From NCBI RefSeq assembly GCF_001429605.1, contig NZ_LMSS01000003.1:186001-250000 (forward strand): a stretch of DNA of 64,000 nt. The letters run 5' to 3'. The notes beneath the pieces were generated by a model. The model was not told the DNA's origin. It worked only from the letters and a program-made list of their open reading frames with translations, and searched no databases. Position numbers and translations under genes: made by a program. Positions within the stretch are counted from its first letter, which is position 1, and each line of letters begins with the position of its first letter. The DNA is from Phycicoccus sp. Soil802 (GTDB taxonomy: Bacteria > Actinomycetota > Actinomycetes > Actinomycetales > Dermatophilaceae). Shown piece after piece: positions 1 through 64,000 of this stretch.

Positions 1-1374
1 CAGGTCGGGAGCCTGCCACGCGATGAGGGCGCCGGCCGCGGCCAGCCCGATCGCCTGGGCGACGGACGCCGTGAGGCTCGAGGCGGCCGTGATCCGACCC
101 TGGTCGCGCACCGGGGCGAAGAGCAGCAGCTGGGTCGAGAGGGTGGGAGACACGATCCCCATCCCGAGCCCGGCGACGCCCCAGAGCGCCAGCCCGATGA
201 CGACCGGCAGGGCGTCGAGGCTCGTGAGTGCGGGCCCGAGGACGCCGACCGTGATGAGGCTGAAGCCCACGGCCAGGCGCCGAACCGCGGGCACCCGTCG
301 CTGCACGACGTCGAGACCGTGCAGCTGAGAGCCGGCCGCCCAGGACAGACCGGTCACGGTGAGGCTCGCCCCCGCGGCGGCGGGCCCCAGCCCGTGGATG
401 GTGGTCAGCATGAGGGGCAGGAGGCTCCCGGCGGTGCCGAACGCTGCGGCGACGAGTCCGCGCAGTGCCACCAGCGCCGGTATGCCGCGGGCGAACCGCA
501 GCGTCCCGGCCGGCAGGACGGTGCGGACGGCCGGCACGGTGCAGGCGGTGCCGACCAGCACGAGGGCGAGGCCGAGTGCCTCAACGGGGCCGGAGCGGCC
601 CAGCAGCGAGCCGCCCGCGGTCAGTGCCGCGAGGCCTGCCGCAGCCAGGGCAGCGGCCCGGACGGCGCGGTGTTCCCGAGGGGTCCAGGCGGTCCCGGCC
701 TCGCTGGTCGGTTGGGTCGTGACGCCCTCGCCGCCCTCGGCATCCTCCGCGCGCTCGACGCCCTCGGCGCGCATGGCCGGGCGCAGGAGGACCCACGCGA
801 ACGGCAGCAGGGCGACGCCCACGCCGAAGACGGTCCGCCACGAGAGCACCTCGGTGAGCAGCCCCGCGATCGGCGGACCGACCAACGACGGGAGCACCCA
901 CGCCGCGGCGAAGGCGGCGAACACCTTGGCCCGCAGCTCCTCGGGCATGGTGCGGGCGAGCAGCACGGTGAGCGAGACGTCCATCAGCGCCTCGGCGATC
1001 CCCGACCCGAACCGACCCACCGCGAAGACGGCCATCCCCGGCGCCAGGGCCATGGCGACCTGTGACGCGGTGAAGACCAGCATCCCGGCCTGGAGCGGGC
1101 GTACCGGCCCGCGGTGGTCGGCCCACGCGCCGGCGACCACCGTGGCGACGACGAACGACACCAGGGGTGCTGCGCTCGCTGCCCCGAACAGCCACAGCCC
1201 GTCGAGGTCGCGGGCGACGGTGGGCAGCACCGTCATGGTGGCGCGGTTCTCGAACGCCCCGAGGGTCACCAGCGCCACGGCTCCCACGGCGAACGGCAGG
1301 TGGGCGCGGTCCAGCAGTGAGGCGGGTCGGGCCGGGGTGTCTGTGTGGGTGGCGTCAGGAGTGGCGGTGGGCAT
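1..1374 (-). CDS. MFS transporter, 3' end outside the window
   Basis: This is a major facilitator superfamily exporter of unknown substrate, probably a drug or metabolite efflux protein in the cytoplasmic membrane. The reverse strand is open from the ATG at 1374 to the window edge, giving 458 codons that begin MPTATPDATHTD. It shows repeated hydrophobic helices and the helix 2-3 loop motif AGAWADHRGPVRP typical of MFS proteins, followed by a charged central loop near residues 190-215. The C-terminus lies beyond position 1. No Shine-Dalgarno sequence precedes the start. A MerR-type promoter sits directly upstream, with its -10 box only six bases from the ATG, so the message is probably leaderless and induced by a small molecule. 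The family call is secure; the substrate is unknown. Confidence 0.85.
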   Translation of the reverse strand, partial: MPTATPDATHTDTPARPASLLDRAHLPFAVGAVALVTLGAFENRATMTVLPTVARDLDGLWLFGAASAAPLVSFVVATVVAGAWADHRGPVRPLQAGMLVFTASQVAMALAPGMAVFAVGRFGSGIAEALMDVSLTVLLARTMPEELRAKVFAAFAAAWVLPSLVGPPIAGLLTEVLSWRTVFGVGVALLPFAWVLLRPAMRAEGVERAEDAEGGEGVTTQPTSEAGTAWTPREHRAVRAAALAAAGLAALTAGGSLLGRSGPVEALGLALVLVGTACTVPAVRTVLPAGTLRFARGIPALVALRGLVAAAFGTAGSLLPLMLTTIHGLGPAAAGASLTVTGLSWAAGSQLHGLDVVQRRVPAVRRLAVGFSLITVGVLGPALTSLDALPVVIGLALWGVAGLGMGIVSPTLSTQLLLFAPVRDQGRITAASSLTASVAQAIGLAAAGALIAWQAPDL

Positions 1375-1380
1375 GGGCAG

Positions 1381-1411
1381 ATTCTGGAAGTTGAAGTCGA
1401 CTTCAAGTCAA
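1381..1411 (-). promoter_or_regulatory. MerR-type promoter with palindromic operator, leaderless
   Basis: On the reverse strand, TTGACT (1411-1406) and CAGAAT (1386-1381) are separated by 19 bases, the long spacer characteristic of MerR-family promoters. The perfect palindrome TTGAAGTCGACTTCAA lies at 1391-1406 and fills the spacer. The ATG of the MFS gene follows six bases after the -10 box. The cognate MerR regulator is not in this window. Confidence 0.7.
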
Positions 1412-1518
1412 GCCGAGAGGGGGCACCTGTTGCTCGGAGGTGGGCACGTGGCGCCGAAATCCGGCCCTCGTACCCACCAGGCGGCAACAGGTGGACGACG
1501 GCTGGGAGGATGTCGGCC

Positions 1519-2427
1519 ATGACGTCCTCCCAGCCCGGCGCGCCCGTCGACCTCCCCGGCTACGCCCACGTCTACTCGGGCAAGGTCCGCGACCTCTACG
1601 CCCCCCTCGACGCCTCCGGCGCGCCCCGCGACGACCAGCTGCTGCTCGTCGCCAGCGACCGGCTCTCGGCCTTCGACTTCATCCTCGAGACCCCGATCCC
1701 CGACAAGGGCGCGGTCCTGACCCAGCTGTCGCTCTGGTGGTTCGAGCAGCTGGAGGACCTCGTCCCCAACCACGTCGTCTCGACCGACGTGCCCGCCGAG
1801 GTGGCGGGCCGTGCGGTGCTGGTGCGACGGCTCGAGATGCTGCCGGTCGAGTGCGTGGCCCGCGCCTACCTCACCGGCGGCGGTCTCCGCGAGTACCAGG
1901 CCGACGGCCACGTCAGCGGGGTGCAGCTGCCCGACGGCCTGGTCGACGGCTCACGGCTCCCCGAGCCGATCTTCACGCCGTCGACGAAGGCGCCCGTGGG
2001 CGAGCACGACCAGCCGATGCCGTATGCCGATGTCGTGGCTGCCGTGGGCGCGCGCGCCGCCCAGCGCGCCAGCGACCTGACCACCCGGATCCTCGCCCGT
2101 GGCAACGAGATCGCGGCCGACCGCGGCATCCTCATCGCCGACACCAAGGTGGAGTTCGGGATCGAGGGCGACGAGCTGGTGCTGGCCGACGAGGTCCTCA
2201 CCCCCGACTCGTCGAGGTTCTGGCCGGCCGACCAGTGGGAGCCCGGCCACACCCAGCCGTCCTTCGACAAGGAGTTCGTGCGCGAGTGGTTGATCTCGCC
2301 CGCGAGCGGGTGGGACAAGTCCTCCGGCGAGGCCCCGCCGCCCCTGCCCGGCGACGTCCTCGAGCGCACCCGCGCCAAGTACGTCGAGGCCTACGAGCGG
2401 CTGACGGGACGGACGTTCTCGGCCTGA
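1519..2427 (+). CDS. purC: Phosphoribosylaminoimidazole-succinocarboxamide synthase
   Basis: SAICAR synthase joins CAIR and aspartate with ATP in purine biosynthesis, in the cytosol. The 302-residue protein has the N-terminal YSGKVRDLY motif, the core LPVECVARAYLTG near residues 106-118, and the later segment DEVLTPDSSRFW, all diagnostic of PurC. I chose the ATG at 1519 because GGAGG at 1505-1509 is nine bases upstream; the ATG at 1510 would abut it. It converges with the gene at 2428 with no gap between stop codons. The length is usual for actinobacterial PurC. Confidence 0.97.
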   Translation: MTSSQPGAPVDLPGYAHVYSGKVRDLYAPLDASGAPRDDQLLLVASDRLSAFDFILETPIPDKGAVLTQLSLWWFEQLEDLVPNHVVSTDVPAEVAGRAVLVRRLEMLPVECVARAYLTGGGLREYQADGHVSGVQLPDGLVDGSRLPEPIFTPSTKAPVGEHDQPMPYADVVAAVGARAAQRASDLTTRILARGNEIAADRGILIADTKVEFGIEGDELVLADEVLTPDSSRFWPADQWEPGHTQPSFDKEFVREWLISPASGWDKSSGEAPPPLPGDVLERTRAKYVEAYERLTGRTFSA

Positions 2428-2844
2428 TCAGCGGCGAGTCAGCATCGCCACGGGGATGGTTCGCCCAGCCTTGCGGGCGTACTTCGCCACCCCTGGGAGC
2501 GTGGCCAGGATGACGTCGTTCCACGCCTCGTCCCGCTCGCCGTCGTGCAGCTCGCGCGCCGAGGCCGGCAGGCACTCGGTGCGGACCTGCAGCTCGGTCT
2601 CGCCCGCCGCCCGCAGGTTCCGGAACCAGTCGGGGTCACGCGGGCTGCCCGACCCGGTGCCCCACACCAGGTAGCCGCCCGGCCGCCGGATCGCCCGGAC
2701 GCAGGTCGAGTGCGGGGTGCCGCTGCGCCGCCCGACGGTGGTCAGCATGACGACGGGTGCGGCCTCCGTGCCGCCCATGGCGCGACCGTTCAGGCGGCGG
2801 TACATCCATGCGCCGATGCGGGTCGATCGTTGCGCCATCGACAT
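2428..2844 (-). CDS. Nitroreductase/deazaflavin-dependent (DDN-like) family protein
   Basis: This 138-residue protein belongs to the nitroreductase family of deazaflavin (F420)-dependent oxidoreductases, a split-barrel family common in actinobacteria. Diagnostic segments are PVVMLTTVGRRSG, YLVWGTGSGSPRDPDWFRNLRA and a C-terminal PVAMLTRR. It probably reduces or sequesters small organic substrates with F420H2 in the cytosol; no substrate can be named. The start ATG at 2844 has a second ATG two codons later. The gene is single and convergent with purC, so it is not part of the purine operon. Confidence 0.85.
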   Translation of the reverse strand: MSMAQRSTRIGAWMYRRLNGRAMGGTEAAPVVMLTTVGRRSGTPHSTCVRAIRRPGGYLVWGTGSGSPRDPDWFRNLRAAGETELQVRTECLPASARELHDGERDEAWNDVILATLPGVAKYARKAGRTIPVAMLTRR

Positions 2845-3056
2845 GACTCGAGTGTCCCGCTCGGCGGGGCCGCGGGAAAGGGCGTCGAGCCACCGGGTGG
2901 TCGACCCGGGACGGTGACCGGTCCGAGGGGGTTTCGCTCGAGTTCAGCCTCGTCCGTCCGGGAGGTGACCGCGCGGCATACCCACCGCCCGGGCGCGGAT
3001 AGACTGCGCGTGCTCCCTTCCCCGCACCACCCCGCTGCAACCCAGGAGACACCCGA

Positions 3057-3317
3057 ATGGGCCACGTCGTCATCGACGTCATGTTGAAGCCAGAGATCCT
3101 CGACCCCCAGGGGCAGGCCGTGAACGGGGCTCTTCCCCGGCTCGGCTTCGAGCAGTTCACCGACGTGAGGCAGGGCAAGCGCTTCGTCCTCACGGTCGAC
3201 GGCGAGGTGACCGACGAGCACCTCGCAGCGGCGGCGGAGGCGGCCGAGAAGCTGCTCTCCAACCCCGTCATCGAGGACGTCGTGAGCGTCCGGGCATCCG
3301 AGGACCCCGACCAGTGA
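3057..3317 (+). CDS. purS: Phosphoribosylformylglycinamidine synthase subunit PurS
   Basis: PurS is the small structural subunit of the three-part FGAM synthase (PurS-PurQ-PurL). It links the glutaminase to the synthetase. The 86-residue protein reads [20 protein letters not shown] and then LPRLGF, typical of the family. GGAGA about nine bases upstream supports the ATG. A TAGACT -10-like box at 3000-3005 would start a leader of roughly 45 bases. The last four bases overlap purQ (GTGA), pointing to translational coupling. Confidence 0.97.
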
Positions 3318-3985
3318 AGGTCGGGGTCGTCACCTTTCCGGGCTCGCTCGACGACCGTGATGCGGCTCGCGCCGTGCGCGCCGTCGGCGCCGAGGCGGTC
3401 ACGCTGTGGCACGGCGACGCCGACCTCAAGGGCGTCGACGCGGTCATCCTTCCCGGAGGCTTCTCCTACGGCGACTACCTCCGCTGCGGTGCGATCGCCC
3501 GCTTCGCCCCCGTCATGGACGCGCTGATCCCCGCCGCCCAGGGTGGCCTGCCGGTGATCGGGATCTGCAACGGGTTCCAGGTGCTCTGCGAGTCGCACCT
3601 CCTCCCGGGCGCGTTGATCCGCAACGACCACCGCAAGTTCAACTGCGTCGACCAGCGCCTGGTCGTCGAGAACGCCGCCACCGCCTGGACCTCCGACTTC
3701 GAGGCCGGCCAGGAGATCACCATCGTCCTCAAGAACGGCGAGGGTGGCTTCGTGGCCGACGAGCGCACGCTCGACGAGCTCGAGGGCGAGGGTCGGGTGG
3801 TCTTCCGGTATGCCGGGGACAACCCCAACGGTTCATACCGCGCCATCGCGGGCATCACCAACGACCGCGGCAACATCGTGGGCCTGATGCCCCACCCCGA
3901 GCACGCCATCGAGGAGGGCTACGGCCCCTCGACGGACGGGCTCCCGTTCTTCACCTCCGTCCTGAAGGCACTGGCCACCGCATGA
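3314..3985 (+). CDS. purQ: Phosphoribosylformylglycinamidine synthase, glutaminase subunit PurQ
   Basis: PurQ is the class I glutamine amidotransferase that feeds ammonia to PurL for conversion of FGAR to FGAM. The 223-residue protein carries the nucleophile motif GICNGFQVL near residue 85 and the His-Glu pair in MPHPEHA near residue 194. It starts at a GTG that overlaps the purS stop by four bases, and its own stop overlaps the purL ATG by four bases, so purSQL is one tightly coupled operon. Confidence 0.98.
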
Positions 3986-6297
3986 CTGCGCACCCCACGA
4001 CCGCCCAGGTCGACAAGCCCGTCCTCGACACGGTCGCCCACGCGGCGCAGACCCCCGACGTCGACCAGCCGTGGGTCGAGCTCGGGCTCAAGGCCGACGA
4101 GTACGCCACCATCCGCGAGATCGTCGGTCGGCGGCCGACCAGCGCCGAGCTGGCGATGTACTCGGTGATGTGGTCGGAGCACTGCTCCTACAAGTCCTCC
4201 AAGGTGCACTTCTCCCTCTGGGGCGAGAACACCACCGACGAGATGCGCGAGAAGCTCCTCGTCGGCATCGGCGAGAACGCCGGCGTCGTCGACATCGGCG
4301 ACGGCTGGGCGGTGACCTTCAAGGTCGAGTCGCACAACCACCCGTCCTACGTCGAGCCCTACCAGGGCGCCACCACGGGGGTCGGCGGCATCATCCGCGA
4401 CATCATGTCCATGGGTGCCCGCCCGATCGCGATCATGGACCCGCTGCGGTTCGGCAACCTCAACCACCCCGACACGCAGCGCGTGCTCCCTGGCGTGGTC
4501 GCGGGTGTCGGTGGCTACGGCAACTGCATCGGCCTGCCGAACATCGGTGGCGAGGTCGTCTTCGACGACTGCTACCAGGGCAACCCGCTCGTCAACGCGC
4601 TCTGCATCGGCGCCATGCGCATCGAGGACATCCACCTCGCCAAGGCCTCCGGGGTCGGCAACAAGGTGATCCTGTTCGGCGCCAAGACCGGTGGCGACGG
4701 CATCGGCGGCGTCTCGGTGCTGGCCTCCGAGACGTTCGACGAGGGTGGCCCGACCAAGCGCCCCGCGGTGCAGGTCGGCGACCCCTTCGCGGAGAAGGTG
4801 CTCATCGAGTGCTGCCTCGACCTGTATGCCGCGCACGTGGTCGACGGGATCCAGGACCTCGGCGGTGCGGGCCTGTCCTGCGCCACCAGTGAGCTGGCGT
4901 CCAACGGCGACGGCGGCATGCAGATCGAGCTCGACCGGGTGCCCCTGCGCGACGCCTCGCTGCGACCTGAGGAGATCCTCATGTCGGAGAGCCAGGAACG
5001 CATGATGGCCGTCGTCGAGCCCGGCAAGCTCGACGAGTTCATGGCGATCACCGACCGCTGGGACGTCGAGGCCACTGTGCTCGGTGAGGTGACGGACGGG
5101 GACCACCTCGTCATCACCTGGCACGGCGAGGTCATCGTCGACGTCCCGCCGCGGTCGGTTGCCCACGAGGGCCCGACCTACCACCGCCCTCTGGAGCGGC
5201 CGGCATACCTCGATGCGTTGCAGGACAACGGCACCGACACGCTCGGACGTCCCGTGGACGGCCTCGGGCTCAAGTCCGACCTGCTCACCCTGCTCGCCTC
5301 CCCGAACCTGTGCGACAAGTCGTGGGTCACCGACCAGTACGACCGTTACGTGCTCGGCAACACCGCGCTCGCCATGCCCGACGACGCGGGTGTGGTGCGC
5401 GTCGACGAGGAGACCGGTCGCGGTGTGGCGGTGTCGACCGACTGCAACGGTCGGTTCGCCAAGCTCGACCCCTACGCCGGGGCGCAGCTCGCGCTGGCCG
5501 AGTCCTACCGCAACGTCGCGACGGCCGGGGCGACCCCGCTGGCCGTGACCGACTGCCTCAACTTCGGTTCGCCGGAGGACCCGGGCGTGATGTGGCAGTT
5601 CCGCGAGGCGGTCAAGGGCATCGCCGAGGGCTGCAAGACCCTGGGCATCCCCGTCACCGGCGGCAACGTCAGCTTCTACAACCAGACCGGCGATGTCGCG
5701 ATCCACCCGACGCCCGTCATCGGCGTGCTGGGGGTCATGGACGACGTCGCCCGGCGCACCCCCTCGGGGTGGAAGACGCCCGGACAGGTCATCTACCTGC
5801 TCGGCACCACCAGCAACGAGCTGGCCGGTGGCGAGTGGGCGCACGTCGTGCACGGTCACCTCGGCGGTCTGCCGCCGGTCGTAGACCTGGGCGCGGAGCA
5901 GCTGCTCGGCGAGATCCTCGTCAACGCCAGCCGCGACGGCCTCGTCGACGCGGCCCACGACCTGTCCGACGGTGGTCTGGCGATCGGGCTGGCCGAGGCG
6001 ACCATGCGCTACGGCACCGGCGCCCGGATCTGGCTCGACGCGGTGTGCGAGCGCGACGGCATCGACGCGTTCACCGCCCTCTTCAGCGAGTCCACCGCGC
6101 GCGTCGTCGTGTCGGTGCCCCGCTCGGAGGAGGTGCGGTTCACCGACATGTGCACCGCGCGCGGCCAGGTCCACGCCCGGATCGGGGTGGTGGACGACGA
6201 GACCGACGGCCTCGACGTCCAGGGCCAGTTCACGGTCTCGCTCGACGAGCTGCGCACGGCGCACACCGCGACCATGCGGGACGTCTTCGGCGGCTGA
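3982..6297 (+). CDS. purL: Phosphoribosylformylglycinamidine synthase subunit PurL
   Basis: PurL is the ATP-dependent synthetase subunit of FGAM synthase. The 771-residue protein is of the small PurL class that needs PurS and PurQ. Visible family motifs are [15 protein letters not shown] near residue 56, [18 protein letters not shown] near residue 115, and [11 protein letters not shown] near residue 293. The ATG overlaps the purQ stop (ATGA). A 19-bp-arm palindrome begins seven bases after the stop and could end transcription. Confidence 0.98.
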
Positions 6298-6303
6298 CCG
6301 CCG

Positions 6304-6360
6304 CTCCGGTTCGAGGTGATCCGCGAGCGGATTCCGGTCGTGGATCACCTCGAACCGGAG
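6304..6360. repeat. Palindrome with 19-bp perfect arms downstream of purL
   Basis: CTCCGGTTCGAGGTGATCC at 6304-6322 is repeated in perfect inverted orientation at 6342-6360 around a 19-base loop. The outer CCGGTTCGA is shared with the palindromes at 17248-17299 and 18293-18336. It may act as a transcription terminator, but no T-run follows. The rest of the 260-base gap before the next gene shows nothing recognisable. Confidence 0.85.
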
Positions 6361-6557
6361 ACAGGGCCGGAACATGCGAGCGGCCCGGTCGCGCATCCCC
6401 CGCGCGCCCGGGCCGTTCGTCCCCTGTGTGTCCCCGCCTTGAACAGTACGTCGGGGCTCCGACACCCGCCATGGGTAGAAGTACCCATTCTCGTAGGCCG
6501 AACAGCTCACAGTGCCGCGCGTCATCGAGTGTGGGTCGGCCGTGCGACGATGCCGGT

Positions 6558-6920
6558 ATGCCGCCGCGCCGCCGAGTTCCCGTCGCCGCCGGACGTGCCG
6601 CGGTGTCGGTCTGGCGGGCCAACGGGTCGGAAACCGACCGGGCTGACCTGGCCACCGCCGTGCGCTACACGCTGGAGGAGCTCTCCGTCGTCGCGCCGGG
6701 GCGCAGCGTCGAGGTGCGCGTCCCGCCGTTCGGGGCGGTCCAGTGCATCACCGGCACGACCCACACGCGGGGCACGCCCCCGAACGTCGTCGAGACCGAC
6801 GCCCAGACCTGGCTCGCGGTGGCCACCGGCGCGCTGACCTGGGACGGCGCCTGGGAGTCCGGCACGCTCCGGGTGAGCGGCCACCGGGCCGACCTCGCGG
6901 CATACCTCCCACTCGCCTGA
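6558..6920 (+). CDS. Sterol carrier family (SCP2-like) protein
   Basis: This 120-residue protein resembles the short sterol-carrier-family proteins that accompany purine genes in many actinobacteria. Recognisable segments are AVRYTLEELSVVAPGRSVEVRVPPFGAVQCI, PNVVETDAQTWLAVATGALTWDGA and RVSGHRADLAAYLPL. SCP2-fold proteins bind lipids or hydrophobic ligands; the role here is unknown. The ATG lies seven bases after a GACGAT box, with no clear Shine-Dalgarno sequence, so it may be leaderless. The start overlaps a copy of the GTATGCCG motif. Confidence 0.8.
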   Translation: MPPRRRVPVAAGRAAVSVWRANGSETDRADLATAVRYTLEELSVVAPGRSVEVRVPPFGAVQCITGTTHTRGTPPNVVETDAQTWLAVATGALTWDGAWESGTLRVSGHRADLAAYLPLA

Positions 6921-7025
6921 CCCGCGCCCGCACCCACGCCCGCACCCCGCACCCCGCCCGGCACGAATCGACGCCGGGTCGTGCGACGATCAGCCGCAGC
7001 CGAACACTCCGAGAAGGGTCGACCC

Positions 7026-7418
7026 ATGCAGATGAAGCTGGAACTGGTCCCGCTGCCCGTCGCCGACGTCGAGCGGTCCATCGCGTTCTACGAGGGCACG
7101 TTGGGCTTCACGAAGGACGTCGACGTTCAGCCCGCCGAGGGCATCCGGGTCGTCCAGCTCACCGCCGAGGGCTCGGGCTGCTCGATCGGCTTCGGGACGG
7201 GGCTCGAGGTCTACCAGGGTGAGCCAGGCAGCATCCGAGGTCTGCACCTGGTCGTCGAGGACATCGAGGCGGCCCGGGCCGAGCTGGTCGCGCGCGGGGT
7301 CGAGGTCAGCGAGGTCCACGACTTCGGGGGTGGGGTCAAGGGCGCGGAGTTCGCCGACCCCGACGGCAACTCGTTCGAGCTGCAGGAGATGGCCTGGCGC
7401 CGCGGCGACACCTTCTAG
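7026..7418 (+). CDS. VOC (glyoxalase/bleomycin-resistance) family protein
   Basis: This 130-residue vicinal-oxygen-chelate protein has the two beta-alpha-beta-beta-beta halves of the family: LELVPLPVADVERSIAFYEGTLGF at the N-terminus and FADPDGNSFELQEM at the C-terminus. Such proteins bind metals or hydrophobic compounds and act as lyases, dioxygenases or resistance proteins; nothing here fixes the substrate. A GAGAAGGG Shine-Dalgarno sequence precedes the ATG. It stands alone between the purine cluster and a convergent dehydrogenase. Confidence 0.88.
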   Translation: MQMKLELVPLPVADVERSIAFYEGTLGFTKDVDVQPAEGIRVVQLTAEGSGCSIGFGTGLEVYQGEPGSIRGLHLVVEDIEAARAELVARGVEVSEVHDFGGGVKGAEFADPDGNSFELQEMAWRRGDTF

Positions 7419-7432
7419 GTGCTCGCCCCGGG

Positions 7433-8467
7433 CTACTCGCCGGGGAAGCGGACGCCGATCTGGGCACGGACGTCATCGAGTGCGTCCATGATCGTGAGCG
7501 TCTCGGCCCACGGCAGGAGCGGTGACTCGCTCGCCCCGGCGCTGACCTGGCGGGCCACCTCCGCAGCCTCGAAGTGCAGCCCGTGCTGGGTGTCCGCGTT
7601 GGTGAACCGGTCGAGCTCGGTCCCGTCGTTCCCGACCAGCCGGACGACGGCCTTCGGGGCGTAGAAGTCGCCGTCGATCTCCAGGCGGGCCTCGGTACCG
7701 CACACGGCTGCCGTCGTGGGCGTCTTCGTCAGCATGGTCGTGCCGAGCACGCCCATGGCCCCGCGACTGCTGGTGACCCCGATCGAGGCTTGCGAGTCGA
7801 CGCCCTTGTCGGTGCGTCGACCACTGGCGGTCACGTCGACGAAGTCGCCGAGCACGAAGTGGGCGAACGACACGGGGTAGATCCCGAGGTCGAGCATCGC
7901 GCCGCCTGCGAGCGAGGGCTCCGACAGCCGTGCGGGTCCGTTGGGGTAGAGGCGCTGCCCGTGGTCGGCGTGCACGGTGTGGACCTCGCCGAGGAGACCG
8001 TCCTCGAGACACCGACGTACGACGTCGATGTGCGGAAGGAACCGGGTCCACATCGCTTCCATGGCGAAAACGCCAGCAGCAGACGCGGATTCGAAGATCT
8101 CGCGGGCCTCGGTGGCGTTGCGGGCGAAGGCCTTCTCGACGAGCACCGGCTTGCCAGCAGCTGTCGCGAGCATCGCCTGGGCGCGGTGCTCGGAGTGCGG
8201 GGACGCGACGTAGACCACGTCGACGTCCGGGTCGGCGACCAGCTCGTCATAGGCCCCGTATGCCGCCGTGACCCCGAACTCGTCGGCGAACGCCTGGGCG
8301 CGCGGCAGGCTCCGGGACGCGACGGCCTGGAGCTGCTGCCCGGATGCCGCGCGCAGGGCGGTGGCGAACGAGTGGGCGATCCCGCCGGGCGCCAGGATCC
8401 CCCAGCGCAGGGCCGGAGCGTCGTGCGGGTCCGGGGTGCGAGGCGTGGGCAGCGTCAGCGAAGGCAT
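7433..8467 (-). CDS. Gfo/Idh/MocA family oxidoreductase
   Basis: This 344-residue NAD(P)-dependent dehydrogenase of the Gfo/Idh/MocA family typically oxidises sugars, inositols or their derivatives. The N-terminal Rossmann motif appears as LRWGILAPGGIAHSFA, a somewhat altered GxGxxA, followed by VDVVYVASPHSEH and the catalytic-type lysine in GKPVLVEKAFA. The C-terminal substrate domain includes GGAMLDLGIYPVSFA. The substrate is unknown. It is convergent with the VOC gene and 82 bases from the gene at 8550, so co-transcription with that gene is uncertain. Confidence 0.9.
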   Translation of the reverse strand: MPSLTLPTPRTPDPHDAPALRWGILAPGGIAHSFATALRAASGQQLQAVASRSLPRAQAFADEFGVTAAYGAYDELVADPDVDVVYVASPHSEHRAQAMLATAAGKPVLVEKAFARNATEAREIFESASAAGVFAMEAMWTRFLPHIDVVRRCLEDGLLGEVHTVHADHGQRLYPNGPARLSEPSLAGGAMLDLGIYPVSFAHFVLGDFVDVTASGRRTDKGVDSQASIGVTSSRGAMGVLGTTMLTKTPTTAAVCGTEARLEIDGDFYAPKAVVRLVGNDGTELDRFTNADTQHGLHFEAAEVARQVSAGASESPLLPWAETLTIMDALDDVRAQIGVRFPGE

Positions 8468-8549
8468 CGGCCCATCATCGGCGCTCGGAGCGGGATGCGC
8501 ACCGGCCGTCCCATCAGGTGTCAGCCGAGCGGCACTGCTCGCGGCTCGG

Positions 8550-9353
8550 TCAGCGGATCCGCCACTCGCCGGGCGCGGTCGGCGGCCGGGGCGAGGGCGC
8601 CGCGTCGGTGTCGGTGAACGGCCGCCCTGAGCCCAGCGCCCGCGCCAGGGCGCCGCCCTCCAACACCGTGCTGGGAAAGGCGCCTCTCGCTACGGTGCGG
8701 ATGATCGAACCCAGGAGGAGCGGCTGTCGCGACCCGACCAGCACGAGGTTGCCGAACCGCCGTCGCTTCCAGATGTCGACCTGCGCGATGGCGGCGGTGT
8801 GGGGCAGGTGCTGGGCCAGACCGGCCAGCACCCGCGCCGCGTGCCGGTGGTCGGGCTCGTCGGCCACGTTCATGGCCAGCACCCCACCCGGCCGCAGCAC
8901 CCGCGCCGCCTCGGCGAACCACTCGGAGCTGGTGAGGTCGGCTGGCACCTGGCTCTCGGCATACGCGTCGACCACGATGGCGTCAGCGCTCGCGTCCTTG
9001 AGGGCCGTGACGCCCTCGCGCCCCGGTTGGGGACGCACGCGGATCCGGTGGCCCCGGGGGAGGGGCAGCTCCTTCCGCACCCGCTCGGTGAGAGGGGCGT
9101 CGGGCTCGAGGACGATCTGTGGCGAGCCCGGCCGGGTCGCCTGCACGTAGCGGGGCAGCGTCATCGCGGCGCCGCCGACGTGGGTCACCGCGACCGGCCC
9201 GTCGGGGAGCGAGTCGAGGACGGCACCGAGGTGCTGGACGTAGCCGAAGACCAGCAGCTCGGGGTCGTCGAGGCTCACGTAGGACTGCGGATAGCCGTCG
9301 ACGAGCACCGTGCTCCCGCCGTGCTCGTCGACCTCGATCCGGAAGTCCTGCAC
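8550..9353 (-). CDS. Spermidine synthase-like methyltransferase-fold protein
   Basis: This 267-residue protein resembles the spermidine/polyamine synthase family found as stand-alone proteins in actinobacteria. It has a Rossmann-type motif in VAVTHVGGAAMTLPRYV, where the family usually has GGG, then IVLEPDAPLTERVRKEL, DAIVVDAYAESQVPADLTS and WFAEAARVLRPGGVLAMNV. The aminopropyl-acceptor residues cannot be judged by eye, and many such proteins have unknown activity. The GTG start has GGAGGA about nine bases upstream. It follows the alcohol dehydrogenase gene by 18 bases on the same strand, suggesting one transcript. Confidence 0.78.
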   Translation of the reverse strand: MQDFRIEVDEHGGSTVLVDGYPQSYVSLDDPELLVFGYVQHLGAVLDSLPDGPVAVTHVGGAAMTLPRYVQATRPGSPQIVLEPDAPLTERVRKELPLPRGHRIRVRPQPGREGVTALKDASADAIVVDAYAESQVPADLTSSEWFAEAARVLRPGGVLAMNVADEPDHRHAARVLAGLAQHLPHTAAIAQVDIWKRRRFGNLVLVGSRQPLLLGSIIRTVARGAFPSTVLEGGALARALGSGRPFTDTDAAPSPRPPTAPGEWRIR

Positions 9354-9371
9354 CGTGTCGGTCCTCCGCCG

Positions 9372-10418
9372 TCAGGGCCGGACGAGGGACTTGATGGCCC
9401 GGCGCTCGTCCATCGCCGCGTAGCCCTCGGCCACCTCGGACAACGGCACCTCGAGGTCGAACACCAGCCCCGGGTTGATCGCCCCGGACAGCACGTCGTC
9501 GCGCAGCTGCGGCAGGTACTGACGGGCCGGCGCGATGCCGCCGGCGATGCCGACGTTGCGCACGAACAGGTCCCGCACCGGGTACTCGATCCCGTGCGGC
9601 ACGCCGACGTAGCCCACCGTCGCACCCGGGCGCGCTGCCGCGATGGCCGTGGACATCGACTCGTTGGTGCCGACGCACTCGAGCACCGCGTCCGCGCCCA
9701 CTCCGTCGGTGAGCTCCTTCACGGCGCTGACGGCGTCGTCGCCGCGCGCCTCCACGATGTCGGTGGCCCCGAACTCGCGGGCGATCCGCTGGCGTGGCTC
9801 GTGCCGCGACATGGCGATGATCCGGTCGGCCCCCATGCGCTGTGCGGCCAGCACGCCGCTGAGCCCGACGGCCCCATCGCCGACGACCACGACCGTGTCA
9901 CCCTCCTGGACCCGGGCGGCGACCGCAGCGTGCCAGCCGGTGCCCATGACGTCCGACAGGCTGAGCAGGCTCGGGACGAGGCTGTCGTCCGGCACCTCCC
10001 GCGTCGAGACGAGCGTGCCGTCGGCCAGCGGCACGCGCACGTACTCGCCCTGCCCGCCATCCACCATGGCGCCGTCCCGGTCGTTGCCGCCCCAGAACCC
10101 GCCCGCCGAGCACCGCGACTGGATGCCCACCCGGCAGTGCGGGCAGGTGTTGTCGGAGTACATGAAGGGCGCCACCACGAAGTCACCCGGGCGCAGGCCG
10201 CGCACCTCCCCGCCGACCTCCTCGACGATCCCCACGAACTCGTGCCCGATCCGCGTCGGCTCGGTCACGTCGTTGATGCCGCGGTACGGCCACAGGTCGC
10301 TGCCGCAGACGCAGGCGGCGGTCACCCGCACGAGGGCGTCGGTCGGCTTGACGATGGTCGGGTCCGGCACGTCTTCGACCCGGATGTCGCGGGGGGCGTT
10401 GAGGATGGTGGCCTTCAT
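9372..10418 (-). CDS. Zinc-dependent alcohol dehydrogenase
   Basis: This 348-residue medium-chain dehydrogenase uses catalytic zinc and NAD(P). It begins MKATILNAPRDIRVED and shows VCGSDLWPYRG, GHEFVGIVEEVG, a cysteine cluster CPHCRVGIQSRC and the nucleotide motif VVVVGDGAVGLSG. The start at 10418 matches the family; an upstream in-frame ATG would read into the intergenic palindrome. GGGAGG lies one base from the ATG, unusually close. It is divergent from the LLM gene at 10487, with a perfect 29-bp palindrome between the two starts. The substrate is unknown. Confidence 0.9.
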   Translation of the reverse strand: MKATILNAPRDIRVEDVPDPTIVKPTDALVRVTAACVCGSDLWPYRGINDVTEPTRIGHEFVGIVEEVGGEVRGLRPGDFVVAPFMYSDNTCPHCRVGIQSRCSAGGFWGGNDRDGAMVDGGQGEYVRVPLADGTLVSTREVPDDSLVPSLLSLSDVMGTGWHAAVAARVQEGDTVVVVGDGAVGLSGVLAAQRMGADRIIAMSRHEPRQRIAREFGATDIVEARGDDAVSAVKELTDGVGADAVLECVGTNESMSTAIAAARPGATVGYVGVPHGIEYPVRDLFVRNVGIAGGIAPARQYLPQLRDDVLSGAINPGLVFDLEVPLSEVAEGYAAMDERRAIKSLVRP

Positions 10419-10448
10419 GCCTCCCAGCCTCCCACGCAGGCAGGAGGG

Positions 10449-10477
10449 GTATGCCGCGTGGTGACCACGCGGCATAC
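10449..10477. repeat. Perfect 29-bp palindrome built from the GTATGCCGCGTGG motif
   Basis: GTATGCCGCGTGGT at 10449-10462 and its exact complement at 10464-10477 flank a single G. It fills most of the 68-base gap between two divergent genes and could be an operator for both. Each arm contains the octamer that is over-represented across the whole window. Confidence 0.85.
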
Positions 10478-10486
10478 GCTCGCCGC

Positions 10487-11350
10487 ATGCGCTTTGGCAT
10501 CACCATCCTCCCCGAACACCACTGGACCGAGGCCGCCCCGCTGTGGCGGCGGGCGGAGGAGTACGGCTTCGACCACGCGTGGACCTACGACCACCTGGTG
10601 TGGGCAGGTCTGCCGGACTCGCCGTGGTTCGGGGCGCTGCCCACGCTGACGGCGGCGGCGACGGTCACCTCGACGATCAAGCTCGGGACTTTCGTCAGCT
10701 CGCCCAACTACCGCCACCCGTATGTCTTCCTGCGGGATCTCCTTGCGCTGGAAGACATCTCGGGTGGTCGCCTCCTGTGTGGTCTGGGGACGGGCGGTGA
10801 CCTCGACTCGCGGATCCTGGGCGAGGAGCAGACCGTCAAGGAGCGGGTCGACCGGTTCCACGAGTTCGTCGAGGTGCTCGACCGGCTGTTCCGCGAGGAC
10901 CACGTCGACCACGCCGGTGCGCACTACCGCACGGTCGACGCCCGCACGCTCCCCGGGTCCGTGCAGCAGCCCCGGGTGCCCTTCGTGGTCGCCGCCAACG
11001 GGCCGCGGTCGCTGCGGCTGGCGGCCAGGCTCGGCCAGGGCTGGGTGACCTACGGCAAGGGCGGCGACACCCTCGACGAGTGGTGGAGCGGGATCGTGGA
11101 GCTGTCGGCCCGGCTCGACGCCACGGAGGCGGGAGCCGGACGGGCCGAGCCGCTGGACCGCTACCTCTCGCTCGACGGGGCGCCGCGGTTCTCGCTCGAG
11201 AGCGTGGGGCTCTTCGTCGAGCTGGTGGGACGGGCCCGCGAGCTCGGGTTCACCGACGTCGTCACGCACTGGCCCAGAGCCGAGGGCGTGTATGCCGGCA
11301 GCGAGGCGGTGCTGGAGGAGGTCGCCGGCCTCCTGCCGTCCCTCCGGTAG
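10487..11350 (+). CDS. LLM-class F420-dependent oxidoreductase
   Basis: This 287-residue luciferase-like (TIM-barrel) oxidoreductase probably uses F420 or flavin. It begins MRFGITILPEHHW and continues RAEEYGFDHAWTYDHL, LGTFVSSPNYRHPYVFLRDLLALEDISGGRLLCGLGTG, the classic LLM fingerprint. The reaction is unknown. It is transcribed away from the alcohol dehydrogenase across the 29-bp palindrome. No strong Shine-Dalgarno sequence is present. A family B palindromic repeat follows the stop. Confidence 0.88.
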   Translation: MRFGITILPEHHWTEAAPLWRRAEEYGFDHAWTYDHLVWAGLPDSPWFGALPTLTAAATVTSTIKLGTFVSSPNYRHPYVFLRDLLALEDISGGRLLCGLGTGGDLDSRILGEEQTVKERVDRFHEFVEVLDRLFREDHVDHAGAHYRTVDARTLPGSVQQPRVPFVVAANGPRSLRLAARLGQGWVTYGKGGDTLDEWWSGIVELSARLDATEAGAGRAEPLDRYLSLDGAPRFSLESVGLFVELVGRARELGFTDVVTHWPRAEGVYAGSEAVLEEVAGLLPSLR

Positions 11351-11362
11351 GCGCGCCCCCAC

Positions 11363-11439
11363 GCACTTCTGGCCACCCAGCTCGCACCTGAGGGGCCGGA
11401 TGGCCCTGCGGTGCGGCACGAGTGGCCCGAAGTCGGGTG
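11363..11439. repeat. Family B palindromic repeat, single diverged copy
   Basis: The element begins GCACTTCTGGCCAC and ends GTGGCCCGAAGTCGGG, so its ends form an imperfect inverted repeat about 75 bases apart. The same ends and length recur at 61194-61434 and 62624-62781. Here it lies between two convergent genes and may serve as a bidirectional terminator. Confidence 0.75.
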
Positions 11440-11455
11440 GGGTCAGGTGACGCTG

Positions 11456-12238
11456 CTACGTGAAGCTGAACAGCGCCACCGGTGCGGTCGTCGGTGCGGG
11501 AGAGCCACCAGCCGGCTCCAGGGTGATCCCCGCGCCGGTCGCCGTCGCAGCGTCGCCCTCGAGAAGGACGGTCACCGTGTCGGCCGCCCCGTGGGGCATC
11601 ACCCCGGCGCTGACCATGCCCCGGTTGGGCTGGTCGAGCCAGAGCTGGAAGTCCTTGCCGTCGGGCGCCGCCGGCATGTGGTCGGCGATGATGACCGCCT
11701 TGCCCAGGGAGGCACTGCGCACGATGGTCGCCTTGGCGCCACCGATGACCTTCTCGTAGCGCTGGGCGTCGCTGGCCGCGAGCACCTGCTCGGTGACGGT
11801 GCCACCCGTGCCGTCGTCCCACGGGCTCCAGCTGATGCCAGCGACGAGCAGGACCGCGGCAGCGGCTGCGGCTGCGAGCCACGCGGTGACCCGACGGCGG
11901 GGGCGGAGCTGGACGACGTTGGACCCAGTCCGGGTCGGCGCGTCAGCCGTGGGCGAGGAACCGCCAACGGGCCCAGAGGCGACTGGGCCACCGGACTGCG
12001 CCTCGAGAGGGGGGAGGGGCCGGACCTGGCGGATGCCGGCCAGCACGGAGTCACGCATCGACGAGGGTGGCGCGGTCTCGCTCATCAGGGACAGGTGGCT
12101 CGCTGCCTCTTGGAGACTGGCGACCTCCGCCTGGCACTCGGGGCACTCGGCGAGGTGCAGCTCGAAGGCGATGCGCTCCTGCTCGTCGATGGCGTCGACT
12201 GCATAGGCACCGACCAGTCCGTGGATGTCTGCACTCAT
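11456..12238 (-). CDS. rskA: Anti-sigma-K factor (RskA type)
   Basis: This 260-residue membrane anti-sigma factor is expected to hold SigK inactive until it is cleaved. The N-terminal zinc-binding anti-sigma motif is present (His28, Cys32, Cys35 in HLAECPEC), then a proline-rich linker, one transmembrane helix near residues 118-137, and an extracytoplasmic RskA domain ending VALFSFT with VTEQVLAASDAQR and FQLWLDQPNRGM. Its ATG overlaps the sigK stop by four bases, so the two proteins are translationally coupled. Regulated proteolysis is known for the mycobacterial homologue and inferred here. Confidence 0.92.
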   Translation of the reverse strand: MSADIHGLVGAYAVDAIDEQERIAFELHLAECPECQAEVASLQEAASHLSLMSETAPPSSMRDSVLAGIRQVRPLPPLEAQSGGPVASGPVGGSSPTADAPTRTGSNVVQLRPRRRVTAWLAAAAAAAVLLVAGISWSPWDDGTGGTVTEQVLAASDAQRYEKVIGGAKATIVRSASLGKAVIIADHMPAAPDGKDFQLWLDQPNRGMVSAGVMPHGAADTVTVLLEGDAATATGAGITLEPAGGSPAPTTAPVALFSFT

Positions 12239-12843
12239 GATTGCACCCCCATGCTGTCTCTCAGGCGGATGAGTCCGTCGCGTATTCGGGTCTTGGCGGT
12301 GCCGAGCGGCACCCCCAAGAGGGAGGCCACCTCCGTGTGCGTGTAGCCACCGAGGTAGGCGAGTTCGACCGCGCTGCGCTGGGTCTCGGTGAGCGAGTCC
12401 AGGGCACTGCGTACTCGTTGGGCGTCCAGGCGACGTTCGACCGTCTCGGCCGTCTCGTCGTAGGTGCGCTCCTGGTTCCGTGAGCCGTAGGTGTCCTCGC
12501 GGTCGGTGGACGCCTGCGCGGACCGCACCCGGTCGACCGCCTTGCGGTGCGCGATGGTGAGCATCCAGCTCACCGCGCTGCCCCGCGCAGGGTCGAACCG
12601 GGCGCTGGTGCGCCAGATGTCCAGCAAGGCTTCCTGCGCGACCTCCTGCGACTGCGCCGGATCCCGCACGACTCGGAGCACCAACCCGTAGATCCGGGCG
12701 GACACCGCGTCGTACAGCTGGGCGAAGGCGTTCTCGTCACCCTGGGCGCTGGCTCGGAGGAGGCCGGCAAGGTCGGTGCCCACGGCAGCACCACCCCAGG
12801 AGGGTTGAGGACCTGAGGGGGTTGCTGCCATGGGCACCATCAT
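12235..12843 (-). CDS. sigK: ECF RNA polymerase sigma factor SigK
   Basis: This is a group 4 sigma factor of about 202 residues with region 2 (AFAQLYDAVSARIYGLVLRVV, then LLDIWRTSARFD) and region 4 (LTETQRSAVELAYLGGYTHTEVASLLGVPLGTAKTRIRDGL). It is paired with RskA as in mycobacteria. The start is uncertain: ATGs at 12843, 12840 and 12831 are all possible, and no strong Shine-Dalgarno sequence decides between them; I give the one that clears the fasciclin stop. It is probably co-transcribed with the fasciclin gene 14 bases upstream, so it would be autoregulated through the SigK-like promoter at 13527-13554. Confidence 0.92.
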   Translation of the reverse strand: MMVPMAATPSGPQPSWGGAAVGTDLAGLLRASAQGDENAFAQLYDAVSARIYGLVLRVVRDPAQSQEVAQEALLDIWRTSARFDPARGSAVSWMLTIAHRKAVDRVRSAQASTDREDTYGSRNQERTYDETAETVERRLDAQRVRSALDSLTETQRSAVELAYLGGYTHTEVASLLGVPLGTAKTRIRDGLIRLRDSMGVQS

Positions 12844-12856
12844 CGCTGATTCGGTC

Positions 12857-13489
12857 TCAGCCGGGGAGCAGGACGCCGTCGATGATGTAGACCGTGGCGT
12901 TCGCGGTCTGCACGTTGCCACAGATCACGTTGGCCTCGCCGACCTTGAACGACTCACCGGAGCCGGTCACCGTGATGGTGCCGCCGCCGAGGGTCTTGTG
13001 CTCGCCGGCAAGCATCTCCGGGGTGAGCTTGCCGGGGACCACGTGGTTCGTGAGCACCTTGGTGAGCAGACCCTTGGGGTCCTTCATCGCGGCGTCCATG
13101 GTGGCCTTCGGCACGGCGGCGAAGGCATCGTTGCTCGGGGCGAAGACGGTGATGTCCTTGGCCGAGTTCAGCGTCTCGCCGAGACCGGCCTCGGTCACCG
13201 CGGTGACCAGGGTCGACAGGACCGGGTTGTTGCTGGCGGCGGTGGCGACCGGGTCGGTGGCCATGCCGGAGAACGAGCCCTTGCCGTCCGCGGGGACCGC
13301 GGAGCAGCCGGCGCCGAACGGCTTGGCCGTCATGTCCTCGGTGGTGGAGGAGGACGAGCTCGAGGACGAGCTGGGCGCGGACGAGGTGGACGAGGCTGTG
13401 GTGTCGGAACCGGAGTTCCCACAGGCGGCCAGGCCGAGCGGAAGGACGAGGGCGAAGGCAGCAATGGTGCTGCGGCGTGCGAGACGCAT
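12857..13489 (-). CDS. Fasciclin-domain lipoprotein (MPT83/MPT70-like)
   Basis: This 210-residue secreted lipoprotein has a signal peptide with lipobox LAAC (Cys23), a serine-rich linker, and a single fasciclin (FAS1) domain from about residue 75, with NNPVLSTLVTAV, ITVFAPSNDAFAAVP, LTNHVVPGKLTPEML and a C-terminal ATVYIIDGVLLPG. FAS1 proteins mediate adhesion. Mycobacterial MPT70/MPT83 have this domain and are the main SigK targets, which matches the position here upstream of sigK-rskA. The ATG at 13489 has AAGGAG about ten bases upstream. Confidence 0.93.
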   Translation of the reverse strand: MRLARRSTIAAFALVLPLGLAACGNSGSDTTASSTSSAPSSSSSSSSSTTEDMTAKPFGAGCSAVPADGKGSFSGMATDPVATAASNNPVLSTLVTAVTEAGLGETLNSAKDITVFAPSNDAFAAVPKATMDAAMKDPKGLLTKVLTNHVVPGKLTPEMLAGEHKTLGGGTITVTGSGESFKVGEANVICGNVQTANATVYIIDGVLLPG

Positions 13490-13526
13490 GATGGTGGCTC
13501 CTTGGTGTGGACTCTCTGACACCCGG

Positions 13527-13554
13527 TATTCGGACCCGCCCAGAGGGCGGATTG
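13527..13554 (-). promoter_or_regulatory. SigK-type promoter of the fasciclin-sigK-rskA operon
   Basis: On the reverse strand CAATCC (13554-13549) and CGAATA (13532-13527) are 16 bases apart. This closely matches the mycobacterial SigK promoter pattern of CCATCC and CGAAT. Transcription would start near 13520, giving a leader of about 30 bases that contains AAGGAG. Confidence 0.7.
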
Positions 13555-13667
13555 GGCGTTTCGAATCTTTTTCTGCCAGTTGGGAATTCGTGTCCTAGCG
13601 GCATGCGGCCACCACGAGCTCACGGCCCGACGGGGAGCTGCGCCCGCAGGGGTTGGGGGCTCCCGGG

Positions 13668-15293
13668 TCAGGAGATGAGCACGACGATCGAGTGCCAGCC
13701 GGAGGCGCCACCAGGGAACGGGTCGGCCCGCTGCTCGGTCTGGAACGCGCCGGTGCCGTCCTTGGCGCGGACCGTCAGGTCGTGCCGGCCGGGCGTGGCG
13801 TCCCACACCCAGAACCACTGACGCCAGTAGTCGGTCCCGCCGTCGGGGCCGAGGGTGGCCTTCTGCCAGGGACCGTCGTCGACCCGGACCTCGACCTCGG
13901 TGATGCCGCGGCGCTGGGCCCAGGCCACGCCGCCGACCGCGATCTTGCCGGCGGGCTGGGTCGCGAGACCTGCGGGCGTGTCGATCCGCGCCTGGGTCTT
14001 GACGGTGCCGTCGGTCAACCAGTCGCGCTTGGTCCAGTAAGCCTGCTCCGCGGCATACGTCGTCGCGGTCAGCCTGGTCAGCCACTTGGTGGCGCCCACG
14101 AAGCCGTAGAGACCCGGCGTCACCAGTCGCGCCGGGAACCCGTGCCGCGCGGGGAGGGGCGCACCGTCCATCGCCACGGCGATGATCGCGTCGCGGTCGT
14201 CGGTCAGCGCCTCGATCGGGGTCGAGATGGTCATGCCGTCGGTGGACTCGCTGAGGATCTGGTCGACGCCGTCCTGGATGCCGGCGCGCTCCAGCAGGTC
14301 GCGCACCCGCACGCCGAGCCAGCGCGCGGAGGAGATGTAGGGGCCGCCGACCTCGTTGCTGACGCAGTTGAGGGTGATGTCCTTCTCGATCATGGGCATC
14401 GTGAGCAGCTGGTCGAAGGTGATCGTGAGCTTGTTGTCGACCTTGCCGTCGATCTCGAGCTTCCAGTCCGCGACGTTGATCCGCGGGATCACCAGGGCCG
14501 TGTCGACCCGGTAGAACTCCTCGATCGGCGTGCGGAACCGGGTGATGCCCTTGACCTTGCCCTCGAGTCCGCTGGGGAGCGCCTCGAGGGTGTTCTGCGG
14601 CTGGGGCAGGGCGATCGAGGCCGGGTCGGTGGCCGGAACGGCGAGCTTGTGGCCCAGGGCACCCAGCGTCGCGGCGCCGACCGTGACCCCTGCGGCGCCG
14701 AGGAGGAAGTTGCGACGGGCCGGCGCGCCGGCCGACCCCTTGGCGTATGCCGTGTGGTCCAGCGGCGACTCGGGCCTGGAGTCGCCCTTGCTGGCCGCAG
14801 TCGAGCTGGACGACCTGGTCACGGCGCCGGGCGTGGGCAGGTTCGGGATCAGGGCCCGCAGGCCGGTGATGGTGAGGACGCCGACGATGGCCGTCGCGAA
14901 CGCGGGCACGATGTCGAAGGGCGCCGACGCGGGGCGGAACCACGCGGCCAGGCCGGCCAGTGAGGCCAGCCCGACGACGAGGATGTTGGCCAGGCTCGGC
15001 TTGGTCCTGGAGACCAGCCCGATCGCCGCGGCGGCGATGACGACCACGAGGGTGACGCTGCCCAGCAGGATCGGCTTGTCGGCGGTGCCGAAGCTCTGGA
15101 CCGCCCACTCCTTGACGGGCGTTGGCGTCGCGTCGATGACGGTCGAGCCCACAGCGAGCACGGGGGACGCAGCAGGGTTCACGAACGCCGCCACGAGGTG
15201 ACCCACCGCCATGCCGGCCGCAGCCGCGAGCACGCCGCCGACGGCATACCTGGCGCGCTGGCTGTTGGTGCCGGGTGGTGAGTGGTGTTCCAT
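13668..15293 (-). CDS. Membrane-anchored molybdopterin-dependent oxidoreductase (sulfite oxidase fold)
   Basis: This 541-residue protein has about four transmembrane helices in its first 145 residues, a twin-arginine-like segment RRNFLLGAAG near residue 193, and a periplasmic sulfite-oxidase-type molybdopterin domain. The molybdenum ligand is the cysteine in TLNCVSNEVGG near residue 309, and ARHGFPARLVTPGLYGFVGATKWL follows. A C-terminal dimerisation domain ends the protein. It probably repairs or oxidises an extracytoplasmic substrate; which one is unknown. The ATG at 15293 is six bases after an excellent SigK -10 box, so the mRNA is likely leaderless. It precedes the fasciclin-sigK-rskA genes on the same strand. 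Confidence 0.9.
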   Translation of the reverse strand: MEHHSPPGTNSQRARYAVGGVLAAAAGMAVGHLVAAFVNPAASPVLAVGSTVIDATPTPVKEWAVQSFGTADKPILLGSVTLVVVIAAAAIGLVSRTKPSLANILVVGLASLAGLAAWFRPASAPFDIVPAFATAIVGVLTITGLRALIPNLPTPGAVTRSSSSTAASKGDSRPESPLDHTAYAKGSAGAPARRNFLLGAAGVTVGAATLGALGHKLAVPATDPASIALPQPQNTLEALPSGLEGKVKGITRFRTPIEEFYRVDTALVIPRINVADWKLEIDGKVDNKLTITFDQLLTMPMIEKDITLNCVSNEVGGPYISSARWLGVRVRDLLERAGIQDGVDQILSESTDGMTISTPIEALTDDRDAIIAVAMDGAPLPARHGFPARLVTPGLYGFVGATKWLTRLTATTYAAEQAYWTKRDWLTDGTVKTQARIDTPAGLATQPAGKIAVGGVAWAQRRGITEVEVRVDDGPWQKATLGPDGGTDYWRQWFWVWDATPGRHDLTVRAKDGTGAFQTEQRADPFPGGASGWHSIVVLIS

Positions 15294-15299
15294 ACCTGC

Positions 15300-15327
15300 T
15301 ATTCGTACTCGCACGCCTGACGGATGG
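15300..15327 (-). promoter_or_regulatory. SigK-type promoter of the molybdopterin oxidoreductase
   Basis: On the reverse strand CCATCC (15327-15322), a 16-base spacer and CGAATA (15305-15300) form a full match to the mycobacterial SigK consensus. Only six bases separate the -10 box from the ATG, which implies a leaderless transcript. Confidence 0.78.
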
Positions 15328-15373
15328 GGTGCCCGACCCCATTACGGGATGGTGACGCGGGTAGCGTGAGCAC

Positions 15374-15598
15374 GTGCCTCCCACCCGCCGCTACCCGAAC
15401 TTCGTCGCCTTCATCGCGACCGGAGCCATCCTCGGCTTCGTGGTCGGGTCGGCGCTGGCGTACTTCCGGGACGACGAGACGACCTACGGCCACGACTACA
15501 GCGTGACCAGCGCCGTGCTCTTCCTCGGGGTGGCAGGCGCGGCCCTGTTCGCGCTGCTGGCGGCCGTCCTGGCCGTGCTGCTCGACCGACGCACCTGA
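15374..15598 (+). CDS. Small membrane protein upstream of purF
   Basis: This 74-residue protein has two predicted transmembrane helices (NFVAFIATGAILGFVVGSALAYF and SAVLFLGVAGAALFALLAAVLAVLL) joined by a charged loop DDETTYGHDYS. No function is known. Small proteins of this sort are common beside purF in actinobacteria. It starts at a GTG six bases after TAGCGT, with no Shine-Dalgarno sequence, which suggests a leaderless transcript. The purF start follows by 63 bases. Confidence 0.8.
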   Translation: MPPTRRYPNFVAFIATGAILGFVVGSALAYFRDDETTYGHDYSVTSAVLFLGVAGAALFALLAAVLAVLLDRRT

Positions 15599-15661
15599 TC
15601 CCCGTGCGGCGCGCCCGGACAGGGGGACGTCGGGGCCGGGGACTGTGGGAGACTGGGGCAC

Positions 15662-17206
15662 GTGGCACGCGGCGACGGACAGCTCTCGCATGATCTGCTT
15701 CCCGGCGAGAAGGGCCCGCAGGACGCCTGCGGGGTCTTCGGTGTCTGGGCCCCCGGCGAGGACGTCGCCAAGCTGACCTACTACGGCCTGTACGCCCTGC
15801 AGCACCGCGGGCAGGAGTCGGCCGGCATCGCGACCTCCGACGGTCGCTCGATCCTGGTCTACAAGGACATGGGGCTGGTGTCCCAGGTCTTCGACGAGCG
15901 CTCGCTGGCCTCGCTGCGCGGACACCTGGCCGTCGGGCACTGCCGCTACTCGACCACCGGTGGCTCCACCTGGGAGAACGCCCAGCCCACGCTCGGCGGA
16001 CATGCCGAGTCGACGGTCGCGCTGGCCCACAACGGCAACTTGATCAACTCCGCGGAGCTGCGCGACATGGTCCAGGAACGTCGTGCGGAGGGCTATGGGG
16101 CCGACGGCGGCGAGCTCGGTCGGGGCAACACCACCGACACCGCGCTGGTCACGGCACTGCTGGCCGACGACCCCGACCGTTCGCTGGAGGCAGCGGCGCT
16201 CGACCTGCTGCCCAAGCTCCGCGGCGCCTTCTGCTTCGTCTTCATGGACGAGCACACCCTGTATGCCGCCCGCGACCCCCAGGGGATCCGTCCGCTGGTG
16301 CTCGGTCGCCTCGAGCGCGGCTGGGTGGTGGCCTCCGAGACGGCCGCGCTCGACATCGTCGGCGCGTCGCTGATCCGCGAGGTCGAGCCGGGCGAGCTGA
16401 TCATCATCGACGAGGACGGCCTGCGCTCCCAGCGGTTCGCCGAGACCGACCGCAAGGGCTGCGTCTTCGAGTACGTCTACCTGGCGCGACCGGACACCAC
16501 GATCAACGGCCGTGGGGTGCACGAGTCGAGGGTCGAGATGGGTCGCACCCTGGCCCGTGAGCACCCCGTCGAGGCCGACCTCGTGATGCCGACACCCGAG
16601 TCGGGCACCCCGGCCGCGATCGGCTACGCACAGGAGTCCGGCATCCCCTACGGCCAGGGCCTGGTCAAGAACTCCTACGTGGGGCGCACCTTCATCGCCC
16701 CGTCGCAGACCATCCGCCAGCTCGGCATCCGGCTCAAGCTCAACCCGCTGCGCGAGGTCATCAAGGGCAAGCGCCTCGTCGTGGTCGACGACTCCATCGT
16801 GCGCGGCAACACCCAGCGCGCGCTGGTCAGGATGCTGCGCGAAGCCGGGGCCGCTGAGGTCCACGTGCGCATCTCGTCCCCGCCCGTGCGGTGGCCCTGC
16901 TTCTACGGCATCGACTTCGCCACCCGTGCCGAGCTGATCGCCACGGGCATCGGGGTCGAGGAGGTGTGCACGTCGATCGGCGCCGACTCCTTGGGCTACA
17001 TCTCCGAGGCGGGCATGGTCGCGGCGACCGAGCAGCCCGGCGACTCCCTGTGCACCGCGTGCTTCACCGGCACGTACCCGCTGGAGCTGCCCGACGCGAG
17101 CCGGCTGGGCAAGAACCTCTTCGAGACGCTGCCCATCGACGTCGACGTGGAGGGCGTGTCCCTCGGCGTCAGCGGCGGCGCCGAGGACGCCCTCACCCGC
17201 CCCTGA
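15662..17206 (+). CDS. purF: Amidophosphoribosyltransferase
   Basis: PurF makes 5-phosphoribosylamine from PRPP and glutamine, the first committed purine step. The 514-residue protein has a 22-residue propeptide before the nucleophile in DACGVFGVWAP (Cys23), the glutaminase residues in YSTTGGSTWENAQP, and the PRPP loop VVVDDSIVRGNTQ. Cysteines in KGCVFEY, WPCFYG and LCTACF match the four 4Fe-4S ligands of the Bacillus-type enzyme, so the oxygen-sensitive class is expected. The start is a GTG seven bases after a GAGACT box. A palindrome shared with the next gene's 3' side follows. Confidence 0.98.
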   Translation: MARGDGQLSHDLLPGEKGPQDACGVFGVWAPGEDVAKLTYYGLYALQHRGQESAGIATSDGRSILVYKDMGLVSQVFDERSLASLRGHLAVGHCRYSTTGGSTWENAQPTLGGHAESTVALAHNGNLINSAELRDMVQERRAEGYGADGGELGRGNTTDTALVTALLADDPDRSLEAAALDLLPKLRGAFCFVFMDEHTLYAARDPQGIRPLVLGRLERGWVVASETAALDIVGASLIREVEPGELIIIDEDGLRSQRFAETDRKGCVFEYVYLARPDTTINGRGVHESRVEMGRTLAREHPVEADLVMPTPESGTPAAIGYAQESGIPYGQGLVKNSYVGRTFIAPSQTIRQLGIRLKLNPLREVIKGKRLVVVDDSIVRGNTQRALVRMLREAGAAEVHVRISSPPVRWPCFYGIDFATRAELIATGIGVEEVCTSIGADSLGYISEAGMVAATEQPGDSLCTACFTGTYPLELPDASRLGKNLFETLPIDVDVEGVSLGVSGGAEDALTRP

Positions 17207-17209
17207 CGT

Positions 17210-17253
17210 CCCCTCCCCTCTTCCCCCGGTTCCCCTCCCCTCTTCCCCCGGTT
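17210..17253. repeat. Two tandem copies of a 22-bp pyrimidine-rich unit
   Basis: A 22-base unit made of CCCCTCCCCT, CTTCCCCCGG and TT is repeated exactly at 17210-17231 and 17232-17253, directly after the purF stop and touching the family A palindrome. The duplication of its terminal CCGGTT is also the start of that palindrome. Confidence 0.8.
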
Positions 17254-17299
17254 CGATGTAAAAACGCCGGTGATCTCCGGCGTGTTTACATCGAACCGG
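17248..17299. repeat. Family A palindrome, copy upstream of the DUF559-like gene
   Basis: Arms of 23 bases (17248-17270 and 17277-17299, one mismatch) surround the loop TGATCT. The arm reads CCGGTTCGATGTAAA and then AACGCCGG. The same sequence, slightly changed, lies on the other side of the gene at 18293-18336. It can act as a terminator for purF. Confidence 0.9.
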
Positions 17300-17353
17300 C
17301 GAGGGTGTGGACAAGTCGGCGGCTGGGCCGAGCGGCTTCGCCAAGATCGGGCG

Positions 17354-18292
17354 ATGAGTTGGGGAGGGCGCCGACAAGCACGGACCGACTTCGACGGACT
17401 CAGACGGTCGGCCAGGGACGGGGTGATGTCCCGGGCGGAGCTGCGGGCCCACGGCTGGGATCGCGACGCCGTCGCCCGTCAGGTCGTGGCACGGCGATGG
17501 GCACCTCATGGTCGCCAGACGATTGCCCTGCACACGTCCACCCTCGGCCCCGAGGCTCGTCGGTGGCGGGCACTCTGGGAGCTCGGTATCCGCGTCGCGG
17601 TGCTCGACGGTGTGACTGCCCTGCAGGCGGCAGGGCTGTCGGGATTCCACGATGATCGGGTCCACGTGTCCGTGCGGCACAACGCCCACGTGCCACAGGT
17701 GGACGACCTCGTCCTGCACAAGGTGGTCCGACGGATCGACGGTGAGCTCGCCGCCGGGGGGGTCCCGCGCACCACTCCCGCAGTAGCAGCGGTGCGAGCC
17801 GCCCACTGGGCTGTCAGCAACCGTCAGGCGGCGCTGGTGCTGGTGATGCCGGTGCAGCAACGACTCGTCACCGGTCACCAGCTCGTCGCGGCAGCCAAGG
17901 CTGTCCGCGGACGGACCCGCCGTGCCTTCATCCCCGCCGTGGCCAAGGACATCGCCAACGGAGCGGAGAGCCTCGGGGAGCTGGACTTTGCCGCGCTGTG
18001 CCGCGCACGTGGCCTCCCCGAACCCACCCGACAGGCGGTCCGGACGGTGGGGGCGATGCGCGCCTACCTCGACGTGTTCTGGGAGGACGTTGGGCTGGTC
18101 GTCGAGATCGACGGTTCGCAGCACCAGTGGGGAGTCGCTTCGACCGACGACCATTTCCGACAGAACGCCCTGGTGATCAGCGGCGATCGGGTCCTACGGA
18201 TGACGCTGATGGGTCTGCGCCTGGCTCCGGACCGGTTCATGGACCAGGTCTGCGCCGCGCATGCAGCGTTGGGGCACCGCAGAGCCAGCTGA
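17354..18292 (+). CDS. DUF559/AbiEi-like protein with endonuclease-fold C-terminus
   Basis: This 312-residue protein belongs to a family that is multicopy in actinobacteria and is often labelled type IV toxin-antitoxin AbiEi-like or DUF559. The N-terminus looks like a winged helix (GVMSRAELRAHGWDRDAVARQVVARRW). The C-terminus has the restriction-endonuclease-like core AYLDVFWEDVGLVVEIDGSQHQW, then DHFRQNALVISGDRVLRMT, resembling Vsr-type folds. Activity is unproven. The start at 17354 is preferred because the upstream in-frame ATG lies inside the palindrome. No partner gene is adjacent. Similar inverted repeats lie on both sides (17248-17299 and 18293-18336), as happens with the related gene at 61555. 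Confidence 0.75.
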   Translation: MSWGGRRQARTDFDGLRRSARDGVMSRAELRAHGWDRDAVARQVVARRWAPHGRQTIALHTSTLGPEARRWRALWELGIRVAVLDGVTALQAAGLSGFHDDRVHVSVRHNAHVPQVDDLVLHKVVRRIDGELAAGGVPRTTPAVAAVRAAHWAVSNRQAALVLVMPVQQRLVTGHQLVAAAKAVRGRTRRAFIPAVAKDIANGAESLGELDFAALCRARGLPEPTRQAVRTVGAMRAYLDVFWEDVGLVVEIDGSQHQWGVASTDDHFRQNALVISGDRVLRMTLMGLRLAPDRFMDQVCAAHAALGHRRAS

Positions 18293-18336
18293 TTCGATGT
18301 AAACCCGCCGGTGAATCCCGGCGGGTTTACATCGAA
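18293..18336. repeat. Family A palindrome, copy downstream of the DUF559-like gene
   Basis: Perfect 19-base arms (TTCGATGTAAACCCGCCGG at 18293-18311, complement at 18318-18336) surround the loop TGAATC. It begins next to the stop codon of the DUF559-like gene and ends 22 bases before the stop of the convergent membrane-protein gene, so it can terminate both. Confidence 0.9.
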
Positions 18337-18358
18337 CCGGGAGGAGGGCGAGGATCCC

Positions 18359-19231
18359 TCAGGCGCCGGCGACGGGGGCGTCCTCGCGCCGGGGCTCGCG
18401 CCACAGCTCGAGGGTCTGGGTCAGCCAGAACGTCCCGAACTGGGCGATCAGTGCGGCCTCGAGCCAGAACACCCAGTGGTCTAGCCAGCCCAGCCACGGC
18501 CCGGTGATCGCGATGACGGCGATCGAGACGACCATCAGCACGAACCCCCAGAAGTAGCGGTTCCAGAAGTGGGCCCGCACCGGCCGGCCGTCCTCCTTGG
18601 CCTGCTTGCGGGCCAGGCCGCGAGCGCTGACGAACACGACCGCCACGATGGCGACGAACAGCAGGATCGCAGCGGTGTTGTGGCCGTGGCACATGAAGGC
18701 GCCCCGGTTGAAGGCGTAGAACCCGGCCAGGCCCAGGAAGGCCACGACCGAGAACGCCAGTGCGGCCCCGGCCCCCTTGGAGAGGGCCTTCTCCGAGTCC
18801 GGTGTGGCGAACACCTGGATCCCCACCACGATGACGAACGCGACCACGGCGACGGCCATCAGCGCCGTGACGTTGTTGCTGATCGCGTCGCGCACGTCCT
18901 GGGGGATCGCCGACGACACGCACTTCTCCTCCGGCCGGGTCGGGACGAACCCCACGATGAACGCGAAGAAGCCCGACCCGTTGAGGAGCACGTCCTCCAC
19001 GTCGGTGTTGCCCTGGTAGACGATCAGGCAGGTCCCGATCGCGCAGAGGCTCGAGACGAAGACGGCGCGCACCGGCGTGTAGTACGAGGCGCTGATCGAC
19101 TGGAGCATCTGGCCACTGGCCGAGTTGATGTACATCATCACCGAGACGAAGAGCAGCAGCACCAGGAGCACCATGGCCAGCCGCAGGTACCGGTAGGTGC
19201 GCAGGAGGTCGAACTGGTAGCTCGTGGACAT
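18359..19231 (-). CDS. Seven-helix integral membrane protein of unknown function
   Basis: This 290-residue protein has about seven hydrophobic helices, starting with LAMVLLVLLLFVSVMMYI and ending with a helix in WVFWLEAALIAQFGTFWLTQT. A loop between helices 2 and 3 contains PTRPEEKCVSSAIPQDV, and another carries GAFMCHGHNT. The pattern resembles uncharacterised actinobacterial membrane proteins and I cannot assign a function. The ATG at 19231 is preceded by GAGGGG. It is divergent from purM, and the longer open frame beyond the start is antisense to purM and not real. Confidence 0.85.
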   Translation of the reverse strand: MSTSYQFDLLRTYRYLRLAMVLLVLLLFVSVMMYINSASGQMLQSISASYYTPVRAVFVSSLCAIGTCLIVYQGNTDVEDVLLNGSGFFAFIVGFVPTRPEEKCVSSAIPQDVRDAISNNVTALMAVAVVAFVIVVGIQVFATPDSEKALSKGAGAALAFSVVAFLGLAGFYAFNRGAFMCHGHNTAAILLFVAIVAVVFVSARGLARKQAKEDGRPVRAHFWNRYFWGFVLMVVSIAVIAITGPWLGWLDHWVFWLEAALIAQFGTFWLTQTLELWREPRREDAPVAGA

Positions 19232-19327
19232 GGCTGATCCCCTCGTGAGAACGGTCCCTGCACCACTGAAGAGGAGGGTCCCACGGCCGCGTCTGATACG
19301 TCTGCCGGAGCGCACTAGGCTGGGCGG

Positions 19328-20443
19328 GTGAGCGAGCCGATCACCTATGCCTCCGCCGGTGTCGACGTCGAGGCCGGTGACAAGGCAGTCGAGCTGATGA
19401 AGGCGTCCGTCCGTCGGGCCACCCGTCCCGAGGTGCTCGGCGGCCTGGGTGGCTTCGCCGGCATGTTCGACGCCTCGGCGATCGCCCGGATGACCCACCC
19501 GGTGCTCGCCACCAGCACCGACGGGGTGGGCACCAAGGTCGCCATCGCCCAGGCGCTCGACCGGCACGACACCATCGGCTTCGACCTCGTCGGCATGGTC
19601 GTCGACGACATCGTCGTGTGCGGCGCGGAGCCCCTGTTCATGACCGACTACATCGCCACGGGCAAGGTCGTCCCCGAGCGGATCGCGGCCATCGTCACCG
19701 GCATCGCCGCCGCGTGCGAGCAGGCGCGGGTCGCCCTGGTGGGCGGCGAGACCGCCGAGCACCCCGGCCTGCTCGAGCCCGACGAGTACGACGTGGCCGG
19801 TGCCGCGACCGGCGTCGTGGAGTATGCCGATGTGCTGGGTCCCGATCGCGTGGTGCCTGGCGACGTGGTGCTGGCGCTCGGCTCCAGCGGGCTCCACTCG
19901 AACGGGTATTCGTTGGTGCGCAAGGTGATCGGCTCCGCGGGCTGGCAGCTCGACCGCCATGTCGACGACTTCGGGCAGAGCCTCGGCGAGGAGCTGCTGA
20001 CCCCGACGCGGGTCTACTCCGCCGACCTGCTCGACCTCATCCGCACCGACGGGATCGACGTCCACGCGCTGTCCCACGTGACTGGCGGAGGGCTGGTCGC
20101 GAACCTCGCGCGGGTCCTCCCGCCCACCGTCTTCGCCCGGCTCGACCGCTCCACCTGGACCCCACCGGCGGTCTTCTCGACGATCGGCTCGCTCGGCCAG
20201 GTCCCGCGCGCCGACCTCGAGCGCACCCTCAACATGGGGGTCGGCTTCGTCGCGATGCTGCCGGCCGACCAGGTCGACGCGGCCACGCGCGAGCTGGAGG
20301 CACGCGGCATACCCGCGTGGACGCTGGGCGAGGTGACCGCAGCCGAGGACGCCGTCGTCGACGACGCCCACGAGGTGGTCCGCGGCGCCAAGGGCGTCGA
20401 GGGCGGTGCCGTCCAGCTCGTCGGGGACCACCCGGCCGGCTGA
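19328..20443 (+). CDS. purM: Phosphoribosylformylglycinamidine cyclo-ligase
   Basis: PurM (AIR synthetase) closes FGAM to aminoimidazole ribotide with ATP. The 371-residue protein starts ITYASAGVDVEAGD and contains HPVLATSTDGVGTKV, GFDLVGMVVDDIVVCGAEPLFMTDYIA and SSGLHSNGYSLVRKV, all diagnostic. The GTG start is six bases after TAGGCT, with no Shine-Dalgarno sequence, so the transcript is likely leaderless. A 22-bp direct repeat straddles the stop codon. Confidence 0.97.
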   Translation: MSEPITYASAGVDVEAGDKAVELMKASVRRATRPEVLGGLGGFAGMFDASAIARMTHPVLATSTDGVGTKVAIAQALDRHDTIGFDLVGMVVDDIVVCGAEPLFMTDYIATGKVVPERIAAIVTGIAAACEQARVALVGGETAEHPGLLEPDEYDVAGAATGVVEYADVLGPDRVVPGDVVLALGSSGLHSNGYSLVRKVIGSAGWQLDRHVDDFGQSLGEELLTPTRVYSADLLDLIRTDGIDVHALSHVTGGGLVANLARVLPPTVFARLDRSTWTPPAVFSTIGSLGQVPRADLERTLNMGVGFVAMLPADQVDAATRELEARGIPAWTLGEVTAAEDAVVDDAHEVVRGAKGVEGGAVQLVGDHPAG

Positions 20444-20478
20444 CGAACGGGTCCCTCCCGGCCGGCTCACGAACGGGT
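20431..20478. repeat. 22-bp direct repeat spanning the purM stop codon
   Basis: A 22-base sequence made of CCCGGCCGGC followed by TGACGAACGGGT (20431-20452) is repeated at 20457-20478 with one change. It looks like a local tandem duplication and has no evident function. Confidence 0.7.
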
Positions 20479-20512
20479 TCCGCTCGGCGACCCGCGGGGC
20501 TACCGTCGGGCT

Positions 20513-21004
20513 GTGTGGGCTCCTGACGACGAGGACCAGACGGTGCGGCAGTACCGCTTCCTCCTGCGCACCGCGCCCCTCGACGCGCTCGAGGCAGGCC
20601 ACGTCGAGGCCCTGGAGCCGATGTGGCGCTCGCGTCGTTCGGTCGTGCTGCGGGCCGTCCAGGAGGGCCTGGTCGCCGGCGCGCGCCTCGACCCCGACGA
20701 CGTGCGGCGGCTCGCCCACCTCATCGTGCTCGGGGAGCGCCGCCGGCCGGGTGACTTCCTGGCGGCCTGTCCGCGAGCGGTGCTGACCCCGCTGGCCGGG
20801 GCGGTCATCCTGAGCGAGGCGATGTTCGGCCGGTTCGGTGGGTATGCCGCGTGGGACGGCGCCGAGCCCGACCTCAAGGACGAGACGGAGTGGGCCGACG
20901 GCGGCTTCGGCGAGCACTGGCACGACGTGCTGACGAGTCACGTCAGCTACAGGACCGCGACCGGGGGACCGAGCTCGCCGGACGCGGCGTTCGGAGGCGT
21001 CTGA
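20513..21004 (+). CDS. Tandem paralogue 1 of a three-gene family, unknown function
   Basis: This 163-residue soluble protein is not recognised. It shares with the gene at 21679 the segments DQTVRQYRFLLRTAPLDAL, EALEP (EALDH in the other), VQEGLVAGARLDPDD, GERRRPGDFLAAC and FGGYAAWDG, and more loosely with the gene at 21161. It is alpha-helical in appearance, with no signal peptide or membrane helix. It begins at a GTG six bases after TACCGT, which suggests a leaderless transcript. The GYAAW codons coincide with a copy of the 13-mer GTATGCCGCGTGG. Confidence 0.78.
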   Translation: MWAPDDEDQTVRQYRFLLRTAPLDALEAGHVEALEPMWRSRRSVVLRAVQEGLVAGARLDPDDVRRLAHLIVLGERRRPGDFLAACPRAVLTPLAGAVILSEAMFGRFGGYAAWDGAEPDLKDETEWADGGFGEHWHDVLTSHVSYRTATGGPSSPDAAFGGV

Positions 21005-21160
21005 CGCCTGACGTCCCGTCTGGGCGGATCCGTACCGGTTTGCCGTGTTCGAGCTGTCCACTCTGCACCGTTACGCCGCCCACGCCTCATCCGTCTGCAG
21101 GAGTCCGACAATGCATTCTGGGTGAGCCGATCCAGACCGGTGCTGCCTACCGTCGGACTC

Positions 21161-21670
21161 GTGGGAATCTTCAAGCGTCGCGCGCCTGCCGAGCCGGTCG
21201 GTCCGGTGGAGCGTCCGCAGGTGCGCCAGTACCGCTACCTGCTCGGCACCGCTGACCTGGATGCGCTGGTCGGCGTCCACCGCGAGGCGCTCGCCTCGCT
21301 CGACGTCCTCATCCGCGCGCACATCCTCCGGACCAGCCAGGACCGCACCCTCAACGGGCGCGAGCTCACCGTCGACGACATCGCTGGCCTCGCCGAGCTG
21401 CTCTGCACGGCCGAGGTGCAGGCCCCCGGCATCATCGCCGGTGCGCTGACGGAGGCCGCCCTCGAGCGCCTGGCCCACCGGGTGACCACCCATCCGGACG
21501 CCGAGCCCCTGCTCGAGGGATACGGCGGCTGGGACGGGTCCGACCCCGAGCCGCGCCTGCCCAGCCACGCCCACACCGCTCCGGTCGTGCGCCAGGTCAC
21601 CAGCCCGATGATCGTCGTCGCGCCCCAGACCGCGTCGATCGGGGCCCCACGGAGCCTCGCCAGCCCTTAG
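21161..21670 (+). CDS. Tandem paralogue 2 of a three-gene family, unknown function
   Basis: This 169-residue protein starts MGIFKRRAP and is the most diverged of three tandem paralogues: VRQYRYLLGTADLDALVGVHREAL corresponds to VRQYRFLLRTAPLDALEAGHVEAL in the first, and LLEGYGGWDGSDPEP to GGYAAWDG. It has a C-terminal extension rich in Pro, Val and Thr. The GTG at 21161 lies seven bases after TACCGT; the in-frame GTG at 21122 is upstream of that box and unlikely. No function can be assigned. Confidence 0.75.
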   Translation: MGIFKRRAPAEPVGPVERPQVRQYRYLLGTADLDALVGVHREALASLDVLIRAHILRTSQDRTLNGRELTVDDIAGLAELLCTAEVQAPGIIAGALTEAALERLAHRVTTHPDAEPLLEGYGGWDGSDPEPRLPSHAHTAPVVRQVTSPMIVVAPQTASIGAPRSLASP

Positions 21671-21678
21671 CATCAGGT

Positions 21679-22179
21679 ATGGGGACACAGGCGCACGACC
21701 CGGAGGACCAGACCGTCAGGCAGTACCGCTTCCTCTTGCGGACCGCGCCACTGGACGCCCTCCAGGCCGCCCACCAGGAGGCGCTCGACCACCTCGACGA
21801 CAGCCAGTGCGCGCTGGTCCTGGCCGCTGTCCGCGACGGACTCGTCGCCGGGCAGCGGTTGGCTCCGGGCGACACCGGCGCGATCGCGCGGCTCGTCAGC
21901 ATCGGTGAGCGTCGCGACCCCAGGGCCTTCCTCGACGCGTGCGACCCGACCGTCCTGCACGCGCTCGCCGACGCCGTCAACCAGGCCGAGGCGGCCTTCG
22001 GCCTCTTCAGCGGGTATGCCGCGTGGGACGGTTCCGACCCAGCGCCGCGGGAGTCGGGCGTCGACCACGGCGGCGACGGCGCGCAGGAGGCGATCGGGGT
22101 GCAGGTGAACACAGCCCGCGAGCTGGCGCGGATCCATGCGGCCCAGACCGGTGTCGGTGCCGGCGGCCTGGGCTTCTAG
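21679..22179 (+). CDS. Tandem paralogue 3 of a three-gene family, unknown function
   Basis: This 166-residue protein is close to the first copy: DQTVRQYRFLLRTAPLDALQAAHQEAL, VRDGLVAGQRLAPGD, SIGERRDPRAFLDACDP and SGYAAWDGSDPAP. It has a C-terminal extension ending GGLGF. The ATG is five bases after TAGCAT, again fitting a leaderless transcript. Its stop TAG overlaps the stop of the convergent hydrolase gene (shared CTAG). All three copies lie head to tail within 1.7 kb. The function is unknown. Confidence 0.78.
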   Translation: MGTQAHDPEDQTVRQYRFLLRTAPLDALQAAHQEALDHLDDSQCALVLAAVRDGLVAGQRLAPGDTGAIARLVSIGERRDPRAFLDACDPTVLHALADAVNQAEAAFGLFSGYAAWDGSDPAPRESGVDHGGDGAQEAIGVQVNTARELARIHAAQTGVGAGGLGF

Positions 22180-22718
22180 CCGAGCACCTCGTCGGTGGTC
22201 GCCAGCGTGACGAGCGGCGCGTAGAGCGACATCACGTCCAACGCCTTCTGGTGGTTGTCGTCGGTGGACCCGGCGCAGGCGTCGGTCACGACCGTGACCG
22301 ACGCGCCCGCGTCGGCAGCGGCCAGGACCGTGGAGATCACACAGCAGTCGGTCGCCACCCCCGCCACCACGAGCGACGGCTGCTCGCCGACCACCCGGCG
22401 CAGGTCGTCGTTCCACTTCCCGAACGTCGTGGCGACCACGGTGCGCGTCGCCAGGGCCGCGATGTCGTCGGTCAGCTCGTAGAGCCGACTGTCGGCGGGC
22501 TCGAGCGCCCACGGGAACTCTGAGTAGTACGGCACCCACGCCCCGGTCGGGGTGGCCGGGGCCACGAACCGGGTGAACACCGCCCGCTCGCCGAAGGCGG
22601 GGGTGAGGCGCGCGACGTTGGCCGCGGCCGCGGCATACCGAGGGGCACGCCAGGTGCTGGTCGGGTCACCGAAGACGCGCTGCAGGTCGATCGCCACGAG
22701 CCACCGGCGATCGGTCAC
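22176..22718 (-). CDS. Isochorismatase-family cysteine hydrolase
   Basis: This 180-residue protein belongs to the isochorismatase/nicotinamidase-like cysteine hydrolases. The catalytic triad is visible as Asp11 in AIDLQRVF, the lysine in TTFGKWND near residue 99 and the cysteine in GVATDCCV near residue 124. It hydrolyses a small amide or similar substrate in the cytosol. The GTG start overlaps the stop of the NCS1 permease (GTGA), so it is translationally coupled to uptake of a nucleobase-like compound, which suggests it acts on the imported substrate. Confidence 0.87.
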   Translation of the reverse strand: MTDRRWLVAIDLQRVFGDPTSTWRAPRYAAAAANVARLTPAFGERAVFTRFVAPATPTGAWVPYYSEFPWALEPADSRLYELTDDIAALATRTVVATTFGKWNDDLRRVVGEQPSLVVAGVATDCCVISTVLAAADAGASVTVVTDACAGSTDDNHQKALDVMSLYAPLVTLATTDEVLG

Positions 22719-24205
22719 GTGCCGGCCTCCTGACGACGGACGGTGCGGCGACGCAGGACCAGGGTGACCAGGAACGAGAGGACCAGGGCGAGGAGGACCC
22801 CGAGGTTGGCGTAGGGCCAGTTGCCCTCCCAGTAGGGACCGGCCGGGTCGTCGACGAACTTCCCCAGCCCGAGGGGCTCGAGCAGGTAGCCCTGCCAGTT
22901 GTTCCACGACGCGTCCCCGGCGAAGCTGTTGACGACCAGGCCCCAGCCGAGCACGGTCGCGACGACCATGGTGCCGATCGAGGTCCAGTCCCAGGAGCCG
23001 TAGCGGCCGCGCACGTCGAACAGGGCGTCGTCGTCGTAGTCGCGCTTGCGCAGCACGAGGTCGGAGATCATGATCCCGGCCCACGCCGCGAGCGGGACGC
23101 CGAGCGTGATGAGGAACGACTGGAACGGGTTGATGAAGCTCTCGGCGAAGAACACCACCCAGATGGTGCCCACCGTGAGGATGACCCCGTCGATGAAGGC
23201 CGCCCGCGGTCGCGGGATCCGCACACCGAGGGACAGCAGGGTCAGGCCCGACGAGTAGATGCCGAGCACCGCGCCGCTCACGAGCGCGAGGATCGCGGCC
23301 ACGAGGAAGGGCAGCAGGAACCAGGTCGGCAGGATCGTGGCGAGCGTGCCGATCGGGTCGGCCTGGATGCCGTCGCGCAGCTTCTGGTCGGAACCGGCCA
23401 GCAGGAGCCCGTAGATGACCAGGACCGTGGGGGCGAGCGCCCCACCGAAGGTGTTCCAGGCGACGATCGAGGCGCCCGAGGCGTCGCGTCGCTGGTAGCG
23501 CGACCAGTCGGCGGCGATGTTGATCCAGCCCAGGCCGAAGCCGGTCATGACCAGGACCAGGGCGCCGATGACGGCCCCGGTGGAGCCGCTCGGCAGCGCG
23601 TTGACGGCGGACAGGTCCACGTCATCGATGGTCAGCGCGATGTAGACGATCGTCGCGATGCCGGTGATCCACGTGAGGTACGACTGCATCTTCATGATGA
23701 TGTGGTAGCCGGCCACCGAGGCCGCCACGATCAGCGAAGCCACGACGACGCACGCCACGACCTTGGTGCCCGTGCCGCCGCCCCAGCCGAGCTGCTTGAA
23801 GATCGTCGCCGTGGCCAGCGTGGCCAGGATCGCTAGGAAGGTCTCCCACCCGATCGAGGTCAGCCAGGAGATCACGCCGGGCACCTTCTGCCCGGTCACG
23901 CCGAAGGCCGAGCGCGACAGGATCATGGTCGGTGCCGAGCCACGCTTGCCGGCGATTGCGATCAGCCCGCACAGCAGGAACGACACGACGACGCCCACGA
24001 CGGTGACCAGCACGGCCTGCCAGAACGAGATCTTGAAACCCAGCACGAAGCCGGCGTAGCTGATCCCGAAGACCGAGACGTTGGCCGCGAACCACGGCCA
24101 GAAGAGGTCCTTCGGACGGGCCGTGCGAGCGGCCTCGTCGATGATCTCGATCCCGGTGGTCTCCACCCCCAGGCGCTGGGTCTCAGCGCGCGTGTCTGTG
24201 CTCAT
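22715..24205 (-). CDS. NCS1-family nucleobase/cytosine permease
   Basis: This 496-residue transporter of the nucleobase-cation-symport-1 family has about 12 helices and the cytosine-permease hallmarks PWFAANVSVFGISYAGFVLG, GLIAIAGKRGSAPTMILSRSAFGVTGQKVPGVISWL and GFGLGWINIAADWSRYQ. It should import cytosine, a purine or a related heterocycle with a cation. The ATG at 24205 is six bases after TACGCT, with no Shine-Dalgarno sequence. It is coupled to the cysteine hydrolase downstream. The location within a purine-gene region suggests salvage. Confidence 0.9.
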   Translation of the reverse strand: MSTDTRAETQRLGVETTGIEIIDEAARTARPKDLFWPWFAANVSVFGISYAGFVLGFKISFWQAVLVTVVGVVVSFLLCGLIAIAGKRGSAPTMILSRSAFGVTGQKVPGVISWLTSIGWETFLAILATLATATIFKQLGWGGGTGTKVVACVVVASLIVAASVAGYHIIMKMQSYLTWITGIATIVYIALTIDDVDLSAVNALPSGSTGAVIGALVLVMTGFGLGWINIAADWSRYQRRDASGASIVAWNTFGGALAPTVLVIYGLLLAGSDQKLRDGIQADPIGTLATILPTWFLLPFLVAAILALVSGAVLGIYSSGLTLLSLGVRIPRPRAAFIDGVILTVGTIWVVFFAESFINPFQSFLITLGVPLAAWAGIMISDLVLRKRDYDDDALFDVRGRYGSWDWTSIGTMVVATVLGWGLVVNSFAGDASWNNWQGYLLEPLGLGKFVDDPAGPYWEGNWPYANLGVLLALVLSFLVTLVLRRRTVRRQEAGT

Positions 24206-24362
24206 GACGCGAGCGTAGCTCTCAGGACACGCGCACCGACCGAGGCGCCACGCCACCATGACCTGATGGGCACAGCGACATGGCCGCACGCCGCAGCGCG
24301 ACGGAGGTGACACACGAGCCCGAAGGCCCGCGCATGAGGTGGTGGTCAGTCAGGTCGTCAGG

Positions 24363-24560
24363 TCATCGCTGACCCGAGGCCCACTTTCCGTACTCGTCGT
24401 ACTCGTCCTCGCCCACGGAGCTGTCGGAAACAGGTTCCGGCTCCGCGTAGGAGGACCCGTGCAGTTCTCGCTCAAGTGCCGTCAGGTCGGTGTTGGGAGA
24501 GAAGTACTTCAGCTCCCGAGCAACCTTGGTCTGCTTGGCTTTAGCCCGGCCGCGCCCCAT
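24363..24560 (-). CDS. DUF3073 family protein
   Basis: This 65-residue acidic-tailed protein begins MGRGRAKAKQTKVARELKY, the signature of DUF3073, a conserved small actinobacterial family of unknown function. The C-terminal half is rich in Glu, Asp and Tyr (GEDEYDEYGKW). It is commonly near purM, as here. The 219 bases between it and vdh contain an AT-rich stretch (GTGTATATGT near 24653-24662) that could be its promoter, and nothing else I recognise. Confidence 0.9.
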   Translation of the reverse strand: MGRGRAKAKQTKVARELKYFSPNTDLTALERELHGSSYAEPEPVSDSSVGEDEYDEYGKWASGQR

Positions 24561-24779
24561 GGCGTGACCCCCTCATGCGTCTGCCGGGACGGCATCACCT
24601 AGTCGAGTCACCTGTTCGGTGCCTCGGCTCCGCGGAGCGGTCCCGGGAATCGTGTATATGTCGTGGGGTCAACGCTACATGAGCGGCGCAAGTTCTGTGG
24701 CGAGACCCACGTCTCACCTCGTCGAAAACACCCGTTCGGCGCGGGCTGACCCGCGGAACGGCAGGTCAGGCCCCGGCGC

Positions 24780-25907
24780 TCAGCGCGCGGGCAGCCAGAT
24801 GCCGGCCGCCTGCTTGGCCGCCATCCGCTCCTCGGCGATGTGGTCGGCGGCCGCGGCGGGGGTGATCCCCCGCTCGTCGGCCGTCCGGAGCACCTCGAGG
24901 GTGTGGTCGAAGATCGCCGTGGCGCCCTTCTTGGCGCGCTCGAAGTCGAAGCCGTGCAGCTCGTCGCTGACCTGGATCACGCCACCGGCGTTGACGAGGA
25001 AGTCGGGGGCGTAGGTGATGCCGCGCTCGCGGAGGCGGTCGGCGGTGCCGCCGTCCCCCTCCCTGACGAGCTGGTTGTTGGCCCCGCCGCAGACCACGGT
25101 GGCGCGCAGGGTCTCGACGGTCGTGTCGTCGAGGGCGCCGCCCAGCGCGCAGGGCGCGTAGACGTCGATGTCGGAGGTGACCAGGGTGGCCGTGTCGGCG
25201 ACCACCTCGATCTCGGGGTGCTGGGCCTTCAGCGCGGCGAGCGCCTGCTGGTTGACGTCGGTCACCAGGACCCGCGCGCCGTCCTCGAGGAGGTGGCCGG
25301 CGAGGATGCGCCCGACCTTGCCCACCCCGGCGATGCCCACGGTGCGGCCCTTGAGGGTGGGCTCGCCCCACAGGTGCTGTGCGGCGGCACGTTGGCCCTG
25401 GAAGACGCCGAAGGCGGTCAGCACCGACGAGTCGCCGGCTCCGCCGTTGGCCTCGGACCGGCCGGTGGCGAACCGGGTGGTCTCGCTGACCACGTCCATG
25501 TCGGCCACGTAGGTGCCCACGTCGCAGGCGGTGACGTAACGGCCACCGAGGGACTCGACGAAGCGGCCGTAGGCGCGCAGGAGGTCGGGGGTCTTGTCCG
25601 TGGCCGGGTCGCCGATGATGACGGCCTTGCCGCCGCCGAGGTCGAGGCCGGCCACGGCGTTCTTGTAGGCCATGCCCTTGGAGAGGCGCAGCACGTCGGC
25701 CAGGGCCGCGTCCTCGCTCTCGTAGGGGTAGAACCGCGTGCCGCCCAGGGCCGGCCCGAGAGCCGTGGAGTAGATGCCGATGATGGCCCGCAACCCGGTC
25801 TGCCGGTCGTGGCAGAAGACGACCTGCTCGTGCGCGGAGGTGTCCGTGGGGGAGGGGGCGGGTGGGGCCGTGGTCAGGCTGGGGAGGGGCGACGAGGACG
25901 CGGTCAC
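24780..25907 (-). CDS. vdh: Leu/Val/Phe (branched-chain amino acid) dehydrogenase
   Basis: This 375-residue NAD-dependent amino acid dehydrogenase oxidatively deaminates valine or similar amino acids. It shows [38 protein letters not shown] with the catalytic lysines near residues 75-92, and the dinucleotide motif [14 protein letters not shown]. The GTG at 25907 is chosen because AAGGAG lies eight bases upstream; longer in-frame starts lack support. The first 20 residues are low-complexity Ser/Pro. It is divergent from bldC, the same pairing known from Streptomyces. Confidence 0.9.
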
Positions 25908-26146
25908 GGTGGTGACTCCTTGAGCTCGGTGAGGCGCAGGGGCGGGGTGTCGGCGCGGATCGCGCGCCAGGTCCAGCGTAGGCCCCATGATTGCGCCCCA
26001 GCCCCTCGGATCGCGCCCCGGGCCGGTCACAGGGTGGTCCTGTGACTAGTCCCAACGGGCCATATCGGATGACCCGGTTGGAATGTTCCCAAAGCGTCCC
26101 GCTTGTCCGATTATTGGAGGACGTCCCCTGCACTAGGAGTTATGTC

Positions 26147-26335
26147 ATGGTTACTCGCACCACTGAGGTCGAGAAGTTGCTCACCCCCGCGGAGGTGGCA
26201 TCCCTGTTCCGGGTCGATCCCAAGACGGTGACGCGTTGGGCGAAGGCAGGGAAGCTCAACTCCATCCGCACCCTCGGCGGCCACCGCCGCTACCGCGAAG
26301 TCGAGGTTCGCGCACTGCTCTCAGACGTCCTCTGA
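26147..26335 (+). CDS. bldC: BldC-like developmental regulator (MerR-type helix-turn-helix)
   Basis: This 62-residue protein is a single winged helix-turn-helix domain: LLTPAEVASLFRVDPKTVTRWAKAGKLNSIRTLGGHRRYREVEVRALL. It matches BldC, a MerR-like DNA-binding protein that controls development in Streptomyces by cooperative binding to direct repeats. AGGAG seven bases before the ATG at 26147 decides the start. The 239-base gap upstream contains an imperfect inverted repeat (CCCAACGGG near 26047, CCCGGTTGG near 26072) that may be an operator. Confidence 0.93.
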   Translation: MVTRTTEVEKLLTPAEVASLFRVDPKTVTRWAKAGKLNSIRTLGGHRRYREVEVRALLSDVL

Positions 26336-26420
26336 CCGAGGGGGCGCGTCGGGAGCAGGGCCCGGCGCGCAGCCTCGTCCAGTGAGCTCACCTCGAGTGA
26401 GCGACGGTACGGTCGGTCCC

Positions 26421-27551
26421 ATGGATTCGAGGGCCGACTCGTCGCGCCGTCCAGGCCCTCTCGCAGGGGTCCGGGTCGTCGAGGTCGGCGGCATCGGTCC
26501 GGGGCCGTTCGCGGCGATGATGCTGTCCGACCTGGGTGCCGATGTCGTGCGTGTCGACCGGCCCGAGGAGGACCTGACACCGACCCATGCCGTGCTGCTC
26601 AGGGGCCGGCAGTCGGTCGTGGCCGACCTCAAGTCCCCCGACGGCCTGGCCGTCGTGCTCGGGCTGGTCGACCGCGCGGACATCCTCATCGAGGGCTTCC
26701 GCCCCGGGGTGGCCGAGCGCCTCGGCTTCGGCCCCTCCGTCGCGCTCGAGCGCAACCCCGGGCTGGTCTACGGCCGGATGACCGGGTGGGGCCAGGACGG
26801 CCCGTATGCCGCGCTGGCCGGCCACGACCTCACCTACCTTGCCGTCGCGGGGGTGCTCGACGCCTTCGCCGGCGCCGACGGGCGCCCCGTCCCCCCGCTC
26901 AACCTGCTCGGCGACTTCGGCGGCGGCGGCATGCTGCTCGCGCTCGGGGTCGTCTCCGCGCTGTGGCACGCCCGCGAGTCGGGGCAGGGTCAGGTCGTCG
27001 ACGCGGCGATCGTCGACGGGGTGGCCGCGATGACCGCGATGCACCAGTCGATGCTGGGGTCGGGGCTGTGGTCGGCAGCGCGCGGCGCCAACCTGTTCGA
27101 CGGGGGCGCTCCGTTCTACCGCTGCTACCGCACCGCCGACGACCGCTGGCTCGCGGTCGGGGCGATCGAGCCGGTCTTCTACGACCGGTTCCTGGGTGGA
27201 CTGGGCGTGGACCCTGCCGAGGTCGGCGCGGCCCAGCTCGACGCCGAGCAGTGGCCCCGGGTGGCGGCGCTGTTCGCCGACCGCGTCGCGGCGAAGCCGC
27301 TCGCCGAGTGGGTGGCCGTCTTCGCGGACCTCGATGCGTGCGTGGCACCCGTGCTCACGGTGGTGGAGGCCCGCAGCGACCCGCACCTGTCCGCGAGGGG
27401 TGTGTATGCCGCCGTCCCCGGCTCCCCGGACCTGGTCCAACCCGCCCCCGCCCCCCGGTTCTCGGCCACTCCCACCACTGCAGGCACACCCGCCCCAGAA
27501 CCAGGGGCTCATACCGACGTCGTAGGGCGCGAGCTGGGCTCGACACGTTAG
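26421..27551 (+). CDS. CaiB/BaiF family CoA-transferase, alpha-methylacyl-CoA racemase-like
   Basis: This 376-residue class III CoA-transferase family protein looks like alpha-methylacyl-CoA racemase: GVRVVEVGGIGPGPFAAMMLSDLGADVVRVDRP at the N-terminus, GHDLTYLAVAG with a histidine near residue 134 and LNLLGDFGGGGM with an aspartate near residue 164, the positions of the racemase acid/base pair. It would interconvert branched acyl-CoA epimers in lipid breakdown. The ATG is seven bases after TACGGT without a Shine-Dalgarno sequence, so the transcript is probably leaderless. Confidence 0.9.
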   Translation: MDSRADSSRRPGPLAGVRVVEVGGIGPGPFAAMMLSDLGADVVRVDRPEEDLTPTHAVLLRGRQSVVADLKSPDGLAVVLGLVDRADILIEGFRPGVAERLGFGPSVALERNPGLVYGRMTGWGQDGPYAALAGHDLTYLAVAGVLDAFAGADGRPVPPLNLLGDFGGGGMLLALGVVSALWHARESGQGQVVDAAIVDGVAAMTAMHQSMLGSGLWSAARGANLFDGGAPFYRCYRTADDRWLAVGAIEPVFYDRFLGGLGVDPAEVGAAQLDAEQWPRVAALFADRVAAKPLAEWVAVFADLDACVAPVLTVVEARSDPHLSARGVYAAVPGSPDLVQPAPAPRFSATPTTAGTPAPEPGAHTDVVGRELGSTR

Positions 27552-27672
27552 GGGGAGGCACTGTCCGCCGAACGGAGGAGACAATGGTCAAGGGATGGCA
27601 AAAAAATGGTTTCGGGGGTCGATTTCGCGCTTCTATCAGGGGGTAGCCCTCACAACCCCCATTGGAGCCATC

Positions 27673-28062
27673 GTGATCAACAGCCTCGGCACTTTCCTCC
27701 AGGAGCAGCTCCGCGTCCTCGGATGGAGCCGCGCGACGCTCGCCACGCGGACGGGCCTGGACGAGTGGACGCTCGAGGGAATCCTCGACTCCCCGGTCCT
27801 CCCGGAGTGGCCGCAGCCTGACGACATGCTGGCTCTGTCCCGGGCCCTGTGCGTCTCCGTGCGCGAGATCGCCCTGCGCGCCGCCGAGGGCTCCGGCCTC
27901 TCGGTCATGGGTGGCATCGACCACAACGAGGCCCTGATGCTGGCCACCAACGACGAGCTGATGCGCGAGGTGCGACGCCGTCTGGCGCTCGGCGCCCGCA
28001 CCGGCCAGTACCTCACCAGCGCCGGCCAGCAGGTGAATGCGGACACCCCGCAGTCGGCTTGA
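27673..28062 (+). CDS. Helix-turn-helix (XRE-like) protein
   Basis: This protein of about 129 residues has an XRE-type DNA-binding region (FLQEQLRVLGWSRATLATRTGLDEWTLEGIL), then a segment around DDMLALSRALCVSVREIALRAAEG. It is probably a transcriptional regulator; the target is unknown. I chose the GTG at 27673 because TTGGAG lies five bases upstream. An in-frame ATG at 27595 would add 26 residues from a less GC-rich stretch and cannot be excluded. A strong terminator follows at 28165. Confidence 0.7.
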   Translation: MINSLGTFLQEQLRVLGWSRATLATRTGLDEWTLEGILDSPVLPEWPQPDDMLALSRALCVSVREIALRAAEGSGLSVMGGIDHNEALMLATNDELMREVRRRLALGARTGQYLTSAGQQVNADTPQSA

Positions 28063-28164
28063 GAAACGTCGGGTCGCCAACCCCCAAGGTGATCCGTCGA
28101 TGCAGGACCCAGACCCGCCCATGAGCCAGACGGGAACCTGGCAGCACGAGTAAGTCCCTTTCAA

Positions 28165-28203
28165 CGAAGCCGCCGGTCACTCCCCCTGTGACCGGCGGCT
28201 TCG
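28165..28203. terminator. Bidirectional stem-loop terminator
   Basis: CGAAGCCGCCGGTCAC (28165-28180) pairs perfectly with 28188-28203 around a seven-base loop. It lies between the HTH gene and the convergent histidine kinase. Confidence 0.85.
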
Positions 28204-28222
28204 TCCTGTCGGTAGCAAACCC

Positions 28223-31582
<3,360 letters not shown>

Positions 31583-31627
31583 CGCGCCAGCGCGGCCGTC
31601 CCGTGTGTGGGGCCGTGGGCACACAGA

Positions 31628-31665
31628 GAAGCCGCAGTGCCAGCGGAGCGCTGACCTGCGGCTTC
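31628..31665 (-). terminator. Stem-loop downstream of tRNA-Phe
   Basis: GAAGCCGCAG (31628-31637) pairs with CTGCGGCTTC (31656-31665), with an inner CAGCG/CGCTG stem. It begins three bases past the tRNA 3' end on the reverse strand and probably ends tRNA transcription before the histidine kinase gene. Confidence 0.7.
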
Positions 31666-31667
31666 GG

Positions 31668-31744
31668 TGGTGGCCAGGGGCGGGGTCGAACCGCCGACCT
31701 TCCGATTTTCAGTCGGACGCTCGTACCAACTGAGCTACCTGGCC
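31668..31744 (-). tRNA. tRNA-Phe (GAA), CCA encoded
   Basis: The reverse strand folds as a tRNA with acceptor GGCCAGG/CCTGGCC, anticodon loop CTGAAAA (anticodon GAA) and T-arm GGTTCGACC. The 3' CCA is encoded at 31670-31668. It is separated by 7.3 kb from tRNA-Asp and tRNA-Glu on the same strand. Confidence 0.97.
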
Positions 31745-31822
31745 GTGTCGCACGTCCGTGGCGGCGGACATGCGATCGCGGCGGCCTCGTGCCGAAGCCC
31801 GGGTGACCGTCGCGACTGCAGG

Positions 31823-31828
31823 ATCATA
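31823..31828 (-). promoter_or_regulatory. Possible -10 box of tRNA-Phe
   Basis: TATGAT on the reverse strand lies 79 bases before the tRNA 5' end, in an otherwise GC-rich spacer. No clear -35 box could be assigned. Confidence 0.4.
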
Positions 31829-31902
31829 GCCGATCGCCCGGGCTAACTCACACCCGGGTGCATTAGCGGAATACCCGCGCGTGCAACGAAGTTGCGCAGG
31901 GC

Positions 31903-32829
31903 ATGAAGGCAATCACCTACGCCGAGTACGGCGACCCCGACACCCTCCAGCTCACCGATGTGCCCGACCCCAAGGTCGGTCCGGGTGAGGTGCTGATCCG
32001 CGTCCGCAGCGCGAGCGTCAACCCCGTGGACTGGAAGGTGGCCAAGGGTTACCTCGACGGACTCCTGGTCGTGAGCTTCCCCGCGATCCCCGGCTGGGAC
32101 GTCGCCGGAGTCGTCGAGGCGGTCGGTCTCGACACCCCCGAGTGGTCCGTCGGTGACGAGGTGATCGCCTACGCCCGCAAGGACTGGGTGCAGGGCGGCA
32201 CGTTCGCCGAGCTCGTCACCGCACCGGTGCGCACCGTCGCCCGCAAGCCGAAGTCACTCGACTGGCACCAGGCCGCCGGGCTCCCGCTCGCCGGCCTCAC
32301 GGCATACCAGCTGCTGGCGCGGTTGGGGCTCAAGGAAGGCGAGACCGTGCTGGTCCACGCCGCCGCAGGCGGGGTCGGCCTGTTCGCGGTCCAGATCGCC
32401 CGCGCGCTCGGTGCGCGCGTCATCGGCACCGCCTCCGAGGGCAACCACGAGTTCCTGCGTGGCCTCGGTGTCGAGCCGGTGTCGTATGCCGATGGGCTGG
32501 CCGGGCGGGTCCGTGAGCTGGCGCCCGACGGCGTGGACGTCGTGGCCGACTTCGTCGGCGGCGTGCTGGAGACCACCCAGGCGGTCCTCAAGGACGGTGG
32601 CCGACACGGGTCGATCGCCGACGGGACCGTGGCCGAGGCCGGCGGTATCTCCGCGTGGGTGCGGCCGAACGCCGAGGACCTGACCGCGCTGGGCGACCTC
32701 GCCGACGACGGCAAATTGACGGTGCCCGTGACCGAGGTGTTCCAGCTGGCCGATGTGCCGAAGGCCTTCGAGCTGAGCCAGACCGGTCACGTGCGCGGCA
32801 AGATCGCCATCGAGGTCAGCACCGCCTGA
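31903..32829 (+). CDS. NADP-dependent quinone oxidoreductase-like MDR protein
   Basis: This 308-residue medium-chain dehydrogenase/reductase lacks zinc ligands and resembles NADPH:quinone oxidoreductases: MKAITYAEYGDPDTLQLTDVP, SVNPVDWKVAKGYL, IPGWDVAGVVEAVG and the nucleotide motif VLVHAAAGGVGLFAVQIA. It likely reduces quinones or enals in the cytosol. A strong terminator follows. It lies inside the DNA that separates tRNA-Phe from tRNA-Asp, upstream of the sulfonate operon, but has its own transcription unit. Confidence 0.9.
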   Translation: MKAITYAEYGDPDTLQLTDVPDPKVGPGEVLIRVRSASVNPVDWKVAKGYLDGLLVVSFPAIPGWDVAGVVEAVGLDTPEWSVGDEVIAYARKDWVQGGTFAELVTAPVRTVARKPKSLDWHQAAGLPLAGLTAYQLLARLGLKEGETVLVHAAAGGVGLFAVQIARALGARVIGTASEGNHEFLRGLGVEPVSYADGLAGRVRELAPDGVDVVADFVGGVLETTQAVLKDGGRHGSIADGTVAEAGGISAWVRPNAEDLTALGDLADDGKLTVPVTEVFQLADVPKAFELSQTGHVRGKIAIEVSTA

Positions 32830-32847
32830 GCTCCGCCCAGACGTCGA

Positions 32848-32889
32848 AAAGGGCGTCCACGCATGCGATTTCGTGCGTGGACGCCCTTT
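32848..32889 (+). terminator. Stem-loop terminator
   Basis: AAAGGGCGTCCACGCA (32848-32863) pairs perfectly with 32874-32889 around a ten-base loop. It isolates the oxidoreductase gene from the riboswitch-controlled operon. Confidence 0.85.
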
Positions 32890-32959
32890 GTCGTCCCAGT
32901 ATGCGAGAGCAATATCCTACTTATTTGATAGGTAATACCTAAGGGGCTACCTTCATCTC

Positions 32960-33080
32960 AGGTCACGAGTTCCAGCGCACAGCCCCGGCTTGCTGGACGG
33001 CAACCCTCCCACTCGCGGCGGGGTGCTCCGGGTGAGGACCTGGCGACAGTCGCACGGCTGTCGCAAGCGCGCGGCTCTCG
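32960..33080 (+). ncRNA. SAM-IV riboswitch
   Basis: The sequence follows the SAM-IV aptamer of actinobacteria: GGTCACGAG, CCAGCG, AGCCCCGGCTTGCTGG, CGGCAACCCTCC, GCGGCGGGGTGC, CCGGGTGAGGACCTGG, then a GCGACAG/CTGTCGC hairpin (33043-33064) and CAAGCGCG. CAGGTC near 32959 pairs with GACCTG near 33038 to close the main stem. It should sense S-adenosylmethionine and lower expression of the downstream sulfonate operon when sulfur is plentiful. The mechanism (terminator or translation) is not evident. Confidence 0.92.
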
Positions 33081-33103
33081 GGCCTCCACGAGGACGGAAA
33101 CCC

Positions 33104-33208
33104 ATGAAGGACAACGGATCCAGGCAGCGAGCCGATCGCTCCTGCCACCGTGTCCTACGCAGGCACGTCGACCTGCTCAGGGTCTCCAGCGCGCTCTGTC
33201 GCCACTGA
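33104..33208 (+). CDS. Leader peptide of the sulfonate operon
   Basis: This 34-residue reading frame lies between the SAM-IV riboswitch and the first structural gene, with GAGGAC eight bases before the ATG. It ends RRHVDLLRVSSALCRH, matching the RHVDL-x-R-x-SS-x-C signature of actinobacterial putative leader peptides that precede sulfur-assimilation genes. The cysteine near the end suggests attenuation by cysteine supply. A weak CGTCGT/ACGACG hairpin follows at about 33231-33252. Family membership is recognised by eye; the mechanism is inferred. Confidence 0.75.
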   Translation: MKDNGSRQRADRSCHRVLRRHVDLLRVSSALCRH

Positions 33209-33340
33209 CGCGTCTCCTCGACTCTCTGCGCCCGTCGTTGCATCCAGACGACGGTCTCTGACGAATCCTGCTCTCCCGCAACGGTTTTGCGCATTCCGCC
33301 GCAGGACCGGTGATGACCCCTGCCCGAAAGGACCTGTCCC

Positions 33341-33916
33341 ATGGCTGTCATAGCCACCATCTCCAGCAGTCCCAACCGAACGTCCAAGACCGACGCCGTC
33401 CTCACCGACATCGCCCGCCAGCTGCAGCGAGCGGGCCACGTCGTCGTCCCGGTCGTCCTGCGCGACCTCCCCGCCGAGCCGCTCGTGCGCGGCAACGCCC
33501 ACGACCCCGACATCGCCCGGGCCGTCGCGGCCCTCGAGGCGGCCGACGCGGTCGTGGTCTCGACCCCGGTCTACAAGGCGGCCTACGGCGGTCTCCTCAA
33601 GACCTTCCTCGACCTCCTCCCGCAGTTCGCCCTGCGCGGCAAGGTGGTCCTGCCCGTGGCGACCGGTGGCACCCCGGCTCATGTGCTCGTCGTCGACTAC
33701 GCCCTGCGCCCGGTGCTGGCCAGCCTCGCTCCGAGCAGCATCACCCCCGGCTGGTTCGTCCTCGCGGACCACATCACCCTGGCGGAGGGCGGAGAGGTGC
33801 TGATCGACGAGGTGGCCCACCGTCCGCTTCGCGAGGTGACCGCCGTCTTCCTCGACACGGTGGCCGGCCGTTCGCTCGTCGCCGCAGGTGCCGAGCCGCG
33901 TGAGGCGGTGGCCTGA
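33341..33916 (+). CDS. ssuE: NADPH-dependent FMN reductase (SsuE-like)
   Basis: This 191-residue flavodoxin-fold reductase supplies reduced FMN to a monooxygenase. It begins MAVIATISSSPNRTSKTDAV and shows ADAVVVSTPVYKAAYGGLLKTFLDLLPQ, the SsuE/NADPH-FMN reductase fingerprint. AAAGGACC precedes the ATG. Its stop overlaps the ssuA start by one base (TGATG). Together with the FMN-dependent LLM monooxygenase at 36717 it forms a two-component desulfonation system. Confidence 0.9.
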   Translation: MAVIATISSSPNRTSKTDAVLTDIARQLQRAGHVVVPVVLRDLPAEPLVRGNAHDPDIARAVAALEAADAVVVSTPVYKAAYGGLLKTFLDLLPQFALRGKVVLPVATGGTPAHVLVVDYALRPVLASLAPSSITPGWFVLADHITLAEGGEVLIDEVAHRPLREVTAVFLDTVAGRSLVAAGAEPREAVA

Positions 33917-34962
33917 TGCGCACCACATATCGTTCCTCCCTCCCGCACCGCCCGCTCGTGGCGTTGGCGTCCGGAGTCCTGCCGCTCACCCTCGTGGGGG
34001 CCTGCGCGCTGCCCTCGAGCGAGGCGAGCACCGAGAGCAAGGGCCCGGTGACCGTGCGATACCAGGGCTCGGCCAACGCGGTCGGGCTGCAGGAGCTGGC
34101 GGCCGACCTCGGCTACTTCCCGACCATCAGGCTCAAGTGGGTCGGCAACACCACCAGCGGTCCCCAGGACATCCAGTCGGCAGCGACCGGCCAGACCGAC
34201 GTCGGCGGTGCCTTCTCCGGCGCGGTCGTCAAGCTCATCAAGGCTGGCGCGCCGGTCAAGGCCGTCGTGAACTACTACGGCGAGGACGCCAAGTCCTTCA
34301 ACGGCTTCTACGTCAAGGAGGACAGCCCGATCCGCACCCCCCGGGACCTGATCGGCAAGAAGATCGCGGTCAACACCCTCGGCGCGCATGCCGAGGCAGT
34401 GATCGACACCTACCTGAAGAAGAACGGGCTGACGCCACAGGAGATCGACCACGTCCAGCTCGTGCCGCTGCCGCCCAACGACACCGAGCTCGCCGTCCGG
34501 CGGGGGCAGGTCGACGTGGGCACGCTCTCCGGGGTCCTCCAGGACCACGCCATCGCCACGGGCGGGCTGCGCTCGCTCTTCAGCGACTACGCCCTCTTCG
34601 GCGCCTTCAACGGCGGCCAGTACGTGCTGCGTGACGACTTCATCGCGAAGCACCCTGCCGCCGCCAAGGAGTTCGTCACCGGGGTCGCGAAGGCGATCGA
34701 GTGGGAGCGCAGCACGCCTCGCGCGGAGGTCATCGCCCGGTTCACGAGCATCATCGAGAAGCGTGGCCGCAACGAGAAGACCGACAACCTCAAGTACTGG
34801 AAGAGCGTCGGGATCCCCAGCAAGGGCGGCGTGATCAGCGACGAGGACTTCACCCGCTGGGAGCCGTGGCTGGTCGACAGCGGCATCCTCACCGCGGGTG
34901 AGCTGCAGCCGAGCAAGCTCTACACCAACGAGTTCAACGAGCTCGCCCAGGACGCATCATGA
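33916..34962 (+). CDS. ssuA: Sulfonate/aromatic sulfur ABC transporter substrate-binding lipoprotein
   Basis: This 348-residue SsuA/TauA-like binding protein has an N-terminal signal peptide with lipobox LVGAC (Cys30). The mature part reads VTVRYQGSANAVGLQELAADLGYF, LKWVGNTTSGPQDIQSAATGQTDVGGAFSGAVVKL and RTPRDLIGKKIAVNTLGAHAEAVID, typical of aliphatic-sulfonate binding proteins. It captures organosulfur compounds at the cell surface for SsuB/SsuC. It overlaps ssuE by one base and ssuB by four. The ligand could be a sulfonate, a sulfate ester or a sulfone. Confidence 0.9.
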   Translation: MRTTYRSSLPHRPLVALASGVLPLTLVGACALPSSEASTESKGPVTVRYQGSANAVGLQELAADLGYFPTIRLKWVGNTTSGPQDIQSAATGQTDVGGAFSGAVVKLIKAGAPVKAVVNYYGEDAKSFNGFYVKEDSPIRTPRDLIGKKIAVNTLGAHAEAVIDTYLKKNGLTPQEIDHVQLVPLPPNDTELAVRRGQVDVGTLSGVLQDHAIATGGLRSLFSDYALFGAFNGGQYVLRDDFIAKHPAAAKEFVTGVAKAIEWERSTPRAEVIARFTSIIEKRGRNEKTDNLKYWKSVGIPSKGGVISDEDFTRWEPWLVDSGILTAGELQPSKLYTNEFNELAQDAS

Positions 34963-35804
34963 GCGCGCACATCGAGCTCAGGGGGGTGAGCAAGGAGTTC
35001 GCGCTGCGGCCCACCCGTGACCAACCGCAGGCGCGCACCCTCGTGGCCCTCGAGGACGTCTCGCTGGAGGTGCCGCGCGGTGAGTTCCTGACCCTGGTCG
35101 GCCCGAGCGGCTCCGGGAAGACCACTCTCCTGGACCTCCTCGGAGGGCTCAGCCGGCCGTCCCGGGGAAGCGTCCTCGTCGACGGCGAGGAGGTGACCGG
35201 TCCCGGGCTCGACCGCGGGATCGTCTTCCAGCAGTACGCGCTCTTCCCCTGGCGCACGACCCTGGCCAATGTCACCTTCGGTCTCGAGCAGCAGGGGCTC
35301 GGCCGCCGCGAGCGAGTCGAGCGAGCCCGCGAGAACCTCGCGTTGGTCGGCCTCGAAGGCTTCGAGGACCGCTACCCGCACGAGCTCTCCGGGGGCATGA
35401 AGCAACGGGTGGCGATCGCCCGAAGCCTCGCCTACCAGCCCGGGATCCTGCTCATGGATGAGCCGTTCGCAGCCCTGGACGCCCAGACCCGCGAGCAGCT
35501 GCAGGACGAGCTCCTGCGGATCTGGCGGGCCACGGGCACCACGGTCGTCTTCATCACGCACGGCATCGAGGAAGCGGTCTACCTCGGGCAGCGGGTCGCA
35601 GTGCTGAGCTCGCGCCCCGGACGCCTGAAGGCCTTGGTCGACATCGACCTCGGGGACCGTGCGGCGACCACCGACCTGCGCTCCGACCCCCGGTTCGTCC
35701 ACTACCGGCACGAGGTCTGGGAGCTCCTGCACGACGAGGTGCGGCGCGCGCAGGACGCCGGCCACCTCAAGATCCAGCCAGACGGCACGGAGAGGGCAGC
35801 CTGA
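34959..35804 (+). CDS. ssuB: Sulfonate ABC transporter ATP-binding protein
   Basis: This 281-residue ABC ATPase of the nitrate/sulfonate/taurine class has Walker A GPSGSGKTTLL, Q-loop in VFQQYALFPWRT, signature ELSGGMKQRVAIARSL and Walker B ILLMDEPFAALD. It powers uptake through SsuC. The ATG overlaps the ssuA stop (ATGA) and the stop overlaps ssuC by one base (TGATG), so the transporter genes are coupled. Confidence 0.93.
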   Translation: MSAHIELRGVSKEFALRPTRDQPQARTLVALEDVSLEVPRGEFLTLVGPSGSGKTTLLDLLGGLSRPSRGSVLVDGEEVTGPGLDRGIVFQQYALFPWRTTLANVTFGLEQQGLGRRERVERARENLALVGLEGFEDRYPHELSGGMKQRVAIARSLAYQPGILLMDEPFAALDAQTREQLQDELLRIWRATGTTVVFITHGIEEAVYLGQRVAVLSSRPGRLKALVDIDLGDRAATTDLRSDPRFVHYRHEVWELLHDEVRRAQDAGHLKIQPDGTERAA

Positions 35805-36667
35805 TGAGCACAGCGATCCTGGAAGCAGAAGCCCCGCCGGCGGTGACGGTCACGCCGACCGCTCCCGCGCGGCATACCAGGGGGCATGGCCTGACGCGCA
35901 GCGTCGGCAGGCTCGTGCGCCGCTCGGCGGCCGTGGTCCTGTTCCTGCTGTTGTGGGAGTACGGCACCCAGTACCTGCTCGACCCGGCCCGCAAGGTCTT
36001 CCTGCCGCCACTGCACGAGGTCCTGCGGGCCTGGTGGGGGCTGGCTGAGAGCGGGCAGCTCCAGCAACACGTGGCGGCCAGCCTGACCCGGTCGGCGGTG
36101 GGGTTCAGCCTCGCCGTGGTGGCGGGGATCGCCCTCGGGCTGGTGGTCGCCTGGTACGACGGCCTGCGGGAGTTCCTCACCCCGCTGCTCGAGGCGTTCC
36201 GCAACACCGCGGCGCTCGCCCTCCTGCCTGTCTTCGTGCTGCTCCTCGGCATCGGCGAGACCAGCAAGATCTCGATCGTCGCCTACGCCAGCTTCTTCCC
36301 GGTCCTGCTCAACACGATCGCCGGCGTGCGGACCGTCGACCCGCTCCTGGTGAGGGCAGCTCGGTCGCTCGGACTGGGCAGCCTCGCATTGTTCCAGAAG
36401 GTCGTGCTGCCGTCGGCGGTGCCGACGATCTTCACCGGCGTGCGGATGGCTGGCACGTCGTCGATCCTCGTGCTCATCGCGGCCGAGATGGTCGGGGCGA
36501 AGGCGGGGCTCGGCTACCTCATCGTCAACGCCCAGAGCAGCTTCCAGATCCCGGACATGTATGCCGGCATCCTCACCGTCTCGGTGTTCGGCCTCCTCGT
36601 GAACACGGTCCTGGTGCGGCTGGAGCGGCACTTCTCCCGGTGGCGCGTCGCGGCCGCGGCTCGCTGA
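35804..36667 (+). CDS. ssuC: Sulfonate ABC transporter permease
   Basis: This 287-residue permease has about six helices and the inner-membrane-component loop VRAARSLGLGSLALFQKVVLPSAVPTIFTGVRMAG. A cytosolic N-terminal tail of about 40 residues precedes the first helix (SAAVVLFLLLWEYG). It forms the membrane channel for the SsuA ligand. It overlaps ssuB by one base. Confidence 0.92.
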   Translation: MSTAILEAEAPPAVTVTPTAPARHTRGHGLTRSVGRLVRRSAAVVLFLLLWEYGTQYLLDPARKVFLPPLHEVLRAWWGLAESGQLQQHVAASLTRSAVGFSLAVVAGIALGLVVAWYDGLREFLTPLLEAFRNTAALALLPVFVLLLGIGETSKISIVAYASFFPVLLNTIAGVRTVDPLLVRAARSLGLGSLALFQKVVLPSAVPTIFTGVRMAGTSSILVLIAAEMVGAKAGLGYLIVNAQSSFQIPDMYAGILTVSVFGLLVNTVLVRLERHFSRWRVAAAAR

Positions 36668-36716
36668 GCCCCGGCCGCCACCCCCACTCGAAACTCCTCG
36701 AAAGGTAACCAGATCC

Positions 36717-38090
36717 ATGTCTCCGACACCTGGGGCACGACCCCGCCGAGAGCTCCACCTCAACGCCTTCCTGATGTCCACCGGACACCACGAGGCGGCC
36801 TGGCGTCACCCTGACGTCGAGCCGGCCCGCGCGTTGACCCTCCAGCACTACGTCGACATCGCCCGGACCGCCGAGCGGGGCCGGCTCGACTCGGTGTTCT
36901 TCGCCGACAGCGTGGCCCTGCACGGCAAGGTGCGACACAACACGCACAGCGCCTTCGAGCCACTCACCCTGCTGGCCGCGCTCGCCGCGTCGACCAGCCA
37001 CGTGGGCCTGATCGCCACCGCGTCGACGACCTACAACCACCCCTACACGCTGGCCCGCGCGTTCGCCTCGCTCGACCACCTCAGCGGCGGTCGAGCCGGG
37101 TGGAACATCGTGACCAGCGCCGGGCAGGACGAGGCCCGCAACTTCGGTCTCACCGACCGGCCCGACCACGCAGCGAGGTATGCGCGGGCCACCGAGTTCG
37201 TGCAGCTCGCGCAGGCGCTCTGGGACTCGTTCGACGACGAGGCGGTGATCGCGGACCAGGCCTCGGGGGTCTATGCCGACACCGACCTGATCACACCGGT
37301 CGACCACCGGGGCGAGCACTACGAGGTGCGCGGGCCGCTCAACATCCGCCGTCCGGTCCAGGGCTATCCGCTGCTCGTGCAGGCCGGGTCGAGTGAGTCG
37401 GGCAAGGAGTACGCCGCCCGCTTCGCCGAGGCGGTGTTCACCGCCCAGCAGACGCTCGGGGAGGCGCAGGACTTCTACGCCGACCTCAAGGGACGCCTCG
37501 CCGCGCACGGACGACGGCCCGAGGACCTGCTGATCCTCCCCGGGATCAGCCCGGTGATCGGCCGCACCGAGGACGAGGCGAAGGCCAAGGAGGCCGAGCT
37601 CAACGCCCTGATCAACCCGGCCTACGGGCTGGCGCAGCTGTCGGCCATGCTCGACCACGAGCTGACCGACGCAGATCTCGACGGGCCGTTGCCCCCGGTC
37701 GCCGCCGGCACCGAGGGCAACCAGAGCCGCAAGCAGCTGGTCCTCGACCTCTCCGCCCGCGAGGGCCTCACGGTGCGCCAGCTGATCGAGCGGCTGGCGG
37801 GTGGACGCGGGCACCGGGTGTTCGCGGGCACCGCCACCCAGGTGGCCGACCAGATCCAGGAGTGGTTCGAGCAGGGCGCCGCCGACGGCTTCAACGTGAT
37901 GCCCCCGACCCTGCCCGGCGGGCTCGACGACTTCGTCGACCTCGTGGTGCCCGAGCTGCAGCGGCGCGGGTTGTTCCGCACCGAGTACACGGGCCAGACC
38001 CTGCGCGACCACTACGGGCTGGCCCGCCCGGCCAACCCCAACACCCAGCACCACCCCTCGCACGCCGACACGAAGGAGAACGCCGCATGA
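36717..38090 (+). CDS. NtaA/SnaA/DszA-family FMN-dependent monooxygenase
   Basis: This 457-residue luciferase-like monooxygenase belongs to the NtaA/SnaA/SoxA(DszA) group, larger than SsuD. It reads LHLNAFLMSTGHHEAAWRHPD, DSVFFADSVALHG, EPLTLLAALAASTSHVGLIATASTTYNHPYTLARAFASLDHLSGGRAGWNIVTS and PLLVQAGSSESGKEYAARFAEAVF. It should use FMNH2 from the SsuE-like reductase to cleave C-S or C-N bonds in imported compounds. GAAAGG precedes the ATG. Its stop overlaps the next gene by four bases. The substrate is unknown. Confidence 0.88.
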   Translation: MSPTPGARPRRELHLNAFLMSTGHHEAAWRHPDVEPARALTLQHYVDIARTAERGRLDSVFFADSVALHGKVRHNTHSAFEPLTLLAALAASTSHVGLIATASTTYNHPYTLARAFASLDHLSGGRAGWNIVTSAGQDEARNFGLTDRPDHAARYARATEFVQLAQALWDSFDDEAVIADQASGVYADTDLITPVDHRGEHYEVRGPLNIRRPVQGYPLLVQAGSSESGKEYAARFAEAVFTAQQTLGEAQDFYADLKGRLAAHGRRPEDLLILPGISPVIGRTEDEAKAKEAELNALINPAYGLAQLSAMLDHELTDADLDGPLPPVAAGTEGNQSRKQLVLDLSAREGLTVRQLIERLAGGRGHRVFAGTATQVADQIQEWFEQGAADGFNVMPPTLPGGLDDFVDLVVPELQRRGLFRTEYTGQTLRDHYGLARPANPNTQHHPSHADTKENAA

Positions 38091-38983
38091 CCGCCATCGC
38101 CACCGACCGGGACGTCCGCAAGCTCACGGGGCGCATCGGCGCCGAGATCATCGGGGTCGACCCCGCTGCCGAGCTGGATGCCGAGACGGTCGAGTTCCTC
38201 AACCAGGCCCTGCTCGAGCACAAGGCGCTCGTCTTCCGGGGTGTGCCGCTCACGGACGAGCAGCAGGAGCGGTTCGCCGCGCGGTTCGGTGAGCTCACCA
38301 CTGCCCATCCCACGGTCGCGTCCGCTCCCGGCGCCCCGCGCGTGCTGCCGGTCGACAGCGAGAAGGGCGTCGCCAACCACTGGCACACCGACGTCACCTT
38401 CGTGCAGGCCCCACCGAAGGCCACGACCCTGTCGAGCAAGGTCGTGCCGCCGCACGGAGGCGAGACGCTCATCGCCAACACCGGTGCCGCCTACCGCGAC
38501 CTGCCGGAGCCGCTCCGGCTGCTGGCGGACTCGCTCTGGGCGATCCACACCAACGACTACGACTACGCCCAGCCCGAGGAGTCCCTCGACGAGCAGACCA
38601 GGCAGAACCGGGAGGAGTTCACCTCGCTCGCCTTCCGCACCGCCCACCCCGTGGTGCGCGTCCACCCGGAGTCGGGGGAGAAGGGTCTCTACCTGGGCGG
38701 CTTCGCCCAGCGGCTGGTCGGGTTGTCGGTGTCCGAGAGCCGGGACCTGATCCGGTTGTTCCAGTCCTACGTGAGCCGACCTGAGAACGTCGTCCGAGTG
38801 GCGTGGGAGCCCGACCAGCTGGTCATCTTCGACAACCGGATCACCCAGCACTACGCGATCGACAACTACGACCGCCTGCCGCGGCAGCTCCACCGGGTGA
38901 CCGTGGCCGGTGACGTGCCGGTCGGCCTGACCGGGGAGCGCAGCCGCGTGATCGAGGGCGATGCCTCGCACTACACCGGCTGA
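38087..38983 (+). CDS. TauD/TfdA-family 2-oxoglutarate-dependent dioxygenase
   Basis: This 298-residue Fe(II)/2-oxoglutarate dioxygenase carries the metal triad His and Asp in NHWHTDVTF near residues 101-103 and the distal His in TQHYAID near residue 258, plus the 2-oxoglutarate arginine in RQLHRVTV. It resembles taurine or alkylsulfate dioxygenases that release sulfite or sulfate. It overlaps the monooxygenase by four bases, so one operon encodes two independent desulfuration chemistries. A perfect stem-loop follows. Confidence 0.9.
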   Translation: MTAIATDRDVRKLTGRIGAEIIGVDPAAELDAETVEFLNQALLEHKALVFRGVPLTDEQQERFAARFGELTTAHPTVASAPGAPRVLPVDSEKGVANHWHTDVTFVQAPPKATTLSSKVVPPHGGETLIANTGAAYRDLPEPLRLLADSLWAIHTNDYDYAQPEESLDEQTRQNREEFTSLAFRTAHPVVRVHPESGEKGLYLGGFAQRLVGLSVSESRDLIRLFQSYVSRPENVVRVAWEPDQLVIFDNRITQHYAIDNYDRLPRQLHRVTVAGDVPVGLTGERSRVIEGDASHYTG

Positions 38984-39035
38984 CTTCCGGGGACGCGGGG
39001 CTGAGCCCGGACCCGCACCGAACCAGTGAGATGCC

Positions 39036-39065
39036 GAAGGGCCCGCACTCTCGTGCGGGCCCTTC
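39036..39065. terminator. Bidirectional stem-loop between the sulfonate operon and tRNA-Asp
   Basis: GAAGGGCCCGCAC (39036-39048) pairs perfectly with 39053-39065 around the loop TCTC. It can end both the dioxygenase transcript and the tRNA-Glu/tRNA-Asp transcript coming from the other strand. Confidence 0.9.
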
Positions 39066-39073
39066 GTGTGGGG

Positions 39074-39147
39074 CGACCCCGACCGGGCTCGAACCGGCGA
39101 CCTCCGCCGTGACAGGGCGGCGCGCTAACCAACTGCGCTACGGGGCC
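39074..39147 (-). tRNA. tRNA-Asp (GTC)
   Basis: The reverse strand gives GGCCCCG/CGGGGTC as acceptor stem, anticodon loop CTGTCAC (anticodon GTC) and T-arm GGTTCGAGCC, with discriminator G. CCA is not encoded. It lies 20 bases downstream of tRNA-Glu. Confidence 0.96.
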
Positions 39148-39167
39148 TTGGTGGTGCTGGTGATGCG

Positions 39168-39240
39168 TATCCCCAACGGGATTCGAACCCGTGCTACCGC
39201 CGTGAAAGGGCGGGGTCCTAGGCCGCTAGACGATGGGGAC
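39168..39240 (-). tRNA. tRNA-Glu (TTC)
   Basis: The reverse strand gives GTCCCCA/TGGGGAT as acceptor stem with a G-T first pair, anticodon loop CTTTCAC (anticodon TTC) and T-arm GGTTCGAATCC. It is transcribed with tRNA-Asp. Confidence 0.95.
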
Positions 39241-39405
39241 CAGTTCAACGGCCCCCCGCCGTTTAGCGCCAGGCGCGGATCCGTCGAGGACTCGCGAAAG
39301 CATAAGGGCAGACCGCCCGGATAACCAAAACGGGTCCGTGGGCGCCGCGGGCCGTGCGGCCGCGCCCCGCCTGCCCCGCGACCCGAGGGTATGCCGCGTG
39401 GCCGG

Positions 39406-39780
39406 TCAGGCGCGCGCCTCGCGCAGGGCGGCGCGGACCAGGTCGACGGCCGCTGACTCGCTGAGCCCGGCTCGCTTGGCCCGGATGGCGTACTCGGCGG
39501 CGCTGCGGTTGAGGGCGACGTCGAGCGGCTGGGAGCCCGCCGCCACGACCGTCCCGGCCCGTCGCCGCGTGGTCACCAGCCCTTCCGCCTCCAGCTCCTT
39601 GTAGGCGCGGGCCACGGTGTTGACCGCCAGCCCGAGGTCTGCGGCCAGGGCTCGCACGGTGGGCAGCCGATCGCCCTCGGCCAGGCTCCCGCGGCCGATC
39701 AGGCCGGCGAGCTGGGCCCGCACCTGCTCATAGGGGGGCTCGGCGGCCTGGAGGTCGATGGTGACCAGCAGCTCGCTCAC
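39406..39780 (-). CDS. GntR-family (YtrA-type) transcriptional regulator
   Basis: This 124-residue regulator has the GntR winged helix PPYEQVRAQLAGLIGRGSLAEGDRLPTVRALAADLGLAVNTVARAYKELEAEGLV and only a short C-terminal tail, as in YtrA-type repressors that usually control ABC transporters. No transporter is adjacent. The GTG start overlaps the stop of the PHP gene (GTGA), so they form an operon. A copy of the 13-mer GTATGCCGCGTGG lies just after its stop codon, at 39388-39400. Confidence 0.9.
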   Translation of the reverse strand: MSELLVTIDLQAAEPPYEQVRAQLAGLIGRGSLAEGDRLPTVRALAADLGLAVNTVARAYKELEAEGLVTTRRRAGTVVAAGSQPLDVALNRSAAEYAIRAKRAGLSESAAVDLVRAALREARA

Positions 39781-40829
39781 GCGCGCGCCCCGGCCCAGTC
39801 CAGCAAACGGTCCGCGTCCCACGTGGTGACGATCCGGTCGGGGTCGATGCCCAGGGCCTCGGCGCGCTCGCAGCCGTAGGCCTTCATCTCCAGCTGTCCG
39901 GGCGCGTGCGCGTCGGAGTCGATCGCGAACAGGCACCCGAGGTCCATCGCGAGCCGGATGAGGTCGTCCGGAGGGTCACGCCGCTCCGGACGGCTGTTGA
40001 TCTCCACCGCGGTGCCGTGCTCGGCGCAGGCCTCGAAGACCGCTCGCGCATCGAAGTCGGACTGGGGCCGCGTGCCACGAGACCCCTCGACGAGCCGGCC
40101 GGTGCAGTGGCCCAGGACGTTGACGCGGGGATTGGACACCGCCGTGACCATCCGCTTGGTCATCGGGGCCCGGTTCATCTTCAGCTTGGAGTGCACGCTG
40201 GCGGTGACCAGGTCGAGCTTGCCCAGCATGGTGTCGGTCTGGTCGAGCGCGCCGTCGTCGAGGATGTCGACCTCGATCCCCTTGAGCAGCCGGAACTGGC
40301 CGCCGAGCGAGGCGTTGATCGCCTCGACGATGCCGAGCTGCTTGGTGAGCCGCTCGGCGGTGAGGCCGTTCGCGACGCGGAGCTGGGGCGAGTGGTCGGT
40401 GAGCACCAGCCACTCGTGGCCCAGCTCCACCGCCGTCAGCACCATCTCGTCGATCGGGCTCCCGCCGTCCGACCAGTTGGAGTGCGAGTGGCAGTCGCCC
40501 TTGATGCTGGCGAGCAGCTCGACGCCGCCCTTGGCGAGCGGCTTCGCCTTGCCCTGCAACGTCTCCAGGTATGCCGGGAGCTCACCGTCCAGGGCTTCGC
40601 TCACCACTGCGGCGGTCGACTTGCCGATGCCGGCCAGGTCCTGCAGGGTCCCCGCCTCGTGCCGGCTGCGGAGCTCCTCCTCGGGTGTCTCGCGGACCGT
40701 GACGACGGCCTTGCGGAAGGCCTCCACGCGGTAGGTGCCGGCTCGCTCGCGTTCGAGCAGGAAGGCGATGCGCCTCAGGGCCTCGTCGGGCTCGACGGGG
40801 GCGGTGAGGGGTTCGACGGCGGCGACCAC
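39777..40829 (-). CDS. PHP-domain metal-dependent phosphoesterase with N-terminal helix-hairpin-helix
   Basis: This 350-residue protein resembles the C-terminal part of family X polymerases: an N-terminal helical/HhH region (LQDLAGIGKSTAAVVSEAL) and a PHP domain with the metal-binding motif GDCHSHSNWSDGGSPIDEM, VLTDHSP, GIEVDIL, HCTGR and FAIDSDAHAPGQ. It may act as a nuclease or phosphatase in DNA repair. The GTG start is seven bases after TAGACT, with no Shine-Dalgarno sequence, so it is probably leaderless. Confidence 0.9.
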   Translation of the reverse strand: MVAAVEPLTAPVEPDEALRRIAFLLERERAGTYRVEAFRKAVVTVRETPEEELRSRHEAGTLQDLAGIGKSTAAVVSEALDGELPAYLETLQGKAKPLAKGGVELLASIKGDCHSHSNWSDGGSPIDEMVLTAVELGHEWLVLTDHSPQLRVANGLTAERLTKQLGIVEAINASLGGQFRLLKGIEVDILDDGALDQTDTMLGKLDLVTASVHSKLKMNRAPMTKRMVTAVSNPRVNVLGHCTGRLVEGSRGTRPQSDFDARAVFEACAEHGTAVEINSRPERRDPPDDLIRLAMDLGCLFAIDSDAHAPGQLEMKAYGCERAEALGIDPDRIVTTWDADRLLDWAGARA

Positions 40830-40883
40830 GCGGTCGAGTCTAGGTAGTTCCCCGACAGGGCGGCGGTGGGCCGCCGGCAGGGC

Positions 40884-41117
40884 TCACGACTGGTCGCGCG
40901 GACCGTTGGACCGGTCGTTGCGCCGGTCGTACAACCGCTCCACCCCTGCGTAGGCGAGCCAGCCGACGGCTAGGGCGATGATGAAGGCGATCCACGAGCT
41001 GAGGTCGGGCAGCACCGCCTCGACCACCTCGCGCACGATCACGATCGCGCAGACGGCGACGATGATCGGGGCGAAGGCGGCGATGCCGGTGGGGCGGTTG
41101 CCCGGGGTGGGACTCAT
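40884..41117 (-). CDS. Small membrane protein
   Basis: This 77-residue protein has two hydrophobic helices (APIIVAVCAIVIVREVVEAVL and WIAFIIALAVGWLAYAGV) and a charged C-terminal tail DRRNDRSNGPRDQS. I recognise no family function. It lies between the PHP and beta-propeller genes on the same strand but with spacers of about 50 bases on each side. Confidence 0.75.
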   Translation of the reverse strand: MSPTPGNRPTGIAAFAPIIVAVCAIVIVREVVEAVLPDLSSWIAFIIALAVGWLAYAGVERLYDRRNDRSNGPRDQS

Positions 41118-41164
41118 GTGGCCAGTCTGCCCCACGCGGCGGTAGTCGTGGGGCACGCGACTCG

Positions 41165-42235
41165 TCAGAGCAGGTAGCGGATGACCTCGTCGCCGTCGCG
41201 CACCACGACGGACGACCCGTCGAGGTGGAGCAGGGCGAGGGAGTGGTCGGACACCACTTGGGCGCGGACGTTGCCGGACCGGTCGTCGACCAGCTGCAGC
41301 ATCGTGACCTGCCGGCCCCACCGAAACGGGTTGGTGTGCAACGACTTCCGGGAGGTCGTCGCGGTCAGGCCATCCCCTCGGGCGACGACCGTGCCGCTGC
41401 TGCGTGGCGTGGGGCTCGCAGGCCTCCCTGTCGCGAGGTCGAGGCGGGCGGTCGTGGACGGCCAGGTGACGGTCACGACGGCCGGGTCGGTGGGGTCGGC
41501 GGAGAGTCGCGGAGTCTCGGCCGCCGGGCAGCTCGGCAGCACGCGGGTCCACGCTGGGTCCGCGCTGGCGTAGGCGGCGACGACGCACTTCCCGTCCTGG
41601 ACCACCTCGGTCACAACCGGTCCGTCGGGGAGGGCCACGAACGACCGCCCGGGCTGCAGGGCGGCCCGACCGCTCGCCGGGTCGGTCACCAGCACGCCAC
41701 CGCCTGCGCTGGTCGCGTCCACCCGGGGGAGGGGGCCGGCCGGCAGCGGGTCGCGTCGCTCCACCCCTTTGGAAGACCAGCTCTCGTTGCCCCTTGGGTC
41801 GAGCCCGACGAGTCGGCAGGGGCCTTTCCTGGGGCAGGCGAGGACGACCGTGCTGCCGCCGCCGGCTGCGACGGGGGAAGCCGTCTCACCGGCAGCCGCC
41901 CGCCACGTCCACCGAGTCGTGGCATCGAGGCCGGCCGAGTCGACCTGTCCTGGGCTCGCGATGACGAGTCGGTCGTCCGCCACGTAGGCCACGCCGCCGC
42001 GGACCGAGCCCAGCGTGACCGTCTTGCCGCTGCGCAGGTCGAGCGCGGTGTGGTCGTCACTGACCACCGCACGCCCGGCGACCACCGGACCGTCGACGGC
42101 CTTGGCCGACCAGTCGCCCGCCACCCCGGTGGTCCTCGGTGAGAGGAGCTGGAGCAGCAACCCGAGCAGGAGGAGGGCGCCGAGCGCACCGCCCATCGCG
42201 ACGAGCCGCCATCGCTCGCGCAACAGCTGCTTCAC
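41165..42235 (-). CDS. Membrane-anchored PQQ-like beta-propeller protein
   Basis: This 356-residue protein has one N-terminal transmembrane helix (LVAMGGALGALLLLGLLLQLL) and an extracytoplasmic domain with PQQ/WD-type repeats (GPVVAGRAVVSDDHTALDLRSGKTVTL, VYVADDRLVIASPG-like strands, TTRWTWRAAAGE). Such proteins often act as scaffolds or sensors; no ligand is evident. The GTG start overlaps the stop of the pirin gene (GTGA), so the two are co-transcribed. Confidence 0.8.
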   Translation of the reverse strand: MKQLLRERWRLVAMGGALGALLLLGLLLQLLSPRTTGVAGDWSAKAVDGPVVAGRAVVSDDHTALDLRSGKTVTLGSVRGGVAYVADDRLVIASPGQVDSAGLDATTRWTWRAAAGETASPVAAGGGSTVVLACPRKGPCRLVGLDPRGNESWSSKGVERRDPLPAGPLPRVDATSAGGGVLVTDPASGRAALQPGRSFVALPDGPVVTEVVQDGKCVVAAYASADPAWTRVLPSCPAAETPRLSADPTDPAVVTVTWPSTTARLDLATGRPASPTPRSSGTVVARGDGLTATTSRKSLHTNPFRWGRQVTMLQLVDDRSGNVRAQVVSDHSLALLHLDGSSVVVRDGDEVIRYLL

Positions 42236-43221
42236 GAGTCCCGGGAGGTGCGGGCAGCGTTGCCCCGAGGGCGGATCCGCACGGCTGGGATCGGGGGAGC
42301 CGGCAGGTGCTGGACGTCACCGGCATACCCCTCCACCTCGCCGAACCGCGCGGAGTGGGCCATCCACTCGTCGCGCGCAGCGACGATGTCCTCGTGGCTG
42401 CGGCCCACGAAGTTCCACCATATGACGATCTCCTCGTCGAACGGCGGACCGCCGAGGAGCAGCACACGCGCCGGTGCCCCGGTGGTGTTGGTGAGCTGGA
42501 GCACTGGGGTGTCGGTGGGCAGGTAGGCCATGGAGCTGCGCGGGGTGGCCGTGCCGTTGACGGTGAGCCCTTCGTTGTCGGCCAGCACCCCGTGCTCGTA
42601 TGCCGCGTCGAGACCGAGCTCGACGGTCGCGCCGGCGTCGACGGTCACCTCCGCACCGAGCAGTGGGGTGAACGTCTCGACCGGGGAGGTCTGTCCGGCG
42701 AGGCTGCCGAGGAAGACGCTGAGGATGGCGCCGTCGACGCGGGTCGGGGTCGGCTCGTGGTGCTGGAAGTCCTTGGGGGCATTGCGATGTGCCTCGGGCA
42801 GGGCGACCCAGAGCTGCGCGCCGTGCAGGATGGTCGTGCCCGGCGTCGACACCTCGGAGTGCGCGATGCCGTAGCCACCGGTCATGAGGTTCACGGCGCC
42901 GGGCCGCACCAGGGCGTGCGAGCCGAGGCTGTCGCGGTGCTCGATCTCGCCCGTGAAGAGCCAGCTCACGGTCTGGAGCCCGGTGTGCGGGTGGGGTGGC
43001 ACGTCCATGCCACCGGTCGCCCCCACGTCGTCGGGGCCGTAGTGGTCGGCGAAGCACCAGGCGCCGATGAGGGAGCGCTGCCGCTGGGGGATGGTGCGCC
43101 GGACCGTCATCGCGCGGGGCCCGCCGAGGGGCACGTCGCGGGGCTCGAGGATCTCCACTCCGTCAGCGGGTGGCGTGGTGGGGCAGACGGTCTCCTGCGG
43201 TTGCGTCTCGACGTTGCTCAC
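42232..43221 (-). CDS. Pirin-family protein
   Basis: This 329-residue cupin-fold protein matches bacterial pirins: MTVRRTIPQRQRSLIGAWCFADHYGPDD, the metal-ligand motif PHPHTGLQTVSWLFTGEIEHRDSLG, GGYGIAHSEVS and a C-terminal GPPFDEEIVIWWNFVGRS. Pirins can have quercetin dioxygenase or regulatory roles. The GTG at 43221 is chosen because it begins the conserved region and is six bases after GACACT; an upstream frame is not supported. Confidence 0.9.
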   Translation of the reverse strand: MSNVETQPQETVCPTTPPADGVEILEPRDVPLGGPRAMTVRRTIPQRQRSLIGAWCFADHYGPDDVGATGGMDVPPHPHTGLQTVSWLFTGEIEHRDSLGSHALVRPGAVNLMTGGYGIAHSEVSTPGTTILHGAQLWVALPEAHRNAPKDFQHHEPTPTRVDGAILSVFLGSLAGQTSPVETFTPLLGAEVTVDAGATVELGLDAAYEHGVLADNEGLTVNGTATPRSSMAYLPTDTPVLQLTNTTGAPARVLLLGGPPFDEEIVIWWNFVGRSHEDIVAARDEWMAHSARFGEVEGYAGDVQHLPAPPIPAVRIRPRGNAARTSRDS

Positions 43222-43298
43222 GAAGCCAGTGTCGCACCGCGGGTGTGGTTGTCTGGGGGAGCATCGAGCCAGCCCCACGAGCCGCGGAGCACACCCCC

Positions 43299-44144
43299 AT
43301 GAGCAGTGACGACGCGGAGTCCGGCGTCCTGGAGTCGACGCAGTGGGAGCGAGTCGAGGGCACGTGGCTGCGGATCCGCAGGTTCGCGCCTCAGGCCGTG
43401 ACAGTGCCGAGGCCTTCGCAGCGGACGCCCGGTGACTCGAGGCCGATCCGACCCGGTCTGGCTGTGCTGGTCCCCGGGCTGGGGCTGCCGCGCTACCTGC
43501 TGCCCCTGGCCCGCCACCTGGCCACCCAGGGTCTGGAGACCGCGCTGCTCGACACCCTGGCCTGGCGCGGTCACGGTGGTCGGCGCGCCCGAAGAGCGGT
43601 CCCGACCATCGCCGGGCTTTCCGAGCTCACCGCTGTCTGGCTCTCGCGTCAGGAGGACCGGCCGATCGTCGTGGTCGGCCACTCCACCGGTTCGCAGGTG
43701 GCGCTGGAGGCCGTGCTGAGGGTCCAGCGGACCCGTCCCGACCTTGCGCTCGTGATGGGCGGCCCGACCTTCACCCCCGACCAGCGCAGGCTGCGCTGGC
43801 TCGTCCCCGCCGCCCTCACGGCATACCTCAAGGACCCGCCCAAGGAGCTCGTGGTGCTGAAGGACGTCGCCCGGGTCCGCACCGACCTCGCGCGCATCGT
43901 GCAGTCGGGACGACGCCACCCGACCGACCGGCGGGTGGGCCTGCTCACCGTGCCCCTCATCGTGACGGCCGGTGAGGCCGACAGCTTCGCGCCACGCGAC
44001 TGGCTCGACCTGCTCGCAGGCCTGGCCGGTGGCTGGAGCCGGGCGGTCGTGCTGCCGGGATCGCACAACAACCCCTTCACCTACCCAGCGGAGTTCGGGG
44101 CCCTCGTGGTCGAGTCCCTGGCCCGAGCCGGCCGACTTGGTTAG
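43299..44144 (+). CDS. Alpha/beta hydrolase
   Basis: This 281-residue alpha/beta hydrolase has the oxyanion region VLVPGLGLPRYLLPLARHLA, the nucleophile elbow VVVGHSTGSQVAL near residue 128, an acid in VTAGEADSFAP and the histidine in LPGSHNNPFTYPAEFG. The substrate is an ester or similar compound, unknown. The IdeR-like box of the next gene overlaps its stop codon, so its 3' end is packed against iron-regulated DNA. Confidence 0.88.
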   Translation: MSSDDAESGVLESTQWERVEGTWLRIRRFAPQAVTVPRPSQRTPGDSRPIRPGLAVLVPGLGLPRYLLPLARHLATQGLETALLDTLAWRGHGGRRARRAVPTIAGLSELTAVWLSRQEDRPIVVVGHSTGSQVALEAVLRVQRTRPDLALVMGGPTFTPDQRRLRWLVPAALTAYLKDPPKELVVLKDVARVRTDLARIVQSGRRHPTDRRVGLLTVPLIVTAGEADSFAPRDWLDLLAGLAGGWSRAVVLPGSHNNPFTYPAEFGALVVESLARAGRLG

Positions 44145-44159
44145 GTAAGCCAACCCTAA
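44141..44159 (+). promoter_or_regulatory. IdeR/DtxR iron box before the fusion gene
   Basis: TTAGGTAAGCCAACCCTAA agrees with the IdeR/DtxR consensus (TTAGGTTAGSCTAACCTAA) at about 16 of 19 positions. It touches the -10 box TATAGT (44160-44165), which is seven bases from the GTG start. Binding of iron-loaded IdeR here would block transcription. It also overlaps the preceding stop codon. Confidence 0.85.
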
Positions 44160-44172
44160 TATAGTCACCCGC

Positions 44173-46842
44173 GTGTCCCTCGCGTTCGCCTCCCACCACG
44201 CCACTCGCGGCGTCGACTCGGTGCGAGCCCGCGTCGGCTTCGTCGAGCGGCTCGAGGAGTGGGGCGACCGGGCTGCGGTGTACGCCCCGACGGGCGACCT
44301 CACCTACGTCGGTCTGGCAGCCGCCGTGCGGGACGCGGCCGAGCAGCTCCCCGCCACCCGCCAGCTGGTCCTCATGGCGGCCGAGAACAGTGTCGACTGG
44401 CTGGTCACCTACCTGGCCGCCCTGAGCCGTGGGCACGTGGTGCTGCTCGTCCCCGGCGACCGGCCTGACCACGTGGCCGGGCTGGTCCAGCGCTACCGCC
44501 CGGGGAGCGTGGTGCAGCGGACCGGTTCGGCCTGGACGGTCACGGCCCAGGACGACGCGCCCGAGCACGACCTGCACCCCGACCTGGCGCTGCTGCTCAC
44601 GACCTCCGGGTCGACGGGGTCGCCCAAGCTGGTGCGGCTGTCGCACGACAACCTCGACAGCAACGCGACCTCGATCGTCCAGGCGCTCTCGCTCACCGAC
44701 CGCGACCGCGCGATGGCCAGTCTGCCGGTCCACTACAGCTACGGGCTCTCGGTGGTCCACAGCCACCTCGCGTGCGGGGCCAGCCTCGTCGTCAGCGACT
44801 TCTCCGTGGTCGACCCCTGCTACTGGGACCTGGTCCGACGGTCGGGGGCCACGGGGTTGTCGGGCGTCCCGCACACCTACGAGCTCCTCGAGCGCGTCGG
44901 GCTGGCCGAGCTGGACCTGCCCGGGCTGCGCACCCTGACCCAGGCGGGGGGCGCGCTCCCCGTCGCGACGGCGGCTCGGTTCCGGGCGCTGGCGGCCGAG
45001 CGGGGCTGGCGGTTCTCGACGATGTACGGGCAGACCGAGGCCACGGCGCGGATGGCCGTGCTGTCTCCCGCGCTCGCGACGACCCATCCCGACGCGGTCG
45101 GGGTCGCCGTGCCCGGCGGGGCCTTCCGGGTCGAGCCCCTCGCCCAGGCCGCCACCCAGGCGGCTGCGCCGGGCGTGGGCGAGCTGGTCTACACCGGCCC
45201 CAACGTCATGCTCGGCTACGCGACCTCGCCGGCCGACCTGGCCCGTGGTCGTGAGGTGCACGAGCTGCGCACCGGAGACCTCGGGACGGTGGACGACGCC
45301 GGCGTGGTTCGGGTCGTCGGTCGCCGCAGCCGCGTCGCGAAGGTGCTCGGGCTGCGGCTGGACCTCGACCACCTCGAGCGCGACCTCGGTGACGACAGCG
45401 CCCCGGTGCGCTGCGTCGACCTCGACGGTCGGCTGGGCCTGGTGACGCCACGTCCCGGCCACGCGGAGTCGCTGCTCGCCGTGACGGCGCAGCGGCACGG
45501 ACTCCCGCGGACCGCAGTGGTGGTCCTCGACGGGTGCGAGATCCCGGTCCTCTCCACCGGCAAGCCCGACTACCCCGCGATGCGCAGCCGGCTCGCCGAC
45601 GTCGCCGACGTGGTCGACACCGGTGGCACGGACCGGTGCGCCCTGGTCGTCGCCCTCTACCGTCACCTCCTGGGTCGGCCGGACGCGAGCGCCCGGACCA
45701 GCTTCGTCGACCTCGGGGGTGACTCACTCTCCTACGTGGAGGTGTCCGTGCGACTGGAGGAAGTCCTCGGGACGCTCCCTGCGCACTGGCAGCGGCTCAC
45801 CCCGGCCGAGCTGGTGGACCCGATGACGACCCAGCCGACCTTCGACCGGCGACCCCGCTGGCGACGGCTGGAGACCAACGTCGTCATCCGGGCTCTCGCG
45901 GTCATCCTCATCCTCGCCAACCACACGAAGCTCGCCGAGCTGCCCGGAGGAGCGCACACGCTGCTCGTCATCGCGGGCTACAACCTCGCCCGCTTCCAGC
46001 TGACCGGCCGACCGCGCCGGGAGCGGGCGACGAGGATCGTCCAGGGCGTCGTGCGCATCTGGGCTCCCAGCGCTCTCTGGATCGGGCTCGTGGCGCTCTT
46101 CGTCGGCACCTACGACTGGCGCAACGTCCTCATGCTCAACCAGGTGCTGGGGGACTGGGCCCGATGGGGGCCGCACTGGCACTTCTGGTTCATCGAGGCC
46201 CTCGTGGCGCTGCTCCTCGGGTCTGCCCTGCTCTGTCTCGTGCCCGGCTTCGATCGTCTGGAGCGCCGCCACCCCTTCGCGGTGCCGATGGCCCTGGTGG
46301 GGCTCGGCCTGCTGACGAGGTATGCCGTGGTGATCCCTGACGCGGGCCCCTACCGGGGTGCCAACGCGCTGGTGCTCCTGTGGCTGTTCGCCACCGGCTG
46401 GGCGGTCAGCCGGGCCACGACGACGTGGCAGCGCCTCCTCGTCTCGGCCGTCCCGGTGCTGACGCTGCCGGGATTCTGGCCGACCATGCCCGGCCGGGCG
46501 GCGACGATCATCGCCGGCGTGCTCGTGCTGATCTGGGTGCCGACGCTCCCGGTGCCGGCCCGAGCCGTCGGTGCGGTGTCGGCCGTGGCGTCGGCGTCGC
46601 TGTTCGTCTACCTGACGCACTTCGTCGTCTACCCGCACGTGATGCCCGTGAACTCCGGCCTCGCCGTCGTGGCCTCGCTCGTCGTGGGGCTGGCCTACTG
46701 GAAGGCCTGGGGCTGGACCTCGACCGTGGCGAGCCGCGTGGCTGCTTCGGCCTGGGCCCGCCTGCGCGCAGGCCGCTGGTCGCGCCGACCAGCGGCGGTC
46801 GGGTCCGAGGTTCAGCCCGGGCTCGGCACCGTCCCGGCCTGA
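44173..46842 (+). CDS. Adenylation domain - carrier domain - membrane acyltransferase fusion, iron-boxed
   Basis: This 889-residue protein has three parts. Residues 1 to about 470 are an AMP-forming adenylation domain (LLLTTSGSTGSPKLVRLSHDN near 138, MYGQTEATARM, ELRTGDLG and the catalytic-type lysine in STGKPDYPAM near 462). Residues of about 490-560 are a peptidyl carrier domain with the phosphopantetheine serine in DLGGDSLSYVE near 518. The rest is an eight-to-ten helix membrane domain resembling acyltransferase 3 (RALAVILILANHTKLAELPGG). No condensation, reductase or thioesterase domain is present. It plausibly activates an acid, loads it on the carrier and transfers it across or within the membrane. 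The substrate and product are unknown. A leaderless start and an IdeR-like box indicate induction under iron limitation. It converges with fbpC, overlapping by 31 bases. Confidence 0.88.
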   Translation: MSLAFASHHATRGVDSVRARVGFVERLEEWGDRAAVYAPTGDLTYVGLAAAVRDAAEQLPATRQLVLMAAENSVDWLVTYLAALSRGHVVLLVPGDRPDHVAGLVQRYRPGSVVQRTGSAWTVTAQDDAPEHDLHPDLALLLTTSGSTGSPKLVRLSHDNLDSNATSIVQALSLTDRDRAMASLPVHYSYGLSVVHSHLACGASLVVSDFSVVDPCYWDLVRRSGATGLSGVPHTYELLERVGLAELDLPGLRTLTQAGGALPVATAARFRALAAERGWRFSTMYGQTEATARMAVLSPALATTHPDAVGVAVPGGAFRVEPLAQAATQAAAPGVGELVYTGPNVMLGYATSPADLARGREVHELRTGDLGTVDDAGVVRVVGRRSRVAKVLGLRLDLDHLERDLGDDSAPVRCVDLDGRLGLVTPRPGHAESLLAVTAQRHGLPRTAVVVLDGCEIPVLSTGKPDYPAMRSRLADVADVVDTGGTDRCALVVALYRHLLGRPDASARTSFVDLGGDSLSYVEVSVRLEEVLGTLPAHWQRLTPAELVDPMTTQPTFDRRPRWRRLETNVVIRALAVILILANHTKLAELPGGAHTLLVIAGYNLARFQLTGRPRRERATRIVQGVVRIWAPSALWIGLVALFVGTYDWRNVLMLNQVLGDWARWGPHWHFWFIEALVALLLGSALLCLVPGFDRLERRHPFAVPMALVGLGLLTRYAVVIPDAGPYRGANALVLLWLFATGWAVSRATTTWQRLLVSAVPVLTLPGFWPTMPGRAATIIAGVLVLIWVPTLPVPARAVGAVSAVASASLFVYLTHFVVYPHVMPVNSGLAVVASLVVGLAYWKAWGWTSTVASRVAASAWARLRAGRWSRRPAAVGSEVQPGLGTVPA

Positions 46843-47885
46843 CCGTCGACGAAGGCGCGCACGGGTCCGACCACGTCCACGGACACCGGCGTGCCGGCAG
46901 CCCAGGCCTCCAACCCGTTGACCCGGGCCGTGAGCCGCAGTCCCGGATGGCCGTCGGAGTCGACGAGGTCGAGGGTGACCAGCGCGTCGTGGCCGAAGTA
47001 GGTCGTCGACACGACCTCCGCCCGACGGCCGCCCGGCGCCTTGACCAGTCGGAGCTGCTCGGGCCGGACGAGGACGTCGACCGACCCCTCTGGCGCGCGG
47101 CCGTCGAGCGCGAGCTCCCCGAGCGCGCACTCCACCCGGTCGCCGCGCACGATCCCGCTCACGAACTGCGCCTCGCCGAGGAACTCCGCCGAACGGCGGT
47201 CGGCCGGCGCGCCATACACCTGCACGGGACTCCCGACCTGCGAGAGGCGACCTTCGTGCATGATCGCCACCTGGTCGGCGAAGGACAGCGCCTCGGCCTG
47301 GTCGTGCGTGACCAGGACGACGGTGACCCCTTCGTGGTGCAGGGCCTCGGCCACTGCCTCGCGGGTGGCGGCGCGCAGGCCGGTGTCGAGGGAGGAGAAC
47401 GGCTCGTCGAGGACGACCAGCCGCGGTCGCGGGGCGAGGGCGCGGGCGATGGCCACCCGCTGCTGCTGGCCACCGGAGAGCTGGTCGGGACGCCGTCCCA
47501 TCAGACCGGGGTCGAGCCCGAGGAGGCCGAGCAGCTCGGCGACCCGATCGGTGTCCTTCCGCTCGGCCCGGGGAAGCCCGAACGCCACGTTCGCCGCGAT
47601 CGAGAGGTGCGGGAAGAGGTTGCCCTCCTGGGCCACGTAGCCGATCCGCCTGCGCTCGGGCGGCGTCCACGCCCCGTCGCCGGCCACGGTCTCGTCGTCG
47701 AGGACGACGGACCCGGCGGTGGGCGGCTGGAACCCGGTGACCACGCGCAGCAGGGTGGTCTTGCCGCAGCCGGACGGCCCGAGGATCGCGGTCGTCGACC
47801 CCGAGGGGACGACCAGGTCGATGCCGTGCAGGACCTCCGTGCGCCCATAGGTGGCACGCACGCCGCGCACGAGAAGCGTGGTCAC
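46812..47885 (-). CDS. fbpC: Fe(III) ABC transporter ATP-binding protein
   Basis: This 357-residue ABC ATPase resembles FbpC: Walker [39 protein letters not shown], and a C-terminal TOBE-type regulatory domain ([13 protein letters not shown]). It energises the FbpB permease. The GTG start overlaps the fbpB stop (GTGA). Its 3' end overlaps the fusion gene on the other strand by 31 bases. Confidence 0.9.
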
Positions 47886-49417
47886 AGGTCAGGCTCCTCA
47901 TCGGAACGGTGGAGCAGCAGGTAGGTCACGGGTGTCGACACGAGGATCAGTGCCGCGGCATACGGCGCGGCGCCTGCGTAGTCGATGCTCTCACTGGCGC
48001 TCCAGAACGCCGTCGCGAGGGTGCGCACACCGGTCGGCGCGAGGATCAGCGTCGCCGTCAGCTCGGTCGAGACCGCGATGAACACCATCGCGAAGCCGGC
48101 CAGCGCGCCCGGCAGCGTGAGGGGGAGCAGGACCCGGGCGAAGGTGCGGACCGGGCCGGCGCCCAGGGCGCGCGCCGCCTGGGTGAGCTCCTCCGGGGCG
48201 TGCGCCATGGAGGCGCGGATGCTCACCATCGCGCGCGGGATGAAGAGGATCGCGTATGCCGCGACGAGCACGATGCTGGTCTGGTAGACCGGTCGCGCGT
48301 ACCGGATCGTCAAGGTGACCAGCGCGAGGGCGACCACGACCCCGGGGAGTGACGACGCGACATACGTGGCCCGCTCGGTGAGGATGCTCAGCCAGGACCT
48401 GCGCCGGCTGATCAGCCAGGCGACGGGGAACGCCGCCACGACCGTGAGCAGGCCCGCCACGAGCGCCAACCCGATAGTGCTGCCGACCGTCACGAGCCAG
48501 GTCCGCCCATCGAAGGTGGGGTCCCCGGCTGCGAGCCACCGGGCCAGGCTCGCGACGGGGACGCCGAGGGCCGCCGCCGTGAGGCCGCCCATCAGGGCCA
48601 GCGCCGGGGCCTTCCAGCGCCCCAGGGCCGCACGCACCGGGCGCCGGGCGGCGCCGCGGCCGACCCGGGCCTGGCGGCTCGTGCCGCGCAGGAGCTGGTC
48701 GGCCGTGAGCAGCCCGAGGCAGAGGCCCATCAGGACCAGGGCGAGCAGGCTCCCGGCGCTGTCGCTGAAGGCGACCTGGAACTGCTCGAGGATGGCCGTG
48801 GTGAAGGTCGGGAAGCGCAGCATCGCCAGCACCCCGAACTCGGCGAGCAGGTGCAGCGACACCAGGAGCATCCCGCCGAGCGTGGCGTGGCGCAGCTGGG
48901 GCAGGACAGCGCGCAGGAAGGCACGCCAGGGCCCGAGCCCCAGCGACCGGGCGGTCTCCTCCACGGTCGGGTCGAGGCTGCGCAGCGCTGCCGACACCGG
49001 CAGGAAGACGAAGGGGAAGTAGGACAACGTCGTCACCAGGACGGCGCCGCGCAGGCCCTCGAGGTCGGGTCGGACGGTGACCCAGGCGTAGCTGTTGACG
49101 AAGGCCGGGACGGCGAGCGGGCACACCATGAGCACCCGCCAGACCCGGGCGCCCGGCAGCGCGGTCCGCTCGACGAGCCACGCGGTGCTGAGGCCGAGGA
49201 GGGTCGTGGCCGTCACGGTCAGCACGACCAGGGCGGTCGTGTTGCGCAGGAGCTCGGCCACCCGCGGACGCCACAGCAGGGTGCGCGCGGCGTCCCACCC
49301 GACGTCGATGCTCGCGGCCACGACCACCCCGAGCGGCAGCAGGCACAGCACTGCGACCGCGAGGCTCGTGACCACGACCGGGACGGGGGAGCGTGTCCCC
49401 CCGACGGAGCGGGCCAC
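47882..49417 (-). CDS. fbpB: Fe(III) ABC transporter permease (two fused permease halves)
   Basis: This 511-residue permease has about 12 helices in two homologous halves, each with a binding-protein-dependent transport loop (ETARSLGLGPWRAFLRAVLPQLRHATLGG in the first half and ELTQAARALGAGPVRTFARVLLPLTLPGALAG in the second), as in FbpB/SfuB. The GTG start directly abuts the fbpA stop. Confidence 0.92.
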   Translation of the reverse strand: MARSVGGTRSPVPVVVTSLAVAVLCLLPLGVVVAASIDVGWDAARTLLWRPRVAELLRNTTALVVLTVTATTLLGLSTAWLVERTALPGARVWRVLMVCPLAVPAFVNSYAWVTVRPDLEGLRGAVLVTTLSYFPFVFLPVSAALRSLDPTVEETARSLGLGPWRAFLRAVLPQLRHATLGGMLLVSLHLLAEFGVLAMLRFPTFTTAILEQFQVAFSDSAGSLLALVLMGLCLGLLTADQLLRGTSRQARVGRGAARRPVRAALGRWKAPALALMGGLTAAALGVPVASLARWLAAGDPTFDGRTWLVTVGSTIGLALVAGLLTVVAAFPVAWLISRRRSWLSILTERATYVASSLPGVVVALALVTLTIRYARPVYQTSIVLVAAYAILFIPRAMVSIRASMAHAPEELTQAARALGAGPVRTFARVLLPLTLPGALAGFAMVFIAVSTELTATLILAPTGVRTLATAFWSASESIDYAGAAPYAAALILVSTPVTYLLLHRSDEEPDL

Positions 49418-50449
49418 CTAGAGGATGCCCGCCTTCGTCATGAGCTCGATGACCTTGGGTCCGTTGAGCGTGGACGGGTCGAGGTCGGGCGCCTGCAAGG
49501 AGGGCAGCGGCTCGAGGGCCGGGTCGGACGCGACGCCGTTGCCGACGGCATACTCCTTGGCGTCACTGGTGGCCAGCATCTTCTGGCCCTCGGCGCTGGT
49601 CACGAAGGCCAGGAACTTCTGGGCGTTGGCGGCGTGCTTGCTCGCCTTGAGGACCGCGCCGCCCGACAGGCTCACGAAGGCGCCCGGGTCCTGGTGGCGG
49701 AAGTAGAGCAGCTTGGTGTTCTTGCTGCCGGCCTTGGTGAGGGCCTGGTCGCGGTACCAGTAGTAGTGGTACATGATCCCGACGGGGACCTGGCCGGCGT
49801 TCACGGCCTTCATCACGGCGATGTTGTTCTGGTAGATCTTGCCGCCGTCCTTGAGGCCCTTGAGCCAGGCCGCTGCCTTGGCCTCGCCCTCGGTCGCGAC
49901 GATCGCGGAGACGATGGCCTGGAAGTCGGCGCCACCGGCCGCGGCGCCCCACTTGCCGCTCCACTTGGGGTCCTGCAGGTCCATGATCGACTTCGGCAGC
50001 TCGGCCTCGGTGATCTTGCTGGGGTTGTAGACCAGCACCGTGGAGCGGGCCGCGATGCCGATCCACTGCTTGCTGCTCGGGGCGTAGGCCTTGCCGACCT
50101 GAGCCTCGGTCGCGGGGTCGACGGTCGCCAGCAGCCCGGCGTCCTGCACGGTCGTCATCGCCGGGGAGTTCTCGGTGAGGAAGACGTCGGCGGGCGACTT
50201 GGCGCCCTCCTGGACGATCTGGTTGCCCATCGAGGAGTCGTTGCCGTAGCGGATCTGGACGTCGATCCCGGTGTCCGCCTTGAACTTCTCGGCCCAGGCC
50301 TGGGTGAGGTTCTCGTGCTGCGCGCTGTAGATGGTCAGCTTGTCGGGGTCGAGGTTCTTGCCGGCTTCGAGGGTGCCGTCGCCGCAGGCCGTGAGGGCCA
50401 CCAGGCTCACCACGCCGAGTGCAGCGAGGATGGATCGTCGAAGGGCCAC
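49418..50449 (-). CDS. fbpA: Fe(III) ABC transporter substrate-binding lipoprotein
   Basis: This 343-residue binding protein has a signal peptide with lipobox LTAC (Cys22) and mature sequence LTIYSAQHENLTQAWAEKFKADTGIDVQIRYGND, then VPVGIMYHYYWYRDQ, whose tyrosines match the iron-coordinating pair of FbpA. The GTG at 50449 is chosen because AGGAGA lies six bases upstream; an in-frame start 15 codons earlier lacks support. It heads the fbpABC operon behind an IdeR-like box and a leader hairpin (GGCGACGC/GCGTCGCC, 50472-50492). Confidence 0.92.
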   Translation of the reverse strand: MALRRSILAALGVVSLVALTACGDGTLEAGKNLDPDKLTIYSAQHENLTQAWAEKFKADTGIDVQIRYGNDSSMGNQIVQEGAKSPADVFLTENSPAMTTVQDAGLLATVDPATEAQVGKAYAPSSKQWIGIAARSTVLVYNPSKITEAELPKSIMDLQDPKWSGKWGAAAGGADFQAIVSAIVATEGEAKAAAWLKGLKDGGKIYQNNIAVMKAVNAGQVPVGIMYHYYWYRDQALTKAGSKNTKLLYFRHQDPGAFVSLSGGAVLKASKHAANAQKFLAFVTSAEGQKMLATSDAKEYAVGNGVASDPALEPLPSLQAPDLDPSTLNGPKVIELMTKAGIL

Positions 50450-50491
50450 GCGAGTTCTCCTGGGGTCGTCCGGCGACGCGTCCAGCGTCGC

Positions 50492-50510
50492 CAAGGGAAG
50501 CCTTACCTAA
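50492..50510 (-). promoter_or_regulatory. IdeR/DtxR-like iron box before fbpABC
   Basis: On the reverse strand TTAGGTAAGGCTTCCCTTG matches the IdeR consensus at about 14 of 19 positions, with the left half nearly complete. It lies 42 bases upstream of the fbpA start. Confidence 0.7.
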
Positions 50511-50628
50511 CCAAAGGCTACAGCCTCCCGGCTGCTCGCCGAGACCCCCCGCTTTCACGAGGTATGCCGCGTGGCTCGCTTCCGTGTTTGTCCGTGGGGA
50601 GCGGGTGCGACCGGGCACACTGGTGCCC

Positions 50629-51084
50629 GTGGGGTCGTGTTGGGAGTCCGGGCGGCCGGAGTGGCTGTTCGTCAGCACGCTGATGGGGTTCGGCCTCGGG
50701 GTGGCTCTTGGAATGCTGGCCTGGATCGCATGGGCGCCGCCACAACGCCGCCCCACTCCGAGTCGACGCGAGAGGACCATCAGGAGGGTGTGGAGCGGTG
50801 CCCTGCTGGGCTGGGGCGTCTTCGCCTTCTTCGCCGGTACCCAACGGACCTTGACCGACGTCCTCGCCGCGGGCGCGGGCGGGCTGGTCATCGTGGCGAT
50901 CGCACTGGTCGTCCACCGCGCGCAACGGGCTGCGCTCGATGGAGTGCCGATGCCTGCCGGCCTGGCCACGGCCTACCTGTTCGTGCGGTGGTCGACCACG
51001 TCCTTCGCGGTCCTGGCCCTCGGTATCGGCACTTGGTCGATCGTGGCTTCCATCGCGCTGGGTCACTCCTGCGCCGGCACCTGA
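50629..51084 (+). CDS. Membrane protein with four predicted helices
   Basis: This 151-residue protein has hydrophobic segments in LMGFGLGVALGMLAWIAW, GALLGWGVFAFFA, AAGAGGLVIVAIALVV and FAVLALGIGTWSIVASIAL, with a basic cytosolic loop RRERTIRR. Its function is unknown. The GTG at 50629 follows CACACT by seven bases; upstream in-frame codons contain a copy of the 13-mer GTATGCCGCGTGG and are probably not translated. Confidence 0.65.
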   Translation: MGSCWESGRPEWLFVSTLMGFGLGVALGMLAWIAWAPPQRRPTPSRRERTIRRVWSGALLGWGVFAFFAGTQRTLTDVLAAGAGGLVIVAIALVVHRAQRAALDGVPMPAGLATAYLFVRWSTTSFAVLALGIGTWSIVASIALGHSCAGT

Positions 51085-51128
51085 TCGGGCAAGAATCGGG
51101 AGGCGCCCGGGCTTCCTGACTGGGCAGG

Positions 51129-51818
51129 ATGGCGGTCATGTTCGCCGACCTCTGGCCGACCTTCGGCCTGACCCTGTCCACCGCGCGGCTGGTGCTCAGG
51201 CTCCCCACTGACTCCGAGCTGGAAGCCCTGGCCCGGGTGGCTGCCGATGGCGTCCATGGCGAGGACGAGCGGCCGTTCCTGACCCCGTGGGCGGAGGGCA
51301 GCCCCGAGGAGCGGGCCCGCTCCGTGCTCGGCTCGCACTGGTCGGCGCTCGCGTCGTGGACGCCCGACTCCTGGCGTCTCGGTCTGGGCGTGTTCCTCCA
51401 CACTGGGGAAGCGATCGGTGTCGCTTCCCTGCGCGCCGCAGACTTCCGCGTCAACCGCGAGGTCACCACGTCGAGCTGGCTGGGTCTCGGCTGGCAGGGC
51501 CAGGGCTATGGCACCGAGGCTCGCACTGCCCTCCTGACGTTGGCCTTCGACCACCTCGGCGCCACGGATGCCACGACCGAGGTGTTCCAGGACAACCACA
51601 AGTCACAGGGTGTGTCCCGCAAGCTGGGTTATCTACCTGACGGCATCTCGCGCGATCGTCGCGGTGAGGATGTGGTCGTCTCCGATCGCCTGCGCCTGAC
51701 GTCCGAGCTGTGGGGGGCGAACGCCGACAAGGGCGAGGTCGAGGTCTCCGGTGTGGATGAGGCCCTGCCGATGTTCCTCGGAGACCCGCGGAGCGGCGAT
51801 CCTGCGGTCCCGACGTGA
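51129..51818 (+). CDS. GNAT-family N-acetyltransferase
   Basis: This 229-residue (or 226 from the ATG at 51138) acetyltransferase has the GNAT core: LSTARLVLRLPTDSELEALARVA at the N-terminus, TTSSWLGLGWQGQGYGTEARTALLTLAFDHLGA with the acetyl-CoA loop near residue 122, and DNHKSQGVSRKLGY. It resembles RimJ-type enzymes that acetylate protein or antibiotic amines; the target is unknown. Confidence 0.88.
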   Translation: MAVMFADLWPTFGLTLSTARLVLRLPTDSELEALARVAADGVHGEDERPFLTPWAEGSPEERARSVLGSHWSALASWTPDSWRLGLGVFLHTGEAIGVASLRAADFRVNREVTTSSWLGLGWQGQGYGTEARTALLTLAFDHLGATDATTEVFQDNHKSQGVSRKLGYLPDGISRDRRGEDVVVSDRLRLTSELWGANADKGEVEVSGVDEALPMFLGDPRSGDPAVPT

Positions 51819-51866
51819 GCGGACGGTGGAGCGTCGCGTCGGCGGCTCGAGGGCGAGGTGGCCCGG

Positions 51867-52394
51867 TCAGTCGCGTCGGGTCGAAGCCAGCGTGAGTTGT
51901 CGCCTGTGGTGGTCGTAGTGCTGGGTGGGGTAGTGGTAGACGTCGCGAAGGGTCATGACTTCCTTGAAGTACGGGTCCCAGCCGAGCGGGAAGTGCATGC
52001 CCTGGTCGAGCGAGGCTGGCGACTGTCGGCGGAGCGATTTCTGCAGACCAGTGATGACGCTGTCCATGAGTCGCTCCATGCCGCTGTAGCCCAGGACGCG
52101 TGCGCCGCCGAGGGAGCCGAGGTAGTTGACGACGTGGAAGGGCCGCGTGCCGGCGTTCAGCAGCGTCGCGAACCGTCTTGAGGCGCCATCAGGCAGGCGC
52201 GCGAAGGCGAGGACGAGGAGGCGCAGGTTTCGCACGAGCAGGTAGCCGAAGAGCATGTGGAAGAGCAGCTGCTCGTTGGTCCACTTGGTGCCATCACTCG
52301 GCTGTCGAAGCTCGGCGATCGTGGCTGTGTCGACAAGGTCTCGAAAGTCGGCGCGTACCCGGTCCAGCTCCGAGCAGATCTCCTCGGGGTCCAC
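51867..52394 (-). CDS. DinB-family protein
   Basis: This 175-residue four-helix-bundle protein resembles DinB/DfsB family proteins, which can be metal-dependent thiol transferases. It contains TKWTNEQLLFHMLFGYLLVRNLR with a candidate metal histidine and YHYPTQHYDHHRRQL at the C-terminus with others. The GTG at 52394 has GGAGG five bases upstream; the longer open frame is not supported. The substrate is unknown. Confidence 0.78.
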   Translation of the reverse strand: MDPEEICSELDRVRADFRDLVDTATIAELRQPSDGTKWTNEQLLFHMLFGYLLVRNLRLLVLAFARLPDGASRRFATLLNAGTRPFHVVNYLGSLGGARVLGYSGMERLMDSVITGLQKSLRRQSPASLDQGMHFPLGWDPYFKEVMTLRDVYHYPTQHYDHHRRQLTLASTRRD

Positions 52395-52531
52395 GGCAGC
52401 CTCCAGGTCGTCGAGTCGTCCTGAAGCAACGGTAGGCCGCGGGCGGCCCCGCGCTCTGAGCGAGCAATGAGTATCTGACGAGTGTGCCGCGATCCATGGG
52501 GTGTGTCCGCTGGGGCGGGAGTCAGATGCTT

Positions 52532-52909
52532 TCAGGAGGGCTGGCGACCTGCCGTGGCGAACAGGGTGTTCATCGCCGACAGCGCCTCGGGCTTCGCCTT
52601 GTAGTAGACCCAGGTGCCGCGCTTCTCCCGGTCGAGCAGGCCGGCTTGGTGCAGCACCTTGAGGTGGTGGCTGATCGTCGGCTGCGAGAGGTCGAACGCG
52701 TCGTTGAGGTCGCAGACGCACGCCTCACCGCCCTGGTGGGACAGGATCATCGACATCAGCCGCAGGCGCACCGGGTCGGCGATGGCCTTGAGCAGCCCGG
52801 AGACCTGTTCGGCCTGGTCGGCCGTCATGGGCTCGCGCGCCAGCGGCGCGCAGCAGGCCAGCGCGCGGTCGGACTGGATCACTGGCAGCTCGATCACGGA
52901 AATAGACAC
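52532..52909 (-). CDS. arsR: ArsR-family arsenic/metal-responsive repressor
   Basis: This 125-residue repressor has the ArsR winged helix (QPTISHHLKVLHQAGLLDREKRGTWVYYKAKPEAL) and the metalloid-binding motif GEACVCDLNDAF (Cys64, Cys66), plus a Cys-Cys pair at 19-20. It should leave DNA when it binds As(III) or a related metal. The GTG start lies inside the first operator palindrome, implying autoregulation. It is divergent from arsI. Confidence 0.92.
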   Translation of the reverse strand: MSISVIELPVIQSDRALACCAPLAREPMTADQAEQVSGLLKAIADPVRLRLMSMILSHQGGEACVCDLNDAFDLSQPTISHHLKVLHQAGLLDREKRGTWVYYKAKPEALSAMNTLFATAGRQPS

Positions 52910-52917
52910 GCGTCTAT
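52902..52917. promoter_or_regulatory. ArsR operator, arsR-proximal
   Basis: ATAGACACGCGTCTAT is a near-perfect 16-bp palindrome that overlaps the arsR start codon. It shares the ATAGA/TCTAT arms with the site at 52957. Confidence 0.75.
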
Positions 52918-52956
52918 ATTGACACAGGCCGATATACGGTGGCAAGGTGACGACAC

Positions 52957-52972
52957 ATAGACACTCATCTAT
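52957..52972. promoter_or_regulatory. ArsR operator, arsI-proximal
   Basis: ATAGACACTCATCTAT lies 15 bases before the arsI ATG and has the same arms as the operator at 52902, spaced 55 bases from it. Confidence 0.7.
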
Positions 52973-52987
52973 TCATTGGAGCACCCC

Positions 52988-53491
52988 ATGTCTCGCGTTC
53001 AACTGGCCCTCCGCGTTGCCGACCTCGACGCCTCGATCGAGTTCTACTCACGTCTGTTCGACGCCACCCCGGCCAAGCGCCGCCCCGGCTACGCGAACTT
53101 CGCGATCGCCGAGCCGCCGCTCAAGTTGGTCCTGCTGGAGGGCCAGCCCGGTGAGGACACCCGGATGGACCACCTCGGCGTCGAGGTCGAGTCCACCGAC
53201 CTGGTTGCCTCCGCGACCAACCGTCTCGCCGACGCCGGGCTCGCCACCCGGATCGAGGACAACACCACCTGTTGCTACGCCGTCCAGGACAAGGTCTGGG
53301 TGACCGGACCGGGCAGCGAACCGTGGGAGGTCTACACCGTCAAGGACGACGCACGTCCCGACCTGGAGGGCAAGACCAGCCTCGCCCTGTCGGAGGTGTC
53401 CGGCGACGGGACCTGCTGCGCGACCGACGCGGCCGACGACATGTCCACCACCCAGTCCAAGGAGAAGCAGCCCGCTGCGGCGTGCTGCTGA
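52988..53491 (+). CDS. arsI: ArsI/CadI-family VOC protein (C-As lyase-like)
   Basis: This 167-residue vicinal-oxygen-chelate protein resembles ArsI/CadI: SRVQLALRVADLDASIEFYSRLF, KRRPGYANFAIAEPPLKLVLLE and the vicinal cysteine pair in NTTCCYAVQDKVWV (Cys95, Cys96). ArsI cleaves the carbon-arsenic bond of trivalent methylarsenicals. The C-terminus ends in a further Cys-Cys. TTGGAG precedes the ATG. It is controlled by the divergent ArsR. No arsenite pump or reductase is nearby. Confidence 0.9.
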   Translation: MSRVQLALRVADLDASIEFYSRLFDATPAKRRPGYANFAIAEPPLKLVLLEGQPGEDTRMDHLGVEVESTDLVASATNRLADAGLATRIEDNTTCCYAVQDKVWVTGPGSEPWEVYTVKDDARPDLEGKTSLALSEVSGDGTCCATDAADDMSTTQSKEKQPAAACC

Positions 53492-53504
53492 AAGGAGAAC
53501 CGTC

Positions 53505-53735
53505 ATGCACCCCTACCTGTCCGGCCTGATGGCCGAAGCGCACCGCGAAGACCTGCTCCGCGAGGCGGACCAGCACCGGCTCGTCACGCAGGCCAGCGCG
53601 GCCCGTCCCCGCCGTGGACTGGCTCAGTGGCAGGCTGCCCTGGCTCAGGCGGGCGAGAAGGTCCGTCTGCCGGCCACCCCCCGGCCATCAGACGCGGCAG
53701 GTTGCGTGCCGCAGCCCGTCTGCTGCCCTGCCTGA
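53505..53735 (+). CDS. Small protein with cysteine-rich tail, ars operon
   Basis: This 76-residue protein starts MHPYLSGLMAEAHREDLLREADQHRLV, a pattern seen in small uncharacterised actinobacterial proteins, and ends CVPQPVCCPA (Cys67, Cys73, Cys74). AAAGGAGAA precedes the ATG and it lies 13 bases after arsI, so it is co-transcribed. The tail could bind thiophilic metals. No function is known. Confidence 0.7.
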   Translation: MHPYLSGLMAEAHREDLLREADQHRLVTQASAARPRRGLAQWQAALAQAGEKVRLPATPRPSDAAGCVPQPVCCPA

Positions 53736-53750
53736 CCCGCCCAAACGGAA

Positions 53751-53783
53751 GAGGCCCGAACCATGCAGGGTGGTTCGGGCCTC
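53751..53783 (+). terminator. Stem-loop terminator of the ars operon
   Basis: GAGGCCCGAACCA (53751-53763) pairs perfectly with 53771-53783 around a seven-base loop, 15 bases after the last gene of the operon. Confidence 0.85.
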
Positions 53784-53827
53784 CGTCCCGACTGGGGTCG
53801 TCGGTGACCTCACGGCCGTCACCGCTG

Positions 53828-53863
53828 GTGGGCCCCGTGGGACTCGAACCCACAACCTACGGA
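53828..53863. repeat. Attachment-site copy (tRNA-Lys 3' fragment)
   Basis: These 36 bases are identical to 57458-57493 inside tRNA-Lys, and identity stops on both sides. They encode the T-arm and acceptor 3' strand only, so this copy is not a working tRNA. It marks the distal end of the integrated element. Confidence 0.9.
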
Positions 53864-54133
53864 GTGCCCGTCAGTCGTGCGGCCGTGAGGACTTTGTGCC
53901 GGTTCTCGTGCTTGATGGCTACCGCGTGGTTGTGGTTGTTCCGAGCGCGAAGACAGTCCTCGTGTCCTGCTCGTAGGTGGGCGGAGAGTGGAGCGCAGGG
54001 TCGGGGGCACGGCGAGAGGTGGTATTCGGGGAACCGGCGTTGTTCGGAGTTGGGTCGATCTATCCGATCTGCCCCGTCTCGGTCGGCTGCGACAGCTACC
54101 GTTCCTGTCGATGGTTCGATCGGAAGGTGGGGG

Positions 54134-54655
54134 ATGGGTTCTTACAGCACGCTTGTCATGGCGTTCAGGTTTCGCGCTGATACACCGCCGGCTGTGTTGG
54201 GGGCATTTTCTGCGCTAGAGCGCCCGATCGGAGCGGGCGCCCCCTGGTATCCCGCGCCGAATCTGCCCAGTCCAAACGTTGAGCCGGTTGAGGAGTGGGA
54301 GCCGGACTATGAAGAGGCAGGATGGGAAGAGCCGGATCCGCTGGCGGACGAGCCTTGGCGGCACGAGTGGGCGCCGCACTTCGGTGGATTGCTGGACCCC
54401 GACTGGTCACCAAGCGCCTCCCTTGAATGGCGCGGCGCGTGGCACTTCGAGTGTCGTTCGATGTTCAAAGCGTCACCTGATGTTGTGGATAGGTCCTTGG
54501 CTTGGCTTGGTCCCTACATCGATCCGGGCCACCAGGTGAATCGGCCGATTCTCCTGGGCTACGTTGAGTACGAATACGCGGCGCGCCCGTGGCTGCTCTG
54601 GTGGAGTGACGGCGAGGTGTCGTTGGAGAACCTCAACGCGGACGGCGAATGGTAG
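54134..54655 (+). CDS. Island-borne hypothetical protein
   Basis: This 173-residue protein is not recognised. It begins MGSYSTLVMAFRFRADTPPAVLGAFSALE and is rich in Trp, Pro and acidic residues (NVEPVEEWEPDYEEAGWEEPDPLADEPW). It has no signal peptide or membrane helix. The ATG is preceded by AAGGTGGGGG. Base composition is less GC-rich than the flanks, consistent with the mobile element. The upstream 270 bases after the att copy show nothing I recognise. Confidence 0.65.
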   Translation: MGSYSTLVMAFRFRADTPPAVLGAFSALERPIGAGAPWYPAPNLPSPNVEPVEEWEPDYEEAGWEEPDPLADEPWRHEWAPHFGGLLDPDWSPSASLEWRGAWHFECRSMFKASPDVVDRSLAWLGPYIDPGHQVNRPILLGYVEYEYAARPWLLWWSDGEVSLENLNADGEW

Positions 54656-54676
54656 GTCTCAGTCGCCCAGCAAGGG

Positions 54677-54704
54677 GAGCGCCCGGGGTAGACCCTGGGC
54701 GCTC
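54677..54704 (+). terminator. Stem-loop after the island hypothetical gene
   Basis: GAGCGCCC at 54677-54684 pairs with GGGCGCTC at 54697-54704, extended by GGG/CCC with one bulge. Confidence 0.65.
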
Positions 54705-54883
54705 GTGCTTTGGTCACAGGGGCGGGGTCCCCATCGCGGGGCCCCGCGCCTCGCGGCGGAGCCGCGCTTGAGCCAGTAAGGAAAGTCCTCACGACCCAGC
54801 TGCCGCGTCCTGTCCTGTCTCGGGTGATGCTTGACAGTCGAGTGTCAGCTGATGCTTGACGTCGGCCGGAGGCGGCGCGTGCG

Positions 54884-55264
54884 TCAGGCGTCGAAGCGGC
54901 GGCGGGCGGCCTCGATGTGACCGAAGTACTGGTGGGTCCAGCCGCACATTCCGTCGACCGTTGCGCGCAGGGCTTGACCCGGCTCTGTGAGGGTGTACTC
55001 GACCCGCGGTGGGACGGTGGGGTACACGGTGCGCTCGACCAAGCCGTTGCGCTCCAACATGCGCAGGTTCTGGGTGAGCATCTTGTGGCTGATGCCCTCG
55101 ATCTCCTTCCGCAGCTCGCTGAAGCGCAGGGTGCGATGACCCAGAGTCTCGACGATGAGGAACGCCCACTTGTTGGCGACGTCGGAGAAGATCTCCCGCG
55201 CCAATGAACCCGCGCGTGCCAGGTCTGCATCCTCGGGCGCGCCTGTGAACTGCTTGGTCTCCAT
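54884..55264 (-). CDS. HxlR-family transcriptional regulator
   Basis: This 126-residue winged-helix regulator has the HxlR pattern WAFLIVETLGHRTLRFSELRKEIEGISHKMLTQNLRMLERNGLVERTVYPTVPPRVEYTLTEPG. Such proteins often control a divergent redox gene, here the RidA-like gene. It has no redox cysteine in the N-terminal region; its one cysteine is in DGMCGW near the C-terminus. A 33-bp palindrome lies in the 142-base gap between the two genes. Confidence 0.92.
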   Translation of the reverse strand: METKQFTGAPEDADLARAGSLAREIFSDVANKWAFLIVETLGHRTLRFSELRKEIEGISHKMLTQNLRMLERNGLVERTVYPTVPPRVEYTLTEPGQALRATVDGMCGWTHQYFGHIEAARRRFDA

Positions 55265-55311
55265 CAGGTTCTCCAGTCACTGAAAAGTGCGTTCTTCCAC
55301 GTCAGCGTTCA

Positions 55312-55344
55312 CTCTCTTACAGTTCCTGAGTAACTACAAGAGAG
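55312..55344. promoter_or_regulatory. Probable HxlR operator
   Basis: CTCTCTT at 55312-55318 and AAGAGAG at 55338-55344 frame an inner AGTT/AACT pair, giving an imperfect 33-bp palindrome midway between the divergent genes. Confidence 0.6.
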
Positions 55345-55406
55345 CGAGCGTCTGGGTCGACGCGGACACGAGTTCAACCAGCGCTCAGGAAGAGGAGACA
55401 GGAAGC

Positions 55407-55814
55407 ATGGCCATCACCTTTGCAAACCCCAGCGGATTGCCCGAGATCGACGTCTACCGGCAGGTGGCGATCGCATCCGGCTCGAAGTTGGTCTTCATCG
55501 CCGGGCAGGTCGCGTGGGACACCGAGGGAGTCACGATCGGCGAAGGCGACCTCGCCGCTCAGGTCGAGCAGAGCTATCTCAACATCGGCACTGCCCTGGC
55601 CGAGGCCGGCGGCTCCTTCGACGACGTGGCGAAACTGACCTTCTACGTCGTCGACTGGACCCCCGACAAGATGCCCCCGCTCCTGGAAGGGATCTCCCGG
55701 GCAGCAGCGAAGCTGGGGGTCACCCCGACCCCACCAACCACGCTGATCGGTGTTGCGGCACTCGACGCCCCTGACCATCTGGTCGAGGTCGAAGCGACCG
55801 CAGTCCTCGACTGA
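55407..55814 (+). CDS. RidA-family protein lacking the conserved arginine
   Basis: This 135-residue protein of the YjgF/YER057c/UK114 (Rid) family reads YRQVAIASGSKLVFIAGQVAWDTEG, AQVEQSYLNIGTALAEAGGSFDDVAKLTFYVVDW and DHLVEVEATAVLD. In RidA an arginine in the V-A-R-L-P region binds the imine substrate; here the segment reads GVAALDAPD, so the residue seems absent and imine deaminase activity is doubtful. AGGAG precedes the ATG. It is divergent from HxlR. Confidence 0.88.
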   Translation: MAITFANPSGLPEIDVYRQVAIASGSKLVFIAGQVAWDTEGVTIGEGDLAAQVEQSYLNIGTALAEAGGSFDDVAKLTFYVVDWTPDKMPPLLEGISRAAAKLGVTPTPPTTLIGVAALDAPDHLVEVEATAVLD

Positions 55815-55997
55815 ACAGGTGCGCTCTTCGCCCCTGAGCGCCGCAATGGCCAACTACGGCACTCAGTCATAGTCACTGACCCACGCTCCTAGCCGGGTCA
55901 AAAGTCAGGTGACACACGACTGTCAAGCATCAGCTAAGTCCAGGCGGACCATCCACCTGGGCGACGGCGACAGCCGCGTCGTGCCGCGCATCACTGA

Positions 55998-56204
55998 CTG
56001 GCGGTCCGCGAAGTCCCCACCTCGACGCTGACGGACTTCCATGGAACCGGTGCGGCGACTAACCAGACGGTGTGGACCATCGATCTGGACGGCGCAGGGA
56101 AGGCGGCAGAACCGTGGCTTCGTCTCCCCAAGCTTGATCCAGCTGAGATTGGTCTAGGTTGCGGCCCATTTGGAACTCTGTTGAAAGCCGCTCTAGACAA
56201 GTAG
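55998..56204 (+). pseudogene. Truncated coding fragment upstream of the Pra-like gene
   Basis: The frame 55998-56204 is open without a good start codon and reads sensibly as protein (TDFHGTGAATNQTVWTIDLDGAGKAAEP, then LRLPKLDPAEIGLGCGPFG), with a stop just before the Pra-like gene. It looks like the 3' end of a gene whose 5' part was lost. No family is recognised. Confidence 0.4.
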
Positions 56205-56214
56205 AGGTGTTGTG

Positions 56215-56680
56215 ATGGCGATTCAGCAGAGGATGCGGGTCCGGTTCGAGGACGTCTTCCCGGAGGGTGTCGGGATGCGCGGGTCGGTCACGGCTGTGGA
56301 GGACTTCGACCTGATCCAAGCTGCGAAGGCCGAGGGTCGGGAACCCGGTGACGTGCGGGTCCGGGACAAGGAGTCCGGTCTGCGGGTGTGGGAAGTCCGG
56401 GTCGTCGACTACGACGAGGAAGCCCCGAAGAACCAGGGCGAGGTGACGGTGAAGATCGCCGCCGACGTCCAGCCGGTGCCCCCGTCGAAGGTGGAGGGCC
56501 AGAAGCTGCGGCCGGGTGGAGTTCGAGAACCTGACGGTCACGGCGTGGATCGACGACCGGGGAAGGCGGCCCAAGATCGGCTGGTCGCTGCGGGCGGACG
56601 GGATGCACGCACCTGGTGCCAATCCGAACGGGTCGACGGCTGCCAAGGTGCAAGGGTCGGCTGAGCAGGGCGCGGCGTGA
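56215..56680 (+). pseudogene. Pra-like replication/integration/excision activator, frameshifted
   Basis: The N-terminal part (MAIQQRMRVRFEDVFPEGV, KESGLRVWEVRVVDYDEEAP, EVTVKIAADVQPVPPSKVEG) matches the Pra-type proteins of pSAM2-like elements. The expected C-terminal part (VEFENLTVTAWIDDRG, then IGWSLRADGMHAPGANP) continues in another frame from about 56517 to the stop at 56680. One base is gained or lost around 56505-56520. Either the gene is dead or the sequence has an error. Confidence 0.75.
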
Positions 56681-56883
56681 TGCGCCCCGTGGAGGCAGTG
56701 GCCTGGGCGGACGCGTTCGACGCCGACGTGAAGGACCTCCCCGCTGTCCTGACCCACGAGGTCGCCCGCGTCGACGGGGTCCGCACCGAACTGGTCAAGC
56801 TGGTCCGGGAGTTCGTCAACGCCCCGGACGACGAGGTCAGGCGCGGCGTCTACCGGGCGTACTCAGCGCTGGGTGCGGCTTAG
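56680..56883 (+). CDS. Small element-borne protein
   Basis: This 67-residue protein begins MRPVEAVAWADAFDADVKDLPAVLTHEVARVDGVR and ends EVRRGVYRAYSALGAA. Its ATG overlaps the stop of the Pra-like gene (TGATG). Small proteins of unknown role occupy this place in pSAM2-type elements. No domain is recognised. Confidence 0.6.
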   Translation: MRPVEAVAWADAFDADVKDLPAVLTHEVARVDGVRTELVKLVREFVNAPDDEVRRGVYRAYSALGAA

Positions 56884-56941
56884 TCCCGGGTGATGGCTGT
56901 GGCCTCGGACGCTCGCCGGTCGGCCTAGGCGGGGGTTTGTG

Positions 56942-57169
56942 ATGAGCGCGCCGAGAGGTCCGATGTTCGGCAGCGACGAACCGATACCGACGGTCATCGA
57001 GGCGGTCGTCCGGCTCGTGTTGCTGGTGGTGCGGTCGGTGTTCCGGCTGGGCCGCTTTGCGATCCGTCGCCCCCGGGTCGCCTCCGCGGCGGTCTCGCTG
57101 GTGGCGCTGGACCGGTGGTCGGCAGGGCCGTCCGAGACGTCCGGGCCGGGACGGATTTCGACTGGGTGA
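56942..57169 (+). pseudogene. Truncated N-terminus of an FtsK/Tra-type transfer protein
   Basis: The frame gives 75 residues with one hydrophobic helix (VIEAVVRLVLLVVRSVFRLGRFAIRRPRVASAAVSLVAL), the layout of the N-terminus of the FtsK/SpoIIIE-like transfer protein that follows Pra in such elements. The ATPase domain is missing: the sequence runs into integrase-derived DNA at about 57110-57160. The identity is inferred mainly from context. Confidence 0.5.
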
Positions 57170-57380
57170 AGCCGCACTCCTATTGCTAGACCGTGGCGAC
57201 TCTGCTCGACGGAAGTGGAGCCACGGCCCGCCTCATCGCGACCAGCTGGGGCACTCCCGGGTGTCGATGACGCAGGACGTCTACCTCGGCAGGCCTGCTG
57301 TCGACCCGAGCGTCGCCCTGGCCTTGGAGGGCTTCGATCCGGACGCCGAGCGCGCTCCTGACACGGAAAAGGGCTCGTGA
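57158..57380 (+). pseudogene. Decayed C-terminus of a tyrosine integrase
   Basis: Translation gives DWVKPHSYC, a stop, then TVATLLDGSGATARLIA, and after a one-base frameshift QLGHSRVSMTQDVYLGRPAVDPSVALAL. This is the C-terminal catalytic region of an AICE-type integrase, with LGHS and the tyrosine in DVY. The stop replaces the expected arginine-lysine region. It lies 78 bases from tRNA-Lys, the usual position of int beside attL. Confidence 0.85.
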
Positions 57381-57458
57381 GCGTGTCCTGCTCGGTGTCC
57401 TTCTCCGGACCCTCTGAGGGGCCAAGAGCGCCCTTCAAGGCCCTGAACTGGACGTTTG

Positions 57459-57531
57459 TGGGCCCCGTGGGACTCGAACCCACAACCTACGGATTAAAAG
57501 TCCGCAGCTCTAACCATTGAGCTAGAGGCCC
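57459..57531 (-). tRNA. tRNA-Lys (TTT), integration target
   Basis: The reverse strand folds with acceptor GGGCCTC/GGGGCCC, anticodon loop CTTTTAA (anticodon TTT) and T-arm GGGTTCGAGTCCC, with discriminator A. CCA is not encoded. Bases 57458-57493 are repeated at 53828-53863, showing that an element integrated in its 3' half and restored it. Confidence 0.96.
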
Positions 57532-57647
57532 CGGCCGGCCACGCGGCATACCTACCGCTGTGCCGAACCGGCCACAGACTAACGGCTGGGCAGGCGGGCC
57601 ACCCACGGCGATCGGAACCCGCCCGCGACCCGAGCCGTTGGCCCGAC

Positions 57648-57998
57648 ATGAGCACCCTCACCTGTCCCAAGTGTGGTTCCGACATGCGCAGCTACGAACG
57701 CAACCAGGTCCACGTCGACCAGTGCACGGGTTGTGGCGGCCTGTTCCTCGACCGCGGGGAGCTCGAGGCGCTCGTGGCCGCCGAGAACGCCTGGCACCAA
57801 CAGCCCGCCGCCGCGGCCCCGCCCGAGCAGCAGCAGCCGCCCGTCCCGCAACCCCCGCAGCAGCAGGGTGCGTGGCAGCAGCCGCCGGCCCAGAGCTACC
57901 AGGCGCCGTACCGCGCGACGTCCAAGGCGCCGTACGGCGGGCAGCACGGCTACGGCCAGCGTCGCAAGAAGTCGTTCCTCAGCGAGCTGTTCGACTGA
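57648..57998 (+). CDS. TFIIB-type zinc-ribbon protein
   Basis: This 116-residue protein has an N-terminal zf-TFIIB zinc ribbon (LTCPKCGSDM and QCTGCGGLFLDRGELEAL), a long Gln/Pro/Ala low-complexity linker (residues of about 48-95) and a basic end GQRRKKSFLSELFD. Family members are small proteins of unknown role. A copy of the 13-mer motif lies just upstream at about 57540-57552, between the gene and tRNA-Lys. Confidence 0.88.
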   Translation: MSTLTCPKCGSDMRSYERNQVHVDQCTGCGGLFLDRGELEALVAAENAWHQQPAAAAPPEQQQPPVPQPPQQQGAWQQPPAQSYQAPYRATSKAPYGGQHGYGQRRKKSFLSELFD

Positions 57999-58058
57999 GC
58001 CCGTCGACCGCGGCGGTGATCCCAGCCGCCGTCGGCCCCACCTGAGAGACTGGGCGCG

Positions 58059-58706
58059 ATGAAAAACGAGCCCAGCGGTCGTCCCGGTCCGCGCCGCCCC
58101 GCGTTCTTCAGCCCCACGGCCATGGAGGCGCAGGGCGGCACGGTCCCCGACCCCGCGCAGGTGACCGAGATCGCCCACGAGACCGCGGCCGTCCTCGTCG
58201 GCACCGGCCGCGCCACCGACGACCCCGCCCTGACGGCGCGGTTGGTCGCGCTGGTCGACGAGCTCGGCCTGTCGACCGTGGCGGAGCTGTGGGCCGACCG
58301 CCCCGCCCGCAGCCTCCCCGGGGCCCTGTGGCGCCTCTATGCCCTGCGTGAGTGGGTGCAGCGCAGCCCGGAGGAGGCGAGCGCCGACTACGCGGCGGGC
58401 ATCCGGTTCACCGACGTCAACCACGCCGTGGCGGGGGTGGCCGAGCCGCCCGGGCCGGCCGAGCTGCGCGAGCTGACCGACTCGATCCTGCGGGGGGTGT
58501 TCGCCGGCGACTTCGCGGTGGCGCTGCAACGCGCCGCGGCGTTCTGTCGCGTCGTCGCGGCCGGTCGCGCCGACCGGGCGCACACGACTGAGGTCCAGGA
58601 CCCGGAGGCGGCGAGCGCCCAGACCCGCCGGGCGGCCTCGATGCTCTCCACGGCCGAGGACCTCGAGGTCGGCGCCCGCCTCTGGCACGCCGGAGAACTC
58701 ATCTGA
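58059..58706 (+). CDS. Conserved hypothetical protein
   Basis: This 215-residue soluble, helical protein reads VTEIAHETAAVLVGTGRATDDPALTARLVALVDELGLSTVAELWADRPARSLPGALWRLYALREWVQ, then YAAGIRFTDVNHAVAGV. It has no signal peptide or membrane helix. I do not recognise a characterised family. The ATG is seven bases after GAGACT, with no Shine-Dalgarno sequence. It stands alone. Confidence 0.75.
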   Translation: MKNEPSGRPGPRRPAFFSPTAMEAQGGTVPDPAQVTEIAHETAAVLVGTGRATDDPALTARLVALVDELGLSTVAELWADRPARSLPGALWRLYALREWVQRSPEEASADYAAGIRFTDVNHAVAGVAEPPGPAELRELTDSILRGVFAGDFAVALQRAAAFCRVVAAGRADRAHTTEVQDPEAASAQTRRAASMLSTAEDLEVGARLWHAGELI

Positions 58707-58779
58707 ACGGCCCCTTGCCGGCAAGCAAACCCGCCTCTCGGGGAACAACATCCGGGCCACCCGGGTTACAGTCGGACGT

Positions 58780-58860
58780 GCGTCGGGCCGCGGTAGCCCC
58801 GGGTCCCAAATCAAGCCGCTACGAGCGGCCACGTGCCGTGAGGCGCTCCCGGCCCGACGC
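58780..58860. other. Large stem-loop in a 498-base intergenic region
   Basis: GCGTCGGGCCG (58780-58790) pairs perfectly with CGGCCCGACGC (58850-58860) and encloses an inner hairpin GCCGCT/AGCGGC (58815-58828). The region 58707-59204 otherwise has two motif copies (58889 and a partial one at 58983) and no open gene. It could be a structured RNA; I match it to no known riboswitch class. Confidence 0.4.
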
Positions 58861-59204
58861 GCACACTGTTCACCTCGGTGCCACCTCGGTATGCCGCCCG
58901 CTCGCCCTCCGCGGCGACGTTCCGGACGGCTTCGCGAAGGCCTCCCGAGGGGTGGTGACGGGCCTTTGCGTGCCGGCTCCGAGGCATACCCACGACTGCG
59001 CGTGGAGGCACGTTGGGGTCGTGGGGTCAGCCGAACCCGCGCCGCAGATTTCGGTGCGCTTGGCAACCATCAATCGGCATAGCCGGTCTGGACTAGTCAT
59101 GATGAGTGGTCGCATGACCCAGATGGGTGGTTCCCGGGCATGGCGGGTCAAGAGATAGCAAACTGGATGCCACGTTTCGCCGGCACTCCGTTAGCGTTTG
59201 ACCT

Positions 59205-59429
59205 ATGACCACCGACCCGCGCGCCGGTGCAGACCTCACCGATGATGCGCTGCAGAACGAGATCGAGCTGGTGGGCGATCTCGTCGTAGCCGCGTCCGCC
59301 AGCGAGCGACCGCTCACCGAGGACGAGATCGACGAGGCCCTCGGGATCGAACGCGGGCACCAGAAGTCCCCTGAGGACGCGCAGGGTGTCGCGCACCCGC
59401 ACCGCGCCGGGAAGCGGCTGAACGCCTGA
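59205..59429 (+). CDS. Small acidic conserved protein
   Basis: This 74-residue protein reads MTTDPRAGADLTDDALQNEIELVGDLVVAASASERPLTEDEIDEALGI, an acidic helical pattern, followed by a basic tail AHPHRAGKRLNA. Its function is unknown. The ATG is seven bases after TAGCGT, without a Shine-Dalgarno sequence, so the transcript is likely leaderless. It lies upstream of the phosphate transport genes but is probably separate. Confidence 0.75.
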   Translation: MTTDPRAGADLTDDALQNEIELVGDLVVAASASERPLTEDEIDEALGIERGHQKSPEDAQGVAHPHRAGKRLNA

Positions 59430-59535
59430 GCCGGTCTCCCTGACCGAGGGGCGGACCGGCCGAGTTGCGCTTTGACGCGTTCTTCCCCGTAGCATCGTCC
59501 ACGGCCATCCCCCCTTTGCGTGACCGGAGAGAACC

Positions 59536-60162
59536 GTGGGCTTTCGCCTCACCCCCCAGGAGAACAGTTTTTACGACCTGTTCGCCAAGTCCGCCTCCTA
59601 CCTCGTGCTCGGCTCCCGTGAGCTGACCACGCTGCTCGGAGTCGACCCGTCGGAGCGTGAAGCCGTCGCCACGCGGATGCGCGAGATCGAGCACGACGCC
59701 GACGAGGCGACGCACGAGATCATCCGCAAGGTGAACAGCTCGTTCATCACCCCGTTCGACCGCGAGGACATCCACGGGCTGGCGTCCACGCTCGACGACT
59801 GCATGGACATGATGGATGCCGCGGTCGACCTGATCGTGCTCTACCGCATCGGTGACCTCCCGGCCGGCGTGTCCGACCAGGTCGAGGTGCTGTCGCGGAT
59901 GTCCGAGCTCACCGCCGACGCGATGCCGCGACTGCGGTCGATGAAGGACCTGTCCGGCTACTGGATCGAGATCAACCGCCTCGAGAACCAGGCCGACCAG
60001 ATCTACCGTCGCCTGCTGGCCGGGCTGTTCAACGGCGACTTCGGTGCAGACACCCTCACGATCATGAAGCTCAAGGAGGTCGTCGAGGAGCTCGAGGCCG
60101 CCGCTGACGCGTTCGAGAAGGTGGCCCACAAGGTCGAGAGCATCGCGGTCAAGGAGTCCTGA
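59536..60162 (+). CDS. DUF47/PhoU-like Pit accessory protein
   Basis: This 208-residue helical protein of the DUF47 (TIGR00153, PhoU-like) family is typically encoded before Pit phosphate transporters and may regulate them. It shows ENSFYDLFAKSASYLV, EIEHDADEATHEIIRKVNSSFITPFDREDIHGLASTLDDCMDMMD and AFEKVAHKVESIAVK. GGAGAG precedes the GTG start. The pit gene starts eight bases after its stop. Confidence 0.93.
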   Translation: MGFRLTPQENSFYDLFAKSASYLVLGSRELTTLLGVDPSEREAVATRMREIEHDADEATHEIIRKVNSSFITPFDREDIHGLASTLDDCMDMMDAAVDLIVLYRIGDLPAGVSDQVEVLSRMSELTADAMPRLRSMKDLSGYWIEINRLENQADQIYRRLLAGLFNGDFGADTLTIMKLKEVVEELEAAADAFEKVAHKVESIAVKES

Positions 60163-60170
60163 GCCTCCCC

Positions 60171-61172
60171 ATGGACTGGCTTCCGGTAGGAATCGTCATC
60201 GCCCTGGCGATGGGCTTCAACTACACCAACGGTTTTCACGACGCGGCCAACGCGATCGCGACCTCGGTCTCGACCCGCGCCCTGACGCCGCGGGTGGCCC
60301 TCCTCATGGCCGCGGTGGCCAACCTGGTCGGTGGCGTCACGGTCTACTTCTTCGGCAAGGTCGCTGCGACGATCGGCAAGGGCATCATCGAGGCGCCTTC
60401 GGGCAACGAAGGACTCGTCATCTGCGCCGCCGCCCTGATCGGGGCCACCGGCTGGAACCTGCTGACCTGGTGGTTCGGCCTGCCGTCGTCGTCGTCGCAC
60501 GCCCTCATCGGCGGTCTCGGTGGCGCGGCCCTGGCTGCCGGCGCGCACGTGAAGTGGGCCGGCATCCTCGAGAAGGTCGTCATCCCGATGATCCTCTCGC
60601 CCATCGTCGGGCTGGCCCTCGGCTTCCTCGTGATGACCTCGATCCTGTGGATCTTCCGCCGCTCCCAGCCCGGCAGGGTCACGCGTGGCTTCCGCTACGC
60701 CCAGACCGTCTCCGCTGCGGCGATGGCCTTCGGCCACGGTTTCCAGGACGCCGCGAAGACGGCCGGCGTCGTCGTCCTCGCCCTGACCGTCGGCGGCCAC
60801 TACAACGGCGAACGCGTGCCGTTGTGGGTGCTGGTCATGAGCGCCGTCGTGATCTCCCTCGGCACGTATGCCGGTGGGTGGCGGATCATGCGTACCCTCG
60901 GCCGCCGCATCATCCACCTCGACCCGCCGCAGGGTTTCGCGGCGGAGACGAGTGCTGCGGCGATCCTCTACGTCGCGGGCATGGCGTTCGGCGCCCCGAT
61001 CTCGACCACCCACACGATCACCTCGGCGATCATGGGGGTGGGTGCGACCAAGCGGCTGTCCGCCGTGCGGTGGGGCGTGGCCGGCAACATCGTCGGAGCC
61101 TGGGTGCTGACCTTCCCCGGCGCCGGCCTGGTCGCCGCCGCCAGCTGCCTGATCATCAACATCTTCGTCTGA
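60171..61172 (+). CDS. pit: Low-affinity inorganic phosphate transporter
   Basis: This 333-residue PiT-family permease has about ten helices and the two signature repeats, GFNYTNGFHDAANAIATSVSTRAL at the N-terminus and the second-half equivalent around GMAFGAPISTTHTITSAIMGVG, plus a central LPSSSSHALIGGLGGA. It imports metal-phosphate with protons. It is co-transcribed with the DUF47 gene. The family B repeats start shortly after its stop. Confidence 0.96.
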   Translation: MDWLPVGIVIALAMGFNYTNGFHDAANAIATSVSTRALTPRVALLMAAVANLVGGVTVYFFGKVAATIGKGIIEAPSGNEGLVICAAALIGATGWNLLTWWFGLPSSSSHALIGGLGGAALAAGAHVKWAGILEKVVIPMILSPIVGLALGFLVMTSILWIFRRSQPGRVTRGFRYAQTVSAAAMAFGHGFQDAAKTAGVVVLALTVGGHYNGERVPLWVLVMSAVVISLGTYAGGWRIMRTLGRRIIHLDPPQGFAAETSAAAILYVAGMAFGAPISTTHTITSAIMGVGATKRLSAVRWGVAGNIVGAWVLTFPGAGLVAAASCLIINIFV

Positions 61173-61193
61173 CCCCCACTCCCACCCCGCCCC

Positions 61194-61434
61194 GCACTTC
61201 TGGCCACTGGTGTCGGGTGTGGGGCGCGATCTCGGGCCGTGGTGCCGCATGGGTGGCCCGAAGTCGGGGGGCTCCTGCACGTCTGGCCACTGGTGTCGGG
61301 TGTGGGGCGCGATCTCGGGCCGTGGTGCCGCATGGGTGGCCCGAAGTCGGGGGGCTCCTGCACGTCTGGCCACTGATGCCGGGTGTGGGGCGCGATCTCG
61401 AGCCGTGGTGCCGCATGGGTGGCCCGAAGTCGCT
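61194..61434. repeat. Three tandem copies of the family B repeat (83-bp period)
   Basis: Each unit begins GCACTTCTGGCCAC (GCACGTCTGG in copies 2 and 3) and ends GGGTGGCCCGAAGTC, at about 61194, 61277 and 61360. Each unit can fold on itself through CTTCTGGCCAC/GTGGCCCGAAG. It lies upstream of the DUF559/AbiEi-like gene. Confidence 0.92.
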
Positions 61435-61554
61435 TGGGGGTAGCCACGCCAATGTGGGTGAGGCTGTCCACAGGGGTGGGCTCGCGGCATACACGATCCA
61501 CAGGCGATGGCGCACGCGTCGCCCGGTGCAGCGTGAGTGGCCACGATCTCGACC

Positions 61555-62613
61555 ATGCGAACCACGGACGCCCGTCGCTGGATCGACCTACCGCAACCAT
61601 TCCTGTGGCAGGAGGCCAGAGAAGCCGGGCTCAGTCACGCGGCACTGTCAGGTGCGGTGCGACGTCGCGAGGTGATCAAGATCGCCCCTTCGGTGTATGC
61701 CGTCCGCGAACCGTGGCTCCTGCTCGATCCGACTGAGCTTCACGTTGCCTTGGCGCGCGCAGCACAGGCCTCGATCCCCGAGTCCGTGGTGAGCCATGTC
61801 AGTGCTGCCATCGCCCTGGGTCTCCCCAAGCCGCAAGGCCCCGTGGGCAAGGTGAGTCTCACGGCGCGTGAGTCATCACGGACCAGCTATCCCGATGACT
61901 GGCGTCGGGTGCTGCAGGCCAAACTCCCCGCGGACCACGTGTCCACGGCTCACGGAGTACTGCTGACCACTCCCGCCAGGACAGTGGTGGACTCGTTCCG
62001 GCAGAGTCGCTTTCGCGATGCCCTTGCCATCGCCGATGCCGCCCTGCGGGACGGGTTGGTCCAGTCGGAGGAGCTGCGGGAGATGCGGGCATTCCAAACG
62101 CGGTGGCCTGGCATCCGGCTGGCGGAGGAGGGACTGGGCCTGGTCGATGGTCGGCGGGAGAGCTGGCTCGAGTCGGCTTCGGTGGCCGTGGCACATCGGC
62201 GCGGCTACTCGGTACCGGAGAGCCAGATCCGCATCCACGACCTGGAAGGCGCGTTCGTGGGACGCGTCGACCACCTGTGGCGAGGAGCCGGGGTGATCGG
62301 GGAGGCCGACGGCCTCGGCAAGTACCGCGGAGACCTGGCCGATGAAGAGGCCACAGCCGAGCAGATTTCAGAGGTCGTCCTGGCCGAGCGTGATCGCGAG
62401 CGTGGCCTTGAATCCTTGGGCTTTGCCGTCGCCCGGTGGGGGACCGCTGACTTGCGCGACTACGGCGAGGGGCTCTGCCGGGCGTTGAGCGCTGCGCGCC
62501 GTCGTGCTCGTCCGCAGTCGATCAGGTGTCTCTGGCGCAGCAACGACGACGAACCCCTGCAGCCGTGGAGCTGGCCTCCGGCCGAGTCGTCCGCGGCCTT
62601 CCCGGCTGCCTGA
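61555..62613 (+). CDS. AbiEi/DUF559-like protein, second copy
   Basis: This 352-residue protein is of the same broad class as the one at 17354: an N-terminal winged-helix, AbiEi-antitoxin-like region (PFLWQEAREAGLSHAALSGAVRRREVIKIAPSVYAVREPW, then ESVVSHVSAAIALGLP) and a C-terminal nuclease-fold segment (AFVGRVDHLWRGAGVIGEADGLGKYRGD, with DRERGLESLGFAVARWGTADL). Typical Vsr-like acidic and lysine residues are partly visible. No toxin partner is adjacent. An in-frame ATG six codons earlier is possible. Family B repeats flank it on both sides. Confidence 0.75.
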   Translation: MRTTDARRWIDLPQPFLWQEAREAGLSHAALSGAVRRREVIKIAPSVYAVREPWLLLDPTELHVALARAAQASIPESVVSHVSAAIALGLPKPQGPVGKVSLTARESSRTSYPDDWRRVLQAKLPADHVSTAHGVLLTTPARTVVDSFRQSRFRDALAIADAALRDGLVQSEELREMRAFQTRWPGIRLAEEGLGLVDGRRESWLESASVAVAHRRGYSVPESQIRIHDLEGAFVGRVDHLWRGAGVIGEADGLGKYRGDLADEEATAEQISEVVLAERDRERGLESLGFAVARWGTADLRDYGEGLCRALSAARRRARPQSIRCLWRSNDDEPLQPWSWPPAESSAAFPAA

Positions 62614-62623
62614 CTGACCCCCC

Positions 62624-62781
62624 GCACTTCTGGCCGATGGTGTGGCTCCGAGACCCGGAAATCCAGGGCCGGTGTCGCATGGGTGGCCGGAACTCGGGAC
62701 ACCCCCGCACTTCTGGCCGCTGGTGTGGCTCCGCGGCCCGGAAATCCAGGGCCGGTGCCGCATGGGTGGCCAGAAGTCGGG
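62624..62781. repeat. Two tandem copies of the family B repeat (83-bp period)
   Basis: Copies at 62624-62698 and 62707-62781 begin GCACTTCTGGCCG and end GGGTGGCC(A/G)GAA(G/C)TCGGG. The spacing is 83 bases, as in the array at 61194, but the middle differs (GACCCGGAAATCCAGGGCCGG). It lies between the DUF559-like gene and the convergent pstB. Confidence 0.9.
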
Positions 62782-62804
62782 ACAGGCGGGGGAGCAGGGG
62801 CGGG

Positions 62805-63581
62805 TCAGCCGAAGCGGCCGCTGATGTAGTCCTCGGTGGCCTTCACGCCCGGGTTGTTGAAGATCTTCTGGGTGTGGTCGACCTCGACCAGCTTGCCCGG
62901 CTTGCCGGTGGCCGCGAGGTTGAAGAAGGCCGTCTGGTCGGAGACGCGGGCCGCCTGCTGCATGTTGTGCGTGACGATCACGATCGTGTACTTGCTCTTC
63001 AGCTCGGAGATCAGGTCCTCGATGGCGAGCGTCGAGATCGGGTCGAGGGCCGAGCACGGCTCGTCCATCAGCAGCACCTGCGGCTCCACCGCGATGGCCC
63101 GCGCGATGCAGAGTCGCTGCTGCTGACCACCCGACAGGCCGGCGCCGGGCTTGCTGAGCCGGTCCTTGACCTCGTTCCAGAGGTTGGCGCCGTTGAGCGA
63201 CTTCTCCACGACCTCGTCGAGCTTCTTCTTGCCCTTCACGCCGTTGAGCCGCAGGCCCGCCGCCACGTTGTCGTAGATCGACATCGTCGGGAACGGGTTG
63301 GGCCGCTGGAACACCATGCCGACGGTCCGCCGCACGGCCACCGGGTCGACGTTCGAGGCGTAGAGGTCCTGGTCGTCGAGCATGACCTTGCCCTCGACGC
63401 GGCCGCCGGGGATCACCTCGTGCATCCGGTTGAGGGTGCGCAGGAACGTCGACTTGCCGCAGCCGGACGGACCGATGAACGCGGTCACCGAGCGCGGTTC
63501 CACCGTCATCGTCACGCCTTCGACGGCCTTGAACGCGCCGTAGTAGACGTTCAGGTCACTGACGTCGATTCGCTTGGCCAT
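62805..63581 (-). CDS. pstB: Phosphate ABC transporter ATP-binding protein
   Basis: This 258-residue PstB has Walker [20 protein letters not shown], the signature [33 protein letters not shown] and the PstB-typical N-terminus [15 protein letters not shown]. It powers high-affinity phosphate uptake with PstSCA. It follows pstA by 87 bases that contain one GTATGCCG copy. High-affinity Pst and low-affinity Pit genes are within 2 kb of each other here. Confidence 0.97.
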
Positions 63582-63668
63582 GGTGTGCTTTCGTCCTTCG
63601 GGATGGGTATGCCGTGCGGGCCGGCATCGGGTGGAGCGGAGTCTGGGGGCGGAGGCAGGGGGGTGGAG

Positions 63669-64000
63669 CTACTTCGTCACGGAGCCGAACCGGGCGATGA
63701 CCCGGCCGGCGAGGTTGAGGATCAGGACCAGGAGGATGAGGGTCAGGGCCGCGGCCCAGACCCGGTCGACGGCCGGCTGCAGGCTCTCGGTGCGGTCCTG
63801 GTTGATCATCGTGGGCAGGGTGGCCATGTAGCCACCGAACAGGTCGGTGGCGATCGACTTGGTGTACGGGCCGAGGATCAGCAGCGGCGCGGTCTCGCCC
63901 ATCACGCGGGCCAGGCCGAGCAGGACCCCGGTGATGATGCCGGAGAAGGCGGTCGGGAGGACGACCCGGACGATGGTCTTCCACTTCGGGACGCCGAGTG
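63669..64000 (-). CDS. pstA: Phosphate ABC transporter permease, 5' end outside the window
   Basis: The reverse strand is open from the window edge to the stop at 63669. It encodes a permease C-terminus with the inner-membrane loop GVPKWKTIVRVVLPTAFSGIITGVLLGLARVMGETAPLLILGPY and a last helix ALTLILLVLILNLAGRVIA. It pairs with PstB. The start codon lies beyond position 64000. Confidence 0.92.
   Translation of the reverse strand, partial: LGVPKWKTIVRVVLPTAFSGIITGVLLGLARVMGETAPLLILGPYTKSIATDLFGGYMATLPTMINQDRTESLQPAVDRVWAAALTLILLVLILNLAGRVIARFGSVTK

Follow-up and report, generated by a model that had tools for sequence, protein, structure and literature searches.

Relationship between an AbiEi/DUF559-like gene and the palindromes around it

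In Phycicoccus sp. Soil802, a gene coding for a protein with AbiEi-like and DUF559-like features lies between two near-identical palindromes, which raises the question of what ties this gene to its repeats. The original prediction, made on the 64,000-nt stretch of DNA analyzed here (hereafter the window), compared the arrangement with REP elements and their RAYT proteins and proposed a new repeat-associated, possibly mobile, type of gene.

The gene (17354..18292, + strand) is located 3′ of purF (15662..17206, + strand; NCBIfam TIGR01134, E = 6e-158) and codes for a 312-aa protein matching AbiEi in PADLOC as well as DUF559. The two palindromes announced for it, with loops TGATCT and TGAATC, were found as described. 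Each is 44 nt long (upstream core, 17252-17295, extended form 17248-17299; downstream, 18293..18336, starting one base past the stop codon), and they are 88% identical over 48 nt. With up to one mismatch allowed, TTCGATGTAAA occurs four times in the window for 0.01 expected, every time in an arm of these palindromes. As single-stranded DNA, the two fold into hairpins of −19.6 (z −7.7) and −23.8 kcal/mol (z −9.2). They match no Rfam family, and a single terminator-like match was detected in the upstream palindrome for 0.6 expected.

The PADLOC AbiEi match covers residues 20-190 of the protein (E = 3.8e-6), and the C-terminus scores 19.8 bits with DUF559 (PF04480), just under the Pfam gathering cut-off of 20.6. 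Among 50 homologues, DUF559 was matched at E ≤ 0.01 in nine, and DUF559, AbiEi_4 and MTES_1575 were the only Pfam families found at this level; neither the window protein nor any of the 50 homologues had a Pfam match to an HUH/Y1 transposase domain. Residues E209, D211, D240, E251 and H257 do not vary across the 50 aligned homologues, a pattern that we take to be compatible with a PD-(D/E)XK-type nuclease motif. A search against profiles of solved structures returned only weak matches, all to PvuRts1I (E = 0.015), and a single-sequence structure model was too poor for use (mean pLDDT 40.8). We dropped a toxin-antitoxin interpretation since no DUF1814 toxin partner was seen at the window gene, the only locus scanned for one, where purF lies upstream and two opposite-strand ORFs without a DUF1814 match lie downstream. 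A link to phages was also abandoned for lack of support, as a peptide-pattern search of viral contigs, which detects close relatives only, gave no match and a PHROGs search gave nothing convincing.

A second, distant AbiEi-like gene of the window (61555..62613, + strand; 352 aa; PADLOC AbiEi, E = 1e-15), for which no Pfam family was matched, had been said to be bracketed by a repeat of another family. It is indeed preceded by three tandem 83-nt repeats with inverted arms (61191..61439) and followed by two (62621..62786). These repeats have CTTCTGGCCAC-type inverted arms, and a solo copy of the arms (CTTCTGGCCAC / CTTCGGGCCAC) at 11366..11432 has the same arm spacing as the copies at 61197-61263. 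The window also contains a SAM-IV riboswitch (32961-33075) and, around a gene of a different kind (RidA/L-PSP, 55287-55814), a pair of 36-nt inverted repeats (54825-54860 and 55897-55932) that are 86% complementary and 1036 nt apart.

Bracketing is general among homologues of the gene

Homologues of the window gene were found in 88 of the 119 genomes of the family. We analyzed 110 homologue loci, 30 of which were supplied by the 119-genome search and 80 fetched among the matches listed; unlisted matches, and listed ones that were partial, close to contig ends or lower down, remained outside this set. To assess bracketing, the 350 nt upstream of each gene were compared by blastn with the 350 nt downstream, and a best match of at least 37 bits was required. 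The flanks shared a repeat at 84 of the 110 loci compared to 3/201 neighbouring genes and 5/220 swapped flank pairs (Fisher P = 3e-48, relatedness ignored), and two of the three bracketed neighbour controls contain the element's own repeat. No shared flank repeat reached 37 bits at the other 26 loci. Across the 84 bracketed loci, the median distance of the repeat is 95 nt from the start codon on the upstream side and 7 nt from the stop codon on the downstream side. The clade of the 61555 gene behaves similarly, with 21 of 29 loci bracketed, the window's own gene counted (30 were fetched, one of which was left out for its short flank). Beyond the family, a phylum-wide search yielded 9 bracketed loci out of 25, some via tandem or simple repeats; it also returned two loci of the window genome, one with unrelated 58-nt brackets and the other, a short fragment, unbracketed. 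The bracketing observation is correct and general, and the expectation that homologues would be flanked by lineage-specific repeats was mostly fulfilled.

Each examined paralogue has a private repeat

Sharing of repeats was scored for pairs among the 84 bracketed loci with a threshold of 33 bits. None of the 40 pairs of paralogues from the same genome had a common repeat, including 11 pairs with 60-78% protein identity (not every copy per genome was fetched). Pairs from different genera had a common repeat in 4/5 cases at ≥70% identity and in 10/61 at 60-70%, and pairs from the same genus in different genomes in 8/16 and 1/10 cases, respectively. The window genome itself has three paralogues with three apparently unrelated repeats, a fourth relative not being included. 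The correlation between repeat similarity and parts of the protein was weak. The bracket repeat is private to each examined paralogue. Because no two examined paralogues of one genome have a common repeat, multiplication is seen for the repeats and seemingly does not extend to the gene; none of these same-genome pairs showed what would be expected of an IS200/IS605-type element, namely gene copies that share their ends.

Palindromes are dispersed in genomes that carry the gene

The 4.29-Mb window genome contains eight copies of TTCGATGTAAA-N-TTTACATCGAA, two of which bracket the gene and six of which are solo; no DUF559-like ORF was among the neighbours at three of the six solo sites. The window-type pattern TCGAKGTA-N-TACMTCGA was found in 33 of the 119 genomes in up to 82 copies, compared to none for the reversed-pattern control across all 119. 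At least one copy was present in 32/88 genomes with a homologue versus 1/31 without (32 of the 33 carriers have a homologue), and the sole palindrome-positive genome without a homologue (G033) has a single 43-nt match. Two or more copies were found in 26/88 homologue-bearing genomes versus 0/31 others (P = 2e-4, relatedness ignored). An exact copy lies beside a fetched homologue in 18 of these 26 genomes, on both sides in nine; one genome outside the fetched set (G007) raises the count to 19, and the seven others, not all of whose homologues were fetched, have no exact flanking copy.

A second, independent pattern, GTGTGTGAA-N-TTCACACAC, occurs in four of the 119 genomes (18, 33, 3 and 1 copies), all of which have a homologue. 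The matches listed include both brackets of the genome's own gene in the two genomes with 18 and 33 copies (G011 and G091); in the other two (G113 and G110), none of the matches listed is a bracket of the own gene. Another genome (G062), from the same genus as three of the four, lacks this palindrome as well as any match to the window protein at 1e-5. One hallmark of RAYT genes and REPtrons is that the palindromes on either side of the gene are found elsewhere in the genome too; our system shares it, dispersal having been tested for two palindrome types only.

Genome G045 has 81 palindromes (42-nt type, with differing stems), yet its located homologue has another bracket, and no cognate gene was found for these palindromes in this 96% complete draft. 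Comparison of 28 homologue proteins with five stretches of this genome, four of them spanning nearby palindromes, gave no match to a bracketed gene. Other brackets in G045 cannot be excluded because this check covered only places among those listed. On the contigs listed for G045 and G059, several palindromes come in nearly identical pairs whose starts are separated by 63-65 nt.

The inner stem maintains pairing and solo copies favour 3′ ends

When the spacer was left free between 20 and 34 nt, it measured 26 nt in 81 of the 82 copies of G045, whereas only 13 of the 20 copies of the looser palindrome form in the window genome have exactly this length. Covariation was examined in 23 sequences from two genomes, drawn from 28 loci, of which four truncated ones and a duplicate were dropped; the search pattern dictates the length as well as the outer 8 bp, and leaves the inner ten pairs free. 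In this set 95.7% of the cells pair, and the covariation score was 0.478 versus 0.125 for shuffled and at most 0.090 for slid sequences. The signal holds in G045 alone (10 sequences) and is weak in the window genome alone (13 sequences). The inner stem maintains its pairing via compensatory changes.

We mapped 22 solo copies with full flanks using approximate gene calls. Convergent genes surround six of them, tandem genes 13 and divergent genes one, and the last two are inside ORFs. The nearer gene end is a 3′ end in 11 of the 13 tandem sites and a 5′ end in two, and a 3′ end is nearest in 17 of all 22 copies. Neither GTAG nor CTAC, the sign of a one-sided GTAG-type tag, was found within 12 nt of any of the 22, and in most solo copies a symmetric GGT...ACC prolongs the arms. 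The sequence to the left of a palindrome is often rich in C, and that to its right rich in G (L124-L136, L178-L192).

Gene and palindromes turn over at orthologous sites

The gene and two palindromes are present at the purF site in seven of 11 congeneric genomes and both are missing in the other four, the kind of absence at orthologous sites that the original prediction had proposed to look for. Three of the seven genes are on the purF strand and four on the opposite strand. Palindromes at this site span 42 or 43 nt, and the pair is alike within a genome and unlike between genomes (e.g. TCGATGTA, TCGAGGTA, TCGGGGTA). One inverted gene copy 3′ of purF (L139, in G007) is split over two frames with both palindromes retained. 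A quick tree built from 113 proteins requires, under parsimony, at least six changes of orientation among purF-linked copies, and seven switches between purF and a different location.

Four solo sites of the window genome were compared with relatives, and 26 of 27 relative-by-site comparisons lacked a window-type palindrome; the relative G002 has one. Another TCGA-type palindrome was present in five of these 26 comparisons; three of these palindromes resemble the bracket type of that species' own gene and two do not. Unrelated inverted repeats were present in a few other comparisons. The junctions of solo sites were too diverged for the exact insertion point to be located. The proposed repeat-associated, possibly mobile, gene type stands for its repeat association, with 84/110 loci bracketed, but movement of the gene itself is unproven.

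A REPtron-like system is proposed as the best explanation

We observed bracketing, private pairing of gene and repeat, compensatory changes in the stem and lineage-specific presence or absence, along with dispersal for two palindrome types. The explanation that we favour, by a narrow measure of confidence, is that gene and palindromes make up a REPtron-like system whose nuclease-like protein is not related to RAYTs, and in which hairpin recognition, nicking and the driving of spread are all inferred. The initial comparison with REP elements and RAYTs is supported by the bracketing and the dispersed REP-like copies, action of the protein on the palindromes being unproven. The protein, AbiEi-like in its N-terminal part and DUF559/PD-(D/E)XK-like in its C-terminal part, would recognize its own hairpin, presumably through the sequence of the outer arms and the pairing of the inner stem. 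It may then bind and nick the hairpin or a cruciform and thereby drive its spread, a step for which there is no biochemistry. Two palindrome copies would bracket the gene, and the others would have spread, as non-autonomous short elements, to places that are for the most part close to the 3′ end of another gene. The palindrome type would differ by lineage and by paralogue, with gene and repeats changing together and one gene copy per type. It is an evenly balanced question for us whether systems of this sort make up a non-HUH class of palindrome spreaders that is widespread in Actinomycetota, with a hairpin family reserved to every AbiEi/PD-(D/E)XK-like paralogue, joint divergence of gene and dispersed hairpins, and several mutually exclusive systems in one genome.

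In the main rival reading, the palindromes serve as operators to which the AbiEi-like part binds, providing autoregulation and control of a small regulon at the DNA or 3′-UTR RNA level, with the nuclease-like part as an accessory. AbiEi proteins autoregulate via promoter inverted repeats (PMC7319586), the window protein has its PADLOC AbiEi match and the upstream copy lies a median of 95 nt before the start codon. However, the downstream copy lies a median of 7 nt after the stop codon, solo sites favour 3′ ends (6 convergent and 11 tandem 3′-nearer versus 2 tandem 5′-nearer and 1 divergent), the inner stem conserves pairing and not sequence, and up to 82 copies occur per genome. We consider this reading unlikely, although the counter-evidence leaves room for a role at 3′ ends at the RNA level.

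Alternatively, another enzyme could spread the palindromes, the gene riding along or preferring palindrome-rich sites. The palindromes of G045 without a detected cognate gene and the many solo copies are compatible with such a passenger, but a repeat type private to each examined paralogue and neighbouring genes that are nearly always unbracketed (3/201 bracketed) make it quite improbable. We regard as very improbable a homing-type process, in which solo palindromes in related DNA would be cut by the nuclease and the gene copied into the break by repair, so that it ends up with a palindrome on either side. The existence of bracketed genes versus solo palindromes, and the presence, absence and both orientations at purF with at least six orientation changes (parsimony, quick tree), would suit it; against this, the unoccupied purF sites have no solo palindrome in 4/4 congeners, and no same-genome paralogue pair has a common repeat despite many solo targets. 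Ordinary terminators or chance are strongly disfavoured and barely credible: solo copies do lie mostly near 3′ ends, one terminator-like match does exist (0.6 expected) and the palindromes do occur without the gene (an equally frequent occurrence without it, as ordinary terminators, was to refute the original prediction), but they do so as a dispersed REP-like family, with four TTCGATGTAAA occurrences in the window versus 0.01 expected, a reversed-pattern control at 0 in 119 genomes, bracketing at 84/110 versus 3/201 and 5/220, and an identical spacer in 81/82 G045 copies although 20-34 nt were allowed.

Comparison with known systems

The AbiE type IV toxin-antitoxin system resembles ours in the AbiEi-like N-terminal part and in the binding of inverted repeats by AbiEi (PMC7319586). 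Our system differs in having no DUF1814 partner at the window gene, a nuclease-like C-terminus and repeats that lie on both sides and are dispersed. IS200/IS605 elements likewise have a gene between palindromic ends, as PMC8266576 describes, but the window protein has no HUH transposase match and multiple gene copies with common ends were not observed. TIRtrons and TIRYTs, as described in PMC3733652, have inverted repeats of various kinds, in part dispersed, on both sides of a transposase gene; TIRYTs are tyrosine transposases, unlike the AbiEi/DUF559-like window protein. The same paper reports CGTC REPs for which no enzyme is known, and its main text gave no match for DUF559 or for six actinobacterial terms. 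In literature covered at the title and abstract level, subscription papers and preprints being outside its scope, we found no description of an association between a DUF559/AbiEi-like gene and palindromes.

The closest likeness is with REP elements and RAYTs, a mostly single-copy DNA-processing gene bracketed by dispersed, mostly intergenic, hairpin-forming palindromes, in which protein and palindrome co-evolve (PMC8266576). RAYTs are HUH tyrosine enzymes, whereas the window protein resembles AbiEi and DUF559 and has no Y1 match, and REPs have a one-sided GTAG-type tag that was not seen beside the 22 solo copies. For these two reasons, we view the system as one that works like the RAYT family without being a member of it. 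The bracketing and the dispersal suggest an undescribed repeat-spreading system, built on a protein other than the one known in other bacteria. If this is true, it offers a functional lead for a common actinobacterial gene group currently annotated as AbiEi- or DUF559-like, and a natural set of dozens of protein-hairpin pairs in which the co-evolution of recognition could be studied. REP repeats have been linked to one enzyme family, the RAYTs, in the parts of the literature covered; if an unrelated nuclease-like family has this architecture as well, that would suggest that palindrome-spreading systems arose more than once.
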